Shown here one piece after another: positions 1-64,000 of a stretch of 64,000 bases of DNA. This DNA is from Melioribacteraceae bacterium (GTDB lineage Bacteria > Bacteroidota > Ignavibacteria > Ignavibacteriales > Melioribacteraceae). The translations under genes were made by a program, and so were the position numbers. The notes beneath the pieces were generated by a model that made no database searches, had not been told where the DNA came from, and saw only the letters and a program-made list of their open reading frames with translations. The DNA lies in assembly GCA_021740785.1 (NCBI GenBank), contig JAIOZI010000005.1, positions 1-64,000 of the forward strand, in the 5' to 3' direction. Within the stretch, counting starts at the first letter, position 1. Each line of letters starts with the position of its first letter.

Positions 1-130
1 GGGAATACTTTTGATCATTTTTCCCTTTTTGTGGGGAATACTTTTGATTCCGCAATGGGGAATACTTTTGATCACAACTGGGGATTGCTTTTGATCAATT
101 TCCCCTTTTTAGTGGGGAATCTTTTTGATC
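1..130. mobile_element. Multiple-repeat end of a probable IS21-type insertion sequence (partial)
   Basis: Five direct copies of a motif close to TGGGGAATACTTTTGATC lie at 1-16 (cut by the window edge), 33-49, 56-73, 79-96 and 113-130. Two of the gaps also share a TTTCCC(C)TTTTT(A)G segment. Several short direct repeats at the element tip, acting as transposase binding sites, are a hallmark of IS21-family ends. The family assignment is inference, because no istA/istB gene is visible; it would lie upstream of the window. The repeats stop exactly where the truncated transposase reading frame begins. Confidence 0.4.
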
Positions 131-135
131 AGTGA

Positions 136-513
136 CAATCAAATAGAAAAGATTTATTTAAATATATTTCAGGCGTTCTAAAAAACAATAAGTGTCACTT
201 ATATAGAATTAATGGTATAGAAGACCATCTGCATATTGCTGCCCATCTTCATCCCACCGTACCTTTGGCAAATTTGGTAAAAGATATTAAACTGAGTTCC
301 ACGGAATTTATTAAATCAGAAAAAATATTTCCAATGTTCAATGGTTGGCAAGAAGGATACGGGGCATTTACATATTCTTCTAAAGAAAATGAAAGAATTA
401 TAGAATACATTATCCACCAAGAAGAGCATCATAAAAAGATGGACTTCAAGGAAGAATACATTAACATATTGAAAGAAAACAATATTGAATTCAACGAAAA
501 ATATTTAGTTTGA
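136..513 (+). pseudogene. tnpA: IS200/IS605-type TnpA transposase, 5'-truncated
   Basis: The reading frame opens directly after a TGA at 133-135 and runs to 513 (125 residues). It begins in the middle of the Y1 (HUH) transposase fold. The HUH motif appears as D-H-L-H at about 200-235, before any ATG in this frame. The C-terminal block GYGAFTYS, then YIIHQEEHHKK, carries the usual nucleophile-tyrosine and Q/HH region. The N-terminal beta-strand segment of about 25-30 residues that starts intact family members (about 150 residues) is missing. It is replaced by the repeat cluster at 1-130, so insertion of that element probably removed the start. The ATG-less frame and lost N-terminus make it inactive. 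REP-associated relatives of this family mobilise palindromes, which is relevant to the hairpin array that follows. Confidence 0.85.
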
Positions 514-538
514 ATTTTAGTAGGGAAATCTTTATTCA

Positions 539-602
539 ACCCCGCCGGGGTTGGAATTCATTCTTAACATTATTTCTATTGATATTTAACCCCTTCGGGG
601 TT
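539..602. repeat. Two GC-rich hairpins of AACCCC-N3-GGGGTT type
   Basis: AACCCC-GCC-GGGGTT at about 539-552 and AACCCC-TTC-GGGGTT at 588-602 are short perfect inverted repeats. They lie just downstream of the transposase remnant. They differ in sequence from the GAATCCC hairpins that follow. They could act as terminators or as REP-like palindromes; neither has a T-tract. Confidence 0.6.
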
Positions 603-726
603 AGGCTCAACTTTGCTAATTCTGCAATAACAATAAGCTGAATTGATATGTTAACACGGTTTTTCCTACTTCGTAAGAAGAACTTTTGAATACCAGCGAA
701 TCCATTGACATTTAATATGAAATACA

Positions 727-1141
727 AGGAATCAATTTCAAACTCCGGAATCCCGAAGGGATTCAACATGAATAACACAATGACTCAAACTTAGACCCAG
801 AATCCCGAAAGGGATTCAACATGAATAATGCAAACACTCAAACTCAAGAACCAGAATCCCGAAAGGGATTCAACATGAATAACACATGAAAACAACCCGA
901 AACCCAGAGAATCCCGGAGGGATTCAATATTAATAATTCAAGGAATCAAATTCAAACTCCGGAATCCCGAAGGGATTCAATATGAATAACACAATGACTC
1001 AAACTTAGACCCAGAATCCCGAAAGGGATTCAACATGAATAATGCAAACACTCAAACTCAAGAACCAGAATCCCGAAAGGCATTCAACATGAATAACACA
1101 TGGGAACAACCCGAAACCCAGAGAATCCCGGAGGGATTCAA
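727..1141. repeat. Tandem 214-bp duplication, each copy with four GAATCCC/GGGATTC hairpins
   Basis: Eight hairpins of the form GAATCCC-(3 or 4 nt)-GGGATTC lie at 748-764, 800-817, 854-871, 909-925, 962-978, 1014-1031, 1068-1085 and 1123-1139. Hairpins 1-4 and 5-8 are offset by exactly 214 bp and their spacers match nearly base for base, so one four-hairpin block was duplicated in tandem. Hairpin 7 has one arm mismatch (GGC instead of GGG). Most hairpins are followed by CAACATGAATAA or a close variant. Spacers are about 35-37 bp and differ within a block, so this is not a CRISPR. It resembles REP/BIME arrays. Confidence 0.85.
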
Positions 1142-1179
1142 TGTGATATAACTTGTCAAGTATCTCAATTCCCCAGCTC

Positions 1180-2517
1180 TTACTTATCTGCTGAAGTATC
1201 TACTACTTCTTCGACTACTACTTTTGAACCCTCTACTTTTTTAACCACCAGCTTAGCGCCGTTCTGAACGAATTCACTATCGGATACCACATCATAACGT
1301 TTATTTTCTATTACTGCCGTTCCCGATGGTCGTAAATCAGTATATGCCGTTCCCGTCATTCCCAGTAAATGACTAAAATTAGGAGTTGACGTTGTGTAAC
1401 CTGAAGTTCCTATAATATTATCCTGTAAAACTAAGGTGTTCCAAATGCTGGTCTTCGGTAGAATCTTTGAAAGAATGTAAATCATTATTCCGGATGCGAT
1501 AAATGCCCCTGCTAATTGAATTATTGCTTGGGATATCATATCCCAATCGACATACGGAAGATCAGAAATTAAACCGAGGAATAAACTACCGACGATTAAA
1601 AGTATACCTAGAATCCCGACAATACCAAAACCCGGCACAACAAATAATTCAAGTAAAATCAGAACCACGCCTCCGACAAAAAGAAGTATCTCTATAATTG
1701 AAGCGAGTTCCAGAATAAAATTAGTACCGAAGAATAATGCCAGTGCAATTAACGCAGCGGTTCCGGGTAATCCCCAGCCCGGAGTTTTAATTTCTGTAAA
1801 CATTCCAACAAGTCCGACCATAATCAACAGCGATGAAATAATCGGATTATTTAGAAAACGTACTATCTTTTCTGCCCAGCCGATTTTAATATGAACCAAA
1901 TCTGCCGATTGCAAATTGAACATACTCAGAGCATCGTTAAGATTGGTTTTAATTGTATCAGTCATCCCGTATTCTAAAGCTTCAGCGCTTGTGAGCGTTA
2001 TTAACTGTGTACTGTCAACAAGTCCCTCTACAACAACTCTTTCATCAACCATTCCCTCTGCGATATCGGTTCTTCTTCCATTCTTTTCGGCAGTTGCCCG
2101 CATTTCCGAACGCATGTAGGATTGATATTTTTCCGAAACTTTTTGTCCCGCCTGATCAACTACAGTAGATGCCCCGATACTTGCACCCGGAACCATAACA
2201 ATCTTCTCACAAGAGAGAGCAATCAGCGCACCAGCCGAAATAGCTCTTTTATCAATAAACGCAATTGTCATCACCTTGCTGTTTAATATCGCATCTTTGA
2301 TTTGAGTCGCAGCATCTACTCTTCCACCAAATGTGTTGATTCTAAAAATTATCGCTTCGGCGAGATTTTTTTCTGCTTCCTCTACTACTCTTCTAACATA
2401 AGGAGCCAAACCGAGATCAATGTCACCCTCAATTTCAGCTACGTAGACCTTTTGACTCTGAGCAAAAACCTCGGAGATTAATAAGAGAGATAGGAAAATA
2501 AAAATTATTTTTTTCAA
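1180..2517 (-). CDS. nfeD: NfeD-family membrane-bound serine protease (ClpP-class, long form)
   Basis: The protein has 445 residues. A signal peptide (about 1-19) is followed by a ClpP/crotonase-fold protease domain (about 20-200). The nucleophile serine is in RAISAGA (Ser94), and a Lys near residue 130 fits the Ser-Lys dyad of long NfeD proteins. Four or five hydrophobic membrane segments span about 225-345. A C-terminal OB-fold NfeD domain (about 370-440) ends the protein. Long NfeD proteins act at the cell envelope, often with a stomatin/SPFH partner; none is adjacent here. The start codon is TTG, preceded by a GAAGGTGA ribosome-binding site. It is the last gene of a minus-strand run behind the agmatinase-family gene, 41 bp downstream of it. 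Confidence 0.93.
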   Translation of the reverse strand: MKKIIFIFLSLLLISEVFAQSQKVYVAEIEGDIDLGLAPYVRRVVEEAEKNLAEAIIFRINTFGGRVDAATQIKDAILNSKVMTIAFIDKRAISAGALIALSCEKIVMVPGASIGASTVVDQAGQKVSEKYQSYMRSEMRATAEKNGRRTDIAEGMVDERVVVEGLVDSTQLITLTSAEALEYGMTDTIKTNLNDALSMFNLQSADLVHIKIGWAEKIVRFLNNPIISSLLIMVGLVGMFTEIKTPGWGLPGTAALIALALFFGTNFILELASIIEILLFVGGVVLILLELFVVPGFGIVGILGILLIVGSLFLGLISDLPYVDWDMISQAIIQLAGAFIASGIMIYILSKILPKTSIWNTLVLQDNIIGTSGYTTSTPNFSHLLGMTGTAYTDLRPSGTAVIENKRYDVVSDSEFVQNGAKLVVKKVEGSKVVVEEVVDTSADK

Positions 2518-2558
2518 ATTATCACCTTCGATTTAATTGCTCATTAAAAAGCTAATTA

Positions 2559-3470
2559 TTACTGATTTACTTCTTCTGTCTGTTTAATCTGCATAGCACA
2601 ATTTAATATTTTATAAACAAGTTTTGCCGCCGTAAAGTTTGAAGATTCATGAAATTTTGACGGAGCGAGTTCAACTACATCAAAACCAACAATTTTTCTC
2701 TCTTTACCAACAAGTTTAATAAGATCAATGGTTTCATCCCAGTACAATCCTCCGGGTTCTGGTGTACCTGTAGCAGGTAATACCGACGGGTCTAAACCAT
2801 CAACATCAAATGTTATATAAACATTCTCACTCAATTTTTGTAATACTTCGTACTGCCAGTTTTCACCGTATTTACCCAGACGGATATCCCGTGCGTAAAA
2901 TGTATTAATTCCATTTTCTTTTATAAATTTTGATTCGGATAATTCCTGAGCCCGGATACCAACCTGTGTAATGTTTTTATTGAATTCGACAACTCTAGCC
3001 ATTACACTTGCATGTGAATATTTTGTTCCTTCGTAGGAATCACGCAAATCCGAATGTGCATCAATCTGCAGAATAGAAAGATTCTCATACTTTTCATGAT
3101 GCGCTCTTATCGGTGCACTTGATAAGGAATGCTCACCGCCAAGCGTTACCACGAATTTGTTGTCTGTCAATAACCTAACCACATTTTTGTAAATTTTATT
3201 GATCGATTTTTTTACGGATTTTTCATTAAACTGTATTGGTTTTAACGCTGCAATACCGGTATCAAAACAAAGCTCCCGGTCAAATTCTTCATCGTAGAAT
3301 TCAACATAGTGCGAAGCTTTTATAATTTCCTTTGGACCGTTTTTCGTTCCTCCGCCGTAACTGACAGTCGCTTCGAGCGGGGCTGAAAGAATAACTACCT
3401 GCGATTTTTCATAATCCGAGAATTCTTTTTCAATCGCTAAAAAATTGTTTTTAATTCCCAATGTCTTCAC
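2559..3470 (-). CDS. speB: Agmatinase/arginase-family ureohydrolase
   Basis: Binuclear-manganese ureohydrolase of 303 residues. From the upstream GTG at 3482 (307-residue numbering), the metal-binding motifs are in family order: GGEHS (115-119), DAHSD (141-145), SHAS (156-159), DVDGLDPS (226-233) and PEPGG (241-245). The expected reaction is agmatine to putrescine plus urea, which fits polyamine synthesis. Specificity against formiminoglutamase or guanidinobutyrase cannot be decided from motifs. The open frame reaches a GTG at 3482, but GTGAGG there is a good ribosome-binding site for the GTG at 3470, so that start is preferred. It follows the yajC terminator, and nfeD follows 41 bp later. 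Confidence 0.9.
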   Translation of the reverse strand: MKTLGIKNNFLAIEKEFSDYEKSQVVILSAPLEATVSYGGGTKNGPKEIIKASHYVEFYDEEFDRELCFDTGIAALKPIQFNEKSVKKSINKIYKNVVRLLTDNKFVVTLGGEHSLSSAPIRAHHEKYENLSILQIDAHSDLRDSYEGTKYSHASVMARVVEFNKNITQVGIRAQELSESKFIKENGINTFYARDIRLGKYGENWQYEVLQKLSENVYITFDVDGLDPSVLPATGTPEPGGLYWDETIDLIKLVGKERKIVGFDVVELAPSKFHESSNFTAAKLVYKILNCAMQIKQTEEVNQ

Positions 3471-3482
3471 GTTTGACCTCAC

Positions 3483-3511
3483 AAAAAAGCCGGTGTAAAT
3501 TTACCACCGGC
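3483..3511 (-). terminator. Rho-independent terminator after tgt-yajC
   Basis: On the minus strand GCCGGTG (3511-3505) pairs with CACCGGC (3495-3489) and is followed by a run of six T. It lies between yajC and the agmatinase-family gene, so it should at least partly separate the two transcripts. Confidence 0.85.
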
Positions 3512-3525
3512 AATTTATAAATGTG

Positions 3526-3843
3526 TTAGTTGTCATCTTTCTGTGCAACGATAGTAGCAATTGCAGATCTTTCGAATTTCATTTTAACATTGTTGCCGAC
3601 ATCAAGCAGACATGTTTTTTCATCCAATCCCGAAACAGTAGCATGCAATCCTCCGCTTGTGATAATTTTATCACCTTTCTTAATTGCGGATAACATTGCT
3701 TCACGTTCCTTTGCTTTCTTTTGCTGAGGTCTGATAATCATAAAATAAAATATTGCAAAGATAGCACCGAACATTATCAAGGTACTTACAAGACTTCCTC
3801 CGCCGTCACCGCCTTGCGGAGCCATCGCTAAAAGATAGTTCAC
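3526..3843 (-). CDS. yajC: Preprotein translocase accessory subunit YajC
   Basis: This 105-residue protein has one N-terminal membrane helix (about 20-40), then IIRPQQKKAKEREAML and a small basic cytoplasmic domain with the conserved GDKIITSGGLHATV block (about 56-70). YajC joins SecD/SecF in the Sec holo-translocon. The start is GTG at 3843, immediately after the TAA of tgt. A strong GAGGAGGAAT ribosome-binding site lies inside the end of tgt, so the pair is translationally linked. The tgt-yajC order is classic, but the usual secD-secF continuation is absent here. Confidence 0.95.
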   Translation of the reverse strand: MNYLLAMAPQGGDGGGSLVSTLIMFGAIFAIFYFMIIRPQQKKAKEREAMLSAIKKGDKIITSGGLHATVSGLDEKTCLLDVGNNVKMKFERSAIATIVAQKDDN

Positions 3844-5019
<1,176 letters not shown>

Positions 5020-5031
5020 TCAACTGCCCTT

Positions 5032-5454
5032 CTAATCGATTAAAAATCTTGATCTTACATCCTCACTAGGAATCATACATTCACCTTTTTTTTCAAACCA
5101 TTTAAAACGGTTCGCTGCTACGAAATCGTAAAGTTTGTCACGTATTTTTTCGGGTAGCACTTTGAGAATAAGTAAAAGTCGCCAGTGCCACTTAAGTTCT
5201 TTTATTATTTCAATTACAGCATTTGACTTAATGTAATATTTATCGTTTTTCAGAATAATGATTGAATCAATTTCACCAAGTTTTTCTTTAATGTTTGTTA
5301 GTGTTCTTCCGGCAAACTCAGAGGTTATCGGTGAAAATTTGAATTTTGATTCCTTATCCACCCCGATTAAAAAATTCACTGCGGAGCTGCATAAATAACA
5401 AAACCCGTCAAAAAAGATTATTATTTGAGCTGAGTCCTTTTCTTCTTGTTTCAT
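5032..5454 (-). CDS. Thiol-disulfide oxidoreductase of the DCC family (DUF393)
   Basis: The 140-residue protein opens with FFDGFCYLCSSAVNF. The D-G-x-C-x-x-C pattern (Cys19 and Cys22) is the DCC signature. A thioredoxin-like remainder includes a conserved basic C-terminal part (RFKWFEKKGECMIP). A redox role is assumed for the family, but substrates are generally unknown. It lies 30 bp upstream of tgt on the same strand and is probably co-transcribed. Confidence 0.85.
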   Translation of the reverse strand: MKQEEKDSAQIIIFFDGFCYLCSSAVNFLIGVDKESKFKFSPITSEFAGRTLTNIKEKLGEIDSIIILKNDKYYIKSNAVIEIIKELKWHWRLLLILKVLPEKIRDKLYDFVAANRFKWFEKKGECMIPSEDVRSRFLID

Positions 5455-5494
5455 TTACTAATTTTTTCCATCGTGCTCCCGTTAATGCTGTAAT

Positions 5495-5524
5495 TAAAAA
5501 TCCCGGCTAATATTTTACCGGGAT
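5495..5524 (-). terminator. Rho-independent terminator after isocitrate dehydrogenase
   Basis: On the minus strand ATCCCGG (5524-5518) pairs with CCGGGAT (5506-5500) around an 11-nt loop and is followed by a T-run. It separates the dehydrogenase from the DCC-tgt-yajC transcript. Confidence 0.8.
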
Positions 5525-5576
5525 CATTCAATTGAATTTGTCAAATAACAAACTGAGGAGCAGACAATGTTTTGAA

Positions 5577-7805
5577 TTACATTGAATCAATAATCGCATT
5601 TAACGTGGCGCTGGGACGCATAATCTTCTCCGTTTTTTCTTGATCCGGATAAAAATAACCGCCCAAATCAGCCGGCGCTCCCTGTGCTGCAAGAAGTTCT
5701 TCATTTATTTTCGCTTCGTTTTCTCTCAACTTTGCTGCTAATTCAGTAAAGCGTTTTTTCATCTGATCATCTTTATCCTGAGAGGAAAGTTCTTCTGCCC
5801 AGTACAATGCTAAATAAAATGAACTACCTCTATTATCTATCTCATTAACTTTACGAGAAGGAGTTTTTTCATTTTCAAGATATTTCCCGACTGCAATGTC
5901 TAATGTTTCAGCAAGAATGTTTGCTTTTGGATTACCGGTCTTCTCTGCCGCCAATTCAAGTGACGGAACCAATGCACAATACTCACCCAGTGAATCCCAT
6001 CGCAGGTGACCTTCTTTGAGCATCTGCTGAACATGTTTAGGAGCTGAACCGCCTGCCCCGGTTTCAAATAATCCGCCTCCGTTTAAAAGCGGAACAATCG
6101 ACAGCATTCTGGCGCTCGTACCAAGTTCCAATATTGGAAATAAATCCGTTAGGTAATCACGTAATACATTTCCGGTGACTGAAATTGTATCAAGACCTTT
6201 TCTTACTCTCTCCAATGTGAATTTCATTGCATCAACAGGTTTCATGATTCTTATATCGAGTCCGGTTGTATCATGATCCGGTAAATACATATTAACTTTT
6301 TTTATTATCTCCGCATCATGTCCCCTATTTTCATCCAGCCAAAATACTGTAGGATAACCGGTTGCTCTTGCTCTGCTTACAGCTAATTTAACCCAATCTT
6401 TAATAGCTTCGTCTTTTGCCTGGCATGCGCGGAAAACATCACCTTTCTCAACAATTTGTTCCAGAACCGATTCGCCGGATAGTTTTACGATTTTCATCTT
6501 ACCTTCTGCAGGCGCTTCGAATGTTTTATCGTGTGAACCGTATTCTTCAGCTTTCTTTGCCATCAGCCCGACATTAGATACACTTCCCATCGTTGCAGGA
6601 TTAAATTGACCCTTCTCCTTGGCATCTTCAATTATCTCACTATACATTGTCGCATAACATCTGTCCGGGACCATTGCAATTACATCCTGAAGCTGATCGT
6701 TTTTATTCCACATCTTCCCTCCGTCTCGAACAACATTAGGCATAGATGCATCAACAATAATATCGTTCGGTTTATGAAGATTCGTGATGCCCTTGCTTGA
6801 ATCAACCATTGCAAGATCGGGACGGGTTTCATATACTTTGTTTATTTCCGCTTCTATCTCCGACTTTTTATCAGCGGGCAATTTTTCTAATTTTGCCAAA
6901 ACACCCGATAAACCGTTATTTACATTTGCGCCAATTTCTTGTAAAACATCAGTATGTTTTTCAAGTGCATCTTTGTAAAAGACCGATACACAATGACCGA
7001 ACATTATCGGATCGGAAATTTTCATCATTGTTGCCTTAAGGTGAAGCGACAACAGCACGTCATCTTTTTTTGCTTCTTCTATCTGTTCGGCATAGAATTT
7101 TCTCAATTCAGCAACATTCATAACTGATGCATCAATTACCTCTCCCTCAAGAAGTGATAACTTTTCTTTAAGGATTTCAACATTTCCGTCTTTGTCCTCA
7201 AATTCAATACGCACATCGCATGGTTCATTAATCGTAACCGATTTTTCGGTTTCGTAAAAATCCTTTCCCGACATATAAGCAACGCGGGCTTTTGATCCGG
7301 ATTCGGGCCATGGCTTCATCATTTTATGCGGATGCTGTTTTGCAAATTTCTTAACCGATGCCGCTGCTCTTCTGTCTGCATTTCCCTCTCTTAAAACGGG
7401 ATTTACTGCCGAACCGAGCACTTTGCTAAATCGTTTTTTCAGTTCTTTCTCTTCTTCGGTTTTTGCTTCTTCCGGGTAATCCGGAATATCGTAACCCTTT
7501 TCCTGAAGTTCTTTTATAGCAGCTTGAAGCTGGGGAATTGATGCACTGATATTCGGAAGTTTTATGATATTTGCTTCGGGAGTTTTTGCCAGTTTACCGA
7601 GTTCTTCCAAGTAATCCGGTATTTTTTGTTCTTCCGTTAATCTTTCCGGGAAGTTGGCGATGATTCTGCCTGCCAGTGAAATATCCTTTGTTTCAAAATC
7701 AATTCCTGTTCCTTTTGTGAATGCCTTAAAAATCGGCAGCAAACAATAAGATGCAAGCGCGGGGGCTTCGTCAATCTGTGTCCAAATAATTTTATAATCA
7801 GTCAT
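5577..7805 (-). CDS. icd: Monomeric NADP-dependent isocitrate dehydrogenase
   Basis: At 742 residues it matches the monomeric (about 80 kDa) class rather than the 45-kDa dimeric class. Motifs typical of that class are visible: NISASIPQL (about 105-113), [14 protein letters not shown] (substrate and metal region), FGHCVSVFY, and [13 protein letters not shown] near residue 590. It converts isocitrate to 2-oxoglutarate and CO2 with NADP+, providing NADPH in the TCA cycle. The ATG start has an AGGAATG ribosome-binding site. It is transcribed alone, with a terminator directly after it, and follows the large gene-free repeat region. Confidence 0.97.
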
Positions 7806-7959
7806 TCTGCATTCCTATATTTTTAAAAATTTGAATGAGTTAGAATTAAGTCGTGATGAAACATCACAAAAAATTTATGTCATAAATTACACATCTTTGA
7901 TAAGATTTGGAAATGGATTCAAGTAATAAACAGTAATTTTCAGATTAAGCGTTTATTTA

Positions 7960-8310
7960 CACTGATCAAAGCGGAGAGTCCGCGGGACTCCTGTGGAGAA
8001 GAATCTAAGATAGTCCTTAAGATGCTTCAGTCGTGCAGCACCGCTACAAAAACCAAAGAGCTGCACTCCCTCAGCATGACATCATAGAACTTGTCATTCT
8101 GATCGGAGCGGAGCGTAGAGAAGAATCTAAGGGAGTTCCATAGATGCTTCAGTCGTGCATCCCGACAAAGAACATCGGGACACAAAAAACGCGCAACGCA
8201 CTTCTTCAGCATGACATAATTGAACAGGTCATTCTGAATGAAACAAAAATCTTTTGCCCGTCATTCTGATCGAAACGAAGTGAAGAGAAGAATCTATGGG
8301 TCGCCAGACT
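7960..8310. repeat. Dispersed GTCATTCTGA...GAAGAATCT repeats, cluster A
   Basis: GTCATTCTGA occurs at 8093, 8228 and 8260, each followed by GAAGAATCT or a purine-rich variant. A related copy without the intact first motif begins near 7962. The block from 8093 (CTTCAGTCGTGCATCCC, a CGGGACACAAAAAACGCG stretch, ACTTCTTCAGCATGAC) recurs at 8656-8850. There is no plausible gene; frames here are short and built from repeats. A hairpin GAGTCC-GCG-GGACTC lies near 7976-7990. Confidence 0.75.
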
Positions 8311-8345
8311 TCGTAGGACTTCTTGTCAGTGTTTCCTGTTTCATT

Positions 8346-8457
8346 AGGTTTTCAGATTTAGTTAATTATAAACTCACCTTAATCCTCCCAACCTTCATTA
8401 TATTACGGTCGGTAAATCTTGCAAAGAGAGGACAGTATTGTGTAAATCTGAAAACCT
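8346..8457. repeat. 112-bp element with 15-bp perfect terminal inverted repeats
   Basis: AGGTTTTCAGATTTA at 8346-8360 is the exact reverse complement of 8443-8457. The interior is unique and non-coding. The size and ends suggest a MITE-like insertion between the two repeat clusters. No clear target-site duplication is visible. Confidence 0.6.
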
Positions 8458-8510
8458 TTGTTTCTTTTTTAGTACTCGTTCCCCTCACGGAAAATATAAG
8501 AAATTTGTTT

Positions 8511-8585
8511 AGGGACAGCTCGCGAGCTGTCCCTACAGCCATTTTGGTATTACAATGCTCGGTTGCCGGGAACCACTTCCCGGCA
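8511..8585. repeat. Two strong palindromes
   Basis: A 24-bp perfect palindrome at 8511-8534 (arm AGGGACAGCTCG) is followed 29 bp later by TGCCGGGAA-CCAC-TTCCCGGCA at 8564-8585. Neither is followed by a T-tract. They look like dispersed REP-type palindromes rather than terminators, since no gene ends nearby. Confidence 0.75.
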
Positions 8586-8655
8586 CTTGTTATATCATTT
8601 TATGTCACGATGCAACCGGGACAGCCATTTACTTCAGCAGGACATTATTGAACCG

Positions 8656-8860
8656 GTCATTCTGAACGGAGTGAAGAATCTAAGATAGTCCTTAAGATGC
8701 TTCAGTCGTGCATCCCGACAAAGAGCATCGGGACACAAAAAACGCGCAACGCACTTCTTCAGCATGACATAATTGAATCCGTCATTCTGAAAGAAACAAA
8801 AACCTTATGTCCGTCATTCTGATCGAAACGAAGTGAAGAGAAGAATCTGTGGGAGTCTTC
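8656..8860. repeat. Dispersed GTCATTCTGA repeats, cluster B (second copy of cluster A block)
   Basis: GTCATTCTGA occurs at 8656, 8781 and 8813. The about 200-bp block repeats 8093-8297 with small changes (for example AACATCGGGA against AGCATCGGGA) and a 17-bp deletion after the first motif. The direct repeats flank the inverted-repeat element and the palindromes. Confidence 0.75.
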
Positions 8861-8973
8861 AGATTCTTCAACGAAGTACCACCCTCCGGCAGCCGAGTTT
8901 TCGTCCCCTGCATTGCAAATATGAAATTTTACAATCCGTTTTTCATTCTTTTGAAGTGGGAAGTAAAAGAGCT

Positions 8974-9120
8974 GACGCCATTCTTCCTGACGATGACGCT
9001 GTTCTTCCTGACGTTGACGCTGCCCTCCCTGATGATGACGCCATTCTTCCTGACGATGACGCCATTCTTCCTGACAATTATGCCGTTCTTCCTGACGTTG
9101 ATGCCGTTCTTCCTAACATC
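8974..9120. repeat. 21-bp minisatellite, seven units
   Basis: Seven contiguous 21-bp units begin at 8974, 8995, 9016, 9037, 9058, 9079 and 9100, near the consensus GACGCCATTCTTCCTGACGAT. Because 21 is a multiple of three, overlapping frames stay open on both strands (for example a repeated LPDDDA peptide). No frame has a ribosome-binding site or non-repeat coding sequence, so a protein is not supported. Confidence 0.85.
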
Positions 9121-9390
9121 CGAGAATAGAACACGAACGACACGGACTACGCGGGAAACCACGGATAAAGGATTAAGTTATTGGTTATTGAGTTATTTGG
9201 TTATTAAGGGGCTGGGAACTTATAATTGACAATTTTCTATTGACTATTACCTACATCAAAGATTCTCCCCTTCGTTTAAAATTACCAAACGTGACAATTA
9301 GTGAAGTTTGGCTACGGAGGACAGACCGGTATTAAAATTTTCGATTGACTATTTACGATCACCTTCGCTAAAGCTACGGTGATTAAAATT

Positions 9391-10020
9391 GATGAATGAT
9401 GATTGACGATTGATGAATGACTATTGACAATTATTGAAAGATGAACCGCATTGCTTTTCACCCTATGCCCTATGCCCTTTGCCCCGCCTTTCACCGTTAA
9501 CCGTTCACCACTTCTCCTTTTCCCCTTTGCGCTTTGCCCTTGTCTTTGTTCTGTCCTTTCTGATTTTTGTTTTTTTGCACAGTGGGATTTTTGCTTTTTG
9601 CTTTTTGTTTTTTGCTTTTTGTTTCTTGATACTTGATACTTGCTACTTGATACTTGCTACTTGTTTCTTGAGTTTTATTTCTTTGCTTTTTCTCTCTCTG
9701 TTCTTTGCGCCATGCGCTTTGCCTTTCACCGTTAACCGTGCACCAATTCTCCCTTTCTCCCTTTCGAAGACAACACTTCATCCTTAGCTTTTCACCCCTT
9801 TGCTCTCTGCTCTCTGCGCTCTGCGCTTTGCCCTTGTCTTTGCTCTGTCCTTTCTGATTTTTGTTTTTTTGCACAGTGGGATTTTTGCTTTTTGTTTTTT
9901 GCTTTTTGTTTTTTGCTTTTTGTTTCTTGATACTTGATACTTGATACTTGATACTTGTTTCTTAAGTCTTACTTCTTACGTCTAAGCTTTTCACCCTTTG
10001 CGCTATGCCCTATGCGCTCT
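9391..10020. repeat. Mosaic of degenerate 7-bp tandem repeats (STRR-like)
   Basis: Successive blocks keep a 7-bp period while the heptamer changes. Blocks are: GATGAAT/GACGATT types at 9391-9432; CCCTATG at 9461-9481; TTCACCG then CTTTGCG/CTTTGCC at 9490-9545; twelve in-phase units TTTTTGC/TTTTTGT then TACTTGA/TACTTGC at 9588-9671; and CTCTGCG types near 9800-9830. Then comes a second poly-heptamer block at 9882-9986, then CCCTTTG/CGCTATG near 9997. A stretch beginning CTTTGCCCTTGTCT is repeated at 9532 and 9826 (offset 294 bp). Frames here are low-complexity artefacts. The pattern resembles the heptanucleotide STRR families of filamentous cyanobacteria; function is unknown. Confidence 0.8.
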
Positions 10021-10116
10021 ACATAAAACCAATATTGATTACAGACAAAAAAGATTTGAAATTAATTAAGTTTTACATTAATTTGTGTTCAGTTTTGAAT
10101 TTGAGGGAGTTGGAAC

Positions 10117-10374
10117 TTGAATCCATTTACTTTTCTTCTTGATTTACATTTCGGTGATTTACTTCTAATCAGCACTCGACTATTATATAATGATAAATTA
10201 CAGCAGCCGCAAAAAGAGAGAACAAAAGGATTAGTATATTTATTATCATTTACTGAACCGGATAACAGCAAGTACAGTTATCCAAGTTCAACGGTCTGTC
10301 TAACTATATTTGCTAAAAAAGATGTTGATAATAATTATGAAGGCTCCTATATTGGGTCTAGTATTAAGCGCTAG
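10117..10374 (+). CDS. Hypothetical small protein, doubtful
   Basis: The 85-residue frame starts at TTG with a good GAGGGAG ribosome-binding site seven bases upstream, and ends 23 bp before the next gene. The sequence has normal residue composition (MNPFTFLLDLHFGDLLLIS at the start) but matches no family I recognise. The TTG start and small size leave real doubt; it could be chance sequence or the remnant of a gene. It sits between the heptamer-repeat region and the MazEF-type pair, at the edge of the accessory island. Confidence 0.35.
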   Translation: MNPFTFLLDLHFGDLLLISTRLLYNDKLQQPQKERTKGLVYLLSFTEPDNSKYSYPSSTVCLTIFAKKDVDNNYEGSYIGSSIKR

Positions 10375-10397
10375 TTTAAGAACTATAGGAGATTTTA

Positions 10398-10631
10398 ATG
10401 CAACAAGCTAAAATAAGCTTCGATGAAAGCCAAATAAATTTTTTAAATAAATACAGAGAACTTGGTTTTAAAGATAAAAGTTCATTAGTACGTTCTGCTA
10501 TGGAAGAATTTATTAAATCAGTAGAAAAACAAAAGTTGGAAAAATCAGCTAAGCTATATGCAGAGATTTATAATGAAGATGCGGATTTACACGATTTAAC
10601 AAATTCTGCAATTGAGGATTGGCCTAAATGA
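10398..10631 (+). CDS. Antitoxin of a MazF-type pair, ribbon-helix-helix-like
   Basis: The 77-residue protein has an N-terminal stretch KISFDESQINFLNKY, then SSLVRSAMEEFIKS, in the style of a ribbon-helix-helix (CopG/MetJ-like) DNA-binding antitoxin. The acidic, flexible C-terminus (YNEDADLHDLTNSAIEDW) would mask the toxin. The start has an AGGAG ribosome-binding site. Its TGA overlaps the ATG of the toxin gene (ATGA), the usual coupling of such pairs. By family analogy it should neutralise the neighbouring RNase and repress the operon. The gene pair lies in an integron-like cassette region. Confidence 0.8.
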   Translation: MQQAKISFDESQINFLNKYRELGFKDKSSLVRSAMEEFIKSVEKQKLEKSAKLYAEIYNEDADLHDLTNSAIEDWPK

Positions 10632-10984
10632 AATCGGTAAAGAGAGGAATGGTCATTGATATAAATTTAAATCCAGTAAAAGGTTCCGAAACTGGTAAAA
10701 TTAGACCTTGCATTGTTGTCACAAATGATGTTTACAACCAAAACCTTCCGGTAATTCAAGTTGTTCCAATTACTTCATGGAATGAAAAAAAATCTCAAAT
10801 TTCGACAAACGTTTTTCTCGAACCTTCTAAAGAAAATGGTCTGACTAAAAAATCCATTGCAGATTGCCTTCAAACTCGACCGATAGATTATCAACATAGA
10901 TTAGTAAAAATTCGTGGTCAAATTTCTCCAAACGAACTCATTGAAATAGACCGTGGATTGAAATTGGTTTTTGGTTTATTTTGA
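10628..10984 (+). CDS. MazF/PemK-type mRNA interferase toxin
   Basis: The 118-residue protein begins with the family signature: KRGMVIDINLNPVKGSETGK, then RPCIVVTNDVYN, VIQVVPITSW and RLVKIRGQIS. The R in KIRPC, the serine/threonine in VVPITS, and the beta-barrel order fit MazF/PemK endoribonucleases that cut mRNA at short sequences. The gene overlaps its antitoxin gene by 4 bp. Downstream is an attC-like hairpin region (10985-11117). Toxin-antitoxin pairs are common stabilising cargo in cassette arrays. Confidence 0.92.
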   Translation: MKSVKRGMVIDINLNPVKGSETGKIRPCIVVTNDVYNQNLPVIQVVPITSWNEKKSQISTNVFLEPSKENGLTKKSIADCLQTRPIDYQHRLVKIRGQISPNELIEIDRGLKLVFGLF

Positions 10985-11117
10985 CTGTATGTAAATATAA
11001 CCAGCTCTCAACCCACCCGCGATATTCAAGCGGGGTTGAGTGCAGCCCGCAAAAAAGACGGCGGGTAAATCTGGGCGGCGCCTATCTGCTGGTAGGCATG
11101 GGTTATTTGCAATGCCG
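10985..11117. other. attC-like recombination site after the MazF-type gene
   Basis: The segment ends in GGTTATTTGCAATGCC followed by the core GTTAGCA (11117-11123), and resembles the L'-R' end of integron attC sites. Inside are stacked inverted repeats: CTCAACCC...GGGTTGAG, then CCCGC...GCGGG, then GCCTATC-TGCT-GGTAGGC, enclosed by AAATATAACC...GGGTTATTT. An exact R'' box complementary to a cassette start further upstream was not found, so this site is less certain than the one at 13687. Confidence 0.45.
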
Positions 11118-11146
11118 TTAGCATGTTAAAAATAAAGGAGTAAAAA

Positions 11147-11908
11147 GTGATTCTTAAAGCTACAAGACATGCATCATCATATGAAAACTTTGAAGTCTAT
11201 TGTCCTTATTGTAATTATCATAATATTTTTAACCGTGCAACGGATATTAAAAATTTTAAATTAATTCTCAACAAAGAAGTAAAATGTCAAAATGAACGAT
11301 GCCAGAAAATATTTCAAATAGGTGGTGATGATATCAGCCATGCCTGGAAGATGTTAATTATAGATTGTTTCAAATTAAAAAGACAGAAGCTATATACAAA
11401 CTGTATTTTAAATTTATGCCAATCTGTTGAAATGTATTTTGCCTTATTTCTTAGAGTAAACCTTCTTTATAAACCTTTTTATAAAGAGGATAGCTATAAT
11501 TTAAAATACTTAAATGAATTAAAAAATTTACTATATAACAAAGTCAAAGAATGGACATATTATCCACTTTATAAGACATTTTTAAATTGTATATGCCAGC
11601 AAATTAAACCGCAAACTCTTATTGAAAGTGAAAGTATTATAAATAATTTATCCATAAATTCAAAAACAGAACCGAGTGACTCAATCATTAACAACATTAA
11701 AGACGAAAAACTATCAAAAACATTAATTCAATTGAAACGGACTAACATTTCTAGTTTACGTAATAAGGTTGTTCATAAAGAGGGTTATCGGCCTACCTTA
11801 GATGAAGTTGAAAAATCAGAAAGAGAAATTTCTGAGATATTATATAGCTTAGATAGTTGTTTCCGTGTGTTAACTGATAATTTTTATTTTTATGAAACTA
11901 ACTTATAA
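11147..11908 (+). CDS. Zinc-ribbon plus HEPN-like protein (putative RNase or defence cargo)
   Basis: This 253-residue protein is of unknown function. An N-terminal zinc ribbon is suggested by CPYC and CQNERC (about 19-22 and 47-52). The helical remainder contains LYTNCILNLCQSVEMYF and, near residue 205, LRNKVVH, an R-x4-H pattern like the catalytic motif of HEPN-domain RNases. The HEPN call rests on that motif and the helical pattern and is inference. The start is GTG with an AAAGGAG ribosome-binding site. The gene begins 29 bp after the attC-like core at 11117, as cassette genes usually do. A box at 11919-11927 is the exact 9-bp complement of the cassette's first bases (11117-11125). Confidence 0.6.
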   Translation: MILKATRHASSYENFEVYCPYCNYHNIFNRATDIKNFKLILNKEVKCQNERCQKIFQIGGDDISHAWKMLIIDCFKLKRQKLYTNCILNLCQSVEMYFALFLRVNLLYKPFYKEDSYNLKYLNELKNLLYNKVKEWTYYPLYKTFLNCICQQIKPQTLIESESIINNLSINSKTEPSDSIINNIKDEKLSKTLIQLKRTNISSLRNKVVHKEGYRPTLDEVEKSEREISEILYSLDSCFRVLTDNFYFYETNL

Positions 11909-11919
11909 TATTTAAAAAC

Positions 11920-12219
11920 ATGCTAACAATTTTTAATTACGTGGATGCAGAATCTCTCGTAATGCGCGGGGAAGAGGATTTCAGATTACGTATTGTAAAT
12001 CCAAACATAATTAACAAAATACAATTATATCTCACGGGAAGAGTTACAAAAGGAGTACAAATAATTGGGGTTGGACCTTTTGCAATGCGAGCTTATTATT
12101 CATTGGCTGAATATAGTAGATTAGTTGGCAAAGCTTTGGAAAATAAATACATGGTATATATAAAAAAAGATGGTAAAGTATTTCAAAAAGGAGAATGGTA
12201 TTTAGAATTCAAGCTGTGA
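11920..12219 (+). CDS. Hypothetical protein in the cassette region
   Basis: This 99-residue frame is not recognised. It contains GEEDFRLRIVNPNI and YMVYIKKDGKVF, and ends KGEWYLEFKL, so it looks like a small folded alpha/beta protein rather than random translation. Its ATG lies within the R''-like box CATGCTAAC (11919-11927) and has no clear ribosome-binding site. Either translation is weak, or the frame is the 3' part of a gene brought in by a rearrangement that broke the attC site of the preceding cassette. Confidence 0.5.
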   Translation: MLTIFNYVDAESLVMRGEEDFRLRIVNPNIINKIQLYLTGRVTKGVQIIGVGPFAMRAYYSLAEYSRLVGKALENKYMVYIKKDGKVFQKGEWYLEFKL

Positions 12220-12282
12220 TAAATTTGAGTTCAATAGATGTTTAGATTTTCAATTTAGTGCAAATACAACCAAACCAGCGGC

Positions 12283-12440
12283 GCCAAAAACCACTATTGA
12301 AAAAGGCTGGATATGTGTTAGAAAGAAGATTCCTAAAATTTGAAAGAATTGAATAACATAGCCGTGGTCATTTTCTTTTTGAATACGGCTTGCCGTTCCT
12401 CTGAAATGACAAGGGCTTTATGGAGGACTCACGCTGACTG
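12283..12440 (+). repeat. Three-copy dispersed repeat (copy 1)
   Basis: About 150 bp here (AAAAACCACTAT, GGATATGTGTTAGAAAG, TTTCTTTTTGAATACG, GCCGTTCCTCTGAAA) recurs at 14653-14805 and partly at 22244-22320. In one frame the copies translate to a shared peptide, LKKAGYVLERRFLKFE. This recalls the last strand of GNAT acetyltransferases (S-x-x-x-L-x-K-x-G-[FY]). That similarity is weak, and copies 1 and 2 carry different changes. Copy 1 lies directly before an attC-like end. Confidence 0.6.
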
Positions 12441-12597
12441 CTTTTTTCGCTTCGACTTTTGTGCAGTTTTTAAGTTTGTATCTCTGTTTAAAGTTTCTCG
12501 TTCAAAGTAGTTCTAATAAAAAATATTTTAAATAATTATCGGCATTTGTGGTCTTGCTGTATTTCTTGCTCTTGGCAGCAGCTTAACCGCAACGTCG
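12425..12597. other. attC-like recombination site (left boundary of the barrel-gene cassette)
   Basis: The 3' end GCTTAACCGCAACGTC followed by GTTAGGC (12597-12603) fits the integron L'-R' arrangement, with R' matching GTTRRRY exactly. Part of the loop (GACTCACGCTGACTGC, TTCGACTTTTG, GTGCAGTT) resembles the loop of the next site at 13687-13815, so the two are homologous. The 5' R'' box is missing; the dispersed repeat ends where it should be. Confidence 0.55.
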
Positions 12598-12624
12598 TTA
12601 GGCAGTTAAATTAAGAGGGAAAAA

Positions 12625-13685
12625 ATGTTCAAAAAATGTTTTGTTTCTTTTGTTTTGATTTTGATACTTAACAGTATAATGCCGGGGCAGATATACCGCG
12701 GGGAGTATGATTTACTTTTCTTCAATCGAGAAACTAGCTCAGCGGCAGAAGCCACAGGAAAGATTCATTTACAAAATTGGAATGATGCCTCTACTTCCCT
12801 TTCCAATCCTGCTTACACGGGTAATGCAAATTATGTCGGGGGTTTTTATTCTTATACAAGTGATTTGTATTCAGCTAAAGAAGCAAATCAAGTTTTTTAT
12901 GCAGTCAACATACCAATAAAAAATTTTGGCAATTTTTCACTTTCACGGTGGTCATTTGATTTTGGACAAGATATTCCAATAACTACTAGAACCAATCCTT
13001 ATGGCACTGGAGAAACAATTCGTCCAAAACTTACAAATTATAATATAACTTATGCTAAGGTATTTTTTAATTCATTAGGCGCCGGCATTGGAATTAATTA
13101 TTTTGCGGATGATTTTCTAGTTAAAGATCGTGATTATTTTTCATTTAATATAAGCGCTAACTATAAATACATCATTGATTCTTCGGAATTATCTTCACAT
13201 AATGTTTTTTTAGTACGAGCATACAAAACATTTTTTACATTAGTTCAACAAATGAAGATACTTTTCTTTTAACGGGCGAAGAAATTAAATACTCGTTACC
13301 GCAGATTAGTCATTGGAACGTCGGTTATTTGTTTTTATATAATGGGTTTAATCTAGCTCAAGACTCTAATGACATTGAGGCTTCATTTAGTATTGAATAT
13401 TTAGATGCTCTTAATTCTTCTAAATACTTCGGATTTAAGTTTGGGTCAGAAATTAGTGTTATCGAATTCTTAAAGTTACGTTTTGGCTACTATTCGCTTG
13501 AACTTCAGAGAGATAAACACGAGGAATTAACTTATGGAATCGGATTAAATATCCCATTTTACAAATTATTAAATTTTCCAATTGTTCTAGCTATAGATTA
13601 TCTCAATCTCAATCAACCTGCCTTTAAAAGGGATGAATACAGTTTTGAGTTTTTCACAATAAAAGTGAATTATATTTTAAACTAA
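12625..13685 (+). pseudogene. Outer-membrane beta-barrel protein, frameshifted at a T7 run
   Basis: Two frames, 12625-13272 and an overlapping frame ending at 13685, together encode one secreted barrel-like protein of about 350 residues. It has a signal peptide (ILILNSIMPGQ), aromatic alternating strands, and a last strand ending FFTIKVNYILN. Past about 13212 the second frame reads on sensibly (ISSTNEDTFLLTGEE). One extra T in the run of seven T at 13205-13211 would restore a single reading frame. The pattern NPAY and short amphipathic strands recall PorV/PorP-like barrels, but that is a guess. The gene fills one integron-like cassette (12598-13815). The break could be mutation, phase variation or sequencing error. 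Confidence 0.7.
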
Positions 13686-13686
13686 A

Positions 13687-13815
13687 CTGCCTAACATGCG
13701 ACTCAAATCTGAAGCCTTTCAAGCGTTCGATTTTTGCATCGTGCAGTTATTATAAATTATTGATAAATAAGAAAAGTAAAAATATGGTGGTCGGCGCAGT
13801 TTAGCGGCAACACTA
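13687..13815. other. attC-like recombination site of the barrel-gene cassette
   Basis: CTGCCTAAC (13687-13695) is the exact 9-bp reverse complement of the bases at the cassette start, GTTAGGCAG (12597-12605), as R'' and R' must be. The site ends in GCAGTTTAGCGGCAACACT then ATTAGCT (13815-13821). GCGACTCAAATCTG and CAGTTTAGCGGC can pair as L''/L' with bulged bases. The core begins with A rather than the almost invariant G, so the right junction may be decayed. Confidence 0.6.
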
Positions 13816-13835
13816 TTAGCTGATAAGTTTGTGAA

Positions 13836-14102
13836 TTACTTGAAAAGTTCTGAATGTGAGCCCGTTCTTTCTAAAATTAATACATTATTAGTGATTTGAT
13901 AAATGAGAACCCAATCCGGTTCAATATGACAATCTCTAAATGATTTCCATCTTCCAGAGAGTTTGTGGTCTTTATATTTAGTTGGTAATGATTCATTATT
14001 CAGTAAAGCTATAACGACAGTTTCTAATTGTGATATATCTTTACCTTGAAGTTTAATTTTCTTGTAATCTTTCTTGAATTGTGAAGAATAAATTAATCTC
14101 AA
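13836..14102 (-). CDS. RelE/YafQ-family mRNA interferase toxin
   Basis: The 88-residue protein has the YafQ-type pattern: SSQFKKDYKKIK, DHKLSGRWKSFRDCHIEPDW, VLIYQI and a terminal LERTGSHSELF. The histidines and arginine of the HKL/RDCHI region fit ribosome-dependent mRNA cleavage. It overlaps the antitoxin gene by 4 bp and is transcribed against the cassette direction from the pair's own promoter, a normal arrangement for toxin-antitoxin cassettes. Confidence 0.93.
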   Translation of the reverse strand: MRLIYSSQFKKDYKKIKLQGKDISQLETVVIALLNNESLPTKYKDHKLSGRWKSFRDCHIEPDWVLIYQITNNVLILERTGSHSELFK

Positions 14103-14359
14103 TTATCAAGTTCCTTGAAAAGTTGTTTAACATCAGAGACTTCATGAAGCCCTTCACCTTTTTCAGATTTCCGAAGAGTTTCTTCCGTTGTTTTGTTGGG
14201 AACTTTTATCTCAAAAGGAATTCCTTTATTCAAAGAAACTTGAGTTAGGAAAATAGAGATTGCTTCTGACATAGAGATATTAAGTTTATTAAGAACCCTT
14301 TGAGCACTGCTCTTTACTTTGGGATCAATTCTTGTTTGTATTGTTGCTGTTTTATTCAT
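14099..14359 (-). CDS. RelB/DinJ-family antitoxin
   Basis: The 86-residue protein begins with MNKTATIQTRIDPKVKSSA and SMSEAISIFLTQVSLNKGIPFE, the ribbon-helix-helix signature of RelB/DinJ antitoxins. The C-terminus EVSDVKQLFKELDN would wrap the toxin. It should neutralise the YafQ-like toxin and autorepress the pair. Its promoter should lie in 14360-14440. An R''-like box CAGCTAAC follows at 14442, completing the cassette that starts at 13816. Confidence 0.92.
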   Translation of the reverse strand: MNKTATIQTRIDPKVKSSAQRVLNKLNISMSEAISIFLTQVSLNKGIPFEIKVPNKTTEETLRKSEKGEGLHEVSDVKQLFKELDN

Positions 14360-14441
14360 TTTGTATTCTCAAATAATTGTCATTACAATTGCACTACAAT
14401 TTAAGAAAGGAAAAGTTCCAGATCAAGTAATGAATTTTAAG

Positions 14442-14449
14442 CAGCTAAC
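14442..14449. other. R''-like box of the toxin-antitoxin cassette
   Basis: CAGCTAAC is the reverse complement of GTTAGCTG. The cassette start at 13815-13822 reads ATTAGCTG, a 7/8 match. No L'-R' end is visible downstream before the dispersed repeat at 14653, so the attC appears truncated and the array ends here. Confidence 0.4.
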
Positions 14450-14911
14450 CAGGTACTGTGTTAAAAATCAACTATAAAAATACAGAAAAATTTCAAAGAG
14501 CATTAATACAAAACGTGTGTTTTGATTGGTTTATAGATTATCATAATTTAGGATATAAATTGTATCTTTTTTCATAAGGTATAAATAAGAAGAAGCAATT
14601 TCCTAGCTATTGCAATTAAAGCAGCTTTTTTATTTTTTGATTATGCCGATAAGTGCATGTCAAAAACCACTATCGAAAAAAGATGGATATGTGTTAGAAA
14701 GAAGATTCCTAAAATTTGAAAGAATTGAACACCAAAGCCGTTTTCATTTTCTTTTTGAATACGTCTATGCCGTTCCTCTGAAAAGACAATTGCTTGATGG
14801 GGCATCAACCACAATCCTACGGTGGATAAAACCCGACTGCCCCCGTTATAAAAGCCAATGCTGTGAAATTAATCTCGTACTGCTGCTACTTCAAACCCCT
14901 GCGGTTTGTAG
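14450..14911. repeat. Non-coding stretch with copy 2 of the dispersed repeat
   Basis: No credible gene is present. Positions 14653-14805 are the second copy of the 12283 repeat (same blocks GGATATGTGTTAGAAAG and GCCGTTCCTCTGAAA). A 119-codon open frame (14610-14969) crosses this copy and runs antisense into the end of the next gene. It is treated as the remnant of whatever gene the repeat came from. Confidence 0.55.
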
Positions 14912-17900
14912 TTATTTCATTAACAGCATTTTACGTGTCTGTCTGAATTTACCAGCCTGGATTCTGTAAATGTAAAGACCGCTTGCTAGATTCGAAGCAT
15001 TGAAATTCACTTTATAAAACCCGGCTTCTTGTTTTCCATTAACTAGGATTTTCACCTCATTTCCTAAAATATCGTAAATCTTTAATTCTACATTTTCTTC
15101 ACCAGGCAATGAATATTCAATTGTAGTTGCCGGATTAAAAGGATTAGGATAATTCTGTTCCAACGCAAATTCTGTTGGAAGATAATTTACTTCAACTTCA
15201 ACAACATCCGAGTATTCAAACATACCGTCTAAATCAATCTGTTTTAATCTGTATCTGATCACTTCAGATTCATGCAATTCGGAATCCGTAAATTCATATT
15301 TATTAGGACTGTTTGTTGTTCCATGACCTTTAATAAACCCTATCGTTTCCCACTCGCTTTCACTTTGAACTTTATCCTTTGTCCTTTGTACTTGGAAACC
15401 ATAGTTGTTTACTTCTGTCGTAGTTTGCCAGATAAGATTAACAGATGATTCATTCACATATGCGGAAAAAGCAGAAAGTTCTACCGGCAGAGCGCCATTA
15501 TCAGTATCATTGCCCTCATATTTTGCTATAAATGTATCCGTTTGGCCGTTAGAAGTTAAGTTGCATGTACTTGCTCCAGGATCAAAATCAACTGTGTTTC
15601 TATAATATCCAGATACGTATATTCTATCCGTAGCGTCAGTATCTAGAGAAATTCCTCTGTCGGTAAAGCTGGCATCACCGAAATTGTTTGCCCAGATAAA
15701 ATTTCCGTCCCCGGAATATTTTGCAAGATAAAAATCGCCGCTGCCGTTGCTGGTAAGATTATAAGTAACTCCGCTTGGATCAAAGTCGCAAGTGTTAAAA
15801 AATGAACCGGTGATAAAGCAGTCGCCGTTTTGATCTACTTTAATACATTCACCATTATCAGTACTCGTACTTCCAATAGAATATCCCCAATCCAAAATAC
15901 CATTAGGTGAATATTTTGCAAAGAAAAAATCTGTACTTGAATTATTGCTCGAAACCGTAGTTTCTGTACCTAAAGGATTCAGGTTAATTGTTCCCGCAAA
16001 ACGTCCTATAATAAAAACATTTCCGCTGGCATCCGTATCAAGATTGCCTGAATAATCACTATCTGCTCCGCCAATATTTGTTCCCCATTGAAGAACACCT
16101 GAAGAATTATATTTTGCAAAATAAGTTTCATAGCTTCCGCTTCTCGTAAGGGTGGTACCGCCTGCCGGGTCTACATCAAGAGTGCTGCTGCTAAAATCAC
16201 CAAAAAGAATTATGTTACCGTCACCATCAACAGTTATTTTATTACCCTGTGTGTACCCGGCACCGCCAAAGTTTTTTGCCCAAACGAGCCCGCCGTCTGT
16301 ATCATACTTGGCAAAAAATGCATCGCTTCCTGTTGCGGTTAAATTTGATATACCGGCGCCGGGATCAAAGTCAACAGTGCCACCGAATTTCCCAACCAGA
16401 TGGATAGCGTCATTTTTATCAATATGCATGTCCATGGTGTAATCACTGCTTGTGCCGCCAATTTGTTTTGCCCAAATTAATGATCCTTCCGGAGAATATT
16501 TGACGAAAAAGCAATCAAATATACCGAAAGACGTTAATTCAGTAGTTCCATCCGGATCGAAATCTACTGTTTCCCAAAACCATCCTGTGGCATAAACATT
16601 TCCTTCACTATCGGTATCAACGGCATAAACCCGATCGTTACTAGCATTTCCAAAACCTACCGCCCATTCAAAACTCCCGTCCGGAGCAAGTTTAGTGATA
16701 AAGCAATCATTATCACCCAAGCTGGCAATATTGAAAGTTCCAGCTCCCGGATCAAAATCAGCAGTTGCCTCAAATGTACCTCCAATTATCATATTGAAAT
16801 TATCATCAACAGCTATGCAGTATGGATTATCATTAATAGTACCGCCAATACTGTAAGCGCCAAGAGGGAAATTTTCTGTGTCGTCATTATATTTATATTC
16901 ATATGCGCCTATATCAATAGTTCCGGCACTTCCGTCAGTTTTTGCAAGTTTTCTATCATAACCGGATCCGCGGATATCAGTTGATTGACTATTAACAGAA
17001 TTATTGCCAGCATCAACACAAAGAGAAGCGCCTAATAAAGAATATGGATGAGAGGCATTTGTACTGCTGCCCACAAAAACGGGATTAGAATCAATATTAC
17101 CGCCGCCGTCTATGGTTTCGGATCCATTTACCGTACTATAAATTCCATCCGAAATACCGCCCTCAATACAAGAATAAGATAGGGTCAGGTCACTGCCGTC
17201 GTAATTCCTGATTTGGGGGCCGACAACGGTTATTGTATTTCCCCAAATAATAGAATTAATAACAGAAGGATCGGAATTTTCATTGTTATAAATGCCTCCG
17301 CCGGAAACCGAATGATTTTTTACTATAGTACAATTAGTAATTGTCGGATTAGATCCGCCATAATTGTAAATCCCGCCTCCTTTTTCAGAATTAGCCAGAT
17401 TATCGAAGAACAAGCAGTTAGTTATCACAGCGTCTGTACTGTAATTTCCGATGGCTCCTCCGGCATCTGCGGCAAGGTTAAGTTCAAATGTACAGTTGGT
17501 AATATTAATGCCATCGGCATTTGCATTAAAAATTGCCGCACCGTTATCGCTTACACGGTTTCCACGGAAATAGCAGTTATTTATTGTTGGTGTCTGTCCG
17601 CCATGATTATAAAGTCCGCCGCCGTCATTCCAGGGGTTTGCGCTTCCATTTGCGTTACCGCCGGTTATGGTAAATCCATCGAGAAGCGCTGAACTTGTAA
17701 TTGGATAACCTGATTGAATATGATAAATTACATGGTAACAATTTTCGCTGTTGTTGGTTATTGATAGAGTTGAACCGCTGCCGGTGATAACATCATCATT
17801 ATTAAAATCACCGCTTAAAATTGTTTCATTTGTTCCGCCATTGCTGTAATTTGTTCTTTCGGAAACAGCCGATTCAGTACCGGCAAATCCTCCATAAATT

Positions 17901-18178
17901 GAAACGCCTTCAACCATTTTAAAACAGTATTTTCTTTGAGTATCAGTAGTTCCATCCTCTTCCTGCGATGGTAAATAAGTTCCTTTTGCCACCCATATTC
18001 CGTCACCCGAAGCTGCGGCATCTAATGCGGATTGCAAAGAAGTGTAAGCATCCGCCCATGACAATCCATTGTTGCTGCCTGAAGCAGAAGTATTTACAAA
18101 TATTGTTGATTGTGCATAAATAAAAAAATTGTTTAGAACTATGAATATAATTATTGTCACTAATGATTTAATTCTCAT
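14912..18178 (-). CDS. Large secreted surface protein: parallel beta-helix, SBBP-type repeats, T9SS sorting domain
   Basis: The protein has 1088 residues from the preferred ATG at 18178, which has a GAGG ribosome-binding site. The longer frame to 18238 adds a non-signal N-terminus. It starts with a signal peptide (IKSLVTIIIFIVLNNFFIYAQ). A polymorphic right-handed beta-helix domain (about 25-420) follows, with TITNC/NGGGIYN repeats. Then come about eight 60-residue units of DFDPG...FIAKY type (about 440-880), resembling SBBP beta-propeller repeats. A spacer precedes the C-terminal type IX sorting domain with NYPNPFNPATTIEYSLP (near 1005) and a terminal KMLLMK. It should be exported by T9SS and displayed or released; the ligand is unknown. 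The kinase/regulator pair lies just upstream on the same strand. Confidence 0.9.
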   Translation of the reverse strand: MRIKSLVTIIIFIVLNNFFIYAQSTIFVNTSASGSNNGLSWADAYTSLQSALDAAASGDGIWVAKGTYLPSQEEDGTTDTQRKYCFKMVEGVSIYGGFAGTESAVSERTNYSNGGTNETILSGDFNNDDVITGSGSTLSITNNSENCYHVIYHIQSGYPITSSALLDGFTITGGNANGSANPWNDGGGLYNHGGQTPTINNCYFRGNRVSDNGAAIFNANADGINITNCTFELNLAADAGGAIGNYSTDAVITNCLFFDNLANSEKGGGIYNYGGSNPTITNCTIVKNHSVSGGGIYNNENSDPSVINSIIWGNTITVVGPQIRNYDGSDLTLSYSCIEGGISDGIYSTVNGSETIDGGGNIDSNPVFVGSSTNASHPYSLLGASLCVDAGNNSVNSQSTDIRGSGYDRKLAKTDGSAGTIDIGAYEYKYNDDTENFPLGAYSIGGTINDNPYCIAVDDNFNMIIGGTFEATADFDPGAGTFNIASLGDNDCFITKLAPDGSFEWAVGFGNASNDRVYAVDTDSEGNVYATGWFWETVDFDPDGTTELTSFGIFDCFFVKYSPEGSLIWAKQIGGTSSDYTMDMHIDKNDAIHLVGKFGGTVDFDPGAGISNLTATGSDAFFAKYDTDGGLVWAKNFGGAGYTQGNKITVDGDGNIILFGDFSSSTLDVDPAGGTTLTRSGSYETYFAKYNSSGVLQWGTNIGGADSDYSGNLDTDASGNVFIIGRFAGTINLNPLGTETTVSSNNSSTDFFFAKYSPNGILDWGYSIGSTSTDNGECIKVDQNGDCFITGSFFNTCDFDPSGVTYNLTSNGSGDFYLAKYSGDGNFIWANNFGDASFTDRGISLDTDATDRIYVSGYYRNTVDFDPGASTCNLTSNGQTDTFIAKYEGNDTDNGALPVELSAFSAYVNESSVNLIWQTTTEVNNYGFQVQRTKDKVQSESEWETIGFIKGHGTTNSPNKYEFTDSELHESEVIRYRLKQIDLDGMFEYSDVVEVEVNYLPTEFALEQNYPNPFNPATTIEYSLPGEENVELKIYDILGNEVKILVNGKQEAGFYKVNFNASNLASGLYIYRIQAGKFRQTRKMLLMK

Positions 18179-18334
18179 TGTGTCCTCGCTAGATTTTAAT
18201 TTTGTAGTCAAAGCTAGGCGGCAGCAAAAGGAAATCAAAATAATTGTTCTGAAACCTTTGTATGATGTTCTGAACAGACTTGATTTTGAGATAAAAAATT
18301 TTTTCGGATTTGTAAATAAGAGAGGGATATATAA

Positions 18335-19066
18335 TTATTTGATATTTATCAACGTCATCAGCCGGTCTCGATAATTTTTACCAATGGGGATTTGCTTTCC
18401 TTTAATTATAGTATAAAGAGAATTAATACTATCAAGATGATTAAGATTTATTGTATAAGATCGATGAACACGGAAAAAATTTTCCGGCAGATCCTCAAAA
18501 AACCTGCCCATGGAAGTACGTATCAAAAATGATTTACCGGAATTTGTAAATAATTCAACATATACATGATCACTTTTTGCGTACAAGATATCGGTGAGAT
18601 TAATTTTATGGAAAAGATTGTTATCTTTTATAAATATTGACTTCTTTAATAAACTTTTTATCGGGTAATTATGCTCAAGTTTTTGTTTGGAAGGATGAAA
18701 ATTATATAAAGCAATTTCAATAGAGGCATAGAGATCTTCGCTGCTGAATGGTTTCATAAGATACGCCGGCGGATTTAATCTTTTAGCGTGATCGATTGTA
18801 CGGGGATCAGATTTTGTAGTAAGGAAAATAAATGGAATGCTGATATTCTCTTTTATATAAGCAGCTAAATCAATTCCGCTCTTTTCTCCCTCGAGTTCGA
18901 TATCTAAAATGGCAATATCCGGTTCATTATTAATAAGCGATTTAACTGCATCCTCATAATTTGTAACCGGCTCCAAAACATTATAACCCAGTGTTTCGAG
19001 GGAATTGGTAATTTGCATAGATGTTACCGCTTCATCCTCAACTACAAGTATTTTAATTTTACTCAT
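18335..19066 (-). CDS. LytTR-family response regulator
   Basis: The 243-residue protein has a CheY-like receiver (1-120) with acidic pocket VVEDEAV, phosphoacceptor Asp55 in AILDIE, and the conserved Lys in LMKPF (105). A LytTR DNA-binding domain (about 140-240) includes IRTSMGRFFEDLP and FFRVHRSYTINL. It is the output partner of the overlapping histidine kinase gene (8-bp overlap). LytTR regulators often bind paired direct repeats; no target repeat was located. The surface-protein gene starts 157 bp downstream on the same strand and is a candidate member of the operon or regulon. Confidence 0.95.
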   Translation of the reverse strand: MSKIKILVVEDEAVTSMQITNSLETLGYNVLEPVTNYEDAVKSLINNEPDIAILDIELEGEKSGIDLAAYIKENISIPFIFLTTKSDPRTIDHAKRLNPPAYLMKPFSSEDLYASIEIALYNFHPSKQKLEHNYPIKSLLKKSIFIKDNNLFHKINLTDILYAKSDHVYVELFTNSGKSFLIRTSMGRFFEDLPENFFRVHRSYTINLNHLDSINSLYTIIKGKQIPIGKNYRDRLMTLINIK

Positions 19067-21248
19067 GATTAAGCTCTGATGAAAATCTTATAATAAATCT
19101 TGCTCCGTCTTTATATTCATAATCAATTTTACCTTTTAGCTGCGAAGTGAGTGACCGAACCAATCTAAGTCCAAGACTTTTAGTTTTACTGAATTCATAT
19201 TCATCCGGTAATCCAATACCATTATCACTTATTATCATCTGAAATTGATCATCATCCATTTTTGAGATTGATAAAAATATTTCACAAGTATCCACTTTTT
19301 CAAAGGCGTATTTAAATGAATTTGTGAATAGCTCTGTAATAATCAATCCCAAAGGAATCGATGTCCTAATGTCAAACTTCAACCCATCAGGAATTTCTAC
19401 GGTCTTGTTTATAGGTTTTTTAGATGAAAATGAAGTTATGTGTTCCATTAATTTAGTTACGAAATCGGTAAAATCTATATGAATGACATCTTCTGTTTGA
19501 TACAGAAGTTCGTGAATTAGACCGACTGATTTCACACGGTTTAAACTGTCTATCAATGTAGCTTTTGTTTCAGCATTTTCTGTATTTTTCATTTGAAGAT
19601 CGAATAAACCGGAAATTATTTGCAGATTATTTTTAACACGATGGTGGATTTCCCTTACAAGTAATTCCTTTTCTTCTTTCTGTTTTTGAATAATTATATT
19701 TTGTTCAATCAGTTTCCGGTTAACTCTTTTTGTTTTGCGATAGAAGTAAAAAATAATTACGATGAAGATTAATGTAATTGCAAAACCAATTATGAACGCA
19801 TTTCTCACAAATACTTGATGCCGGGTTTCTTCCTTTAGAATTGCCTCTCTTTTTTGTTGCTCGTGAGCTATTGCCTTTTTTTCATTTTCGAAATCATATT
19901 TATTCTGAATGTTGGTAATCTCTTTTATATTACTTTCATTTACCAGACTATCGGCATAAGTCTTGAATTTCACGTGATAATAATAAGCCTCTTCGAAGCG
20001 CCCTAAAGCAGCCATGGTTTGAGAAATAACTTCCGCACATTCCTTTTGTAATTTAATATAACCGAACTCTTCGGCAATTTTGTATCCACGTTCACTATGA
20101 GTTAATGATTCAGTGAGTTTGCCTTGTTTTAAATATAAGAGCCCGAGCATATTGTTATTTTCACAAATGATTTTTTTAATACCAAGTTCTATTCCAAGCT
20201 TCAGAGATTTTTGGTAGTATGTTTCCGCTTCGGAATACTTATTTTGATGAAAATAATAATTCCCGAAATTGTAATAGCTTGTAGCAAGCCCTGGGTTTTC
20301 CCCGATTTCCTCCCTCAATTTCAGCGCTTTTTCATAATAAGGAAGTGCTTTATAATATTCATTTTGATCTTGGTGTATAAGACCAATATTGGTGGAGACG
20401 TTTGCGATTTGTTCTTTGTTTCCAATTTCTTCTTGTATAGCTAGTGCCTTATTATAAAAATCTAAAGCATTATTATAATCTTTCATCATATAATGAACTA
20501 CACCGATATTCAGATAACTAGACCCAATACCCGCTTTATTCATTAATTTTTCATAAAATGTAAGGTTTTTATGGTAGTACTCCAATGCTTTCTGCAGCTT
20601 TCCTTGCTGTTCTAATATCACCGCGAGATTATTTAATGTTTTACAAACTAATGCTGTGTCGGAGATTTCATGATTAATATCCAGTACTTTATTATAATAC
20701 TCAATAGCCTTTGGGAAATTCCCTTTTTGATAATGAAGCACCCCAATATTTAATAAACTTGAAGAAATAGCGTAAATATCATTTGTTTTTTCCCTCATTT
20801 TGAGAGCTTCTTTATGAGATTCTATTGCTTTTTCAAATTCCCCCTGTTTTTGTAATATGATTCCAATATTATTAAAACAGAGCGAAATTCTATTTTTATT
20901 ATCAATTTTTTCATAAAACGTCAACGCATCGCGGTAGTGTTTGATTGATTCATTATACTCAGCTATCCGGATATAATAAAACGCTATATTTTTTCGGCTG
21001 TCGCCCTGCCCTTTCGGAAATTCCAGTTCATCTGCTAAATCTTTGGCTTTAATTGAAAAATCTAATGCCTCTTCAGCATTATTCCTGAATAATTGAGCTG
21101 CCATTTCATTCAACAGGTTTACTTTAGTGGTGTCATTTTCGGTGTGCTGTTCGATCAGTATTTTTAAACTATCTGTTTTATCGCGTTGAGCAAAATTTGC
21201 GTTAAAAGTTAAGAATAAACTGATTATAATGGAAAAAACTGTTTTCAT
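19059..21248 (-). CDS. TPR-containing sensor histidine kinase (HisKA_2 type)
   Basis: An N-terminal signal peptide (MKTVFSIIISLFLTFNANFAQ, preferred start 21248; the open frame extends 8 codons upstream) is followed by about nine tetratricopeptide repeats (roughly 45-420). Next come one membrane helix (about 480-505), a short coiled coil, and a HisKA_2 phosphoacceptor block EIHHRVKNNLQIISGLF (His near residue 535). A HATPase domain with SDNGIGLPDEYEF and KSLGLRLV closes the protein. The sensor is extracytoplasmic by topology. This kinase class typically pairs with response-regulator partners, here the LytTR protein whose gene overlaps by 8 bp. The TPR array suggests the signal is a protein or peptide. 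Confidence 0.92.
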   Translation of the reverse strand: MKTVFSIIISLFLTFNANFAQRDKTDSLKILIEQHTENDTTKVNLLNEMAAQLFRNNAEEALDFSIKAKDLADELEFPKGQGDSRKNIAFYYIRIAEYNESIKHYRDALTFYEKIDNKNRISLCFNNIGIILQKQGEFEKAIESHKEALKMREKTNDIYAISSSLLNIGVLHYQKGNFPKAIEYYNKVLDINHEISDTALVCKTLNNLAVILEQQGKLQKALEYYHKNLTFYEKLMNKAGIGSSYLNIGVVHYMMKDYNNALDFYNKALAIQEEIGNKEQIANVSTNIGLIHQDQNEYYKALPYYEKALKLREEIGENPGLATSYYNFGNYYFHQNKYSEAETYYQKSLKLGIELGIKKIICENNNMLGLLYLKQGKLTESLTHSERGYKIAEEFGYIKLQKECAEVISQTMAALGRFEEAYYYHVKFKTYADSLVNESNIKEITNIQNKYDFENEKKAIAHEQQKREAILKEETRHQVFVRNAFIIGFAITLIFIVIIFYFYRKTKRVNRKLIEQNIIIQKQKEEKELLVREIHHRVKNNLQIISGLFDLQMKNTENAETKATLIDSLNRVKSVGLIHELLYQTEDVIHIDFTDFVTKLMEHITSFSSKKPINKTVEIPDGLKFDIRTSIPLGLIITELFTNSFKYAFEKVDTCEIFLSISKMDDDQFQMIISDNGIGLPDEYEFSKTKSLGLRLVRSLTSQLKGKIDYEYKDGARFIIRFSSELNHE

Positions 21249-22036
21249 TAAGTGTGCCTTTTCATTATTCAATCTCAGTTCAGGAATAGCCGTGTTAAGA
21301 AACTATTAATTGGGAATTTTACACAGAAGTATAAAAAATAATGGAATGGAACCATTACATTTTTGTTCCAATATGCATATTATTTTTTCTTTCATCAAGC
21401 TATTTTTTTAAGAAAAATACACATTTGAAAGTTTTTATCATTACAGGTTTCACTCATTGATAAATCCAGCTGTCTATGTACTATTAGTCCGAAGAACAAA
21501 TTTTCTATTGGAAAATCTGGTTCCAATATTTGCTCAGATAACAACCACGACAAGGTAAAGATGTAATAATTGGATGTGCGGATAAACTGAAATAATTAAA
21601 ACACCTCAATTTAGAAATGGGGAATATGTAAAATGCTTAAAAAAAATTCTAATAAATAATTATGGAAAGATGATTGGACAAAACTGGTGTCAACAAATAA
21701 ATGTTGGAAAGAAAAGTAAAATACTAATTGACAAAAAGCAGCTACGGATTGTTGCTAATGAACTTTAAGTTACAATAAGTTGGAAAAACTAATAGAATAA
21801 TAATAAAAGTAAGAGATATGTTTTTATGGATGCAATTTTCAGAGAAAAGAAATAATTTATTAAGTAAAATCAAATAATTGGATATGTCTATGTATTGACC
21901 TGAGATTGGTTTCAAGTAAGAGGATGTATTGAACAAATAAATGAGTGTACTTTCCACGATTTAATTGAGCAAGTGAATACCCATTTGTTTGTTTTTGCAT
22001 ATATTTAATTTATTGTTCTTAGACTTTCTGTTGATA

Positions 22037-22231
22037 TTAAGCGAAGCCTTTTTCAACGTAGTCGATTCCTTTAGTTATAACGTTGTAGTAAAGTACCGCA
22101 AATTTTCCTCGAAAGCGGGATTTTCCACATGCAGCATCTTTAATAGCAACTGTTAATTTTTTGCTGTATGAAGCTTCGAGAACGTAGCCATCAATTAACT
22201 CCGAGGATTCGGGGTTATTTTTACATGGGTA
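22037..22231 (-). pseudogene. Reading-frame remnant, possibly a transposase C-terminus
   Basis: A 64-codon open stretch without a start codon reads ELIDGYVLEASYSKKLTVAI, then KDAACGKSRFRGKFAVLYYN and VITKGIDYVEKGFA, then stops. It has good residue composition and the basic, aromatic look of a transposase tail. I cannot name the family. It sits next to the dispersed repeat and looks like decayed mobile DNA. Confidence 0.35.
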
Positions 22232-22243
22232 TTATCAACACAA

Positions 22244-22320
22244 AGTTGGTTTTCTTTTTGAATACGTCAATGCCGTTCCTCTGAATAGATAATGTCTTGA
22301 TGGGACACTTAAGGCGACCG
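22244..22320 (+). repeat. Three-copy dispersed repeat (copy 3, partial)
   Basis: TTTTCTTTTTGAATACGTC, then ATGCCGTTCCTCTGAA and CTTGATGGG match the 3' half of the repeats at 12283 and 14653. The 5' half is absent. The tail GACCGCCCCGAATTAAAA resembles the tail of copy 2. Confidence 0.6.
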
Positions 22321-22398
22321 CCCCGAATTAAAAACAGTCAGGGTAAACTTCATTCTGTTTGGGTCGTCAGACTTTATACTGCAAGGAAATAGAATAGT

Positions 22399-22914
22399 AT
22401 GGAATCAGTTTTAGAAAATAAATTAATGATCTTATATAAAGAGGAAATGATTTCATTTTTAAAATCTCACCCGGAACATTTTGATGAGGCAATTCAATTG
22501 GCAATTTCGGATAAACAACCATTTGCTTGGCGAGCAGCATTTTTACTAGTGGGAAGTATAGAAGAAAATGACAATCGGATTCAGAAACATATAAAGTCAA
22601 TCGTAAATTGTATTCAAGAAAAGGAAGATGGTCATCAAAGAGAATTACTAAAAATTCTTGATAAGGTGAATATCAGTGAAAAATATGAAGGACAGGTTTT
22701 TAATATATGTATGAATTTATGGGAACAAATAAATAAACAGCCGTCCGTAAGAATAACCGCATTTAAATTTATAGTGAAAATTGCAAAACGGCATCCGGAA
22801 TTATCAAAAGAAATTAATTTCCTAACACAAGATCATTATTTAGAATCATTGTCCCCCGGGGTAAAAAGATCAATAGAAAAAATAATCCAAGAACTTGATC
22901 AGCAAAGAGCATGA
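22399..22914 (+). CDS. Hypothetical alpha-helical (HEAT-like) protein
   Basis: The 171-residue protein is built of amphipathic helices. Blocks are FLKSHPEHFDEAIQLAISD, WRAAFLLVGSIEENDNRI, QRELLKILDKVNI, SVRITAFKFIVKIAKRHPEL and LSPGVKRSIEKIIQEL. The pattern resembles HEAT-type repeat solenoids seen as orphan proteins in Bacteroidota accessory regions. No catalytic motif is visible. Function is unknown; a protein-binding role is inference. A 45-codon frame follows 18 bp downstream. Confidence 0.75.
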   Translation: MESVLENKLMILYKEEMISFLKSHPEHFDEAIQLAISDKQPFAWRAAFLLVGSIEENDNRIQKHIKSIVNCIQEKEDGHQRELLKILDKVNISEKYEGQVFNICMNLWEQINKQPSVRITAFKFIVKIAKRHPELSKEINFLTQDHYLESLSPGVKRSIEKIIQELDQQRA

Positions 22915-22932
22915 TAAAAAGTTTTTTCAATT

Positions 22933-23070
22933 ATGGTCAACGGTAAGCAGCTAAAAATAAATGATGTAAAAGAGGTAAAGAAAGTTGGTTATAATATAAC
23001 CGAAATTCATTCCCAAAAAAATTTTGCTGTTGTTATACCTGTGAATGAAGTAAAAAAAATAATGGGTTGA
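22933..23070 (+). CDS. Small repeated ORF, 45 residues
   Basis: The frame encodes MVNGKQLKINDVKEVKKVGY, then NITEIHSQKNFAVVIPVNEV and KKIMG. It is supported mainly by a second, partly diverged copy at 24381-24479. There the nucleotide differences keep the frame open and change few residues. A third short echo (VKEAKKV) lies near 25037. No ribosome-binding site of note precedes the ATG. It may be a short antitoxin-like protein or part of a repeated intergenic unit. Confidence 0.4.
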   Translation: MVNGKQLKINDVKEVKKVGYNITEIHSQKNFAVVIPVNEVKKIMG

Positions 23071-23203
23071 GATGAATTTGTTTTTTCTTATTTATCCTTC
23101 AGACTTTTACGGGTACATTTTTTTATATTGACAGCGCCGTTACACTACATAGTAAGATTTAGTTTTACGCTTGAATAAAATTATTACATAATTGGAGGAG
23201 CAT

Positions 23204-24316
23204 ATGAAGAAAAAAGTACATCTGCTCATCAAGAGCATATTAATTTTGTTATTAATGTATTCTACAAGTTATCCGTGTACTAGTTTTATATTAAAGAATG
23301 GCAGCTATTTATTAATGGGACATAATTTCGATTGGATTACCGGAACCGGTCTGCTGATGGTTAATCCCAGAGGTGTATCCAAGACATCGCTTGTTGATTC
23401 CACAGAAACACCGGTCAAATGGATATCAAAATATGGCAGTATCACCTTTAACCAAGTAGGTAGAGATCTTCCATTTGGAGGAATAAATGAAAAGGGCTTG
23501 GTAATTGAACAAATGGGATTGAAATCAACCATATATCCTAGCAAAGATCATCGCCCAGCCATCAGTGCTTGTCAATGGATTCAATTTCAACTTGATAATT
23601 ACGCCTCAATTGATGATGTTATTAACAGTGATTCATTAATAAGAATTGTCGATCCCAATTCAAAGTTTCACTATTTGGTTGGAGATAGCTTCGGGAATAC
23701 TGCGGTAATTGAATTTATAAATGGTAAAATAGTTTGGTACACTTCAACTATTCCTGTTCTTGCTAATAGTATGTACTCGGAATCATTGGATTGTTATAAT
23801 AATAATTGTAACACCGATGCAGATCGGTCGCTATACAATTTTTGTACTGCAGCAAACCAATTAGTAAATCAAAACAACTCAACAGACAAGACTACAATAA
23901 ATTACGCGTTCGATATACTCAATAAAGTTAGTCAAGGTCCGCTGACTAAATGGAGTATTGTTTTTGACATCAAAAATTTAAAAATATATTACAAATGCTA
24001 CGAAACACCAACAATTATTGGCGAAAGGAAAATCTTTTTGAAACCACCCGGCGTTGCTAATATTAAGATTGTTGATTTATAGGAGTTTAGCTTTGACTGC
24101 AATGATCCGGTAAAAGTAATAGACATCGACAATTCAAATGAATCGCAAGTAAACGAATATTTTATAGATTATACGAAAGAAATAAACAAAGAATTTATAA
24201 CGAGGGCATTTACGTTTTATAAAAATTGGGGAGCCAGCGTTGAACTTAATGAAGAGGAAATGAATTATTTAGCTGATTATCCGGAATCATTTGAATGTGT
24301 GAATAATAATAAATAA
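23204..24316 (+). pseudogene. Linear amide C-N hydrolase (choloylglycine hydrolase family) interrupted by an in-frame TAG
   Basis: From the ATG at 23204 (ribosome-binding site GGAGGAG), a secreted Ntn hydrolase is encoded. The signal peptide ends at Pro24, and Cys25 (PCTSFIL) would be the N-terminal nucleophile after cleavage. MGHNFDW, GINEKGLVIE and SACQWIQFQLD fit the penicillin V acylase/bile-salt-hydrolase-like family. The frame meets TAG at 24080-24082 (codon 293) and continues in frame for 77 more codons (EFSFDCNDPVKVIDID, FIDYTKEINKEF) to a TAA at 24316. The tail has the look of the normal family C-terminus, so the amber codon is probably a recent single-base change. Activity without the tail is uncertain. 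Confidence 0.8.
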
Positions 24317-24380
24317 GTTGTATTCGAACAAGTTATCCCGGTTAATGAAAACAGTAAGCTGATGTAATAAATGTTGAAAA

Positions 24381-24479
24381 GAGGTAAAGAAAGTTGGTTA
24401 TAATATAACCGAAATTCATTCACAAAAATATTTTGCAGTTGTTATTCGTGTGTATGAAGTAAAAAAAATAATGAGTTGA
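24381..24479 (+). pseudogene. 5'-truncated copy of the 45-residue repeated ORF
   Basis: EVKKVGYNITEIHSQKYF, then AVVIRVYEVKKIMS, follows a TGA, so the first twelve codons of the 22933 copy are missing. The repeat at DNA level spans about 22971-23103 and 24380-24513 and includes the shared downstream segment TTACTTATTTATCC/TTCTTATTTATCC. The two copies flank the amide-hydrolase gene. Confidence 0.5.
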
Positions 24480-24565
24480 GATGAATTTATTTTTTACTTA
24501 TTTATCCCGCAGACTGGTGATTTCTTTTTAATAAACAACGCTGTTGTAAACCTAAAAATACGAAA

Positions 24566-24958
24566 ATGTTATACGATTATATTTACTTCAAAATTTATGA
24601 ATGGGTTAGTAAAATGATTGATCCATTTGCGCCGCAGATAACAACTACAATAATTTTATCATTATTTCCATTGTCAATATTTTACCTGCTTTTAAAAATG
24701 TTGAGCTTACTGAGTATTTTTAATTATGAAATGAATTTTACGACGAGTAACACATTCATAATGTTTGGAGTGATTTTTCTGATATTATTATTTGTGAATC
24801 AAGTCTACTTTTTTGCATATAAAAATTGGAAAGAGATAATCATCTTTTTTAGAAAAAACGAAGTTACAAATCGAATAAAAAATTACACAAGAATTTATAT
24901 AGCAGTTTGTACTTCAATTTATGCAATATTGTTTTTGTTCTTAGGATATAATTTTTGA
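24566..24958 (+). CDS. Hypothetical integral membrane protein
   Basis: The 130-residue protein has three hydrophobic helices (about 25-47, 65-85 and 108-127). A polar loop VYFFAYKNWKEIIIFFRKN lies between the last two. Small orphan membrane proteins of this shape are frequent in Bacteroidota genomic islands. No function can be assigned. The start has no strong ribosome-binding site. The gene lies between two repeated intergenic units. Confidence 0.65.
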   Translation: MLYDYIYFKIYEWVSKMIDPFAPQITTTIILSLFPLSIFYLLLKMLSLLSIFNYEMNFTTSNTFIMFGVIFLILLFVNQVYFFAYKNWKEIIIFFRKNEVTNRIKNYTRIYIAVCTSIYAILFLFLGYNF

Positions 24959-25197
24959 AACAAAAAATAAAGGATCATTACTAATAATCCCGGTTGAAGC
25001 CAATGTAAAGTAGATAGTAATAAGTTTTGTAAAAGAGGCAAAGAAAGTTAGACTTAATGGAAGATTGAAATTTGTTGATAAAAGAAAATAAAATTTGTTT
25101 ATAGTTTGCTCGCATTAAAAAGTCTTGTGTAAACAGTGCGGGTTTTTATCAGATAAATGTTAGGAATTGTTATACGCTAAACTCAATTGGAATTAAT

Positions 25198-25710
25198 ATG
25201 CAAAAAATAAATATAGTTCGATTTATCACTTTAATATTATTAGTATACTCAAACATTATTTTTGCGCAAGAAAAAGTTAATATTTCAACTGGGATTGGTT
25301 TCCCGGAATATTTAAATGTCGGTATACATTATCAACTTAGTCAAATTCAATTGAGTATAAAATATGGAGCTTGGCCAGGTAAGAATACTAAGGCAATAAC
25401 AAGCGACATTCGTTTACATCTTGGAGCAGCCTCTGAATTATCAACAAGACGAAATTGGTTTATTTTGCTTGGATTCAATTATTGGAGAAATGTAAATGAA
25501 ATAAAAATTGAGGAGTACACATTTATAAGTATTCGGTTTGGTCGGGATTTTAATATCTCAAGAAAATTTGGAATCAGTTTCAGTATTGGAATTTTGGAAA
25601 ACATTGGTCAAAATGAAGTTTACAAGGTATCAATAGATGATGGACTGCATGGCGGAGTTGATTTATCACTACTGCCAGGAATTGGGTTAGAACTTTTTTA
25701 TCGAATTTGA
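25198..25710 (+). CDS. Hypothetical secreted beta-barrel protein
   Basis: The 170-residue protein begins with a signal peptide (FITLILLVYSNIIFAQ). Alternating strands follow, rich in aromatic residues (YLNVGIHYQLSQIQLSIKY, WFILLGFNYW, FISIRFGRDF), and a C-terminal aromatic residue pattern LELFYRI suits an eight-stranded outer-membrane barrel. No specific family is recognised. Confidence 0.7.
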   Translation: MQKINIVRFITLILLVYSNIIFAQEKVNISTGIGFPEYLNVGIHYQLSQIQLSIKYGAWPGKNTKAITSDIRLHLGAASELSTRRNWFILLGFNYWRNVNEIKIEEYTFISIRFGRDFNISRKFGISFSIGILENIGQNEVYKVSIDDGLHGGVDLSLLPGIGLELFYRI

Positions 25711-25864
25711 TAAAGTATAAAAACTCTTTAACATGTAAAAAAAAACCGGCGGGCAATTTATCATCGGCAGTAGTCACAATAAAAGATCTGCGTAAATAAA
25801 CAATTCACAAAATTGATTTTGGCAAATAATCATTCTATATTGCCAAATAAAATTGAGATAAACG

Positions 25865-26125
25865 ATGATAACAACTTTAGATAAATTTGGCCGGATAATA
25901 ATTCCCAAAAAACTTCGCAAACATTTGGGAATAAACTCCGAAACAACATTGAATGTTTCCGAGGACGGGCAACGAATAGTAATAGAGTTAGTTAAAGAAA
26001 AATCACCAATTGTTGATAGAGATGGAATACTTGTTTTCACCGGTAAGTTAGATAATAAGGGGGATGATTTAATTAAATTTGATAGAAACAAACGGATGCG
26101 CAAATTGCTTACAAGTGAGGAATAA
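25865..26125 (+). CDS. vapB: VapB-type antitoxin, SpoVT/AbrB domain
   Basis: The 86-residue protein starts ITTLDKFGRIIIPKKLRKHL, the canonical swapped-hairpin AbrB DNA-binding motif. A C-terminal tail rich in charged residues (LIKFDRNKRMRKLLTSEE) follows. It should neutralise the adjacent PIN-domain toxin and repress their operon. The toxin start is 2 bp downstream of the stop. Confidence 0.9.
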   Translation: MITTLDKFGRIIIPKKLRKHLGINSETTLNVSEDGQRIVIELVKEKSPIVDRDGILVFTGKLDNKGDDLIKFDRNKRMRKLLTSEE

Positions 26126-26127
26126 GA

Positions 26128-26562
26128 TTGAAAATATTATTCGATAGTTCCGTGCTAATCGCAGCCTTTGTTGAATCACATCCGAAACATAAAACTGCTT
26201 TACCGTATTTATTGAAAGCGAAGAATAAAGAATTTGAATTGTTTGTTTCATCACATACAATATTGGAGATATACAGCGTTTTAACAAGCGCTCCGTTCAA
26301 GCCTAGAATCACTCCACAAATTGCAAAGAAATTAATAGAGAACAATATTATAAACCTTGCGAAAATCATTTACTTAACGGATAAAGAATATTTTCGATTA
26401 GTTGTTAAAATGACTTCTTCAAATTTCTCCGGTGGAATTGTTTATGATGCATTAATAGTTGAATGTGCATTGAAAGCAAAAACAGATGAGATATTCACCC
26501 TTAATTCAAAAGATTTTATTAAACTGACGACTGGAAAACCCATCAGAATAAATACACTCTAA
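26128..26562 (+). CDS. vapC: VapC-type PIN-domain ribonuclease toxin
   Basis: The 144-residue protein starts at TTG. It has the PIN fold acidic residues: LFDSSVLIAAF (Asp6), HTILEIYSVLT (Glu near 48), GGIVYDALIVECAL (Asp near 109) and IFTLNSKDF near the C-terminus. PIN toxins cut tRNA or rRNA in a Mg-dependent way. It forms a toxin-antitoxin pair with the AbrB-type gene just upstream. Confidence 0.92.
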   Translation: MKILFDSSVLIAAFVESHPKHKTALPYLLKAKNKEFELFVSSHTILEIYSVLTSAPFKPRITPQIAKKLIENNIINLAKIIYLTDKEYFRLVVKMTSSNFSGGIVYDALIVECALKAKTDEIFTLNSKDFIKLTTGKPIRINTL

Positions 26563-26610
26563 CTTTAAAAATTGATTGATTATTAACAGGTAATTATTTG
26601 ATGTGCGGAC

Positions 26611-26637
26611 AAAAAAAATCCCGGCAAGTGCCGGGAT
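26611..26637 (-). terminator. Terminator of the cold-shock gene
   Basis: On the minus strand ATCCCGGC-loop-GCCGGGAT (8-bp perfect stem, 4-nt loop) is followed by eight T. It lies 25 bp after the cold-shock stop codon. Confidence 0.9.
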
Positions 26638-26661
26638 AAAAGATCTAAATTTGAGGTTGAA

Positions 26662-26874
26662 TTAACCAATCAATCTTACTTCAGATGCCTGAAGACCTTT
26701 GGCACCTTGAGTAACGGTATATTCAACTTTATCATTTTCTTCTAAAGTTTTATAACCGTCGCCGACTATCGATTTGAAATGAACAAATACGTCGTCGCCG
26801 CTTTCCTGCTGAATAAAACCAAAACCTTTTGTACTGTTAAACCATTTAACAGATCCTTCTTTGCGCTCTGCCAT
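26662..26874 (-). CDS. cspA: Cold-shock protein, CspA family
   Basis: The 70-residue single OB-fold has both RNA-binding motifs: KGFGFI (RNP1) and VFVHF (RNP2). It is an RNA chaperone that melts mRNA secondary structure. The ribosome-binding site AAGGAG is well placed. About 300 bp without a gene lies upstream, room for the long structured leader typical of csp genes. The gene is monocistronic, with a strong terminator. Its letter is a family label only. Confidence 0.96.
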
Positions 26875-27186
26875 AACAGATGCTCCTTTTTGTAAATTAA
26901 TAATGATTGTTCCGACAGGGCTCTAAATTATATAGGTAAGTTGTTGAATAAATCTACATCTATATCTACATCTACAAATACTGTTTTCACAGTATCACTT
27001 TAAAGTTACTGCCTTATTGATTCAAACATACGTAAAGAATCCTTCGCATCCTAACTTAATTTTCAAATATTTTTAATTACTTGCTCTATTAATCGAAAAT
27101 GCAATATATTATTTACTAAATCAGTTGATTTAATCAGTAATAGAATCTTCTGCTGGTACCTTTTATCTTAATCTTTGGAATAAATT
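26875..27186. promoter_or_regulatory. Divergent intergenic region between csp and the HsmA-like gene
   Basis: The 312-bp gene-free region should contain the csp promoter and its 5' leader on the minus strand and the promoter of the gene at 27187 on the plus strand. A short run of hexamer-like TCTACA/TCTATA repeats lies near 26955-26980. No specific operator was recognised. Confidence 0.4.
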
Positions 27187-27564
27187 ATGGATGGTTTACT
27201 TTTTGCTTCTGCAACATTAATTACACTTGCGCTTGTGTTTTACTCAATCGGCGTATGGGCGGAAAAAATTGCTCACTATTTAAAGATCTGGCATGCAATA
27301 TTTTTCTGGGTCGGGTTGACATTCGATATTTCCGGAACATACGCTATGCACCTTCTAGCAAAAGGTCCGTTTAATATTTTTGAACCTCACACCTTAACCG
27401 GTCAAATAGCATTGTGGCTGATGTTTGGACATGCAGCATGGGCAACTTATGTTATAAAAAAAGGGAATGACGATTCACGCAAGAAATTTAATAGGTACAG
27501 TTTAATTGTTTGGATGTTTTGGCTAATCCCCTATTTCGGCGGTATGTATTTAGCCATGAGCTAA
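27187..27564 (+). CDS. HsmA-like small membrane protein (TIGR03987 family)
   Basis: The 125-residue protein has four membrane helices (about 3-22, 34-54, 67-88 and 101-122). Conserved polar residues lie in IWHAIFFWVGLTFDISGTYAMH and GHAAWATYV. The family is called HsmA-like; its biochemical role is not known. It stands alone between csp and another small membrane gene. Confidence 0.7.
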   Translation: MDGLLFASATLITLALVFYSIGVWAEKIAHYLKIWHAIFFWVGLTFDISGTYAMHLLAKGPFNIFEPHTLTGQIALWLMFGHAAWATYVIKKGNDDSRKKFNRYSLIVWMFWLIPYFGGMYLAMS

Positions 27565-27733
27565 TTACATGATTTAAATCTTTTCGTCGAATTATTCAAA
27601 ATTGTTTAGTATTTTAGAGCGGTATTAGATTTGTCATCAACCAATTCGCGGATATCTTTACTTTCTTACAGAGAATGATTCTACTCGATTAGATATAATG
27701 ATAAATTAATTTATTATTAATCTTGAGGTGATC

Positions 27734-28117
27734 GTGGAACTTAGTAAGTATCAGAAAAAATGGATCTTTTGGTCTCCCCGAATACTGGCAATTATTTTTG
27801 CCATCTTCATCAGTATCTTTGCCTTTGATGTTTTCACTGAGAATTATTCAACAATTTGGGAAAGCATACTTGCTTTAGCTTTACATCTTTTCCCTACCTT
27901 CATCGTATTAATGGTACTAATTATCTCATGGAATTTTGAATGGATCGGCGGCATAATATATACGGCAATGGGAATTTATTATATCTTTATAACTTCCGGT
28001 GATATGAATTGGTCGGCTTATATTATTATTCCCGGAACACTGTTTCTTATAGCAGTTTTATTTTTTATTAACTGGTACCTTCATGATGAAATCAGAAAAC
28101 CGGATAGATTTTATTGA
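27734..28117 (+). CDS. Hypothetical small integral membrane protein
   Basis: About 127 residues with four hydrophobic helices and the motif NFEWIGGIIYTAMGIYYIF. The open frame includes a GTG at 27728, but the second GTG at 27734 leaves a GAGGTGA ribosome-binding site free and is preferred. It resembles the DUF7670 type of four-helix protein found in Bacteroidota; that name is a guess. No enzymatic motif is seen. Confidence 0.65.
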   Translation: MELSKYQKKWIFWSPRILAIIFAIFISIFAFDVFTENYSTIWESILALALHLFPTFIVLMVLIISWNFEWIGGIIYTAMGIYYIFITSGDMNWSAYIIIPGTLFLIAVLFFINWYLHDEIRKPDRFY

Positions 28118-28176
28118 TCTTTCTTGAATAATAAATGATACCGGTTACCAATAAAAATGTAAACAGGAAATAAAAA

Positions 28177-28785
28177 ATGAGAAAGGAATTCTTTGAAGAT
28201 ATTGAGGGAGGTACTTTTTATACTTGCATCGGCACTTATGCAAGCGGCGGAATCTTAAAATTAACAACCGGTTCAAGAGATTGGAAATTTATCAAGCCCG
28301 GTACCGAAGAATGGGAATCTACACATCAAAGAATTTTCCGAATGATGAAAGTAGAATTGATAAAATCCGAAGAACTCCCGGTTAGTTTACCGACTAATAT
28401 AGATTCACTCATAGAGAATAAAATTGAATTTGAAAATCAAGATGACCCCGTGTACACTGCTGAGGATTATCCCGTGATTGCTACCTTTATACATAACGGG
28501 GCGGATAGAAAGTTGTCGCTGCACCTTGTTCTCTACGAAGATGTTTATGAATTAAAATTCGGCGACGGTACATTCCATTACCTTGAAAATGTTTTCACAG
28601 ATGAAAAGGAAGCTGTGAATTACATTAAAGAAAATTATAAACCGGGAAATAAATACTACATTCGGAAGATCATTTTAGAATTAATTGATGATAGAATAAT
28701 ATTTTCTTTTATCGAGAAATATAGGTATGACAGGTTTTCGGAGAAGGAAATTCTTTCACTTTTACAAAACAAACTGCTGAAATAG
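28177..28785 (+). CDS. Hypothetical cytosolic protein
   Basis: The 202-residue protein is not recognised. It has no signal peptide or membrane segment. Features are GTFYTCIGTYASGGILKLTTG near the start and a charged middle, with beta-rich segments such as LSLHLVLYEDVYELKFGDG. The start has an AGGAAAT ribosome-binding site. It ends before a strong bidirectional terminator. Confidence 0.7.
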   Translation: MRKEFFEDIEGGTFYTCIGTYASGGILKLTTGSRDWKFIKPGTEEWESTHQRIFRMMKVELIKSEELPVSLPTNIDSLIENKIEFENQDDPVYTAEDYPVIATFIHNGADRKLSLHLVLYEDVYELKFGDGTFHYLENVFTDEKEAVNYIKENYKPGNKYYIRKIILELIDDRIIFSFIEKYRYDRFSEKEILSLLQNKLLK

Positions 28786-28798
28786 CAGAAATGATTAA

Positions 28799-28832
28799 CC
28801 GGATCATTTTTTTTTGAATTAAAATGATCCGG
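28799..28832. terminator. Bidirectional rho-independent terminator
   Basis: CCGGATCATTTT (28799-28810) and AAAATGATCCGG (28821-28832) form a perfect 12-bp stem. T- and A-rich flanks sit on both sides. It serves the convergent genes ending at 28785 and 28853. Confidence 0.9.
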
Positions 28833-28852
28833 CTTATGAATTAACTTTAAAA

Positions 28853-29896
28853 TCAAAGACTCTCTAAAATATCTTTAATTCTCTCCTTTTGATCTTCAGG
28901 CGCCATTTCAAGAGTTTTATTATAATACTTTTTTGCTTTCTCTATTTCCCCTTTAAAGGCATAAGCCTCAGCAAGACTGTCGTAAACATTCCATGAATCC
29001 GGGAATTTCTTTATGTTTATTTCGAAAACAGATATTGCTTTTTCAACTTCACCTTGACTCATTAATTGATAACCGAAAGTATTAAGTTCAACCTCAGTAG
29101 CTGCATCGTAAGCTTCGGTGGTGAGACGTTCATATTCATTCTTATTTCCGCGCAGGTCATAAATAGCTGCTTTAATTAGTAAGTTGTTCATTGATCTGGC
29201 TCGGGCAAGAGCTTTATCGATCCATTCCTCTGCCTGATCCAAATAAACATTATTTTTAACTAAATAATTTGCAGCCTGTGCAAATGCTGCGGGATTAAAA
29301 CCGGGAAGCGATCTAAGCTGTTTTTTGAAATTATCGACAATAATCGAATAGAGATCAAATTCAACATCAAAACTTACACGCAGGTTTTCCCATACCAGCG
29401 AGACAGTTACCGCGTTAGATGATTTGATATCAATCTCATAATTCAACCATTCATTGAATTCATTCTGTTCGGGTTTTACTTTTATACGAAGTTCATCCAA
29501 TGACTCATCATAAAAGAAACTTCCCCATGCATGATCGACAGTGTTAAAGATCAGGGTCCACTCCTCTTCACCCGGTATTGCATGGAACCCGTAACTTCCG
29601 GCAGGCAGCCTTCGTCCGTTTATTTTTGCATCATCAGTGATGCTGAACGTTGTGTTTTCATTTGCACCGGCTCGCCATATTTCATTATATGGAACTAAGC
29701 CTCCCCAAATTTGTCTTTCTTTAACACCCGGGCGATGGAATGTCAATTTCACATCACTAAACCCGATACGTTGAAGAACTTCGGCATACGGACTTACACG
29801 CGGCATTGTAATCGGCTGTTGTGCCACCAATGTTATGGAATAAAACAGGAAAAATACAACGAGTATTAATCTATATTTATTTATTAAACTAATCAT
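28853..29896 (-). CDS. DUF2911 protein with C-terminal TPRs
   Basis: The protein has 347 residues from the preferred ATG at 29896, which has a GAGGATCAG ribosome-binding site. The open frame runs on to 29959 but would overlap the upstream gene and lacks a signal. After the signal peptide (LILVVFFLFYSITLVAQ) comes a DUF2911 domain (about 22-160: VKLTFHRPGVKERQIWGGL, PYNEIWRAGANENTTF, LPAGSYGFHAIP). TPR helices follow (about 220-345). DUF2911 proteins are secreted or periplasmic and of unknown role. It is the last gene of a minus-strand run with a coiled-coil protein, a lipoprotein and a dipeptidyl peptidase. Confidence 0.85.
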   Translation of the reverse strand: MISLINKYRLILVVFFLFYSITLVAQQPITMPRVSPYAEVLQRIGFSDVKLTFHRPGVKERQIWGGLVPYNEIWRAGANENTTFSITDDAKINGRRLPAGSYGFHAIPGEEEWTLIFNTVDHAWGSFFYDESLDELRIKVKPEQNEFNEWLNYEIDIKSSNAVTVSLVWENLRVSFDVEFDLYSIIVDNFKKQLRSLPGFNPAAFAQAANYLVKNNVYLDQAEEWIDKALARARSMNNLLIKAAIYDLRGNKNEYERLTTEAYDAATEVELNTFGYQLMSQGEVEKAISVFEINIKKFPDSWNVYDSLAEAYAFKGEIEKAKKYYNKTLEMAPEDQKERIKDILESL

Positions 29897-29930
29897 CTGA
29901 TCCTCATGGATATTAATTTGCAAATACTTC

Positions 29931-31160
29931 TTATGATCTTTTCTTAACAAACAGTGCAATTATTACGAGGAGTAAAATTATCGCAACAAATATTAAAACG
30001 ATTCTAAGTGTGTTGGCATCAGATTCACCAACCTGGCTCCATTCCGTAATTTTCTCTTCAACCATTATTTTTTGCTCTTCGGTCAGTAATTCTTTTTCGA
30101 GGAGAAAAGGCATCCAATTGAGATTAATTTCAGCGTACCAAACCGAATCGACAAATACACTATATTCATCAGCGGAAAATTCTAATGGACCTTCATCGTA
30201 AGAATTAATTTTTGAATCGATATAACCTGTTAGACTGTTAACAAATTGTTCGCCGGTATAGAAAGTATCAACTTCGATTCCCCTGTTATTAAATAGGGAT
30301 TTAATTTCAGCCCATATTTTTTTATCAACTGAAGCGCTCCATTCATTAACCAGATCATTAATTTCATACAAATTTTGCTGCGGCGAACTTTCCACCGACA
30401 TAACATTTGCGATTGTTGTTCCGAGTAATTTCCAACGTTCTTTAAAATCGATCTGTTCATTTTTAATTTTATGCAAATCTTCGGGTTTGAATATAGCTGC
30501 ATTAATAAACTGGATATTATCCTGAAGAAGCTGCTTGATATTATTCAACAGATTATACTGCTTAATGTTATATGTAACTTTTTTCTTTTCATTAAGCGTC
30601 ATGGATTCAAGGTTATAATGCGGTTTCAGGACAAGGCTGTCGATAAGCTTTTTAATTATATCATCACGTTTGTTGATATTGCTGCGCATACTGGAGATAC
30701 GGCTCGTCCATGCTTCGTTCTTTGAGCGTTCATCTGCAAGTTCACCCTTAATCTTGGTCAGCTCCTGAAGATTTTCATAATAACTTTTGCTTAGCTCATC
30801 GAGATCTCTTTTCAACTTACTCACCTGTGTTTGGAGAGTAACAACCTGAGTTTTAAGATTCAGCTTCTCTTCGGCATTTTGCAGATCTGCAATAAGATTA
30901 TCAAATGTTGTGTTATAATTTTCCGGGTAGAGAGCGCCGTCTAAAAGTTTTTTATCCGCAGAGAATTTGTTTCTTAACGCAACTATTGAATCGTTAATAC
31001 TGCTAAGTTCATCAGCAGAGCGGACACTCTCAAGAGCTTTTGTATAATATTCAACCTTTTGTTTGAAAGTCTGAACTTTCTTGTAATCGGATTGCGCGGT
31101 AAGAGTCGAGGAAGCTAACAATACCGTCACAATTAATAACTTTATTAATCTATTCATCAC
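29931..31160 (-). CDS. Coiled-coil membrane-anchored hypothetical protein
   Basis: The 409-residue protein begins with a signal peptide (LIKLLIVTVLLASSTLTAQ), then long heptad-rich helices (about 25-170; LQNAEEKLNLKTQVVTLQTQ is typical). A helical central part follows, and one C-terminal membrane helix (about 384-405; VLIFVAIILLLVIIALFV) ends in KKRS. The topology suggests a periplasmic domain anchored by the C-terminal helix. The family is not recognised. The ATG overlaps the stop of the lipoprotein gene (ATGA), so the two are co-translated. Confidence 0.8.
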   Translation of the reverse strand: MMNRLIKLLIVTVLLASSTLTAQSDYKKVQTFKQKVEYYTKALESVRSADELSSINDSIVALRNKFSADKKLLDGALYPENYNTTFDNLIADLQNAEEKLNLKTQVVTLQTQVSKLKRDLDELSKSYYENLQELTKIKGELADERSKNEAWTSRISSMRSNINKRDDIIKKLIDSLVLKPHYNLESMTLNEKKKVTYNIKQYNLLNNIKQLLQDNIQFINAAIFKPEDLHKIKNEQIDFKERWKLLGTTIANVMSVESSPQQNLYEINDLVNEWSASVDKKIWAEIKSLFNNRGIEVDTFYTGEQFVNSLTGYIDSKINSYDEGPLEFSADEYSVFVDSVWYAEINLNWMPFLLEKELLTEEQKIMVEEKITEWSQVGESDANTLRIVLIFVAIILLLVIIALFVKKRS

Positions 31161-31609
31161 TGCCTAATTCCATCTTTAGTTAAAAATGTTGATTGATTAT
31201 CGCCTTGAATAAATTCAATATATGGAGACCTCTGATTAAATGCAGGACCATTTACCCCTTCCGAATTGACTAAGATTTTAGATACCAAATTCATACCGCC
31301 TTCCTCAGCCAGGAAAACATAAACATTCCGCAAGCCTTGAGATGTCATGAAGTAGTAACCTTTTTGATCACGGATCACACGCACTTCCCTTCCGCTTATT
31401 TCAGGTAACGGAATTTCCTCTTGTTGAAACATTGCCGAAACATTTACATCAAAAGAATAACGTGTATCTGTTATAACACCTTCTTCATCAACAATCAACA
31501 CACTTTCAACGGGCCATGAATAATCAGCCGGTTCCATTCTAAAAGTTGAACAAGCTGCTGCGATAATGCCGAGCAATAAAGCCGCGAGGGCATTGCTAAT
31601 GTATCTCAT
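31157..31609 (-). CDS. Hypothetical lipoprotein
   Basis: The 150-residue protein has a lipobox (IIAAAC, Cys20), then a beta-rich domain with YSFDVNVSAMFQQEEI and YYFMTSQGLRNVYVF. No family is recognised. It is transcribed 2 bp after the S9 peptidase and overlaps the coiled-coil gene by 4 bp. The tight packing suggests that peptidase, lipoprotein and coiled-coil protein act together at the envelope. Confidence 0.75.
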   Translation of the reverse strand: MRYISNALAALLLGIIAAACSTFRMEPADYSWPVESVLIVDEEGVITDTRYSFDVNVSAMFQQEEIPLPEISGREVRVIRDQKGYYFMTSQGLRNVYVFLAEEGGMNLVSKILVNSEGVNGPAFNQRSPYIEFIQGDNQSTFLTKDGIRQ

Positions 31610-31611
31610 AT

Positions 31612-33801
31612 TTAATCCCTTGTAATTTCTTTGTTTAATAAATTATGAAACCAGAACTCCAATTCTTCTCTCATAAAGTGCGGACGTTTAGGGTAGCCTA
31701 CACCGTGACGAGCATTGGGGTACAACATTAATTCAAAATCTTTATCCAAATCCTGAAGTTTACTTATGAATTGCATTGTGTTCTGCATGTGAACATTATC
31801 ATCCATTGTTCCGTGTGTGATTAACAATTTCCCTTTGTATTTTTCGGCATGAGTCATAGCCGAACCAAACTCATAACCTTCGGGATTTTCTTCAGGCGTA
31901 TCCATATATCGTTCGGTGTAAACATTATCATAAAGATGCCAATCGGTTACGGAGAAATGAGCGACACCGTGTGTAAAATAATCGGCGCCGTAAGTTAATG
32001 CCATACATGTTGCATAACCACCGTAACTTCCCCCGGTTACTGCAATTTTAGTTGTATCAACAAATGACTTTGATTTCAGCCAATCTACTATGACGGTTAA
32101 ATCATCAATTTCATATTTCCCCAGTTGGCGATGCATTAAAGCAACACCCTTTTTACCGAAATGTCCCGAACCCCGGTGATCAGCCGAAATCATAATAATT
32201 CCGTTTTGGGCGAGATAAAAATCATTCAACCAATACGGGAAAGAATTCCAAACAGTCTGCGCAGCAGGTCCACCGTAAATTGAAAATACGACAGGATATT
32301 TTTTGTCTTCATCAAAATCCGGTGGAAGAATCCATTTAACCGGCAGATCGAAACCATCATCTGTCGGAACTGTAAATAATTCAGCTTTACCCAAATTATA
32401 ATCATCGAAAGCTTCGGATTTAGCATCACCGATAACACGGATGAAATTTCCGTCACCATCCCGCAATTCAAATTTATTCGGGGTGTTTACACTGCTGAAT
32501 CTATCGGTAAAAAATGATCCATCAGGTGATAAACTTGTTGAATGATTACCGGATTCTGATGTAAGTTTCGTTAAATCACTTCCATCAAATTTTATTTTAT
32601 ATAAGTGGTTTTCGGTTGATGTTTCTTTTGTTCCTCTAAAGTACAGAATTTCATTTTCCTCATCTATCAATTCAATTCCGTTCACAGCCCAATCACCGTC
32701 AGTAATTTGGTTAATCAGTTGACCATCGATTGAATAATGATAAACATGATTCCATCCATTCTTATTCGAATTAATCAGAAAACTTTTGCCATCATTCACA
32801 AAATGAATATTCTCGAAAAATTCAACCCATGCATCCTGCTTTTCATCATATATTTGAGTTTTATTGCCCGTGTCAGGATCGGTTGAAAATATTTTCAGGT
32901 TGTCCTGTCCCCTGTTCATCCATTGAAACAATAAGCGGTTGCCGTCGGGAGTCCAGAAAGGCCATGCAATGTAATGATCGGCGAGCGGATCGGAATCAAC
33001 CCAAACGATTTCCCCGCTCTGAAGATCAGCAATACCCAGTTCAACATATGGATTGGGATCACCTGCTTTCGGATAATGTTCCCATTCAAGTTCACCGTGT
33101 GTTCCGTCTGCCCGGTAAAGTGGAAATTTGGGAACCGGACTGTCATCAAATTTTAAGAATGCAATTTTATTACTATTCGGAGACCACCAGAATGATTTAT
33201 ACCTTGACCTTCTTCCCAATATTTCTTCGTAGTAAACCCAGGATGCCCATCCGTTATAAACTGTTTCCGATCCGTCATTAGTAATTTGATGTTCAAGACC
33301 GGTTTCTAATTCCAAAGCAAATAAATTATGTTCCCGTGTATAAGCTACATATTTATAATCCGGTGAAAAAGAGGCATTATTTTCTTCGGCAGTAGAAGCA
33401 GTTAATCTTTTTAATTCGCTGTAACCTTCTTCATAGAAATAAATATCGCCGTCAATTTCAAATATCATTTTGGTATAGTCGTCATTTCTGTCAGCCGGAT
33501 ATTCCGCTCTCGACCCGCGGGGTAATATTTCATCAAATTTTGAGAAATCGATATAAACTTCACTCTCACCTGTTTCAGCATCAACTTTAAGAAGCTGTGA
33601 ACTTTTGGTTTCCATATCGATTTTCATTTCGAGATAAGTATTATTATCGTACCAGCCGCTGATTCGCGGAAGTGTTTCGAGAAGACGAGGCTGTCCTCCC
33701 GAATAAACCTGGCTGTAGGTTAAGTACTTTTGCTGAGCCGGTAAGCTCAAAAATAATGTGAGTGAAATAAAGATGAACAAAATGATTTTAAAACTTTTCA
33801 C
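31612..33801 (-). CDS. S9B-family dipeptidyl peptidase (DPP IV-like)
   Basis: The 729-residue secreted protein has a signal peptide (IILFIFISLTLFLSLPA). An eight-bladed propeller (about 45-470) includes the substrate-amine-binding region WVYYEEILGRRSRYKSFWWS. The alpha/beta-hydrolase domain has its nucleophile in GGSYGGYA (Ser near 590), Asp in GTMDDNVH (near 665) and His in ARHGVG (near 700). Such enzymes release dipeptides after Pro or Ala in the periplasm. It heads a run with the lipoprotein and coiled-coil genes, just after the RsbU-like gene. Confidence 0.95.
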   Translation of the reverse strand: MKSFKIILFIFISLTLFLSLPAQQKYLTYSQVYSGGQPRLLETLPRISGWYDNNTYLEMKIDMETKSSQLLKVDAETGESEVYIDFSKFDEILPRGSRAEYPADRNDDYTKMIFEIDGDIYFYEEGYSELKRLTASTAEENNASFSPDYKYVAYTREHNLFALELETGLEHQITNDGSETVYNGWASWVYYEEILGRRSRYKSFWWSPNSNKIAFLKFDDSPVPKFPLYRADGTHGELEWEHYPKAGDPNPYVELGIADLQSGEIVWVDSDPLADHYIAWPFWTPDGNRLLFQWMNRGQDNLKIFSTDPDTGNKTQIYDEKQDAWVEFFENIHFVNDGKSFLINSNKNGWNHVYHYSIDGQLINQITDGDWAVNGIELIDEENEILYFRGTKETSTENHLYKIKFDGSDLTKLTSESGNHSTSLSPDGSFFTDRFSSVNTPNKFELRDGDGNFIRVIGDAKSEAFDDYNLGKAELFTVPTDDGFDLPVKWILPPDFDEDKKYPVVFSIYGGPAAQTVWNSFPYWLNDFYLAQNGIIMISADHRGSGHFGKKGVALMHRQLGKYEIDDLTVIVDWLKSKSFVDTTKIAVTGGSYGGYATCMALTYGADYFTHGVAHFSVTDWHLYDNVYTERYMDTPEENPEGYEFGSAMTHAEKYKGKLLITHGTMDDNVHMQNTMQFISKLQDLDKDFELMLYPNARHGVGYPKRPHFMREELEFWFHNLLNKEITRD

Positions 33802-33818
33802 AGTTTCCTCCGGAAATT

Positions 33819-36281
33819 TTAGTGCAATTTTTTAATTTTAATTACTACCATTGTCATATCGTCATGCTGTTCAGCCCTGCCCATAAACTTTTCAACATCA
33901 ATAAATAATTTATCTAAAATTTCTTTTGCAGTGAGCGAATAATTATTCTCAATAAAATTAATCATTCTTGACTCCCCGAACTCTTCACGTTTTTTATTCA
34001 TAGCTTCTGTAAATCCATCTGTATAGAAAATCACAAGGTCATCTTCTTCAATAGTAATAGTATTATTCTCAATCGTCTTAGTAAATATTTCACCTTTTTC
34101 CAGTCCGAGAGCAATACCTTTGGATTTCAACAACTCCACTTTGCCCGTCGATGCTTTTCTAACGAGCAGCGGATTATGACCAGCCCGCGCATAGTGTAAA
34201 ACTTTTCTATCCAATTCAAAAATACCGTACAGCATTGAAATGAAATTGCCGCGGCTGACATTCTCATAAAACATATCATTCATCTTAGAAAGAATAACTG
34301 CAGGTGAATCAAATAATTTGGCAATTGCTTTCAAGAATCCTTTCGTAAGCGTCATATAAAAAGCTGCTTTTGTTCCCTTCCCGGAAACATCGCCAATAAC
34401 TACCGCTATGTTGCTTGGAGATTTTTGAATAAAATCATAATAGTCGCCGCCAACTTCATTTGCGGGTTTACATTTTGCCACGATATCTAATCCGGTGATT
34501 TCCGGATTCTCTTTTGGAAGAAAGGACATCTGAACATCATGCGCAATTGCAATTTCACCTTGGAGTCTCTGCCTTTCGGTGATATGTTTAACAAACGATG
34601 GTTTTATTGCGTTATAATCATCTATAGAATCCTTTGTGAAAATTGATATTAAACTATAAATCAAAACGATAATGAAAAATCCCGAAAGTACATAACCGGA
34701 AAACACAATTGATTCATTCGGCATATAAAAGAGAGAAAATGCAGTTCCCCAAAAAGCAGAAGTAAATATTGCAGCAAAACCTGCAAGAAAATCAAATTTT
34801 ACGATTAACATTACAACAATTATCGATACGATAAATGAGTTGATAAAACCGTAGTATTCCAGTTTTAAACTTCCCGATGTAATTAAGGCAGCAATTAACG
34901 CAACAAACAAAATCACGTAAGGCAATTTCTTAATACGCATTTTGATATACGAAAAGATAAAAACGTATAAGATGGAGTACGTAAATATTTCCGAATAAAA
35001 AGTTTTAGAAAAAATTGAGAATACTAATCCGGATAAATTTAGTATGTCGTCACCATTTTTTACTGGCGGTAAATAAACGGCTGTCATCGAATCAATCAGG
35101 TAAGTAAAAATTAATGTGAAGGCTAGTATTCCCGTTCCGGATGCGATGCCGGTAAAAAGTGCCCGCCCAATATGAGAATCAAGCAAGTAACCTTTTAACA
35201 TCACGTCGAAAGGAATGAAGCTTGTATCATGATTCTCTCTGCCTATTGCTTCACTAATGATCCAAATCAGAAATATACCTGCGCCTATAAAAAGCGGACC
35301 TAGAATTAATCCAATCAAAAATTCGAATCTAAAGGTTGATGGCATTGAAGAATAAATTTCTGCGGCAACCGAAAGGCTTGAGAGTACTGCAACAATTGCC
35401 CCGAGTTTAAAACCAATTTCATAAGCCCGGAATTTTTTAACTCCAACAATAATCATGAAAATCACAATTATTATTATGAATATTATTCCGATTTGCTGAA
35501 AAATAGATAATAATTCTTTGTCATCTTTTATGTCCCCGAGATTATATTGTGATTGATATCCGGCAACATATTCACCGGAGACTTCAATCTTTATCTCAAT
35601 ATTTTTATTGATTACAGAATCCTGATGAACAAAGTAAATTTCATGCCTGCGGATTTTCACAGTATCGCCCGGCTCCCTTTCAACCAAGACATCTGTTTTG
35701 GCACCGGTTCTGACTGAAATCGTAAAAGAACTGTCCCGCTTATTGAACTCATACTTTTCATCGGTCTGCACAGCATTACCATACTTAGTATAATTCCTCA
35801 AAAAATCTCTAGCAGTTTCCAAAGCATTCACTTCATTTACACGGGCTAGATTTTTGCGGGAGCTTAAGTCGGCTTCCATTGATAAGAAATTTCCGTTCAA
35901 ATCAAATTTTGCTTTTATGTGTGGGGCGAAAATTGATTCGGGAATAACATCCGGATCATCAGGTGATTCTGCATTCCAGGATAATTCCCAATAATATACC
36001 GGAAGTTCGGATGTTAATTTATTTGTTCCCTCAATACCGAATTCTTCATTTAGATATTTGAGCAGCCTTGAGTTATATTTTAAGCTGGAATTAGTAATCG
36101 AACCTTCCCCGTTTATTATACCGAGTTCAGTCAATTTTGATACTGCTTCTTTATTCATCTCACTTGCATTTTTTGTGATACTAATTCCGGCAAATGGACT
36201 GCTTCTCGGATAAAAATATATCACCAATAAAAGTGAGAGAATTAATATAAACCCGAATACGGGAACGTTTTTACTTTTCAT
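33819..36281 (-). CDS. Membrane-bound SpoIIE/RsbU-type PP2C phosphatase
   Basis: The 820-residue protein has an N-terminal membrane helix and a periplasmic domain (about 30-255). Eight to nine membrane helices follow (about 260-550). The PP2C-like domain starts near 575 (IAIAHDVQMSFLP) with acidic motifs GGDYYDF, IGDVSGKG, LYGIFELD, YTDGFTEAMN and HDDMTMVVI. It would dephosphorylate an anti-sigma-factor antagonist, linking an envelope signal to a partner-switch cascade. No STAS or RsbW-like partner is next to it. It lies 38 bp after the GldC gene on the same strand. Confidence 0.9.
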   Translation of the reverse strand: MKSKNVPVFGFILILSLLLVIYFYPRSSPFAGISITKNASEMNKEAVSKLTELGIINGEGSITNSSLKYNSRLLKYLNEEFGIEGTNKLTSELPVYYWELSWNAESPDDPDVIPESIFAPHIKAKFDLNGNFLSMEADLSSRKNLARVNEVNALETARDFLRNYTKYGNAVQTDEKYEFNKRDSSFTISVRTGAKTDVLVEREPGDTVKIRRHEIYFVHQDSVINKNIEIKIEVSGEYVAGYQSQYNLGDIKDDKELLSIFQQIGIIFIIIIVIFMIIVGVKKFRAYEIGFKLGAIVAVLSSLSVAAEIYSSMPSTFRFEFLIGLILGPLFIGAGIFLIWIISEAIGRENHDTSFIPFDVMLKGYLLDSHIGRALFTGIASGTGILAFTLIFTYLIDSMTAVYLPPVKNGDDILNLSGLVFSIFSKTFYSEIFTYSILYVFIFSYIKMRIKKLPYVILFVALIAALITSGSLKLEYYGFINSFIVSIIVVMLIVKFDFLAGFAAIFTSAFWGTAFSLFYMPNESIVFSGYVLSGFFIIVLIYSLISIFTKDSIDDYNAIKPSFVKHITERQRLQGEIAIAHDVQMSFLPKENPEITGLDIVAKCKPANEVGGDYYDFIQKSPSNIAVVIGDVSGKGTKAAFYMTLTKGFLKAIAKLFDSPAVILSKMNDMFYENVSRGNFISMLYGIFELDRKVLHYARAGHNPLLVRKASTGKVELLKSKGIALGLEKGEIFTKTIENNTITIEEDDLVIFYTDGFTEAMNKKREEFGESRMINFIENNYSLTAKEILDKLFIDVEKFMGRAEQHDDMTMVVIKIKKLH

Positions 36282-36319
36282 TATTATATTTTGGTCACAG
36301 CTTTTTAATAAAAGTTACT

Positions 36320-36664
36320 TTAGTGTTTTGACGGAATATTTAATCCGACTCTCTTACCGAAATCGTTTGCAAACTTCACCATAAAATCAGCAACTTCCTC
36401 ATCATGAGTAGCTTTTCTATAGGTTTCCGCCATCTTCCTAAATGTTTCGTAATACTGAACCTGCATATCTTCAACAAACATTTTGTTCGACCAAAGATCG
36501 ATGCTGAATGTAGTTTTTTCGATGTGGTCCCATAACGAAATCATTAATGAATGAGTAGTTTTTCTTCCCGGGTTCGGTGAATCGGAAGCTTCCCAATCAA
36601 TATTTGATGTTCTCCCTTTTTCATCAAGAGAAATATAAAATCTAATTTCAGCTTCTCGCTGCAT
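36320..36664 (-). CDS. gldC: GldC-like gliding motility-associated protein
   Basis: The 114-residue soluble protein matches the GldC pattern: an N-terminal EIRFYISLDEKGR, then WEASDSPNPGRK, SLMISLWDHIEKTTFSIDLW and the C-terminal EVADFMVKFANDFGKRVGL. GldC lies in the Bacteroidota gliding/T9SS context but its own biochemical role is unknown. It does not by itself show motility. Two T9SS-sorted proteins occur in the window, which supports the presence of T9SS elsewhere. Confidence 0.9.
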   Translation of the reverse strand: MQREAEIRFYISLDEKGRTSNIDWEASDSPNPGRKTTHSLMISLWDHIEKTTFSIDLWSNKMFVEDMQVQYYETFRKMAETYRKATHDEEVADFMVKFANDFGKRVGLNIPSKH

Positions 36665-36879
36665 GTTAACCTCAGAGTTTATTCAAATGAATTTTTAAAT
36701 TAACTAATAAAATAATAATGATAAAGCATTATAGACGTTGAATCAATACAAAAGATCAGTTCCGAGATTTTTTTTCAGCTCAATACTGATTTTTCAAATA
36801 CTTATTATAGTGATTCACTATTTCCTTATTAAAACAAATTATTATATTTGAATAAAACTAAAGTGAAAAATGGTGCATT

Positions 36880-38370
36880 ATGTCTAAACTCGAAATTTAT
36901 TTTGAACAATTCAGAAATAATATAATTGGAATTGATAAAAAATTCGATACCCCCTACGGAATAAAAAAAATTATTTATGCCGATTGGATTGCAAGCGGAA
37001 GATTATTTGCACCAATTGAGAAGAAGATGGTTGAAGAATTCGGTCCATTCGTCGGGAATACACATACAGAAACAAATTTAACCGGCACAACAATGACTCG
37101 TGCTTATCACTATGCGCAGAAAATCATTAAAGATCATGTTAATGCCGGAACTGAGGATGTTATTATTACTGCGGGATTCGGCATGACAGCCGTGGTAAAT
37201 AAATTTCAGAGAATTTTGGGATTGAGATTATGTGAACAGTTAAAACAGTTTCTCAATTTACCTGCCAATAAAAAACCCGTAGTATTTGTAACTCACATGG
37301 AACATCATTCAAATCATACCTCATGGATCGAAACAATCGCCGATATAATTGTAATTGAGCCAAACCAAAAGGGATTGGTTAATTATGAGAAACTTGAAGA
37401 ACTTCTCGAAGAATACAAAGAAAGAGAATTAAAAATCGGTGCATTTACTGCAGCTTCAAATGTTACCGGAATTCAACCGGATTTTCACCGGATGGCAAAA
37501 ATTATGCATCAGCATAACGGTTTGTGTTTTATTGATTTTGCCGCGGCAGCGCCTTATGTAAATATAAATATGCACCCGGAAGATCCGATGGAAAAACTTG
37601 ACGCTATTTATTTTTCACCTCATAAATTTTTGGGGGGACCTGGTACTTCAGGAGTTTTGATTTTTGATTCAAAACTCTATAAAAGAAAAATACCCGATCA
37701 TCCCGGCGGCGGAACAGTTGATTGGACAAATCCCTGGGGCTTTCACAAGTTTGTTGATAATATAGAAGCTCGTGAAGACGGTGGAACTCCCGGTTTTCTT
37801 CAAGCGATTAGAGCTGCATTGTGTATAAAGTTGAAAGAAAAAATGGGCGTTGAGAATATTCTTAAACGGGAAAAGGAATTATTAAAAATAGCGTTTGAAA
37901 GATTTAAAGATATTCATGAGATTCATATTCTAGCGAACGATGAAGAAGAACGATTGGGAATAATTTCATTTTACGTTGAAGATATTCATTATAATCTGTT
38001 AGTTAAGCTCCTTAATGACCGTTACGGGATTCAAGTCCGCGGCGGCTGCTCATGTGCCGGAACCTACGGTCATTACCTTCTGCATGTTGATCCGACCCGC
38101 TCAAAGAGAATTACAGATAAGATTAATGAAGGCGATCTTTCGGAAAAACCGGGATGGATTAGATTGTCGCTTCATCCCACAATGAAGGATAAAGAATTAA
38201 TCTTTATTTTGGATGCGCTGAAAGAAATTATTGCAAATGCAAAAGAATGGGAAAAGGATTATTCGTATTCATCCAAAACAAATGAGTACACACATCTATC
38301 GGAATCTATTGATAGAAACGGCGGAATACATGAATGGTTCAATCTGGAGAATCATTCACAAACTGCATAG
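36880..38370 (+). CDS. Class-V aminotransferase-fold PLP enzyme (cysteine-desulfurase-like)
   Basis: The 496-residue fold-type I PLP protein has THMEHHSNHTSW, FIDFAAAAPYV and FSPHKFLGGPGTSGVL, with the Schiff-base Lys at 249. A C-terminal GGCSCAGTYGHYLL includes a cysteine-rich loop. The family includes cysteine desulfurases, isopenicillin-N-epimerase-like and kynureninase-like enzymes. The loop is suggestive of desulfurase chemistry, but no Suf or Isc genes are nearby, so the substrate is open. It is transcribed alone, divergently from GldC. Confidence 0.88.
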   Translation: MSKLEIYFEQFRNNIIGIDKKFDTPYGIKKIIYADWIASGRLFAPIEKKMVEEFGPFVGNTHTETNLTGTTMTRAYHYAQKIIKDHVNAGTEDVIITAGFGMTAVVNKFQRILGLRLCEQLKQFLNLPANKKPVVFVTHMEHHSNHTSWIETIADIIVIEPNQKGLVNYEKLEELLEEYKERELKIGAFTAASNVTGIQPDFHRMAKIMHQHNGLCFIDFAAAAPYVNINMHPEDPMEKLDAIYFSPHKFLGGPGTSGVLIFDSKLYKRKIPDHPGGGTVDWTNPWGFHKFVDNIEAREDGGTPGFLQAIRAALCIKLKEKMGVENILKREKELLKIAFERFKDIHEIHILANDEEERLGIISFYVEDIHYNLLVKLLNDRYGIQVRGGCSCAGTYGHYLLHVDPTRSKRITDKINEGDLSEKPGWIRLSLHPTMKDKELIFILDALKEIIANAKEWEKDYSYSSKTNEYTHLSESIDRNGGIHEWFNLENHSQTA

Positions 38371-38393
38371 TATTACAAAACAAACTTTTGACT

Positions 38394-39200
38394 CTACAAA
38401 TCATTTGAGTTAAACCGCTTGTTCATCCAGTTAATTGTATACATCCACGCATCTGAGCCCTCCAGTGAATGGTTTGCCCTATAAGTTCTCATAATTTCTT
38501 CAATCTTATCGTAATCTTGTTCACTATTATAAATGAAATATCTTTCAACACTAAGCCTATTTCTATGTTTAAAGAAATATTCATGGTACGGATTATAACA
38601 TAATTCGGGAATACTGAATTCTATTAAATCTATTGCGCTTTTCACACTATCAATAAAGCCAATCGCTAAATGTAAACTATCATCTTCTCTATCATATTTA
38701 TATTGAAATGATTTCTCGGGATATTTAAATATAAAACCTGTTCTCATTTTAACATTTGCAGTTTCTTCTCCTTCAATATATATCAAGGAATCCGAAAAAA
38801 CTGCATTGAAACTATTTGAGAAATTGTTCCCTTTTAATTTGATTTCATAAATGCCGGAAAGCTTACCGAGTTTAATCCGTTTGGTAGCCGGACCCAAAGC
38901 AGTCATGCAGGCGCCTTCTTTATTTATTCCGAGTATCTCAAGTTCAATAGTTTGATTTTTCTTTTTAACGATGGTTTCAAAAGTGAAATTTTTACAACCG
39001 TAAATCTTTTCGGATGTTAGTTCTAAAAAGATTTCCGGGACTGCAATAGTTTCATATGAATCGTAAGACTCATAAACTTTTATATCAATTTTAGTATCCA
39101 ACGGTGAAATTGTGTGACTGTTATTATCAAGCAGATCACAACCAAAGATTAACGTCAACAAGATAACGATAGTAATTTTCTTTAATATCTTTTTCATCAT
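38394..39200 (-). CDS. Hypothetical lipoprotein
   Basis: The 268-residue protein has a lipobox (LIFGC, Cys21), then a beta-rich first half (IKVYESYDSYETIAVPEI) and a helical C-terminus ending in MRTYRANHSLEGSDAWMYTI. No known domain is recognised. It is convergent with the PLP enzyme (24-bp gap) and probably monocistronic. Confidence 0.72.
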   Translation of the reverse strand: MMKKILKKITIVILLTLIFGCDLLDNNSHTISPLDTKIDIKVYESYDSYETIAVPEIFLELTSEKIYGCKNFTFETIVKKKNQTIELEILGINKEGACMTALGPATKRIKLGKLSGIYEIKLKGNNFSNSFNAVFSDSLIYIEGEETANVKMRTGFIFKYPEKSFQYKYDREDDSLHLAIGFIDSVKSAIDLIEFSIPELCYNPYHEYFFKHRNRLSVERYFIYNSEQDYDKIEEIMRTYRANHSLEGSDAWMYTINWMNKRFNSNDL

Positions 39201-39270
39201 GCCCCAACTTTATATTGTACATACGAAATAAAAATAATAAAATAAATATATTCTTGAAATCAATAGAGTA

Positions 39271-39720
39271 TTATTTGGCGGCATACCAAAACTTTTTACC
39301 TTTTAGAAATTCATCTATACCCTTTCGCTTAATAATCTTAAGATTTTTTAAGTGTGCCCTGCCATGATTGGTTTCAAGAAATTCAAGTTTATCACAACTT
39401 TCGAAGGATTCACATTCCCAACATCCTTCAAATTGGTTTTTCTTTGCACAATTTCTAATTCTGCAACCCGGATTTCCACCACCCTCTTTACAATATTTAC
39501 CGCATCTCAATTTTACCATTGATCCCAACACCTCATAACACTCGTGATATTTTTCAAAAGATTTAAAGAATGAAATGGAGGATAAAAGCTCGGCAGTTTT
39601 TTCGAACCGGTAAGTTCTTAATTCCTTTCTTAAATCTCTGGCAAGATCTGCAATTACGCCGGTATGATTTGGACATTCGCTGCAACATAATCCGCAGTAG
39701 GCAATACTATCAGAAGTCAT
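39271..39720 (-). CDS. DUF3795 cysteine-rich protein
   Basis: The 149-residue protein has AYCGLCCSECPNHTG at the N-terminus, then RCGKYCKEGGGNPGCRIRNC and FEGCWECESFESCDKL. About twelve cysteines are arranged as in the DUF3795 family, likely binding zinc or an Fe-S cluster. The ATG at 39720 is preferred over one at 39735, because GGGGAG sits seven bases upstream of it. The gene follows the NmrA-like gene by 18 bp. Confidence 0.85.
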   Translation of the reverse strand: MTSDSIAYCGLCCSECPNHTGVIADLARDLRKELRTYRFEKTAELLSSISFFKSFEKYHECYEVLGSMVKLRCGKYCKEGGGNPGCRIRNCAKKNQFEGCWECESFESCDKLEFLETNHGRAHLKNLKIIKRKGIDEFLKGKKFWYAAK

Positions 39721-39738
39721 CGTATAGCTCCCCATTAA

Positions 39739-40587
39739 TTAAACATATTTTTCCCTTTTTTCCATCCAATCAGACAGGTTGATTTCCGGTGCACCCAAAA
39801 TTGTGTTTGCTTCTGCCGGGTTTCCTCTTTCACCGGCTTTCTCGATAAAAGACATCAAATTGCTTATGTTTTTCATCGCTTCTTTCTTGGCAATTACAGC
39901 GATAAAATTAGCGATAAAATAAGGGATTACATTTATCTTTTTTATTTCTGGATGAAACAGCTCACAATACTTTTTCAGTGCATCCAGGAAATACCAGGCT
40001 TCAGGCCCATGAATAAATAATCTTTTATTTGATGCTTTTTCTTCCCGATAAGATACAGAAACCATTCTTGTAAAATCATCAGCAGCAATAAAATGATAAC
40101 GATTCGGCTGCCTGCCGAATAAATATGCTTTCCCGTCTTTTACAAATTTTGGAATTGATTCCATAAACCATGTAGGACAGAATATGGTATATGGAATACC
40201 GCTCCTTTTAATAGCATCTTCAGACCAATATTTCCTTTTAGTCTGCGGAAACCAGGTTGTTTCTTCTGCAACTGAAGTACCTGAGACGTACGATATCTTC
40301 TCAATGTTTTTATTTTTTGCAGCGGCTGTAATATTCTGTACTCCCACTTGTTCCAGAACTCCGGATAAATTAATGTGAATGCCCGAACAACCTTTCAAAG
40401 CCGATTCAATACTCGGTACATCCGTTATATCCCCTTCAGTGATATCAAATGAATCGTCAAATAGTTCTTTCGCTCTTTCGATTTTTCGTGTAAAAACTTT
40501 TACAGAAAAGCCGTCTTTGTGAAGCCGCTTTGCAACCGGTTCACCCAGCATTCCAGTTGCCCCAATTACTAAAATTTTGTTTTTCAT
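39739..40587 (-). CDS. NmrA-like atypical short-chain dehydrogenase
   Basis: The 282-residue protein has an N-terminal Rossmann glycine motif in LVIGATGMLGEP, then DVPSIESALKGCSGIHINLSG and SYVSGTSVA. It lacks the classic YxxxK catalytic pair, as in NmrA/atypical SDR proteins that sense or use NAD(P). Substrate is unknown. The DUF3795 gene is close downstream and may share the transcript. Confidence 0.87.
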   Translation of the reverse strand: MKNKILVIGATGMLGEPVAKRLHKDGFSVKVFTRKIERAKELFDDSFDITEGDITDVPSIESALKGCSGIHINLSGVLEQVGVQNITAAAKNKNIEKISYVSGTSVAEETTWFPQTKRKYWSEDAIKRSGIPYTIFCPTWFMESIPKFVKDGKAYLFGRQPNRYHFIAADDFTRMVSVSYREEKASNKRLFIHGPEAWYFLDALKKYCELFHPEIKKINVIPYFIANFIAVIAKKEAMKNISNLMSFIEKAGERGNPAEANTILGAPEINLSDWMEKREKYV

Positions 40588-40645
40588 TTCCGCTTCCCGC
40601 CAAGTTAATTTTTACAGCAGACAAATATCAGATGCTTCCTACTTC

Positions 40646-41752
40646 TTACTTCCATTCAATTTTTCCGAATACGGATTTTATAAAAATCACAGGCAATAAT
40701 ATTTCATAAAATAACTGATAACTAATAATATCAACTAAAGAAAACTTGTAATCAAATATATTTTGTTTTGATTGCACAATAAAAATATCCATCAACAGTT
40801 TGGAAACCGGCAGCAAACTAAGCAAAGGGTAAAAAGGTATAATTAAAATCGAAGCAATCGATACGAAATTAATCCCGTGCCATACAGTTAGAAACAACTG
40901 TGACTGTAAATCATAAAATTTAGATGTTGAAACGTGGCGTGATCTCTGGTTTAAAAATCGCCCTAGAGATTTTTCTGCATCAGAGAACACTTTTGATTCG
41001 TCTGTCATCAGTGCATCAATTTTATAATTATTTCTTTTGAATGATTGCAGGAGTAAATCATCATCACCGCTCTTGATTTGAAAATGAGATGCGAATCCCC
41101 CCACCGAATGAAACTTACTTTTTCTAAATGCAAGGCTTCTCGCAGCAGCTGAATATGGAAAGCCTAATTTTGCAGCAGCGAACACTAATAATTGGGATCT
41201 GAAATTATCAAAACATGCGTAGCGGGAAAAACCGCTGGCTTTCATTTTTAAAGGAGCGGTACCGAAAACCAGATCATTTCCATTCTTAAGTTTACATGAA
41301 ATATCACTCAGCCAGTTAGATTCCGGTCTGCAATCGGCATCTGTAATAATAATAAATTCATTAGATGCCTTTTCAATTCCAATGTTTAGCGAATATTTTT
41401 TACCTTGTTGATTAGTATCGTTTTTAATCGGCTTTATATTCAGCGAGCCATGATCAAATTGATTAATCATTTCGAGTGTATTATCTTCGGAGTGGTCGTC
41501 AACAACGATAATTTCAACTTTTTTTAAATCGTAATTCTGCTGCTTTAAAATATCCAAGAGACTGAGAATATTTTTTTCCTCGTTTCGCGCTGCAATTATT
41601 AACGATAAGCTTTCGAATGGCTCAGATAATTTATACGAATCATCATAATTAATTTGTTTCGCAATTAGCAGGTTTGCTGCTGAAAGGATTATTATCGTCA
41701 TTATTATGATGAGAAGTATCAATTCGATTTCAACAATTATTTGTTCCGACAT
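40646..41752 (-). CDS. Membrane-anchored glycosyltransferase family 2
   Basis: The 368-residue protein starts with one membrane helix (about 8-28). A GT-A domain then has SLIIAARNEEKNI, VVDDHSEDNT, ITDADCRPE (DxD) and NQRSRHVS. Two or three C-terminal hydrophobic helices follow. Processive and carotenoid glycosyltransferases of this layout exist in Chlorobi and relatives, but the acceptor cannot be told. It lies 58 bp upstream of the NmrA-like gene on the same strand. Confidence 0.9.
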   Translation of the reverse strand: MSEQIIVEIELILLIIIMTIIILSAANLLIAKQINYDDSYKLSEPFESLSLIIAARNEEKNILSLLDILKQQNYDLKKVEIIVVDDHSEDNTLEMINQFDHGSLNIKPIKNDTNQQGKKYSLNIGIEKASNEFIIITDADCRPESNWLSDISCKLKNGNDLVFGTAPLKMKASGFSRYACFDNFRSQLLVFAAAKLGFPYSAAARSLAFRKSKFHSVGGFASHFQIKSGDDDLLLQSFKRNNYKIDALMTDESKVFSDAEKSLGRFLNQRSRHVSTSKFYDLQSQLFLTVWHGINFVSIASILIIPFYPLLSLLPVSKLLMDIFIVQSKQNIFDYKFSLVDIISYQLFYEILLPVIFIKSVFGKIEWK

Positions 41753-41871
41753 TACTGTGGATTAAATAAACACCGCAGCATAAAATGATTGCTCAAGTAT
41801 GCAGTCAAATCTACAAAAAATATAATAATCACATCTAAATATTTTTAAAGGAAGGTAATAATTTGACAAAT

Positions 41872-41913
41872 AAAAAGCCGGATCAATCCAACCAAGAGGA
41901 GATCAACCCGGCA
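41872..41913 (-). terminator. Probable terminator after the multiheme cytochrome gene
   Basis: On the minus strand GCCGGGTTGATC pairs with GATTGATCCGGC with a small bulge and is followed by TTTTTAT. It sits 20 bp after the cytochrome stop codon. Confidence 0.75.
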
Positions 41914-41933
41914 TAAGACATAAAATCAATTTA

Positions 41934-43442
41934 TTAAGGATTCAATCCCGTATGGCAATCAGTACAAAGGAACTCCTGCCAAACTCCATCAATATCAGTC
42001 GGATGTTGAAACTCAAGATAGTCATCTAAAGAAGCATATTGCAGACTGTCCGGAGTTCCCTGTCCCACAATAAAATGACATTGATTACAATCTTTTTGAA
42101 TGTATTTGCCTTCTTCGGTAGTGTGAAGATCGTCGTGGCATCTAAAACAGCCGTCGAATTCAACATGACCGATATGGTTAGGATATTCATCCCACTTTAC
42201 ATTCATTTCCGGGAAAATATTTTTTGAATATTCTTCCTGAAGACCTTTAACAGCTTGATCTATTAATGCTGAATTCGTATCCGTGATTTCGGGGTAATAA
42301 TCTGCATAATATTCTTTAATTGTATTCTCAATATACATCATTGCAGAATCGGTGGATGTGAATGTCTCAGCGCAAATTTCCATCGAAAGCATTTTGATTT
42401 CCGGTAACTGCTTCGGTATCGTTCCACCGGCAATTGCATTATTGACAAAAAATGCCGGAGGATTATAATTATGCGACGGTCTATTGTGGCAATCCATACA
42501 ATCCATTGTTCTTACTTCTAAAGAGTCCATTTCCATTTCATCCAGCGGATCATCCTCGTCCTCATAAATATATGTTTCACCGCTAGCGAGATCGGTATAT
42601 TTAACCCACGGGATATCCAGGCGTTTGTGATCACGAGCTTTATACTCAATTTTCACATCTTTATTAATATGCCAATGAACACCTTCTTCGAGTCCTTTTG
42701 CACTATGCTCCCCTCCGATTTTCAGTACCAAATCTATTTTCCACTCTGTGTTTTGTTCATCCGACAAATAATGCTTCATGCTTCTTACTTTTCTATCATA
42801 GAATTTTTCAGGCCAATGGCATTGTTCGCAAGTTTCACGAGCCGGTCTTAAGTTTTCGATCGGTGTTGAGATAGGTTTGGGATAGGCTTCCGCCAAAACA
42901 GAGTAAACCTGGTACAAACCGGAAAGTTTGGATTTCACATACCAATCCGCACCGCTTCCTACATGACATTCAACACAACCAACCCTGGAATGAGGAGAGT
43001 TTTGATATGCTGTGTATTCAGGTTTCATTACTGTGTGGCAGATCGTTCCGCAAAATTCATCCGATTCGGTAAAATGAAATGCTTCATAACTTCCGACTGC
43101 CGACAAAAACAAAAATATTGTCGTCCCAACTGAAAATATCACAAAAGCATTCCTGTGACGTTGATCGTTAAAATCAATCCTTGGCCATTTTAAATCATGA
43201 GTTTCTTCCGGTTCTTTTATTCTTCTTTTCTTAAGAAGCATTCCTACCGGTATCAGAATCAATCCCGCAACTAGTATAGCAGGCAGAAGAATGTAGGTAA
43301 TCAATCCCAGGTATGAACTTCCTCTATCTAAAAATGCAGAAACCACGAACAAAAATACAATCATAAAAAAACTAATAATTGCTATTGTTGCTCCACCTAT
43401 ACTCAGCCAATTTTGTGTTGAATGCGGCAATTTTATTTTCAT
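41934..43442 (-). CDS. NapC/NirT-type multiheme cytochrome c, seven heme motifs
   Basis: The 502-residue protein has two N-terminal membrane segments, a third helix (about 96-117), then a large periplasmic domain. Heme sites in order are CGTICH (CX3CH), CVECH, CEQCH, CMDCH, CFRCH, CNQCH and CTDCH. The first motif has one extra residue against CXXCH, and ICHTVMKPEYTAYQ follows it as in NapC/NrfH-like quinol oxidases. It should carry electrons from menaquinol to periplasmic reductases. No catalytic subunit (NapA, NrfA) lies next to it. It is monocistronic, with a terminator after the stop. Confidence 0.9.
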   Translation of the reverse strand: MKIKLPHSTQNWLSIGGATIAIISFFMIVFLFVVSAFLDRGSSYLGLITYILLPAILVAGLILIPVGMLLKKRRIKEPEETHDLKWPRIDFNDQRHRNAFVIFSVGTTIFLFLSAVGSYEAFHFTESDEFCGTICHTVMKPEYTAYQNSPHSRVGCVECHVGSGADWYVKSKLSGLYQVYSVLAEAYPKPISTPIENLRPARETCEQCHWPEKFYDRKVRSMKHYLSDEQNTEWKIDLVLKIGGEHSAKGLEEGVHWHINKDVKIEYKARDHKRLDIPWVKYTDLASGETYIYEDEDDPLDEMEMDSLEVRTMDCMDCHNRPSHNYNPPAFFVNNAIAGGTIPKQLPEIKMLSMEICAETFTSTDSAMMYIENTIKEYYADYYPEITDTNSALIDQAVKGLQEEYSKNIFPEMNVKWDEYPNHIGHVEFDGCFRCHDDLHTTEEGKYIQKDCNQCHFIVGQGTPDSLQYASLDDYLEFQHPTDIDGVWQEFLCTDCHTGLNP

Positions 43443-43767
43443 TATATCCTCTTAGTTCTTTACGAGATAATAGTATATTGATATCTTTTTGAATCTTAAT
43501 ATTAACGAAAATTATTCAGATCATCAAACAGCTTATTTTTTATGAGGATCAACATTACAAAATTTTTAACAGCTTGTATGGTTTTACTCAATTTTTTTAG
43601 AAAATATTTATTGATCGGAATCAAAGCATCATATTCTTGAGTTTGAATTTACCTTAATTGGGAAAATGATTTACTGGTAATACTAACAATGGATTTATTA
43701 AAGTTTTTGATCTTACCGAGTATGAATATCGGCTTAATTCTATTTTTACAGCAAGCATTTAAATTTT
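43443..43767. other. Gene-free 325-bp interval
   Basis: AT-rich intergenic DNA between the cytochrome gene (its upstream side) and the 3' end of the ABC permease gene. No repeat or RNA gene was recognised. The promoter for the cytochrome gene should lie in its left part, near 43450-43550. Confidence 0.4.
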
Positions 43768-44940
43768 TTACCCGACTCTCAAATGTCTCTTATTAAACGC
43801 CCAGACTCCAATTGCAAAATATATTATTGTTAGAATTATAACGGAGATTAATTCGGGAATTACATCTGTCAAGTTTGCGCCAAGTATCATAATTTTTTTG
43901 AGAGCGATTATTGAATGAGTTGGTGACATTAAACCCTGCAGTGAGATTGAATACCCGGCGATTGAAAATATTTCTTTTCCTTCCATCGGGAAGGCTGCAC
44001 CTGTAAAAAACATGAATAAGAATAACGGAAAATTACCGGCAATCAATACTTCATTTACCGTTTTGGTAATTGCAGCTATTATCAAGCTGAAGGCAATAAT
44101 TGAAAGGCTTGTAAGAATTGCGATTATCATCATAATCCCGAACGTATAAATATCTATAAATTCAAATCCCAGGGATACCGCAGCGGCAAGCGTTAACAAT
44201 AGTGAAATAAATCCGACCAGTACTTGTATAATGCTGATACCTGTAAGCAATTGAAACGAACTCACTTTCGATAGTTTCAAGCGGATAATGGTTTTATTCT
44301 CAACTTCGGTTACAACAGCAATTGTTGCAGTAAACATGAGCATAATTAATGAGAGAATCAGCAGACCGGGCAGGTAAAGATCGAAATCGCTGTAATTCTT
44401 ATTTACAATAAGAGAAGTTTCTTTTATTGATACTAACTTATTATTTTTTGCCGCGGTTGTTATGAATTCATCAATTATTTCTTTGCCCCAAATAGAAGCA
44501 ATTATATAATTAACATCTGATACATCTCCAATCATTTCAAACTCAACAGCATCATATTCACCGGAAAATATTTGGTTTATCATTTTATCAGTCAGCGATG
44601 ATGGAATGATGATCATTGCATCAAATTTTTTCTTTTGTAAAAGTAAAATTCCTTCTGATTTGTCTTGTATTGTTTTAAAACGCAGTGGAATTTCTTGAGT
44701 GTCACCGGATACTTTTTCCGCGGCGTCAATTAAATAATTTCCGTAATTAACATAATCCGTGAATAAGTACGAACCTTTATCATTGTTCAAAATGAGTATA
44801 TCGTATTGAGGTTTGGCTGTTTCATTTATCAGATAATAAACGAACACAAAAAACGGAGCCATAGAAACAGTTAAGATGAACACCCAAAAGTTCCTCACTT
44901 GCTCTTTTATACTTTTTTGTATAACGCTAATTAGTTTCAT
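43768..44940 (-). CDS. ABC-2 type transporter permease
   Basis: The 390-residue protein has an N-terminal membrane helix (about 19-39) and a periplasmic domain (about 40-190). Five to six membrane helices follow at the C-terminus (PGLLILSLIMLMFTATIAVV onward), in the ABC-2/YhgE-YbhR style. It pairs with the ATPase gene upstream, overlapping by 4 bp. Direction is export; the substrate is not inferable. Confidence 0.9.
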   Translation of the reverse strand: MKLISVIQKSIKEQVRNFWVFILTVSMAPFFVFVYYLINETAKPQYDILILNNDKGSYLFTDYVNYGNYLIDAAEKVSGDTQEIPLRFKTIQDKSEGILLLQKKKFDAMIIIPSSLTDKMINQIFSGEYDAVEFEMIGDVSDVNYIIASIWGKEIIDEFITTAAKNNKLVSIKETSLIVNKNYSDFDLYLPGLLILSLIMLMFTATIAVVTEVENKTIIRLKLSKVSSFQLLTGISIIQVLVGFISLLLTLAAAVSLGFEFIDIYTFGIMMIIAILTSLSIIAFSLIIAAITKTVNEVLIAGNFPLFLFMFFTGAAFPMEGKEIFSIAGYSISLQGLMSPTHSIIALKKIMILGANLTDVIPELISVIILTIIYFAIGVWAFNKRHLRVG

Positions 44941-45878
44941 TGCCGTAAATTTCTGCCTGTTAAATGAATGAATACATCCTCAAGGGTATTCTCCCGTAAA
45001 GTAATTGAACTTATTTTTAGACCAATAGATTCAAACAATCTCGTAATTTCGGAAATTTTTACTACCAGGTTTTGAGCATTAATCCGAATCACATTTTCTT
45101 TTATAATTATTTTTTGACTAACTGATTTCAATTTGCTTTTTATCTCATCATGATTAAAATCAGTCCTATCCAAGGTTACCTGAAGCGTATCACCTTCACC
45201 AATTGAACGTTTTAAACATTCCGGGGAATCGAGTAAAAGAAGTTTGCCGTTATCTATTATCGCAATTCTATCAGACAACCGGTCGGCTTCATCCATATTA
45301 TGGGTGGTAAGAATTACAGTTTTTTCACCAGCTAATTCTTTAATAAAATTGCGGACTAATACACGACTTTGAGGATCGAGTCCGGCTTCCGGCTCATCAA
45401 GTACAATTATTTCGGGATTATGAACAAGAGCCAGCGCAATACTCAACCGACGTTTCATTCCTCCCGATAATTTATAAGCAAGAACATCTGATTTGTCACT
45501 TAAACCTAGCAAGTCGAGTAGTTTATTAGCATTTTTCTTCTGCTCAGATACCGGCAGGTCGTACATTGATCCAATGAATTTTAATTGTTCGTAACATGTT
45601 AGCTTCGGCCAAAATATATTTTCTTGTGTACAAATACCAATCTTAGTTTTAACACTTCTATTGTTCCTAATATTCTCACCCAATATTTCGATATCACCCG
45701 AGGAAGGATGCGATAAACCGCATATCATATTGATTGAAGTTGTTTTACCGGCGCCATTAGGACCGAGAAAACCGAATATTTCCCCATGTTTAATTGCGAG
45801 TGATAAATCATTTACTGCGGTGAAATTTCCGAAGTTCTTAAATAGATTTGTTGTACGGATTACTGTATCAGGTTGCAT
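44937..45878 (-). CDS. ABC transporter ATP-binding protein
   Basis: The 313-residue ATPase has Walker A GPNGAGKTT (about 40-48), Q-loop CTQEN, signature LSGGMKRRL and Walker B IIVLDEPEAGLDP. A C-terminal extension (about 230-313) is typical of ABC-2 export ATPases such as YbhF. It is encoded immediately ahead of its permease. Confidence 0.95.
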   Translation of the reverse strand: MQPDTVIRTTNLFKNFGNFTAVNDLSLAIKHGEIFGFLGPNGAGKTTSINMICGLSHPSSGDIEILGENIRNNRSVKTKIGICTQENIFWPKLTCYEQLKFIGSMYDLPVSEQKKNANKLLDLLGLSDKSDVLAYKLSGGMKRRLSIALALVHNPEIIVLDEPEAGLDPQSRVLVRNFIKELAGEKTVILTTHNMDEADRLSDRIAIIDNGKLLLLDSPECLKRSIGEGDTLQVTLDRTDFNHDEIKSKLKSVSQKIIIKENVIRINAQNLVVKISEITRLFESIGLKISSITLRENTLEDVFIHLTGRNLRQ

Positions 45879-45966
45879 GCTCTGCTTTTTAGTATTGTAT
45901 GTAGGAAATTAATTAAAATATTTTTATTAGCAAACGCTCCTTTGTTATGTTATCTGATTTTTTTTA

Positions 45967-47709
45967 TCAGATCCCAACGATAAGAATTACATCAACTCTA
46001 CGGTTTTTATCTCTACCTTCCTTGGTTAAATTTTCTGCAATAGGTTTTTCTTCACCATAAGCAGCAAACGACAATCTATCCGCTCGGATACGCGATTGTT
46101 GAACCAAATAATTATAAATTTTCTCTGCTCTTTGAGCTGCCAAGTTTTTATTGTAACTCTTCGGTCCGATGTTATCAGTGTGGACCGCAATTTTAACTTT
46201 TGCTTTCGGGTACCTTTTGATTACCAATGCGGCTCTATTCAATAATTCCTTGCACCTGGATTCCAGATCTATCCGGCATGGTTTATAATCTACTCCAACC
46301 ATAGAAATTATCAATGAATCACGATCGTAATAAATAATTGCTTCATCATCTGTAAACATATCTTCAATATCCTGATCAACTTCCCTTTCATCATCGTCTG
46401 CCCGCTGCCGCGGATCATTAACAGTGTCCATGTTTCCACTGTTTTGAAAAATTGCCGGATCATCAAATTTATCTTCTGTCTCTGTGTTAATATTTCCATC
46501 TTTCTTAAACGACGGTTTATAATATTCATCAGAGTGTAAAACTCCCCATTTTAAAATCAGATCTTCCCATGTCAGTTCGTCATCATCAACACTCTCTACT
46601 ATTTCGGCAATTTTTATTGCTTCATTAAGTTTAACCTCCGCGCGGTCAGCGTATGTCTGAGCTTTATCCATATCAATATTATTCCGGGCTAATTCGCTCG
46701 AGGATAGTTCGTATAAATACACACCTTGTTTATATGTTTCAGGTGCATAATCATAAACTTCATCATCCTTTGCTTTTTCCAGAGCTCTTTTTGCATTAAA
46801 CAAAACCTTATTTTCCAGAGCTACTTTTTTGGATAGATTGTAAAATTGTACGGCTTCATGAGCAGATTCACGGGCGTCCTCAATGTCTCCGTTTTCAAAA
46901 TTCGAAGCCGAATTCTTCAAAGCCTCTTCTCCATTTAACCAATTTTCGACCGAGTAATCATCTGCTCGAAATGATTGAGCTTCACTTCGGACAGCTAATA
47001 CATCATTAAACTCTGCCGAGTATTTTGAAGCGTTATCAGCACACAAGTTAAAAATAGTACCGGCTTCTGAAATACGGTTCTCAATTTCCGAATAACTCTC
47101 GCCCCCGGAAATTTCCGTCATTAAACTGCTGAATTTTTCCATTCCTTTATCATAACTATTCGGAGCAAGCAAATTTCCAAGTGCAAGATCGGCATTTATT
47201 AGTGGTTTCCAATCGTTTATCAAGTACTCAGCTTTTTCAGCATAAGTTTTAGCCAGAACATACTTATCAATCAGTACAGCTTCACTTGTTTCACTTGACG
47301 AATCCTCCAATTCATCGACCAGGTTTTTCAATTCTATCTCAGCTTCGGACCAGTATTTTTCCGCATGCTTGTCAGCATTTACAATTAGTGCATTTTCTCT
47401 GGCAGCAAGCACATTCCTCGTATAATTGTATCTTCTATCAATATCGTTTTCCATTTGAGCAATAATACTTCTGGATTCTGCAAGTTGATCATTTATATCT
47501 TCCATTGGTCCTTCTATGCCTGCAATATTTAGAGCATTAAGATAATAATCCTCAGCAGTTCTGAATTCCTCCGGGAAAAGTAGATCCGCAGATTTATCTT
47601 TCAGTAGATCGATTGATATCCCGACTTCATTTAATGATTTATTTAATTCAGGCTGAGCCGAAATAACTACACTTATCAAAAGGAACGATATAAATATTAT
47701 TTTTTTCAT
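45967..47709 (-). CDS. OmpA-family protein with helical N-terminal domain
   Basis: The 580-residue protein has a signal peptide (MKKIIFISFLLISVVISA) and a long helical, TPR-like or coiled region (about 20-380; DVLAVRSEAQSFRADDYSVE is typical). An acidic linker comes next, then a C-terminal OmpA domain (about 455-578) with CRIDLESRCKELL and the peptidoglycan-binding AVHTDNIGPKSYNKNLAAQR. It should anchor envelope partners to peptidoglycan. It is the last gene of a four-gene operon with two secreted beta proteins and an SH3-like protein (gaps of 20, 10 and 24 bp). Confidence 0.9.
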   Translation of the reverse strand: MKKIIFISFLLISVVISAQPELNKSLNEVGISIDLLKDKSADLLFPEEFRTAEDYYLNALNIAGIEGPMEDINDQLAESRSIIAQMENDIDRRYNYTRNVLAARENALIVNADKHAEKYWSEAEIELKNLVDELEDSSSETSEAVLIDKYVLAKTYAEKAEYLINDWKPLINADLALGNLLAPNSYDKGMEKFSSLMTEISGGESYSEIENRISEAGTIFNLCADNASKYSAEFNDVLAVRSEAQSFRADDYSVENWLNGEEALKNSASNFENGDIEDARESAHEAVQFYNLSKKVALENKVLFNAKRALEKAKDDEVYDYAPETYKQGVYLYELSSSELARNNIDMDKAQTYADRAEVKLNEAIKIAEIVESVDDDELTWEDLILKWGVLHSDEYYKPSFKKDGNINTETEDKFDDPAIFQNSGNMDTVNDPRQRADDDEREVDQDIEDMFTDDEAIIYYDRDSLIISMVGVDYKPCRIDLESRCKELLNRAALVIKRYPKAKVKIAVHTDNIGPKSYNKNLAAQRAEKIYNYLVQQSRIRADRLSFAAYGEEKPIAENLTKEGRDKNRRVDVILIVGI

Positions 47710-47733
47710 GATAATTGTTCACATGAATATTTA

Positions 47734-49017
47734 TTAAATTGAATCTTGCTCTGCTGTTTCAAATTGCTGATCTGCAAGTGTACTCTCAAAATTAGCGCTA
47801 ATGTAAGCTGCGGCTCTACCGGCAGTATCGGCATCAACTTCATATACTGAAATCAGAAAATCGAAATAATTGCTGTCTAGCTTTACTTGGGAATTACCGA
47901 CAGTGAATGTAAATTCATCAATTTCGGTTGCACCATAAATATTAAAAATTCCTGTTGAATCATAAATTTGATAATCTGATGTGTCAGGATCACGAATGAA
48001 AAATTTTGCGATTAACGGACATTCGACTGGTTTGTCAACATCTACATTAAATGTAAGTTTTCTGCTGCTCATGAATCCGTCACCGTCCGAATCAACCGCA
48101 TCCGACCATAGAACGCTTACTATACTAAAGTAATAAGTATCCTCATCTTCAGTTTCGAATTTAATGTCATTCATGTTTGGATCGGATTCATCAGAGTAAG
48201 CAACGAGCTGATGAGTTTCGTGTTCATACAATTCTATTTTAAAATCATATATGTTATGACTCAATTCACCCAAACCTTTACCAACCATAAGTGAGACACT
48301 ATCTGCTGTAGTGATACCATTTACTTCAATCCCACTAAAATTATAATAGGAATTGTATTCAGTTGATGCGGAATCCCGGTACAGAATATTTGCATCAACA
48401 ATTTTTGAAGAGCCGTCGTCAACATCAATATCAATGTTCAATCTCGAATATCGCCAAAATCCGTTATTACTTCCATCAAAAGAATCAGTCCACCATGAAG
48501 TTATCTCATATGTTTTATCTTCCCCAAAAGATTCAAAGGCATTGTTATAAAGAATCGTACTGTCAATACCTTCCGTACTTGCTTCCATCCTACTATTATT
48601 TATCTCATAAACTTCAATCAAAAAATCATACATACCGCGGTTTAATTCTTTGTTCGGCTTACCGATTTTTATTGAAAGATCATTTTCAATATTACCGCCT
48701 TGAACAACTTTCTCCAAAGTATATGCATAGAATGAAAACGAAGAACCATCTGCTCTTTTATAATAGACTCGTGCGTTGATGTTACGGGAAACATTTTCAA
48801 TCAGCAGCACAGAAAAGTTTAAAGTCTTCTGTTGAACATAACCATCAGTATTGCTGTCAAGACTATCAGACCACCAAGCTTTACTTATTGAATAAGTATA
48901 ATCTCTCTCTTCATCAGTTGTACTGCATGCGGATATTATAATTAAAATAAAAATAATGTAGATAAATCCGGGAACCGGTAACATCTGAGGAAAATATTTC
49001 TTTCTGTATTTAATCAT
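47734..49017 (-). CDS. Lipoprotein with three repeated Ca-loop domains
   Basis: The 427-residue protein has a lipobox (IIISAC). Three similar domains of about 115-120 residues each follow, opening with a W-W/L-W-x-D-S pattern and SNTDGYVQQKTL, then SNNGFWRYSRL, then SDGDGFMSSRKL. The repeated D-x-[ND]-x-[DN]-G loops look like calcium sites. The domain resembles choice-of-anchor type domains but is not named with confidence. It is encoded in the four-gene envelope operon. Confidence 0.75.
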   Translation of the reverse strand: MIKYRKKYFPQMLPVPGFIYIIFILIIISACSTTDEERDYTYSISKAWWSDSLDSNTDGYVQQKTLNFSVLLIENVSRNINARVYYKRADGSSFSFYAYTLEKVVQGGNIENDLSIKIGKPNKELNRGMYDFLIEVYEINNSRMEASTEGIDSTILYNNAFESFGEDKTYEITSWWTDSFDGSNNGFWRYSRLNIDIDVDDGSSKIVDANILYRDSASTEYNSYYNFSGIEVNGITTADSVSLMVGKGLGELSHNIYDFKIELYEHETHQLVAYSDESDPNMNDIKFETEDEDTYYFSIVSVLWSDAVDSDGDGFMSSRKLTFNVDVDKPVECPLIAKFFIRDPDTSDYQIYDSTGIFNIYGATEIDEFTFTVGNSQVKLDSNYFDFLISVYEVDADTAGRAAAYISANFESTLADQQFETAEQDSI

Positions 49018-49027
49018 TATCGAACCT

Positions 49028-50692
49028 CTATTTTACCTGACTTTTAACAGGGAACCTGTTTTCAACCGGGACCTCTTCAATAGGAATTTCTATATAACTC
49101 ATTACAGGCTGGTAGTGGGTTTCGCTAACTCCTTTTTTATCGAAGTCGAGACACACATCAAACCCTAATTTTCCAATACCGATTGCGAAACATGCAGTGA
49201 ATTCACCATCAGAACTAATTGAAAATGAAGCGCTTACGGAAAAGTCAGCACAGAGCTTACCCAAACAAGCCTCACCTTTCAATTTTCCTTTCCCCTTAAA
49301 TGTAACCTTTCCATCTTTATGTTCAAGCGAGACCGTTATTTTTAGTGAGAAATCAATTGATAACCCGCAGCAGCTTGCATCGAAACCATTGCTAACCTTC
49401 CCGGTAATTTTGAAATTACCGTTTTTATTAATATCACCTGATAAGGATACCTTCGTAAATCCGGCTATAGCGGCTCGCCCTTCAAAGAATAATCTATCGG
49501 GATTCATTTCCAATTGAATGCCGCCCATATCAATATCAAAACTTCCGATATGCATCCATGATTCGGTTTTGAATCCAAATTCCCAATCCGAAAGATCCGT
49601 ACCGATAGTACCGTAAAAAGTTTCTTTGCTTTCCGAAACAGCAAGGTAATCCAAGAAATCCCAATCATAACCGATTACATTGTTGATAAAATCACTTGGA
49701 GTAGAAGATGGAGTTTGTCTTAAACCCGCCCACTTTATTTGCGTTTCACCGTCGGTCTGAATACTTAAGTATGTAGTAGCCTGACCTAAAACAACTTCCA
49801 AATTCAACCAATCGAGAGCGTCATGTTCAAAATTAACCTGACCATTAATGCCCATTTTATAACTAAATTCTTCTCCGCTGAAAAAATGTTCAGCATCAGT
49901 TTCTTTATCAAAAAATGACAAAACAGTTTCTCCGCTTACAGAAACCGGGTATTTTTCAATCGGGACAGTTCCTGTTAAATAAATGCTGCCCTCGAATGTC
50001 GGGATATCATAAAAGTCAACGAGCGGTCTGAAAGGAATTAAACCTTGTGTGGAGAAAGCGATACCGATATTATCGAAAAATCCCAGCGGTGTACCTTCCA
50101 TCGAACATTTTAAGTAGAAGAATGGATCTGTGGGATCAATAGCAACTTCTTCAATATTGTCGAAAGAAGTATTGGTTAAGCCTGCATTAAATCTATCCGG
50201 GTTTTCATAATAAAAATAGTACCTATTTTCATTTACAGGAAACGAAAATGCTTCCAGATCAAATTCACTTCCTTTTTTGAATCCTATTGGTGCGGCAGTT
50301 AGTTCAGGGATCGAAATTTCTTTGAAGATACCTTCGTTCGGAAGTTCGATTAAGCCGACCCCTTCAAATCCAAGAAAATTTCCTGTATCACCTTCAACCA
50401 GGTTGAATTCACCGCTTGAAATTCTCAAGTCGCCATATGTTGAATTTTCGATGAACACACTTCCCGTTATTGATACACCATCCCCGGTAGTAATAACATT
50501 TGCCTGATTGGTCTTCAGTTTTAAAGCCTCATTTCCTTCGCCAAGTATTAAAACATTAGGATCGGGATCAAGTCTTTGTATTGCAAAAGGATCTTTCGGT
50601 TCAACAAAATTTTCTTTTGTGCATCTTACAATTACAAATGTCATCAAAGCAATTGCAAATATTAAGGTAAATATTTTATACGGAGCTTGCAT
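49028..50692 (-). CDS. Large secreted beta-rich protein
   Basis: The 554-residue protein has an N-terminal hydrophobic signal (IFTLIFAIALMTFVIV) followed by RC, a poor lipobox. The mature part is almost all beta with glycine-rich and repeated strand motifs (GKVSNGFDASCCGLSIDFSL, GKGKLKGEACLGKLCADFSV, ACFAIGIGKLGFDVCLDF). The C-terminal strands recall bacterial surface and adhesin-like folds. No family is recognised. It lies in the four-gene envelope operon. Confidence 0.7.
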   Translation of the reverse strand: MQAPYKIFTLIFAIALMTFVIVRCTKENFVEPKDPFAIQRLDPDPNVLILGEGNEALKLKTNQANVITTGDGVSITGSVFIENSTYGDLRISSGEFNLVEGDTGNFLGFEGVGLIELPNEGIFKEISIPELTAAPIGFKKGSEFDLEAFSFPVNENRYYFYYENPDRFNAGLTNTSFDNIEEVAIDPTDPFFYLKCSMEGTPLGFFDNIGIAFSTQGLIPFRPLVDFYDIPTFEGSIYLTGTVPIEKYPVSVSGETVLSFFDKETDAEHFFSGEEFSYKMGINGQVNFEHDALDWLNLEVVLGQATTYLSIQTDGETQIKWAGLRQTPSSTPSDFINNVIGYDWDFLDYLAVSESKETFYGTIGTDLSDWEFGFKTESWMHIGSFDIDMGGIQLEMNPDRLFFEGRAAIAGFTKVSLSGDINKNGNFKITGKVSNGFDASCCGLSIDFSLKITVSLEHKDGKVTFKGKGKLKGEACLGKLCADFSVSASFSISSDGEFTACFAIGIGKLGFDVCLDFDKKGVSETHYQPVMSYIEIPIEEVPVENRFPVKSQVK

Positions 50693-50711
50693 AAAAAGCC
50701 CACTTATATTA

Positions 50712-51818
50712 TTAAAAAAGAAATCTGTATCCGATCATTATTAATCCTTGACTTGCCATCGGGTATGCGTGGTAATAATTGGAAATTTTTCCCGGCGGTG
50801 AAGGTTCACCGTAAGTAACTTGTTCTGTACCAAAAAGAAAATATTGAATATCAATTGTAATCCAACTTATATAAAAAGCCGCGCCCACACTTCCGGCTAA
50901 ACCAAATCCGTTTTTTGTTAATTCTGGGTAGTATTTCTCCAATGATGGGTAAGTTGTATTTTGGAATTTTGTTATGTAATAAGTTCCTCCGGCTGCGGCA
51001 TAAAGATTTAACTTTCTCTGGAAAAATTTGAGGAACGCATAACGCACTTGAATGTAGATCAAATTATTTTTAATAATAAAATCATCAAAATTAGATTGAA
51101 AATTATTCCATCCGGCTCTGAAACCGAGATTCCAATCGGTTTTAGTATATTCGATATTTATACCGAGCGGGATTCTATGATTGTTGAATTTTTCTTCAAA
51201 TGGAATATTGGCAAAGCCGATAAATCCGGAGGCGGTTATTTGATGCATACTTTCGGAAATTGTTATCAATGAGGTTCTAACAAATCCTTCAACGGGATAT
51301 AAAATTTTAGTCCACAACTTGTATTCATCATCTTTTACAACGCATAAAGCAGGTTCGTTTTTTTTAAACAAACCGACATTTTCAGAAACATAACTATTAC
51401 TTTTTTTTATGAATATATAATCTTCAATGCCGTAAACAAGTTTCGGTTCCCAGTTGTTTGTTTCAGGATCAGTCGCAGGATCATTCTTTAATCTGTAATC
51501 TAATTTTATTTTCTCTTCAGTTGTAATCAATCCAGATCTTTTAACAAATCCCTTCCGGGGGTATAATATTTTCACCCAGTCATGCTTTACATTATCCCTG
51601 GTATCATTAATAATAAGTATTTTATCGCGGTAATAAACAAAACCTATGTGAGTTGAATCTTCAGATTGGTGCTTGTAAATATCCAGTCTCCCGGTATTTA
51701 CAAACATTAAGCAGGTATTCCAAAACTCAGTTTTTAATTCAGAATCGTTCTGAGCTATTGAACTATTTGATGAAAATATACCGAGGATTACCAGGATAAT
51801 CGATATCGGTAGGTGCAT
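50712..51818 (-). CDS. Secreted protein with SH3-like segments and barrel-like C-terminus
   Basis: The 368-residue protein has a signal peptide (ISIILVILGIFSSNSSIAQ). Two N-terminal segments of about 70 residues look like SH3-type domains (WVKILYPRKGFVKRSGLITT and WTKILYPVEGFVRTSLITIS). A C-terminal 170-residue beta domain ends in GLIMIGYRFLF and could insert as an outer-membrane barrel. It leads the four-gene operon, 20 bp ahead of the large beta-rich protein. SH3b-like domains in bacteria often bind cell-wall peptides; that is an inference here. Confidence 0.72.
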   Translation of the reverse strand: MHLPISIILVILGIFSSNSSIAQNDSELKTEFWNTCLMFVNTGRLDIYKHQSEDSTHIGFVYYRDKILIINDTRDNVKHDWVKILYPRKGFVKRSGLITTEEKIKLDYRLKNDPATDPETNNWEPKLVYGIEDYIFIKKSNSYVSENVGLFKKNEPALCVVKDDEYKLWTKILYPVEGFVRTSLITISESMHQITASGFIGFANIPFEEKFNNHRIPLGINIEYTKTDWNLGFRAGWNNFQSNFDDFIIKNNLIYIQVRYAFLKFFQRKLNLYAAAGGTYYITKFQNTTYPSLEKYYPELTKNGFGLAGSVGAAFYISWITIDIQYFLFGTEQVTYGEPSPPGKISNYYHAYPMASQGLIMIGYRFLF

Positions 51819-51967
51819 TAACCCTCCTCTTAAGCAAACCGCATCTCAAATAATTTTAACAAACTTCTATAAATATTGCCTTTTCAATTATAGTATTCAA
51901 GTATTTTAAAAGTTTATTCGGATAATTGAACAAGATATCGATTGATACTGATTTTCAGCAAAAATAT

Positions 51968-52441
51968 TTATTGCTTTTCCGCAATTGTCCTCACATAATG
52001 GATATAATCAGTTTTAATCGGTTCGTACCCCAACTTTCTTAGTGCGGCGTTTATCTGTCCCCGGTGATATCCTCCATGTATAATAACATGATTAAGAATA
52101 TCCAATTTATTTGTTGAGAATGCTTCACCTTTACTATTAATATAGTTAAGGTCACCGCACAAATCTTCATCCGTAATATTTTCAAAATAATGATTATAAT
52201 CAGATTCGTTTTGAGCTGCGAGATCTTTTGCCTCGGGAAATGTTAAATCCGGCCAAATGATCTGACCGGAAAGGTCTTCATCCTTCAACCTGGAAAGCCA
52301 TATTTTTTCTGTGGTAATAAAATGGGCTAAAACATTTTGGATGAATTCATCTGTGATTTTGTAATTTATAAGGGCGTTAATTAGTTCGTGGTTCATGTAA
52401 AAATTGTAATTGAATAATCTTTTGAGATAGGATTTTGTCAT
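51968..52441 (-). CDS. DinB-family protein
   Basis: The 157-residue four-helix bundle carries the DinB metal-site histidines: NVLAHFITTEKIW (His near 41) and NHVIIHGGYHRGQINAALR. DinB proteins are often thiol-transferases or nickel/zinc-binding enzymes; substrate is unknown. It is monocistronic by appearance. The MITE pair lies in its upstream region (about 180 bp away). Confidence 0.88.
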   Translation of the reverse strand: MTKSYLKRLFNYNFYMNHELINALINYKITDEFIQNVLAHFITTEKIWLSRLKDEDLSGQIIWPDLTFPEAKDLAAQNESDYNHYFENITDEDLCGDLNYINSKGEAFSTNKLDILNHVIIHGGYHRGQINAALRKLGYEPIKTDYIHYVRTIAEKQ

Positions 52442-52625
52442 ACTGCCACCTCTAATTATTGTAAAGAGAAGTTTTTCAAATCAAAAAAATATATAAGTTT
52501 TTTATAATTCTTTTGATACCATCACAAGTTAATGAGAACTCACTATTTATTGCAATACAAATTTTACGTAAATCAAACTGGTTCGAAATAACTTTTGTTA
52601 GATAATTCAACCCGGAGTTATTGAG

Positions 52626-52934
52626 CAATGCTGTCAACTTAGTACACTTAAGAATGCGGCTAAAGCCGAATGATTTTCCGGATATTAAATCCGTTCGCTG
52701 AAGCGAACGGGTATATAAAACTATAATAACCGTTACCTTTAGAGGCTGTGTGAAAATTGTAGAGCGAAATTTATTTCGGTCAAAAAATCAGCTAAGATAT
52801 GCTAAATTCAAACTTAGCGAGATGAATCTCGCTCTACAAATAACATTTTAACACAGCCTCTTTAGGCAACGGGACTAAAAAATTAAACCCAAAGTGGCTT
52901 TAGCTACATTTTTTATCTTAAGTTGACAGCATTG
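52626..52934. mobile_element. MITE with 16-bp inverted repeats and near-perfect 9-bp target duplication
   Basis: CAATGCTGTCAACTTA at 52626-52641 is the exact reverse complement of 52919-52934. Flanks GTTATTGAG (52617-52625) and GTTATTAAG (52935-52943) form a 9-bp target duplication with one mismatch. Its body holds the hairpin CCGTTCGCT-GA-AGCGAACGG (52691-52710). A second MITE has inserted inside it, so the original element was about 186 bp. It is non-autonomous and encodes no transposase. Confidence 0.8.
52742..52860. mobile_element. Nested MITE with 10-bp inverted repeats and TTTA target duplication
   Basis: GAGGCTGTGT (52742-52751) and ACACAGCCTC (52851-52860) are perfect inverted ends, with further pairing of GTAGAGCGA and TCGCTCTAC inside. 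TTTA occurs directly on both sides (52738-52741 and 52861-52864). Removing the element and one TTTA rejoins a hairpin, CCGTTACC-TTTA-GGCAACGG, of the older MITE, confirming the order of insertion. Confidence 0.85.
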
Positions 52935-53271
52935 GTTATTAAGGGAAGATTAAATTGGGAAATAACGATTTCTTGTTGTTAAATAAATTCAGGTAGTGAG
53001 CAGATTTTTGTTTATATAGTACTAGAGTAACCCATAATAACGAAACCTCATAATAGATTTTTTGCCGTACAATAAAAGAAGTTTCAACACACGATTATAA
53101 TTTCATAGCTTTCAATCAAATTACGGCAAACATGTATAAGAATATCTAATTGTAAATTTTTCGATTGGGACAGACGGAAAGTTTTATCAAATTTTTGAAG
53201 GGAAAATTCACGTTCCGTTAAAATCAACAGTCACTTTTTCATTTATTCGCGAATGTAAAAGATTCTATTTT

Positions 53272-53306
53272 ATAAAAAAAAGCAGGCTGAAAATTATCAG
53301 CCTGCT
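53272..53306 (-). terminator. Terminator after the YceI-MarR operon
   Basis: On the minus strand AGCAGGCTGA-6 nt-TCAGCCTGCT forms a 10-bp perfect stem followed by eight T. It lies 7 bp after the MarR stop codon. Confidence 0.9.
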
Positions 53307-53312
53307 AAAAAT

Positions 53313-53762
53313 TTAGTCCCGCATTTTATCCAGCAAATCATTCATCTGCTTTGCCTCTTCAATGCTGAGATTGTTTAAAACCTTTTTAAATTCTTCATCA
53401 AGGTAATCGGTCTTCTCCAAAATATCTAAACCGTGTTGAGTTATTTTTACATCAACTTTTCTTCTATCGGATTTACAGATTTCACGCTCTACTAAATCCT
53501 TAACTCTGAGACGCTCAACCAACCTGGATGCATCAGAACTCTTATCAAGCATTCTATCCTTTAAATCCATAATGGAAATTGCATCTGGATACTGACCCCT
53601 TAGAATTCTCAGCACATTATACTGATGATCCGTCAATGAGTATGGTCTCAAAATTTCCGACTGGTAGTTAAGCAGCCACCCGTTAGAATACATCAGATTG
53701 ATTGCAAGTTTGTGATACTCATCTTTAAAACTTTTCTGTTTTATTTCATCTTCGATTCTCAT
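53313..53762 (-). CDS. MarR-family transcriptional regulator
   Basis: The 149-residue winged-helix protein has LTDHQYNVLRILRGQYPDA, then DLKDRMLDKSSDASRLVERL and the wing EICKSDRRKVDVKITQHG. These match the MarR fold. It is encoded 9 bp after a YceI gene. Two palindromes near 54428-54452, upstream of that operon and of the divergent cytochrome operon, are plausible operators. The ligand is unknown. Confidence 0.93.
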   Translation of the reverse strand: MRIEDEIKQKSFKDEYHKLAINLMYSNGWLLNYQSEILRPYSLTDHQYNVLRILRGQYPDAISIMDLKDRMLDKSSDASRLVERLRVKDLVEREICKSDRRKVDVKITQHGLDILEKTDYLDEEFKKVLNNLSIEEAKQMNDLLDKMRD

Positions 53763-53771
53763 AGTAACCCG

Positions 53772-54359
53772 TTATTTTTCTTTGATCAACTGTAAATTTA
53801 CATTTATTTCCACATCTTTGCTAACAACTAATCCGCCTGTTTCAATTGTGTTGTCCCATTTCAATCCGAAATCAAAACGGTTAATTTCTGTTGTGGCATC
53901 AAAACCAACTCTTGTATTTCCCCATGGATCATTGATCATGCCGCCGAATTCAACATCAAAGGTAACTTCTTTTTTGAAGTTTCGAATCTGCAATAATCCG
54001 TGAAGTTTGTAGCTGTCTTCATCAACCTTTTCCATTTTTGTACTTTCGAAAGTCATTTCCGGAAATTCTGCAGCGTTGAAAAAATCATCTGATTTTAAAT
54101 GTTCATCCCTCTTTTCATTATCAGTATCGATTGAATTAATATCAACACTGAATGAAACTTTTGCAGTACTCCAATCATCGCCGTCTGTTGTAACTTCACC
54201 ATTATATGACTTAAAATTTCCGGTTACATTTGTAATTAACATATGCGTAACGCTGAATTTTACTGAACTGTGAGATGGATCAACATTCCATTTGGTTTGA
54301 CCAAATACAGAAACAGAAGAAAATACGACAAGAATTGCAATTAATTTTAGGGCTTTCAT
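53772..54359 (-). CDS. yceI: YceI-family periplasmic protein 1
   Basis: The 195-residue protein is read from the ATG at 54359, which has an AGAGG ribosome-binding site; the open frame adds 12 codons without a signal. It has a signal peptide (IAILVVFSSVSVFGQ) and a lipocalin-like barrel: TKWNVDPSHSSVKFSVTHML, SIDTDNEKRDEHLKSDDFFN and FDVEFGG. YceI proteins bind isoprenoid lipids. It is co-transcribed with the MarR gene, and a divergent operon encodes a second YceI. Confidence 0.93.
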   Translation of the reverse strand: MKALKLIAILVVFSSVSVFGQTKWNVDPSHSSVKFSVTHMLITNVTGNFKSYNGEVTTDGDDWSTAKVSFSVDINSIDTDNEKRDEHLKSDDFFNAAEFPEMTFESTKMEKVDEDSYKLHGLLQIRNFKKEVTFDVEFGGMINDPWGNTRVGFDATTEINRFDFGLKWDNTIETGGLVVSKDVEINVNLQLIKEK

Positions 54360-54387
54360 TTTTACCTCTAGTTTGTGATTAATATAA

Positions 54388-54418
54388 TTTGACATTTTAT
54401 CTTATTTGTTTATCTTTG
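54388..54418 (+). promoter_or_regulatory. Candidate Bacteroidota-type promoter
   Basis: TTTG at 54388-54391, then exactly 19 bases, then TATCTTTG at 54411-54418. This matches the -33 TTTG / -7 TAnnTTTG pattern known for the Bacteroidetes major sigma factor. It would read the cytochrome/YceI operon at 54586, leaving a leader of about 160 bases. Whether an Ignavibacteria sigma factor uses this pattern is unknown. Confidence 0.4.
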
Positions 54419-54427
54419 CCCAATGTT

Positions 54428-54452
54428 TGTTTGAACATCTATTGTTGCAACA
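54428..54452. promoter_or_regulatory. Paired palindromes, candidate MarR operators
   Basis: TGTTTGAACA (54428-54437; outer TGTT/AACA arms) and TGTTGCAACA (54443-54452; perfect palindrome) are 15 bp apart, centre to centre. They lie between the divergent YceI-MarR and cytochrome operons. MarR dimers bind such inverted sites. Direct evidence is lacking. Confidence 0.45.
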
Positions 54453-54525
54453 TTGTTTTAGATTTATTCTATAGTTTAGTCGTATAACAAAGGCAATAAT
54501 CTAAAAGTTCCCGATTGCAAATAAA

Positions 54526-54544
54526 TGTTTATTACAAATAAACA
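54526..54544. promoter_or_regulatory. Inverted repeat near the cytochrome operon start
   Basis: TGTTTATT-ACA-AATAAACA is a perfect 8-bp-arm inverted repeat, 42 bases before the lipoprotein gene. It could be a second operator; the spacing and sequence differ from the two MarR candidates. Confidence 0.35.
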
Positions 54545-54585
54545 ACTTATTGGTTCAACTAAATCTTTTATTGCAGGGATGTTAA

Positions 54586-55029
54586 ATGTTATCTCATTAT
54601 AAAATTTTATACAATACATCAGTGTTTCTGTTACTTTTCATATTAGTAACCGGCTGCGCTGATCAAATAGTTTCGGATTGCCCGGAACCGACGACAACAA
54701 ATAATTTAATCATTTCCCAAAAAACGACATTTACCGACATTCAAACCCAGGTTTTTGATGTTTCTTGCGCGCTCTCAGGCTGCCATGGTTCCAACTCACC
54801 GCAGGCTAATCTTAATTTAACATCAGGAAATTCTTACAATAACTTGGTAAATGTACAGGGCTTTTTCTATACAGCTTACAAACGGGTTGAACCAGGAAAT
54901 AGTTCGAACAGTTTAATAATAAAAGCACTTAAGGGGGATGGGCTGCAAATGCCTCCTACCGGTGGTATTAATAATGATGTAATTGATTCAATAGCAGCGT
55001 GGATTGACAGAGGCGCCATTAATAACTAA
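54586..55029 (+). CDS. Cytochrome c-like lipoprotein (CX4CH motif)
   Basis: The 147-residue protein has a lipobox (ILVTGC). A planctomycete-cytochrome-like domain follows: IQTQVFDVSCALSGCHGSNS (C-x4-C-H), LNLTSGNSYNNLV, then RVEPGNSSNSLIIKAL and LQMPPTGG with the distal Met. The four-residue spacing in the heme motif recurs in this domain type but differs from classic CXXCH. It heads the operon with a YceI, a barrel and a T9SS protein carrying a second CXXCH motif. Confidence 0.85.
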   Translation: MLSHYKILYNTSVFLLLFILVTGCADQIVSDCPEPTTTNNLIISQKTTFTDIQTQVFDVSCALSGCHGSNSPQANLNLTSGNSYNNLVNVQGFFYTAYKRVEPGNSSNSLIIKALKGDGLQMPPTGGINNDVIDSIAAWIDRGAINN

Positions 55030-55047
55030 TTAATTGGAGCAAACATA

Positions 55048-55608
55048 ATGAAAAAAATATTAACAATATTTCTACTTTTCAGCATTACTCTTCTTGCCAC
55101 TGAGTATCAAGTTGATAAGTCGAAAAAGAATACGGTAAAATTTATATCTGATGCGCCGGTTGAAAACTTCGAAGGTGTAACTGATAATATTGACGGCTAC
55201 ATGCTGCTGAACTCAGTGGATGATTTGTCGGAAACACAGCTTTACTTTGAGGTTGATCTCAATACAATAGATACGGGAATAGGGCTTAGAAACAGGCACA
55301 TGAGAGATAATTACCTGGAGACTGATAAATATAGATTCACCTTTTTTGAAGGAAAGTTTACAAAAATCACGAAGCTTTCGGAAGATGAACTTGATGTAGA
55401 AGTTAAAGGCAAGATTTTTATACACGGTATTACAAAAGAAATTAGTGTAACCGGGAAAATGATCAAGGATGGAGAAGGCTACAGAATAAAATCAAAATTT
55501 GAAGTCGAACTTTCCGATTACAAAATCGATATACCGCAGGTTATGTTTTTAAAGATTGATGAAACAATGAAATTAGAATTAGACTTCTTTGTTGAAGTCA
55601 TCAGTTAA
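55048..55608 (+). CDS. YceI-family periplasmic protein 2
   Basis: The 186-residue protein has a signal peptide (KKILTIFLLFSITLLA) and the YceI barrel with EYQVDKSKKNTVKF, NTIDTGIGLRNRHMRDNYLE and IHGITKEISVTG. It is diverged from the YceI at 53772. It starts 18 bp after the cytochrome lipoprotein. Confidence 0.9.
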   Translation: MKKILTIFLLFSITLLATEYQVDKSKKNTVKFISDAPVENFEGVTDNIDGYMLLNSVDDLSETQLYFEVDLNTIDTGIGLRNRHMRDNYLETDKYRFTFFEGKFTKITKLSEDELDVEVKGKIFIHGITKEISVTGKMIKDGEGYRIKSKFEVELSDYKIDIPQVMFLKIDETMKLELDFFVEVIS

Positions 55609-55627
55609 AATTCATGGAGATATTTTA

Positions 55628-56464
55628 ATGAAAATTTTCCTTACTGTTAATTTGTTTTTTTTCTTTTTCTCAACATCCATTGCCCAGGTAAAATGGCAAA
55701 GAGATGAACCGGCAAAAATCGATATGCATCTTTTCCACTCTATACAATCTATAAACTTACCAACAGCGGAAACTCTGCAAAAACACGATATTCAATTCGA
55801 AATTTCACACAGATTTATTCCTACTCTCAAAAGCGGCAGTAAAGATCTCTGGGGTTTTGACGGACCCGTAAATATCCGTCTTGCACTCGGCTATGCAATC
55901 ACAGATCACGCATTGATAACTCTCGGCAGAAGTAATACTGATGATAATCTTGATCTTTGGATAAAGCAGAGATTATTTGAAATTGAGAGTGATATTCTCC
56001 CAATCCTTATTAGCGCAAGGGCTGGCGCGGCTTGGAACTCACAGCCGATAAATCGTTCTTCATCAGATAACAGAAATTTCCAATACTACGCTCAACTAAT
56101 AATTAACACAATGATTGATAAAAAATTTGGAATAGGTATTGTACCTTCATATTTGGAGAACGCACATATTTATTGTCCCGACAGGCAATATTCATTTTCC
56201 ATCGGTACAAATGTTCAGTATTATTTATCAGACATGTGGAGCGTGCTCCTGGAGTGGAATCCTACAATTACAGGTTGGAGGACGCGGACAAATCCCGTAG
56301 CATTTGGAGTCGAAATAGAAACCGGAGGACATTTCTTCAAAATAATTTTGTCAAATAGTACGCAATTAAATCCTTCTCAATTCCTTGCCGGTGCTCAAGA
56401 TTCATTTAACGACGGTGAATGGCATATAGGATTTAATATTACACGGTTATTAAAATTTTGGTAA
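55628..56464 (+). CDS. DUF5777-like outer-membrane beta-barrel protein
   Basis: The protein has 278 residues from the ATG at 55628 (ribosome-binding site GGAGAT; the open frame starts 13 codons earlier inside the YceI gene). The signal peptide (KIFLTVNLFFFFFSTSIAQ) is followed by a regular barrel pattern: SLNLPTAETLQ-like entry, KHDIQFEISHRFIPTL, GYAITDHALITLGR and a final GFNITRLLKFW. Family members occur beside YceI and cytochrome genes in Bacteroidota, so they may work together in electron transfer at the outer membrane. Confidence 0.8.
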   Translation: MKIFLTVNLFFFFFSTSIAQVKWQRDEPAKIDMHLFHSIQSINLPTAETLQKHDIQFEISHRFIPTLKSGSKDLWGFDGPVNIRLALGYAITDHALITLGRSNTDDNLDLWIKQRLFEIESDILPILISARAGAAWNSQPINRSSSDNRNFQYYAQLIINTMIDKKFGIGIVPSYLENAHIYCPDRQYSFSIGTNVQYYLSDMWSVLLEWNPTITGWRTRTNPVAFGVEIETGGHFFKIILSNSTQLNPSQFLAGAQDSFNDGEWHIGFNITRLLKFW

Positions 56465-56495
56465 CTAAACTTAATCAATAATAATAGGAGGCTTA

Positions 56496-58130
56496 ATGAA
56501 GTCAAAATATATATATCCTTTTTTTATAATAATAATTTTTGCTCTTGCAGTAAATATAGATGCAAGAAGTTTCAGAGTTAATCAAATTCCAAACGGGAAT
56601 GTCAACACTTGTTCAAACTGTCATGTTAATCCTGCTGGCGGTGGAGCAAGAAATGATTTCGGACAGCTTGTCGAAGCCAATTTCCTGGATGGCAGCGGGA
56701 ATGTTTTGTGGGGACCGCTATTGGCAAGTTACGATGCCGATGGCGACGGAGTCACCAACGGAGAAGAACTGCAGGATAGATACGGGATGTGGACAATCGG
56801 TGATGATGCTCCTGGAAATGCCGCTTATGTTTCAAGACCGGGAGTCTTCGCTGAAAATAACTTAAGCGATCTCACTGTAGAATTTTCAGGAATGACGCCG
56901 CATGTGGGGCAAACTCTATACATCAGAGTTCTTGAATTAAGCACAATGAAAGAAGTTGCCAGATCCCAAATGGGAATAAGTGAATCATTTAGTATCATAT
57001 TCAGCGGATCAATTCTGCCGGGGCATGATTATTATATTGATTTCTTTGCGGATTTCAACTTGAACGGAGTTTATGATCCTCCCCCGGTTGATCATGCATG
57101 GAGATTGATGGTTTCTGCTGATGGTAATGAAACCGTTTCATTCAGCCATAATACTGATTTTACCGATATCGAATGGAGATACGAAATGTGGCTGCAATTG
57201 ACAGGTATGTCTCCGCATTCCGGTCAATTAGGTGAATTCAGATTAGTCGATGAAACCGCTGAAATGGAAATAGGCAGATACAGGGTTGAAAGTATCGACG
57301 ATTCATTCGACGTATGGATTCCGGGTATGGAACTTGGGAATGATTATTCAGTACAGTTTTATGCTGACTTTAACGGCAGCGGATTTTATGATTCTCCCCC
57401 GACTGATCATGCTTGGGAAATATCTTTCACTGCTGATAATGGCGACGAGTCTTTGAACTTCTCTCACAACACTGATTTCACTGATATTTCTTGGGATTAC
57501 TCAGCAGTATTAAATTTGGTTGATATGAATCCCCATGCAGGGCAAAAATTCGAAGCCAGGCTTGTTGATAATGACACTGATGATGAATTAGGTAGAATTA
57601 CCTTTGATGAAATCATTGTGACGGAATTCTCTCTCGAGTTTCCGGGTGTTGTTGACGGTGGTAATTATAGGTTGGATTTCTATGCTGATTTTAACGGTAA
57701 CGGGGAATACGATGCGCCCCCGGCTGATCATGCATGGAGAATTGAGTTTACCGGTTCCAATTCTGTGAATATAAATAACTTTGCACACAATACTAGTTTC
57801 ACGGATATTGAATGGCCTGATCCGACCAGCGTAGAAAAGGATGAAGATGCATTGGTTAGTAATTACAAATTGATGCAGAATTATCCCAATCCTTTTAATC
57901 CATCAACAAACATCAGTTTTAGTTTAGCAGAAGACGGTTTCGTTTCTCTCATGGTATTTAATATCCTTGGCGAACAATTAATTACATTGGTTAATCAAGA
58001 GTTAACTGCAGGAAGTTATAATTACAAATTTGATGCCGCCGGTATAGGAAATCTGGAGAGCGGGATTTATTTCTACAGAATCGAAACAACTAATTTTATT
58101 GAAACAAAGAAAATGACACTTCTGAAATAG
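56496..58130 (+). CDS. T9SS-sorted secreted protein with CXXCH motif and Ca-loop repeats
   Basis: The 544-residue protein has a signal peptide (FFIIIIFALAVNIDA). A single CSNCH motif (Cys39-His43, potential heme c) comes next, then an EF-type DADGDGVTNGEE (about 83-94). Three repeats of about 100 residues follow, each ending in FYADFNGSGFYDSPPTDHAW or close to it. The C-terminal type IX sorting domain has NYPNPFNPSTNISFSL near residue 463 and ends KKMTLLK. It closes the cytochrome/YceI operon. Confidence 0.88.
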   Translation: MKSKYIYPFFIIIIFALAVNIDARSFRVNQIPNGNVNTCSNCHVNPAGGGARNDFGQLVEANFLDGSGNVLWGPLLASYDADGDGVTNGEELQDRYGMWTIGDDAPGNAAYVSRPGVFAENNLSDLTVEFSGMTPHVGQTLYIRVLELSTMKEVARSQMGISESFSIIFSGSILPGHDYYIDFFADFNLNGVYDPPPVDHAWRLMVSADGNETVSFSHNTDFTDIEWRYEMWLQLTGMSPHSGQLGEFRLVDETAEMEIGRYRVESIDDSFDVWIPGMELGNDYSVQFYADFNGSGFYDSPPTDHAWEISFTADNGDESLNFSHNTDFTDISWDYSAVLNLVDMNPHAGQKFEARLVDNDTDDELGRITFDEIIVTEFSLEFPGVVDGGNYRLDFYADFNGNGEYDAPPADHAWRIEFTGSNSVNINNFAHNTSFTDIEWPDPTSVEKDEDALVSNYKLMQNYPNPFNPSTNISFSLAEDGFVSLMVFNILGEQLITLVNQELTAGSYNYKFDAAGIGNLESGIYFYRIETTNFIETKKMTLLK

Positions 58131-58145
58131 CAGGCAGCCCTCATT

Positions 58146-58180
58146 AAAAAGCGGGCTTGATGCATAAGTCCGCTTTTTTA
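58146..58180 (+). terminator. Terminator of the cytochrome/YceI operon
   Basis: GCGGGCTT and AAGTCCGC pair with one mismatch around an 8-nt loop and are followed by TTTTTTA. It lies 16 bp after the T9SS protein stop codon. An A-run on the other side makes it possibly bidirectional. Confidence 0.8.
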
Positions 58181-58228
58181 TCTTATCAAGAATTCCTAAT
58201 TTTAACTTTTCAATTTAATCAGAAAACA

Positions 58229-59092
58229 ATGACAACATGTTTCTTCGTTTCCGATTTGCATGGGAATGTAAATAAGTATGCAAAGCTCTTTGATGAGATT
58301 AAAAAAGATAAACCGGCTCTTGTTTTTAACGGCGGGGATCTTCTCCCCTCTTTCTCCGGACTTTTAAAATCCCGTAAAAATATTTATGAAGATTTTATTA
58401 TCGATTACTTGATGCCGGAAATCAAAAAATTGAAAACAAAACTCGCCTCTTCATTTCCCAGTTTCTATTTTATTATGGGAAATGATGATCCAAAAATTGA
58501 AGAAGTAAAACTCAACACTTCTCACTCGAACGGGTTATGGGAGTACATTCATTTTAAGAAAAGTACTTTCGGTGAATACAAAATCTATGGTTATAATTAC
58601 GTACCTCCAACCCCTTTCCAACTGAAAGATTGGGAACGATACGATGTATCTCGATTTGTTGACCCGGGCTCTATTTCACCTGAAGATGGAAGACGAACAG
58701 TTGATGTAGATTCACGTGAACAAAAATATTCAACGATCAAAAAAGATTTAGAAAATCTAATTGTTGATACCGATTTAAGTAAATCCATTTTATTATTCCA
58801 TTCACCGCCCTATAAAACCGATCTGGATAGAGCGGCGCTTGACGGGAAAAAATTTGACCATGTTCAATTAGATCTTCACGTGGGAAGCATTGCAATCAAA
58901 GAACTGATCGAAAAGCGGCAGCCTTATATTACAATGCACGGACATGTTCACGAATCATCTCAAATAACCGGGCAATGGCATCAGAGTTTCGGACGGACGA
59001 ATAGTTTCAATGCTGCTTACAGCGGTAAAGAACTTTCCATTATTAAATTCATTTTAGAAGAACCTGAATCTGCAGAGCGAGTTCTTCTTTAA
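58229..59092 (+). CDS. Calcineurin-like metallophosphoesterase
   Basis: The protein has 287 residues from the preferred ATG at 58229 (MTTCFFVSDLHGN). The longer frame to 58157 overlaps the terminator. The dimetal motifs are in family order: SDLHGN, FNGGDLL, MGNDDP, LFHSPPYKT and MHGHVHES. Substrate class is open: phosphoprotein, cyclic nucleotide or nucleic acid. It is convergent with the ATP-grasp/nucleotidyltransferase gene, 5 bp apart. Confidence 0.92.
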   Translation: MTTCFFVSDLHGNVNKYAKLFDEIKKDKPALVFNGGDLLPSFSGLLKSRKNIYEDFIIDYLMPEIKKLKTKLASSFPSFYFIMGNDDPKIEEVKLNTSHSNGLWEYIHFKKSTFGEYKIYGYNYVPPTPFQLKDWERYDVSRFVDPGSISPEDGRRTVDVDSREQKYSTIKKDLENLIVDTDLSKSILLFHSPPYKTDLDRAALDGKKFDHVQLDLHVGSIAIKELIEKRQPYITMHGHVHESSQITGQWHQSFGRTNSFNAAYSGKELSIIKFILEEPESAERVLL

Positions 59093-59097
59093 TTAAC

Positions 59098-62000
59098 TTA
59101 TTGATTACCCATCGAAAGCGGGCGCGCTGCATCGGTTACTGCACCAATTTTTATTGCATAACTGGTTTTGTTTTTAATATCTCTATCGGTGATATAATGA
59201 ATATCAAGCAGACCGTCGGTTCTGTAACCTGTTCTCAAATAATTGATTTCACTCAAACACAGGCTCCAGCCGGCTAACCAACAATGAAGTGAATTTCTTG
59301 TTGACTCATCATCATCGATATGAATTAATAAATCAATATCACTTGCAGGTCCGGCATTAGCATTTTTCGTGCTTCCGAAAATATACATTCCTTTCACACC
59401 ATATTTTTCAGCATTAATCTGCATAGCCAATGTTTCCGCCATTTTATAACGCCACTTCCAATGATCATGCTGAGGTGCTTCTTCGTACTCAATTTCCTGA
59501 TCATCAAATACGATTTCACTTTCAGAAGGTTTACGTAAAATACCGAGAGCTTCATCCAGGTCCGCATTCATAAGTACTTTGAGAACATTTCCTTCGGTTG
59601 ATGAAGGGATATCGATTACATGAATTAATTTTTCCATATCATTTGTTTCTGGAATCAATTCCTTCAAAATATTTTTCGATCGTCTTAGGAAATTATCATT
59701 GAAAATTATCCCTTCGTCATCAGGATATAAAGGAAGATATCTGATAGAGGCTTCAACTAAGTCCTGGAAAAAGTGAGTACCGAAAGAAAGGTCAGGCATA
59801 TAATTACCTTTTTTCATCGCAATTTCAACTAACATCGCAGTATTACTAATATCAGCATAAGTTACATTTACACCTAATTTAATATCGCCTCTGCTTCCCC
59901 ATCTGCCGGGACCCATTAAAATAAACTTTCTTTTCGGGAGTAATTTATTCAGTTTACCAATTATTCTGCCCACTGCAAGCATTTCTGATTTAGTTTCCAA
60001 ATCATAATAACCTTGAGGATCAATGTAGACGATATGAGAAACATCCGGTACTCTTCCGTTAGATACATATTTCTTTGCCGAGAAAACAACTTTATCTCTT
60101 GCAATATCTTTTGGAATCGGGTCGGGAGTATTATGCAGCGAATGACTTTGTGATCTGCACTGAAGCATGTAAAAGTCATTTCCATCGGAAGCAAATTCAA
60201 TATCAACAGGCATATTTAATTGCTTTTGAAGCATCTTAAGAATTTTATTTGCTTGTTTGATAAAATTACTGTTGTTTATCAATCCGTCGAATGTGAATAC
60301 AAAATCATCATTCTCAAAATCCATTTGAAATGCATTGGGACGTGTTAAGTGATTGCCATCGTATTTCGAAATATAATTTTCGATTCCCGGAATTATATCG
60401 CCGAAGTTTTTAAGTAGTATCGGAACTTCTATCGTTTCAAACTGATTGGTTATAAGATTTATAACGTCAACATATTTTGGGGAATATTTTATCGTTTCCT
60501 CTATCGTAACATTAACACGCAATTTGGGCTGCCCCGGTGCAATAAGTACGGGATAATCATTACTCAACCTGTCGACAGCCCTGGTACCCAAACCGGGCAC
60601 GAGTCTAATTAATCCATCCTGACGCTTAATTCTGGGCGACCAACGGAATTCATTATTGCTGAATGCTACTCCGGCAAATGCAGGTAAAAAATAATCTCCA
60701 ATCCTTCTTCCAACCACCTCTTGAATTATAATTCCCATCTCCTCGTGGAAATCAAGAAGTCCGCGGGAAGCCCTATATTCAATAGGATCGGGACCGAAAG
60801 TAGAAGCGTACACTTCGGCAATTGCATCCATTAAAGCACTTAGTCTTTCTTTCTTACTTCCTTGATTGGCTAAAAATAGACTTTTATACTTTCCCGAAAA
60901 TGCCGCACCTATCTGATCCTCAAGCAAACTGGAACTCCTCACAATCAAAGGTACTTCTCCAAAATCATCGAGAGCAACTGATAATCCTTTTACAATATCG
61001 GGCGGAAACTGCGAGTTCTTGAACAATTGAACGATGTGCGGATATTCAAGCCTAACTTCGTCTATTTCTTTATATTTTTGTTCTAGAACTTCTTCCAGAT
61101 TATTATACTGCATAAAGTATAAGATTCCATCGGATGTAACGTACCACGACTTTGGAATTTTAATATTCTGCATAATCGGGTCTGAACCTTTATTCTTTTT
61201 TATTACATGAGCAGCTAAAAATAAACCGGCGCTTTTTCCTCCGAGTTTACCATGACTTGCAAGCGGGAATATCATTTTATCAATCAGGTTATAGAAATCA
61301 GTTAATTTTACATACTCTTTTGCGATGCTTATATAATGAAGATCTTCCGTGAAAAATCTTCTTAGAAGAGATACACGCAGCCCTTTTTTTGTTGAGGGAG
61401 ACAGCTCAAATTTTTCCGGCGCCAAATGGAAATATTTTCTAATTGCATCACCAATTTGGGAAAGTGATGTATCCTGGTTTTCAAGTACCTTTACCAATGC
61501 ACTTGATTTATCTTCTTGTATCCACTTCTGAATTTTCTCTAGAATTTTACTATCGGGTAGATATTCATCTGCCAGCGATAATATTTGCTCAATGTATTCA
61601 TCATAATTTGTAATAAGCCTTTTTTTCATCGGTTTGTTTTCGTCAGTTAACTCAGCATCATCTTCTGAGCGAGTGCTTAACCCGGAATTTTTTAATATTT
61701 TTTCCGCATCTTCTACTCCGTCCCATGTCAATTGATGTAAAAGCTTACGCAGAATTCCCATAAAAAGGTTAGGATCGGTTTTTCGTATCATATCTAAAAC
61801 TATCCGCCACTCACCTCTGCCTGTTATTCGTATTCCGTCTTTCACTTGGTTGAAATCATTTATAACTGCTTTTAGTCTTTGATGAAGAACAAAATGACCA
61901 ATTTTTTCCGCAATTGTATCCAGCAGTTTTCTTTCTTCCTTTAGGAAAGGACCTTCATCAATAACCGGCATATCTTCGGTGTAGACAACCTTAATCAATC

Positions 62001-62283
62001 CAACTTCTTTATCTTGCACACGAATTTGAGAAACTAGGCGCCACTCGGTACCAAAATATCCTTTTGTTTTATAGATCGAATCTTCCAGTTCAAGTTTTGC
62101 CTGAGTAATAGTTGGATACTGCCAACCGTGAGGAATTGAGTCAACAACTGCTTGAAACGATTCTTCTATGCTCAGACTATTATTCGTTAATACTTCTTCA
62201 ACTGTGTAAAGGCAATTTAACTCCTTTGCTCTTTCCTGTAATTGCGAAATCAAACTATCTAAAGATTTTGAGTTCCTATTCAT
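59098..62283 (-). CDS. GAF / PEP-pyruvate-binding ATP-grasp / nucleotidyltransferase fusion protein
   Basis: The 1061-residue protein has three parts. The N-terminus (about 1-140) resembles a GAF sensor domain. The middle has the PPDK/PEP-synthase ATP-grasp signature: HGKLGGKSAGLFLA, LIVRSSSLLEDQIGAAFSGK, EEMGIIIQEVVGRRIGDYFL and VDIEFASDGNDFYMLQCR. The C-terminus (near 960-1061) is a pol-beta-type nucleotidyltransferase with FGSTKNANAGPASDIDLLIH (GS...DxD). The swivelling phospho-histidine domain and the PEP TIM barrel of PEP synthase are absent. It overlaps the upstream paralogue by 4 bp. A regulatory kinase-like role is inference. Confidence 0.8.
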   Translation of the reverse strand: MNRNSKSLDSLISQLQERAKELNCLYTVEEVLTNNSLSIEESFQAVVDSIPHGWQYPTITQAKLELEDSIYKTKGYFGTEWRLVSQIRVQDKEVGLIKVVYTEDMPVIDEGPFLKEERKLLDTIAEKIGHFVLHQRLKAVINDFNQVKDGIRITGRGEWRIVLDMIRKTDPNLFMGILRKLLHQLTWDGVEDAEKILKNSGLSTRSEDDAELTDENKPMKKRLITNYDEYIEQILSLADEYLPDSKILEKIQKWIQEDKSSALVKVLENQDTSLSQIGDAIRKYFHLAPEKFELSPSTKKGLRVSLLRRFFTEDLHYISIAKEYVKLTDFYNLIDKMIFPLASHGKLGGKSAGLFLAAHVIKKNKGSDPIMQNIKIPKSWYVTSDGILYFMQYNNLEEVLEQKYKEIDEVRLEYPHIVQLFKNSQFPPDIVKGLSVALDDFGEVPLIVRSSSLLEDQIGAAFSGKYKSLFLANQGSKKERLSALMDAIAEVYASTFGPDPIEYRASRGLLDFHEEMGIIIQEVVGRRIGDYFLPAFAGVAFSNNEFRWSPRIKRQDGLIRLVPGLGTRAVDRLSNDYPVLIAPGQPKLRVNVTIEETIKYSPKYVDVINLITNQFETIEVPILLKNFGDIIPGIENYISKYDGNHLTRPNAFQMDFENDDFVFTFDGLINNSNFIKQANKILKMLQKQLNMPVDIEFASDGNDFYMLQCRSQSHSLHNTPDPIPKDIARDKVVFSAKKYVSNGRVPDVSHIVYIDPQGYYDLETKSEMLAVGRIIGKLNKLLPKRKFILMGPGRWGSRGDIKLGVNVTYADISNTAMLVEIAMKKGNYMPDLSFGTHFFQDLVEASIRYLPLYPDDEGIIFNDNFLRRSKNILKELIPETNDMEKLIHVIDIPSSTEGNVLKVLMNADLDEALGILRKPSESEIVFDDQEIEYEEAPQHDHWKWRYKMAETLAMQINAEKYGVKGMYIFGSTKNANAGPASDIDLLIHIDDDESTRNSLHCWLAGWSLCLSEINYLRTGYRTDGLLDIHYITDRDIKNKTSYAIKIGAVTDAARPLSMGNQ

Positions 62284-64000
62284 CTTTGAATTACTCCTCT
62301 TCTGCTTTTTCCATCAACTATAATTTTCATTGGTGATGAAACTTTTATATGCTTAACAAATTTTGATTCATTAATTACTTCCTGCTCATCCAGCCATTTC
62401 CAATCAATTTTAAAATCGGAAGAATGGTGAACCGAAAAATAACAAACTTTAAAACTGATAAGGTTATGAAAAAAATGAGAACCTTGACTAAGTTCCACAT
62501 CCATACCAGGTCTTGTAGCTTCAACTATAACTTTTGCTCCGGCAATTTGACCCCAATCAACCGGAATTCCCAGCCATTGATCAGTGCTTCCCCATCTGCC
62601 GAATCCAATCAGAACATAAGGTATATCATTCTGAGATAAAACTTTATTTATCCTATCAATTTCATCTGCAATGATCGGTGTATATTTTGCTTCAAATACA
62701 TCCGGTTTTACGAAAACCACATCTTTAATATTATCAATAAAAGCATTTCCCAAAACTCGTTCGGAGGCGATTACGTTTGAATCACTTTTTAATTCTTCAT
62801 TTGAAAGAGTTTCGGTTTGTTCGGTTACCATCATTGGTCGTACCTGTAGAAATCCAAAATTTAATTTTTTGTTTGATTTATCAACGTCAATAGCAAACTC
62901 AATCTCAACAGGATTTTCAACAGCAGTCTCACAAATCGATATCATTTCATTTATCAAATTATTAAAGCGGAATTCATTCAGATGCAGCAGGTAAGAAAAA
63001 TTAATTATTCGCGGTCCATCTGATCCGATTCCCGGTACAATCCTTTGCGAATCCGAATTAAAAGTGGATGCAGAATAATCAATCGATCCGTCATATTCAG
63101 CCTGTTCGAGATCTTTCATCACCAAATATTCGCTTTCTTTAGATGGATCATAATTAATATGATACTCCATATTCACCGCCCAATACTTTAACTGAGTATT
63201 TTTCAGCAAATCCTGTGGACTTGCGAAAGGCGGAGATAATCTCGGGTATTTCGGTGAGTAAGTCCAGCTAAGTTCACCGTCAACAATTGTTTTCCCTAAA
63301 CCAAGAGCAAGATTAACCACTCCGTCTTCGGGCTTCCACTTACCGAATGCATAATGATTATATGAGCGGGCAACACCTGATATTGCCGGGTAGAATGAAT
63401 CGGTATATCTTCGTCCGACAACTTCTTGTATTATAACCGCCATCTCTTCTTCAGAAACTTGATGCTTTGTTGCCTTAAGATAATCACGTGCCGGTTTTAG
63501 GAATGTAGATGCGTAAACAAACTTTATTGCTTCGGTTAATTTTTGAAATCTTGTATCGGTATCGCCCTGGTTATTTGAAATCATTTTCGTTGCATAAATA
63601 CCGGCAAACGGTTCGTCTTTTTGATCTTCAAGGCTGCTTGAAGAACGAATTGCAAGCGGTACGTGAATTTTGGAAATCAAAACTCTCAGGTCACCTAAAA
63701 TTTCAACAGGTAGATCTGCATTCTGAAATCGTTCAATTATCCTTCGATCTTCAAACTCGTTTTCGATAAATGACCAAAGATCATTTCTTTTCATAAACGA
63801 ATCGAAATAATCTGTTGCAATTACTGTTAATTTAGGAATTTTGACTTCTATTTGAGGATATTTTAATTTATCAATTTCATTCTGAATAACCGTATGAATA
63901 GATGCTAATCCAGATGCTTTTCCGCCTATACCTCCGAATCCAATTACGGAAATTGCATCTCCGTTTTCGAAAAACTCTCTTCTGAATTGTGGAAATTCTT
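62280..64000 (-). CDS. PEP/pyruvate-binding ATP-grasp protein, 5' end beyond the window
   Basis: The frame is open to the window edge (about 570 residues visible; no start inside is needed). It reads FENGDAISVIGFGGIGGKAS, then VPLAIRSSSSLEDQKDEPFA, then EMAVIIQEVVGRRYTDSF and EIEFAIDVDKSNKKLNFGFL. A C-terminal part ends in MKIIVDGKSRRGVIQR. The same ATP-grasp signature is shared with the next gene, so the two are paralogues. Neither has the PEP synthase phospho-histidine or TIM-barrel parts. An ATG overlap (4 bp) couples the two. Confidence 0.82.
   Translation of the reverse strand, partial: EFPQFRREFFENGDAISVIGFGGIGGKASGLASIHTVIQNEIDKLKYPQIEVKIPKLTVIATDYFDSFMKRNDLWSFIENEFEDRRIIERFQNADLPVEILGDLRVLISKIHVPLAIRSSSSLEDQKDEPFAGIYATKMISNNQGDTDTRFQKLTEAIKFVYASTFLKPARDYLKATKHQVSEEEMAVIIQEVVGRRYTDSFYPAISGVARSYNHYAFGKWKPEDGVVNLALGLGKTIVDGELSWTYSPKYPRLSPPFASPQDLLKNTQLKYWAVNMEYHINYDPSKESEYLVMKDLEQAEYDGSIDYSASTFNSDSQRIVPGIGSDGPRIINFSYLLHLNEFRFNNLINEMISICETAVENPVEIEFAIDVDKSNKKLNFGFLQVRPMMVTEQTETLSNEELKSDSNVIASERVLGNAFIDNIKDVVFVKPDVFEAKYTPIIADEIDRINKVLSQNDIPYVLIGFGRWGSTDQWLGIPVDWGQIAGAKVIVEATRPGMDVELSQGSHFFHNLISFKVCYFSVHHSSDFKIDWKWLDEQEVINESKFVKHIKVSSPMKIIVDGKSRRGVIQR

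Follow-up and report, generated by a model that had tools for sequence, protein, structure and literature searches.

The window, that is, the whole 64,000-nucleotide stretch of Melioribacteraceae DNA analysed here, raises the question of how an array of integron cassettes comes to stand without an integrase. A preliminary description made from the sequence alone had proposed a CALIN-like cluster at 10985-14449, CALIN being, in the usage of IntegronFinder 2 as given in the available part of PMC9024848, a term for at least two attC sites. We are confident, short of certainty, that a partly decayed integron cassette array of this kind occupies 10.04-14.8 kb and that it stands on a multiplied attI-like head. 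The array runs in the order attI-like head, MazEF-type cassette, two-ORF cassette, frameshifted membrane-protein cassette and reversed DinJ/YafQ cassette. The label holds, with the boundaries moved outwards to about 10.04-14.8 kb and with the majority of the sites damaged.

To recognise attC sites, we derived the family attC by eye from locus L039. A loose search for complementary arms had returned dozens of matches per locus and was useless, a stricter one missed real arrays, and our first right-half motif was wrong. We collected 21 attC, dropped one spurious site to leave 20 for half-site matrices, and dropped two more from locus L040, so that the covariance model was built from 18 attC of integrase-linked arrays in other genomes. 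In the model stem, 97.5% of the cells were paired and 9 of 20 pairs showed changes on both sides; its covariation was 0.390 compared with 0.080 (sd 0.016) after shuffling and at most 0.071 after sliding. In the family set, the R''/R' and L''/L' arms pair, and the L stem contains a bulged base. The window has the following attC features:

10993-11126, + strand: attC 1 (core at 11117); covariance model 24.2 bits, E 9e-4 in the window search; half-site pair 48.6 against a shuffled maximum of 5.4
11919-11927, + strand: R''-like CATGCTAAC, complementary to the cassette 2 core at 11117
12283-12423, + strand: copy of a repeat which elsewhere in the genome, judging by the flanks of the other copies, is the interior of a second attC family; 10 genome matches including itself
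12413-12606, + strand: attC 2 (core at 12597); covariance model 89 bits, E 1.2e-17; right half 45.1, the best of the window; R'' replaced by non-pairing sequence
13687-13824, + strand: attC 3 (core at 13815, ATT); covariance model 31.8 bits, E 2e-5; half-site pair 23.2, same shuffled maximum
14442-14800, + strand: cassette 4 R'' and attC remnant with unrecognisable right end; common to contigs C106, C38, C21 and C41 from 14446 or 14448

First, the covariance model matched all three sites proposed earlier, all on the + strand between 10993 and 13824, with attC 1 and attC 3 aligning across the model ends and attC 2 having the L stem without R''. The next match in the window reached 12.9 bits over the loop only, and near the 14442 remnant there was only a 9.9-bit match (14306-14444, E 0.98). 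In the genome-wide search, for which 150 of 3317 candidates were scored, the E value of attC 1 was only 0.068 and attC 3 was not among the matches listed. Second, when right halves were ranked over both strands of the window, the top three were exactly the cores of the preliminary description (45.1, 20.2 and 11.5); the third is not significant alone, since the maximum over 80 shuffled strand-windows was 14.5. Rigid matrices recovered attC 3 alone, because attC 1 has a spacer shorter by one base and a left end is absent from attC 2, and allowing flexible spacing between half-sites recovered the paired sites. Third, bottom-strand folding was not significantly better than that of shuffled sequences (z -1.62 for attC 1, +0.62 for attC 3). 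The site C106:3547-3693, of the second attC family, was also matched by the model (22.6 bits).

The original argument had been complementarity across genes, and every word it quoted sits where it was placed. Such 9-mer complementarity is weak evidence alone: the + strand of the window holds 5 cross-gene GTTA pairs compared with 3.48 (sd 1.97) in shuffles, 29 of 100 of which had at least 5. Between 10901 and 14500 there are 3 pairs against 0.21 expected in shuffles (at least 2 in 10 of 500), two of them those described earlier and the third at 11353/12007. The near-chance count over the window is what speaks for chance inverted words rather than attC, a reading refuted by the covariance model and the half-site tests and to which we assign a negligible probability. 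We judged the sites real by their likeness to attC of integrase-linked arrays, and the sites between the cassettes are members of the Melioribacteraceae integron attC family.

The sites differ in how well they are preserved. The R' core of attC is GTTRRRY. GTT is present at 11117 and 12597, and at 13815, where GTT had also been read, the core is ATT. The L'-like arm GCTTAACCGCAACGTC attributed to the sites in general is found at 12581, and only the second site has it in exact form. The R'' at 11919 does complement the 11117 core, but it lies ~0.5 kb upstream of the remaining attC (12424-12606), and assigning it to attC 2 therefore requires an insertion or deletions. A single 496-bp insertion between 11919-11927 and the remaining attC 2 may have separated them; alternatively, two deletions may have fused pieces of three attC sites. 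Both were considered and neither is proved. A group II intron or insertion sequence at this place was rejected solely for want of a suitable ORF.

The sites enclose the following genes:

10398-10631, + strand: putative antitoxin of cassette 1, preceding mazF (VapB_antitoxin, E 0.032, under the curated cut-off)
10628-10984, + strand: MazF/PemK-type toxin of cassette 1 (PF02452, E 8.7e-26)
11147-11908, + strand: 253-codon gene of cassette 2 with a weak zinc-finger-like N-terminus
11920-12219, + strand: 99-codon ORF without a match in Pfam or NCBIfam
12625-13685, + strand: cassette 3 gene resembling a membrane protein, which a frameshift divides into 12625-13272 and 13329-13685 (the latter matching OMP_b-brl at E 0.046, under cut-off)
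13836-14102, - strand: YafQ-type toxin of the reversed cassette 4 (PF15738, E 4.6e-36; TIGR00053 above cut-off)
14099-14359, - strand: RelB/DinJ-type antitoxin of cassette 4 (PF04221, E 5.1e-17; TIGR02384 above cut-off)

Gene starts 25-30 bp past the core, as first described, are found in two cassettes (11147 and 12625); in the third, both genes are on the - strand. A search of a plasmid collection returned only 2 records, each sharing about 100 bp of the YafQ-like stretch. Rfam at gathering thresholds gave zero matches in the window, and no tRNA was found there. Of 80 relatives' loci with the flanking isocitrate dehydrogenase gene, the 30 compared had no conserved neighbourhood in which an empty site could be recognised; the search results included no genome of the same genus.

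We then turned to the integrase. No TIGR02249 match is present on the contig of the window (C14), as expected from the preliminary description, and the assembly as a whole holds no IntI above the TIGR02249 cut-off (all 19 candidates scored), so that no functional intI of a complete integron is recognised in this genome. Since its three attC lie within 2.9 kb, away from any integrase, the array is a CALIN in the IntegronFinder 2 sense. An intI might still exist in the genome and be absent from the 115-contig assembly, the array being then a satellite of a live integron, and in relatives a contig end is often found at about 250-430 bp from intI (e.g. G019, G031, G047, G220, G320 and G070). However, the assembly is 99.88% complete and none of the 12 listed matches, even partial, covers the IntI-specific model positions 188-235, which leaves this explanation a small chance.

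The array begins with a repeated leader:

10040-10309, + strand: array head (attI-like platform), a repeated leader ending CTAACTATAT, after which the first cassette core is expected and has been lost
10117-10374, + strand: 85-codon ORF starting in the head (TTG, MNPFTFLLDLHF...), without a Pfam match; the genome's other heads start alike

Along with this head, the preliminary description had overlooked the genome's other arrays, the MazEF-type cassette at the front and what remains of an attC beyond 14442. TTGC stands in the window where the first core should follow. The copy of the same head on contig C70 stops at a GTTAGGCAG core that matches its cassette, and it is from this homologue that we infer an attachment-site role for the coreless head of the window. 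An attI lies next to intI, and C14 carries no intI beside this head.

The search for further arrays that had been suggested at the outset gave at least 25 attC matches on 12 contigs, at least 20 of them over the whole model (150 of 3317 candidates scored). The window array is one of about a dozen in the genome, and the same head opens most of them. The segment 10040-10160 has 14 copies, and 10 of the 14 heads have an attC match on the same strand within 3.5 kb downstream (8 of 14 with whole-model matches only, 150 of 3317 candidates scored), compared with about 0.13 of 14 expected by chance according to our arithmetic. The four others, on C38, C54, C80 and C76, have no listed downstream match, and C38 has an attC-like right half. 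In three copies (C81, C26 and C70), the head homology stops at the cassette core, which complements the R'' of the first attC at 9 of 9 positions; this holds for only 3 of the 15 heads examined, the tail motif being absent in 5 of the 15 and carrying 3 mismatches in one more.

These heads bear on two other explanations. IntI could have put cassettes at unrelated attG-like sites, giving CALINs without attI; the available text of PMC8618304 lists such off-target insertion among CALIN mechanisms, that of PMC12444791 discusses it for Xanthomonas, and no head was found for the attC matches on C20, C41 and C93. Yet 10 of 14 heads precede same-strand attC matches, and unrelated sites would not have 110-540 bp in common ending at the core, which makes this origin highly improbable. 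Alternatively, the head could be a mobile repeat of unrelated origin, such as a MITE, inserted beside arrays, in line with its 14 copies, the low-complexity tract found upstream in several of them and a left boundary that differs among copies. We consider this highly improbable too, given that on the right the head is bounded by a cassette core and that the corresponding sequence of relatives sits directly between intI and the first cassette.

A derivation of the window's own head from intI is unproven: no relationship of the head to IntI coding sequence could be detected, and its ORF did not match the IntI N-terminus profile significantly (best E 0.12). The ORF protein was found at 16 places in this genome and at one other, weak place (E 0.0014) in the 76 genomes searched, and the head had just two short weak matches in the other 78 family genomes. 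These absences are soft, since few candidates were scored per genome (7 in one, 11 in the head search). Across 76 family genomes, a 17-letter attI motif showed no enrichment, with 54 matches compared with 71 for the reversed pattern.

In the relative G120, from the same family, intI is followed by an array in the same orientation. In G290, G035, G320 and G340, the attI adjacent to intI recurs elsewhere at the head of other arrays, and the homology stops at the GTTA core; for this comparison we used 92 of 100 attC rows, excluding eight weak or cut ones. One such head equals intI minus about 820 bp, with its tail and attI retained, and recognisable intI sequence flanking the deletion was found in heads of G340, G346 and G290. 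The dispersed heads of G346 include four copies with apparently the same intI-start/attI junction, which indicates that they multiplied after the deletion. This common junction argues against each array being the relic of a separate full integron that lost intI in place or was cut off by rearrangement, with no head multiplication, and so do the heads of the window genome, which are short, alike and without any intI sequence. Loss in place and rearrangement are the other standard explanations of CALINs in the accessible part of PMC8618304, and four family genomes (G319, G128, G348 and G074) have attC without an IntI over cut-off; even so, we regard separate relics as unlikely.

Together, the shared heads and the recurring attI of relatives make the CALINs of this genome appear to be arrays seated on attI platforms that multiplied without the integrase, and suggest that integrons of Melioribacteraceae can spread through a genome as integrase-less heads. 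The head would consist of attI plus upstream sequence, of which many loci received a copy with no working intI attached. Cassettes would have been loaded onto these platforms in trans by an IntI since lost or missing from the assembly, and the arrays would later have decayed through small deletions, base substitutions and a frameshift. Retention of the arrays may be aided by the two toxin-antitoxin cassettes. More broadly, we give even chances to a scheme for Melioribacteraceae and their order in which intI is deleted with the promoter region and attI kept, the resulting mini-integron head is copied, and one trans-acting IntI loads all copies. A single genome would then hold an integron distributed over at least a dozen landing sites; CALINs would be satellite arrays rather than mere debris, and genomes like that of the window would already have lost their last intI.

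Among known systems, CALINs as defined by IntegronFinder likewise have attC in one orientation without a nearby intI, here three in 2.9 kb, but the window array differs in opening with a repeated attI-like head; no CALIN with attI is described in the available parts of PMC9024848, PMC12444791 and PMC8618304. Sedentary chromosomal integrons of Ignavibacteria have the same attC family and a similar attI ending, whereas the window genome has no recognised intI and distributes its arrays over 12 contigs. The part of PMC9024848 consulted mentions complete integrons in Ignavibacteriae. The Xanthomonas CALINs outside the ilvD locus (PMC12444791) are likewise dispersed attC clusters away from intI, but the available text discusses ancestral activity and attG sites, not common attI heads.

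MITEs are miniature non-autonomous elements derived from transposons. Like the heads of G340 and G346, they lose an internal part of the enzyme gene, retain the recombination site and then multiply; the heads differ in being one-sided, with attI and its array at the right end and a variable left end.

CALINs and complete integrons are about equally numerous in public genomes (2961 and 2760, according to the part of PMC9024848 available), and the origin of CALINs, by off-target insertion, intI loss or rearrangement, is argued over in the accessible text of PMC8618304. Where arrays and the intI locus of one genome have an attI-like head in common, a concrete route is at hand, the copying of attI platforms without the integrase. 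Under this route one would expect IntI to act in trans, a genome to offer several first positions ready for expression, and assemblies to break next to attI; the position of relatives' intI near contig ends is expected if the adjoining attI is repetitive.

An integrase above the TIGR02249 cut-off was found in 84 of the 296 genomes of the phylum that we searched, and the phylum is integron-rich. In the family relative G120 (G plus number denotes another genome, C plus number a contig of the window's genome, L plus number an extracted locus), intI is followed by cassettes in the same orientation, with attC sites of about 225-230 bp ending in, for example, TAACCAGCAAATCAACCCGACCGC on the left and GGCGGCGGGTTATTTGCAACGCCGTTA on the right. 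Half-site matrices were built from 21 attC sites of such arrays in other genomes, one spurious site being dropped. Ranked over both strands of the window, the top three right halves coincided with the three cores (11117, 12597 and 13815) that a preliminary description, made from the sequence alone, had assigned to an integrase-less cassette cluster. Both halves were present at two sites, with pair scores of 48.6 and 23.2; the highest score among 80 shuffled strand-windows was 5.4. Taken singly, the halves of attC 3 are not significant (they score 11.6 and 11.5, and the shuffles reach 18.3 and 14.5), but their pairing is. A covariance model was made from an alignment of 18 of these attC, in which arms are paired in 97.5% of cells and both sides change in 9 of 20 pairs. 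Searching with such a model, as had been proposed, gave matches at all three sites: attC 2 with 89 bits (E 1.2e-17), attC 3 with 31.8 bits (E 2e-5) and attC 1 with 24.2 bits (E 9e-4), these E-values being rough owing to a short calibration. A fourth match in the window (12.9 bits) covers loop positions only. The window sites are attC, and the array is laid out as follows:

10040-10309, plus strand: attI-like repeated leader (the head) that starts the array
10993-11126, plus strand: attC 1
12413-12606, plus strand: attC 2
13687-13824, plus strand: attC 3

The words quoted in the preliminary description all lie where it placed them, and it had taken their complementarity across a gene as the key attC property. 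Since this complementarity is near chance over the 64-kb window (five pairs against 3.48 expected, with 29 of 100 shuffles equally high) and only moderately unusual locally (three pairs in 10901-14500, two of them those already described, with at least two pairs in 10 of 500 shuffles of that segment), it is suggestive but no proof alone.

With all 19 candidates scored, the window's genome contains no IntI over the TIGR02249 cut-off; 12 matches fall below it, all with model positions 188-235 missing, a gap that Xer and phage-type recombinases would be expected to show. Twelve contigs of the genome nevertheless carry at least 25 attC matches (E no higher than 1), of which 20 span the full model; the count is a minimum, the best 150 of 3317 candidates having been scored, and attC 3 is not among the matches listed. 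Judged by the closest isocitrate dehydrogenase matches, the organism probably belongs to the Melioribacteraceae, in a separate genus. The window's array is a CALIN, an attC cluster without integrase. Dispersed CALINs are already known, for example in Xanthomonas (accessible text of PMC12444791), and the origins listed for them in the part of PMC8618304 available to us are off-target insertion, intI loss and rearrangement. A second MazF-like frame of this genome, with 35% identity to MazF of the window, lies in another array, at L102 (C21) 12146-12478, on the strand opposite that array.

By comparing the array with other attC-bearing stretches by BLAST, we found 9903-10153, or its right part, common to eight of them, always upstream of attC and in the same orientation. 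First, the head DNA 10040-10160 occurs in 14 copies in the genome, and 10 of these have an attC match within 3.5 kb downstream on the same strand, against about 0.13 expected by arithmetic (14 x 3.5 kb x 25 matches over 9.7 Mb of strand). These ten lie on C14 (the window's contig), C81, C21, C6, C26, C70 (two), C106 (two) and C28, those on C6 and C28 resting on partial model matches; the same search gave no downstream attC match for the heads on C38, C54, C80 and C76. Second, among 15 head ends (the 14 copies and C13), the tail is clear in nine, being of the GGCGGGTAAAATACTATAGA type or, in the window and one C70 copy, CTAACTATAT; it is doubtful in one and absent in five. GTT directly follows the tail in six heads, and in three (C81, C26, C70) the first nine letters after the head exactly complement the R'' that starts the first attC. 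After its tail the window's copy reads TTGC and lacks the core, a loss that short slippage in the TATAT repeats would explain. Upstream, 9400-10020 is a low-complexity tract with TTGCTTTTTG and TTGATACTTG words, and similar tracts precede the heads on C106, C6, C81 and C21; these tracts may have been carried along when the heads were copied.

The same arrangement, with intI present, was found in relatives. In the one-contig genome G290, a dispersed array opens with attI preceded by the terminal 66 bp of the intI frame; this head is 98.8% identical to the intI locus over 256 bp and diverges exactly after GTTAG. One dispersed head of G340 is intI minus about 820 bp, lost at an AGAAC repeat; the end of the intI gene and attI follow, as far as GTTA. 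Four dispersed heads of G346 share the intI start region joined to an attI, apparently at the same junction; the attI beside its own intI differs in sequence from these heads, only the last letters being common. In G035 (where intI itself is incomplete) and G320, attI stretches beside intI recur heading other arrays at 79-85% identity. G128, a one-contig genome without IntI over the cut-off, has a 302-bp head common to two arrays (89% identity). G070 is a partial case of a shared head without a clean boundary, the heads of G120 have only 60 bp in common, and a shared stretch in G319 is a possible further case. attC sites at E up to 0.001 were present in 13 of the 14 genomes searched, four of them without IntI over the cut-off.

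Heads are shared within genomes, and several copies have boundaries at cores. G340 and G346 have intI-deleted heads, and one head of G290 consists of the intI tail plus attI. This pattern suggests that heads may serve as attachment sites in trans. That of the window would be such a platform, in a genome that has probably lost its integrase or is assembled without it. Against the IntI N-terminus profile, the window's head gave E 0.12, hence no detectable origin from an intI gene. The attI-like head would be a new form within the integron kind: in search listings and accessible passages of openly available literature on attI and its duplication, CALIN, non-autonomous integrons, truncated intI and Melioribacter integrons, we found no description of attI heads shared by CALINs, and the IntegronFinder authors, in the part of PMC9024848 available to us, call attI sites poorly described outside class 1.

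At L184 (contig C6 of G340 itself), 5511-5758, a gap of 4 bp separates the end of an attC match (49 bits) from the start of the intI-deleted head, as if, in this single case, a head could sit in, or move as, a cassette. In the family members G019, G031, G047, G220, G320 and G070, the contig ends about 250-430 bp from intI, where a break would be expected if their attI were a multi-copy repeat.

The window's array also bears several kinds of damage. In attC 2, L'' and L' survive but R'' has given way to CTTTATGG, which ends a repeat (12283-12423) present at other places in the genome as the interior of another attC family; the R'' fitting cassette 2 lies at 11919-11927, 496 bp upstream of the rest of attC 2. 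In the core of attC 3, ATT stands in place of GTT. The R'' at 14442, after the reversed DinJ/YafQ cassette, opens a stretch common to four other contigs, and no right end of the attC stretch starting there is recognisable. Moreover, a frameshift interrupts the membrane-protein gene of cassette 3, and the bottom strands of attC 1 and attC 3 show no significant folding advantage over shuffled sequence (z -1.62 for attC 1, +0.62 for attC 3). Given these damaged sites, the frameshift and the weak folds, the array is therefore decaying.

A repeat ending TGCCGTTCCTCTGAAA...CTT(T/G)ATGG has three copies in the window, with junctions at 12423/12424, 14800/14801 and 22303/22304, and what comes next resembles an attC left half without the TAAC of R'' but differs from copy to copy, so that one repeat end takes the place of R'' three times. 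At 22150-22350, 7.4 kb past the array, stands a lone remnant of this repeat together with an attC-like left half; the covariance model has no match there.
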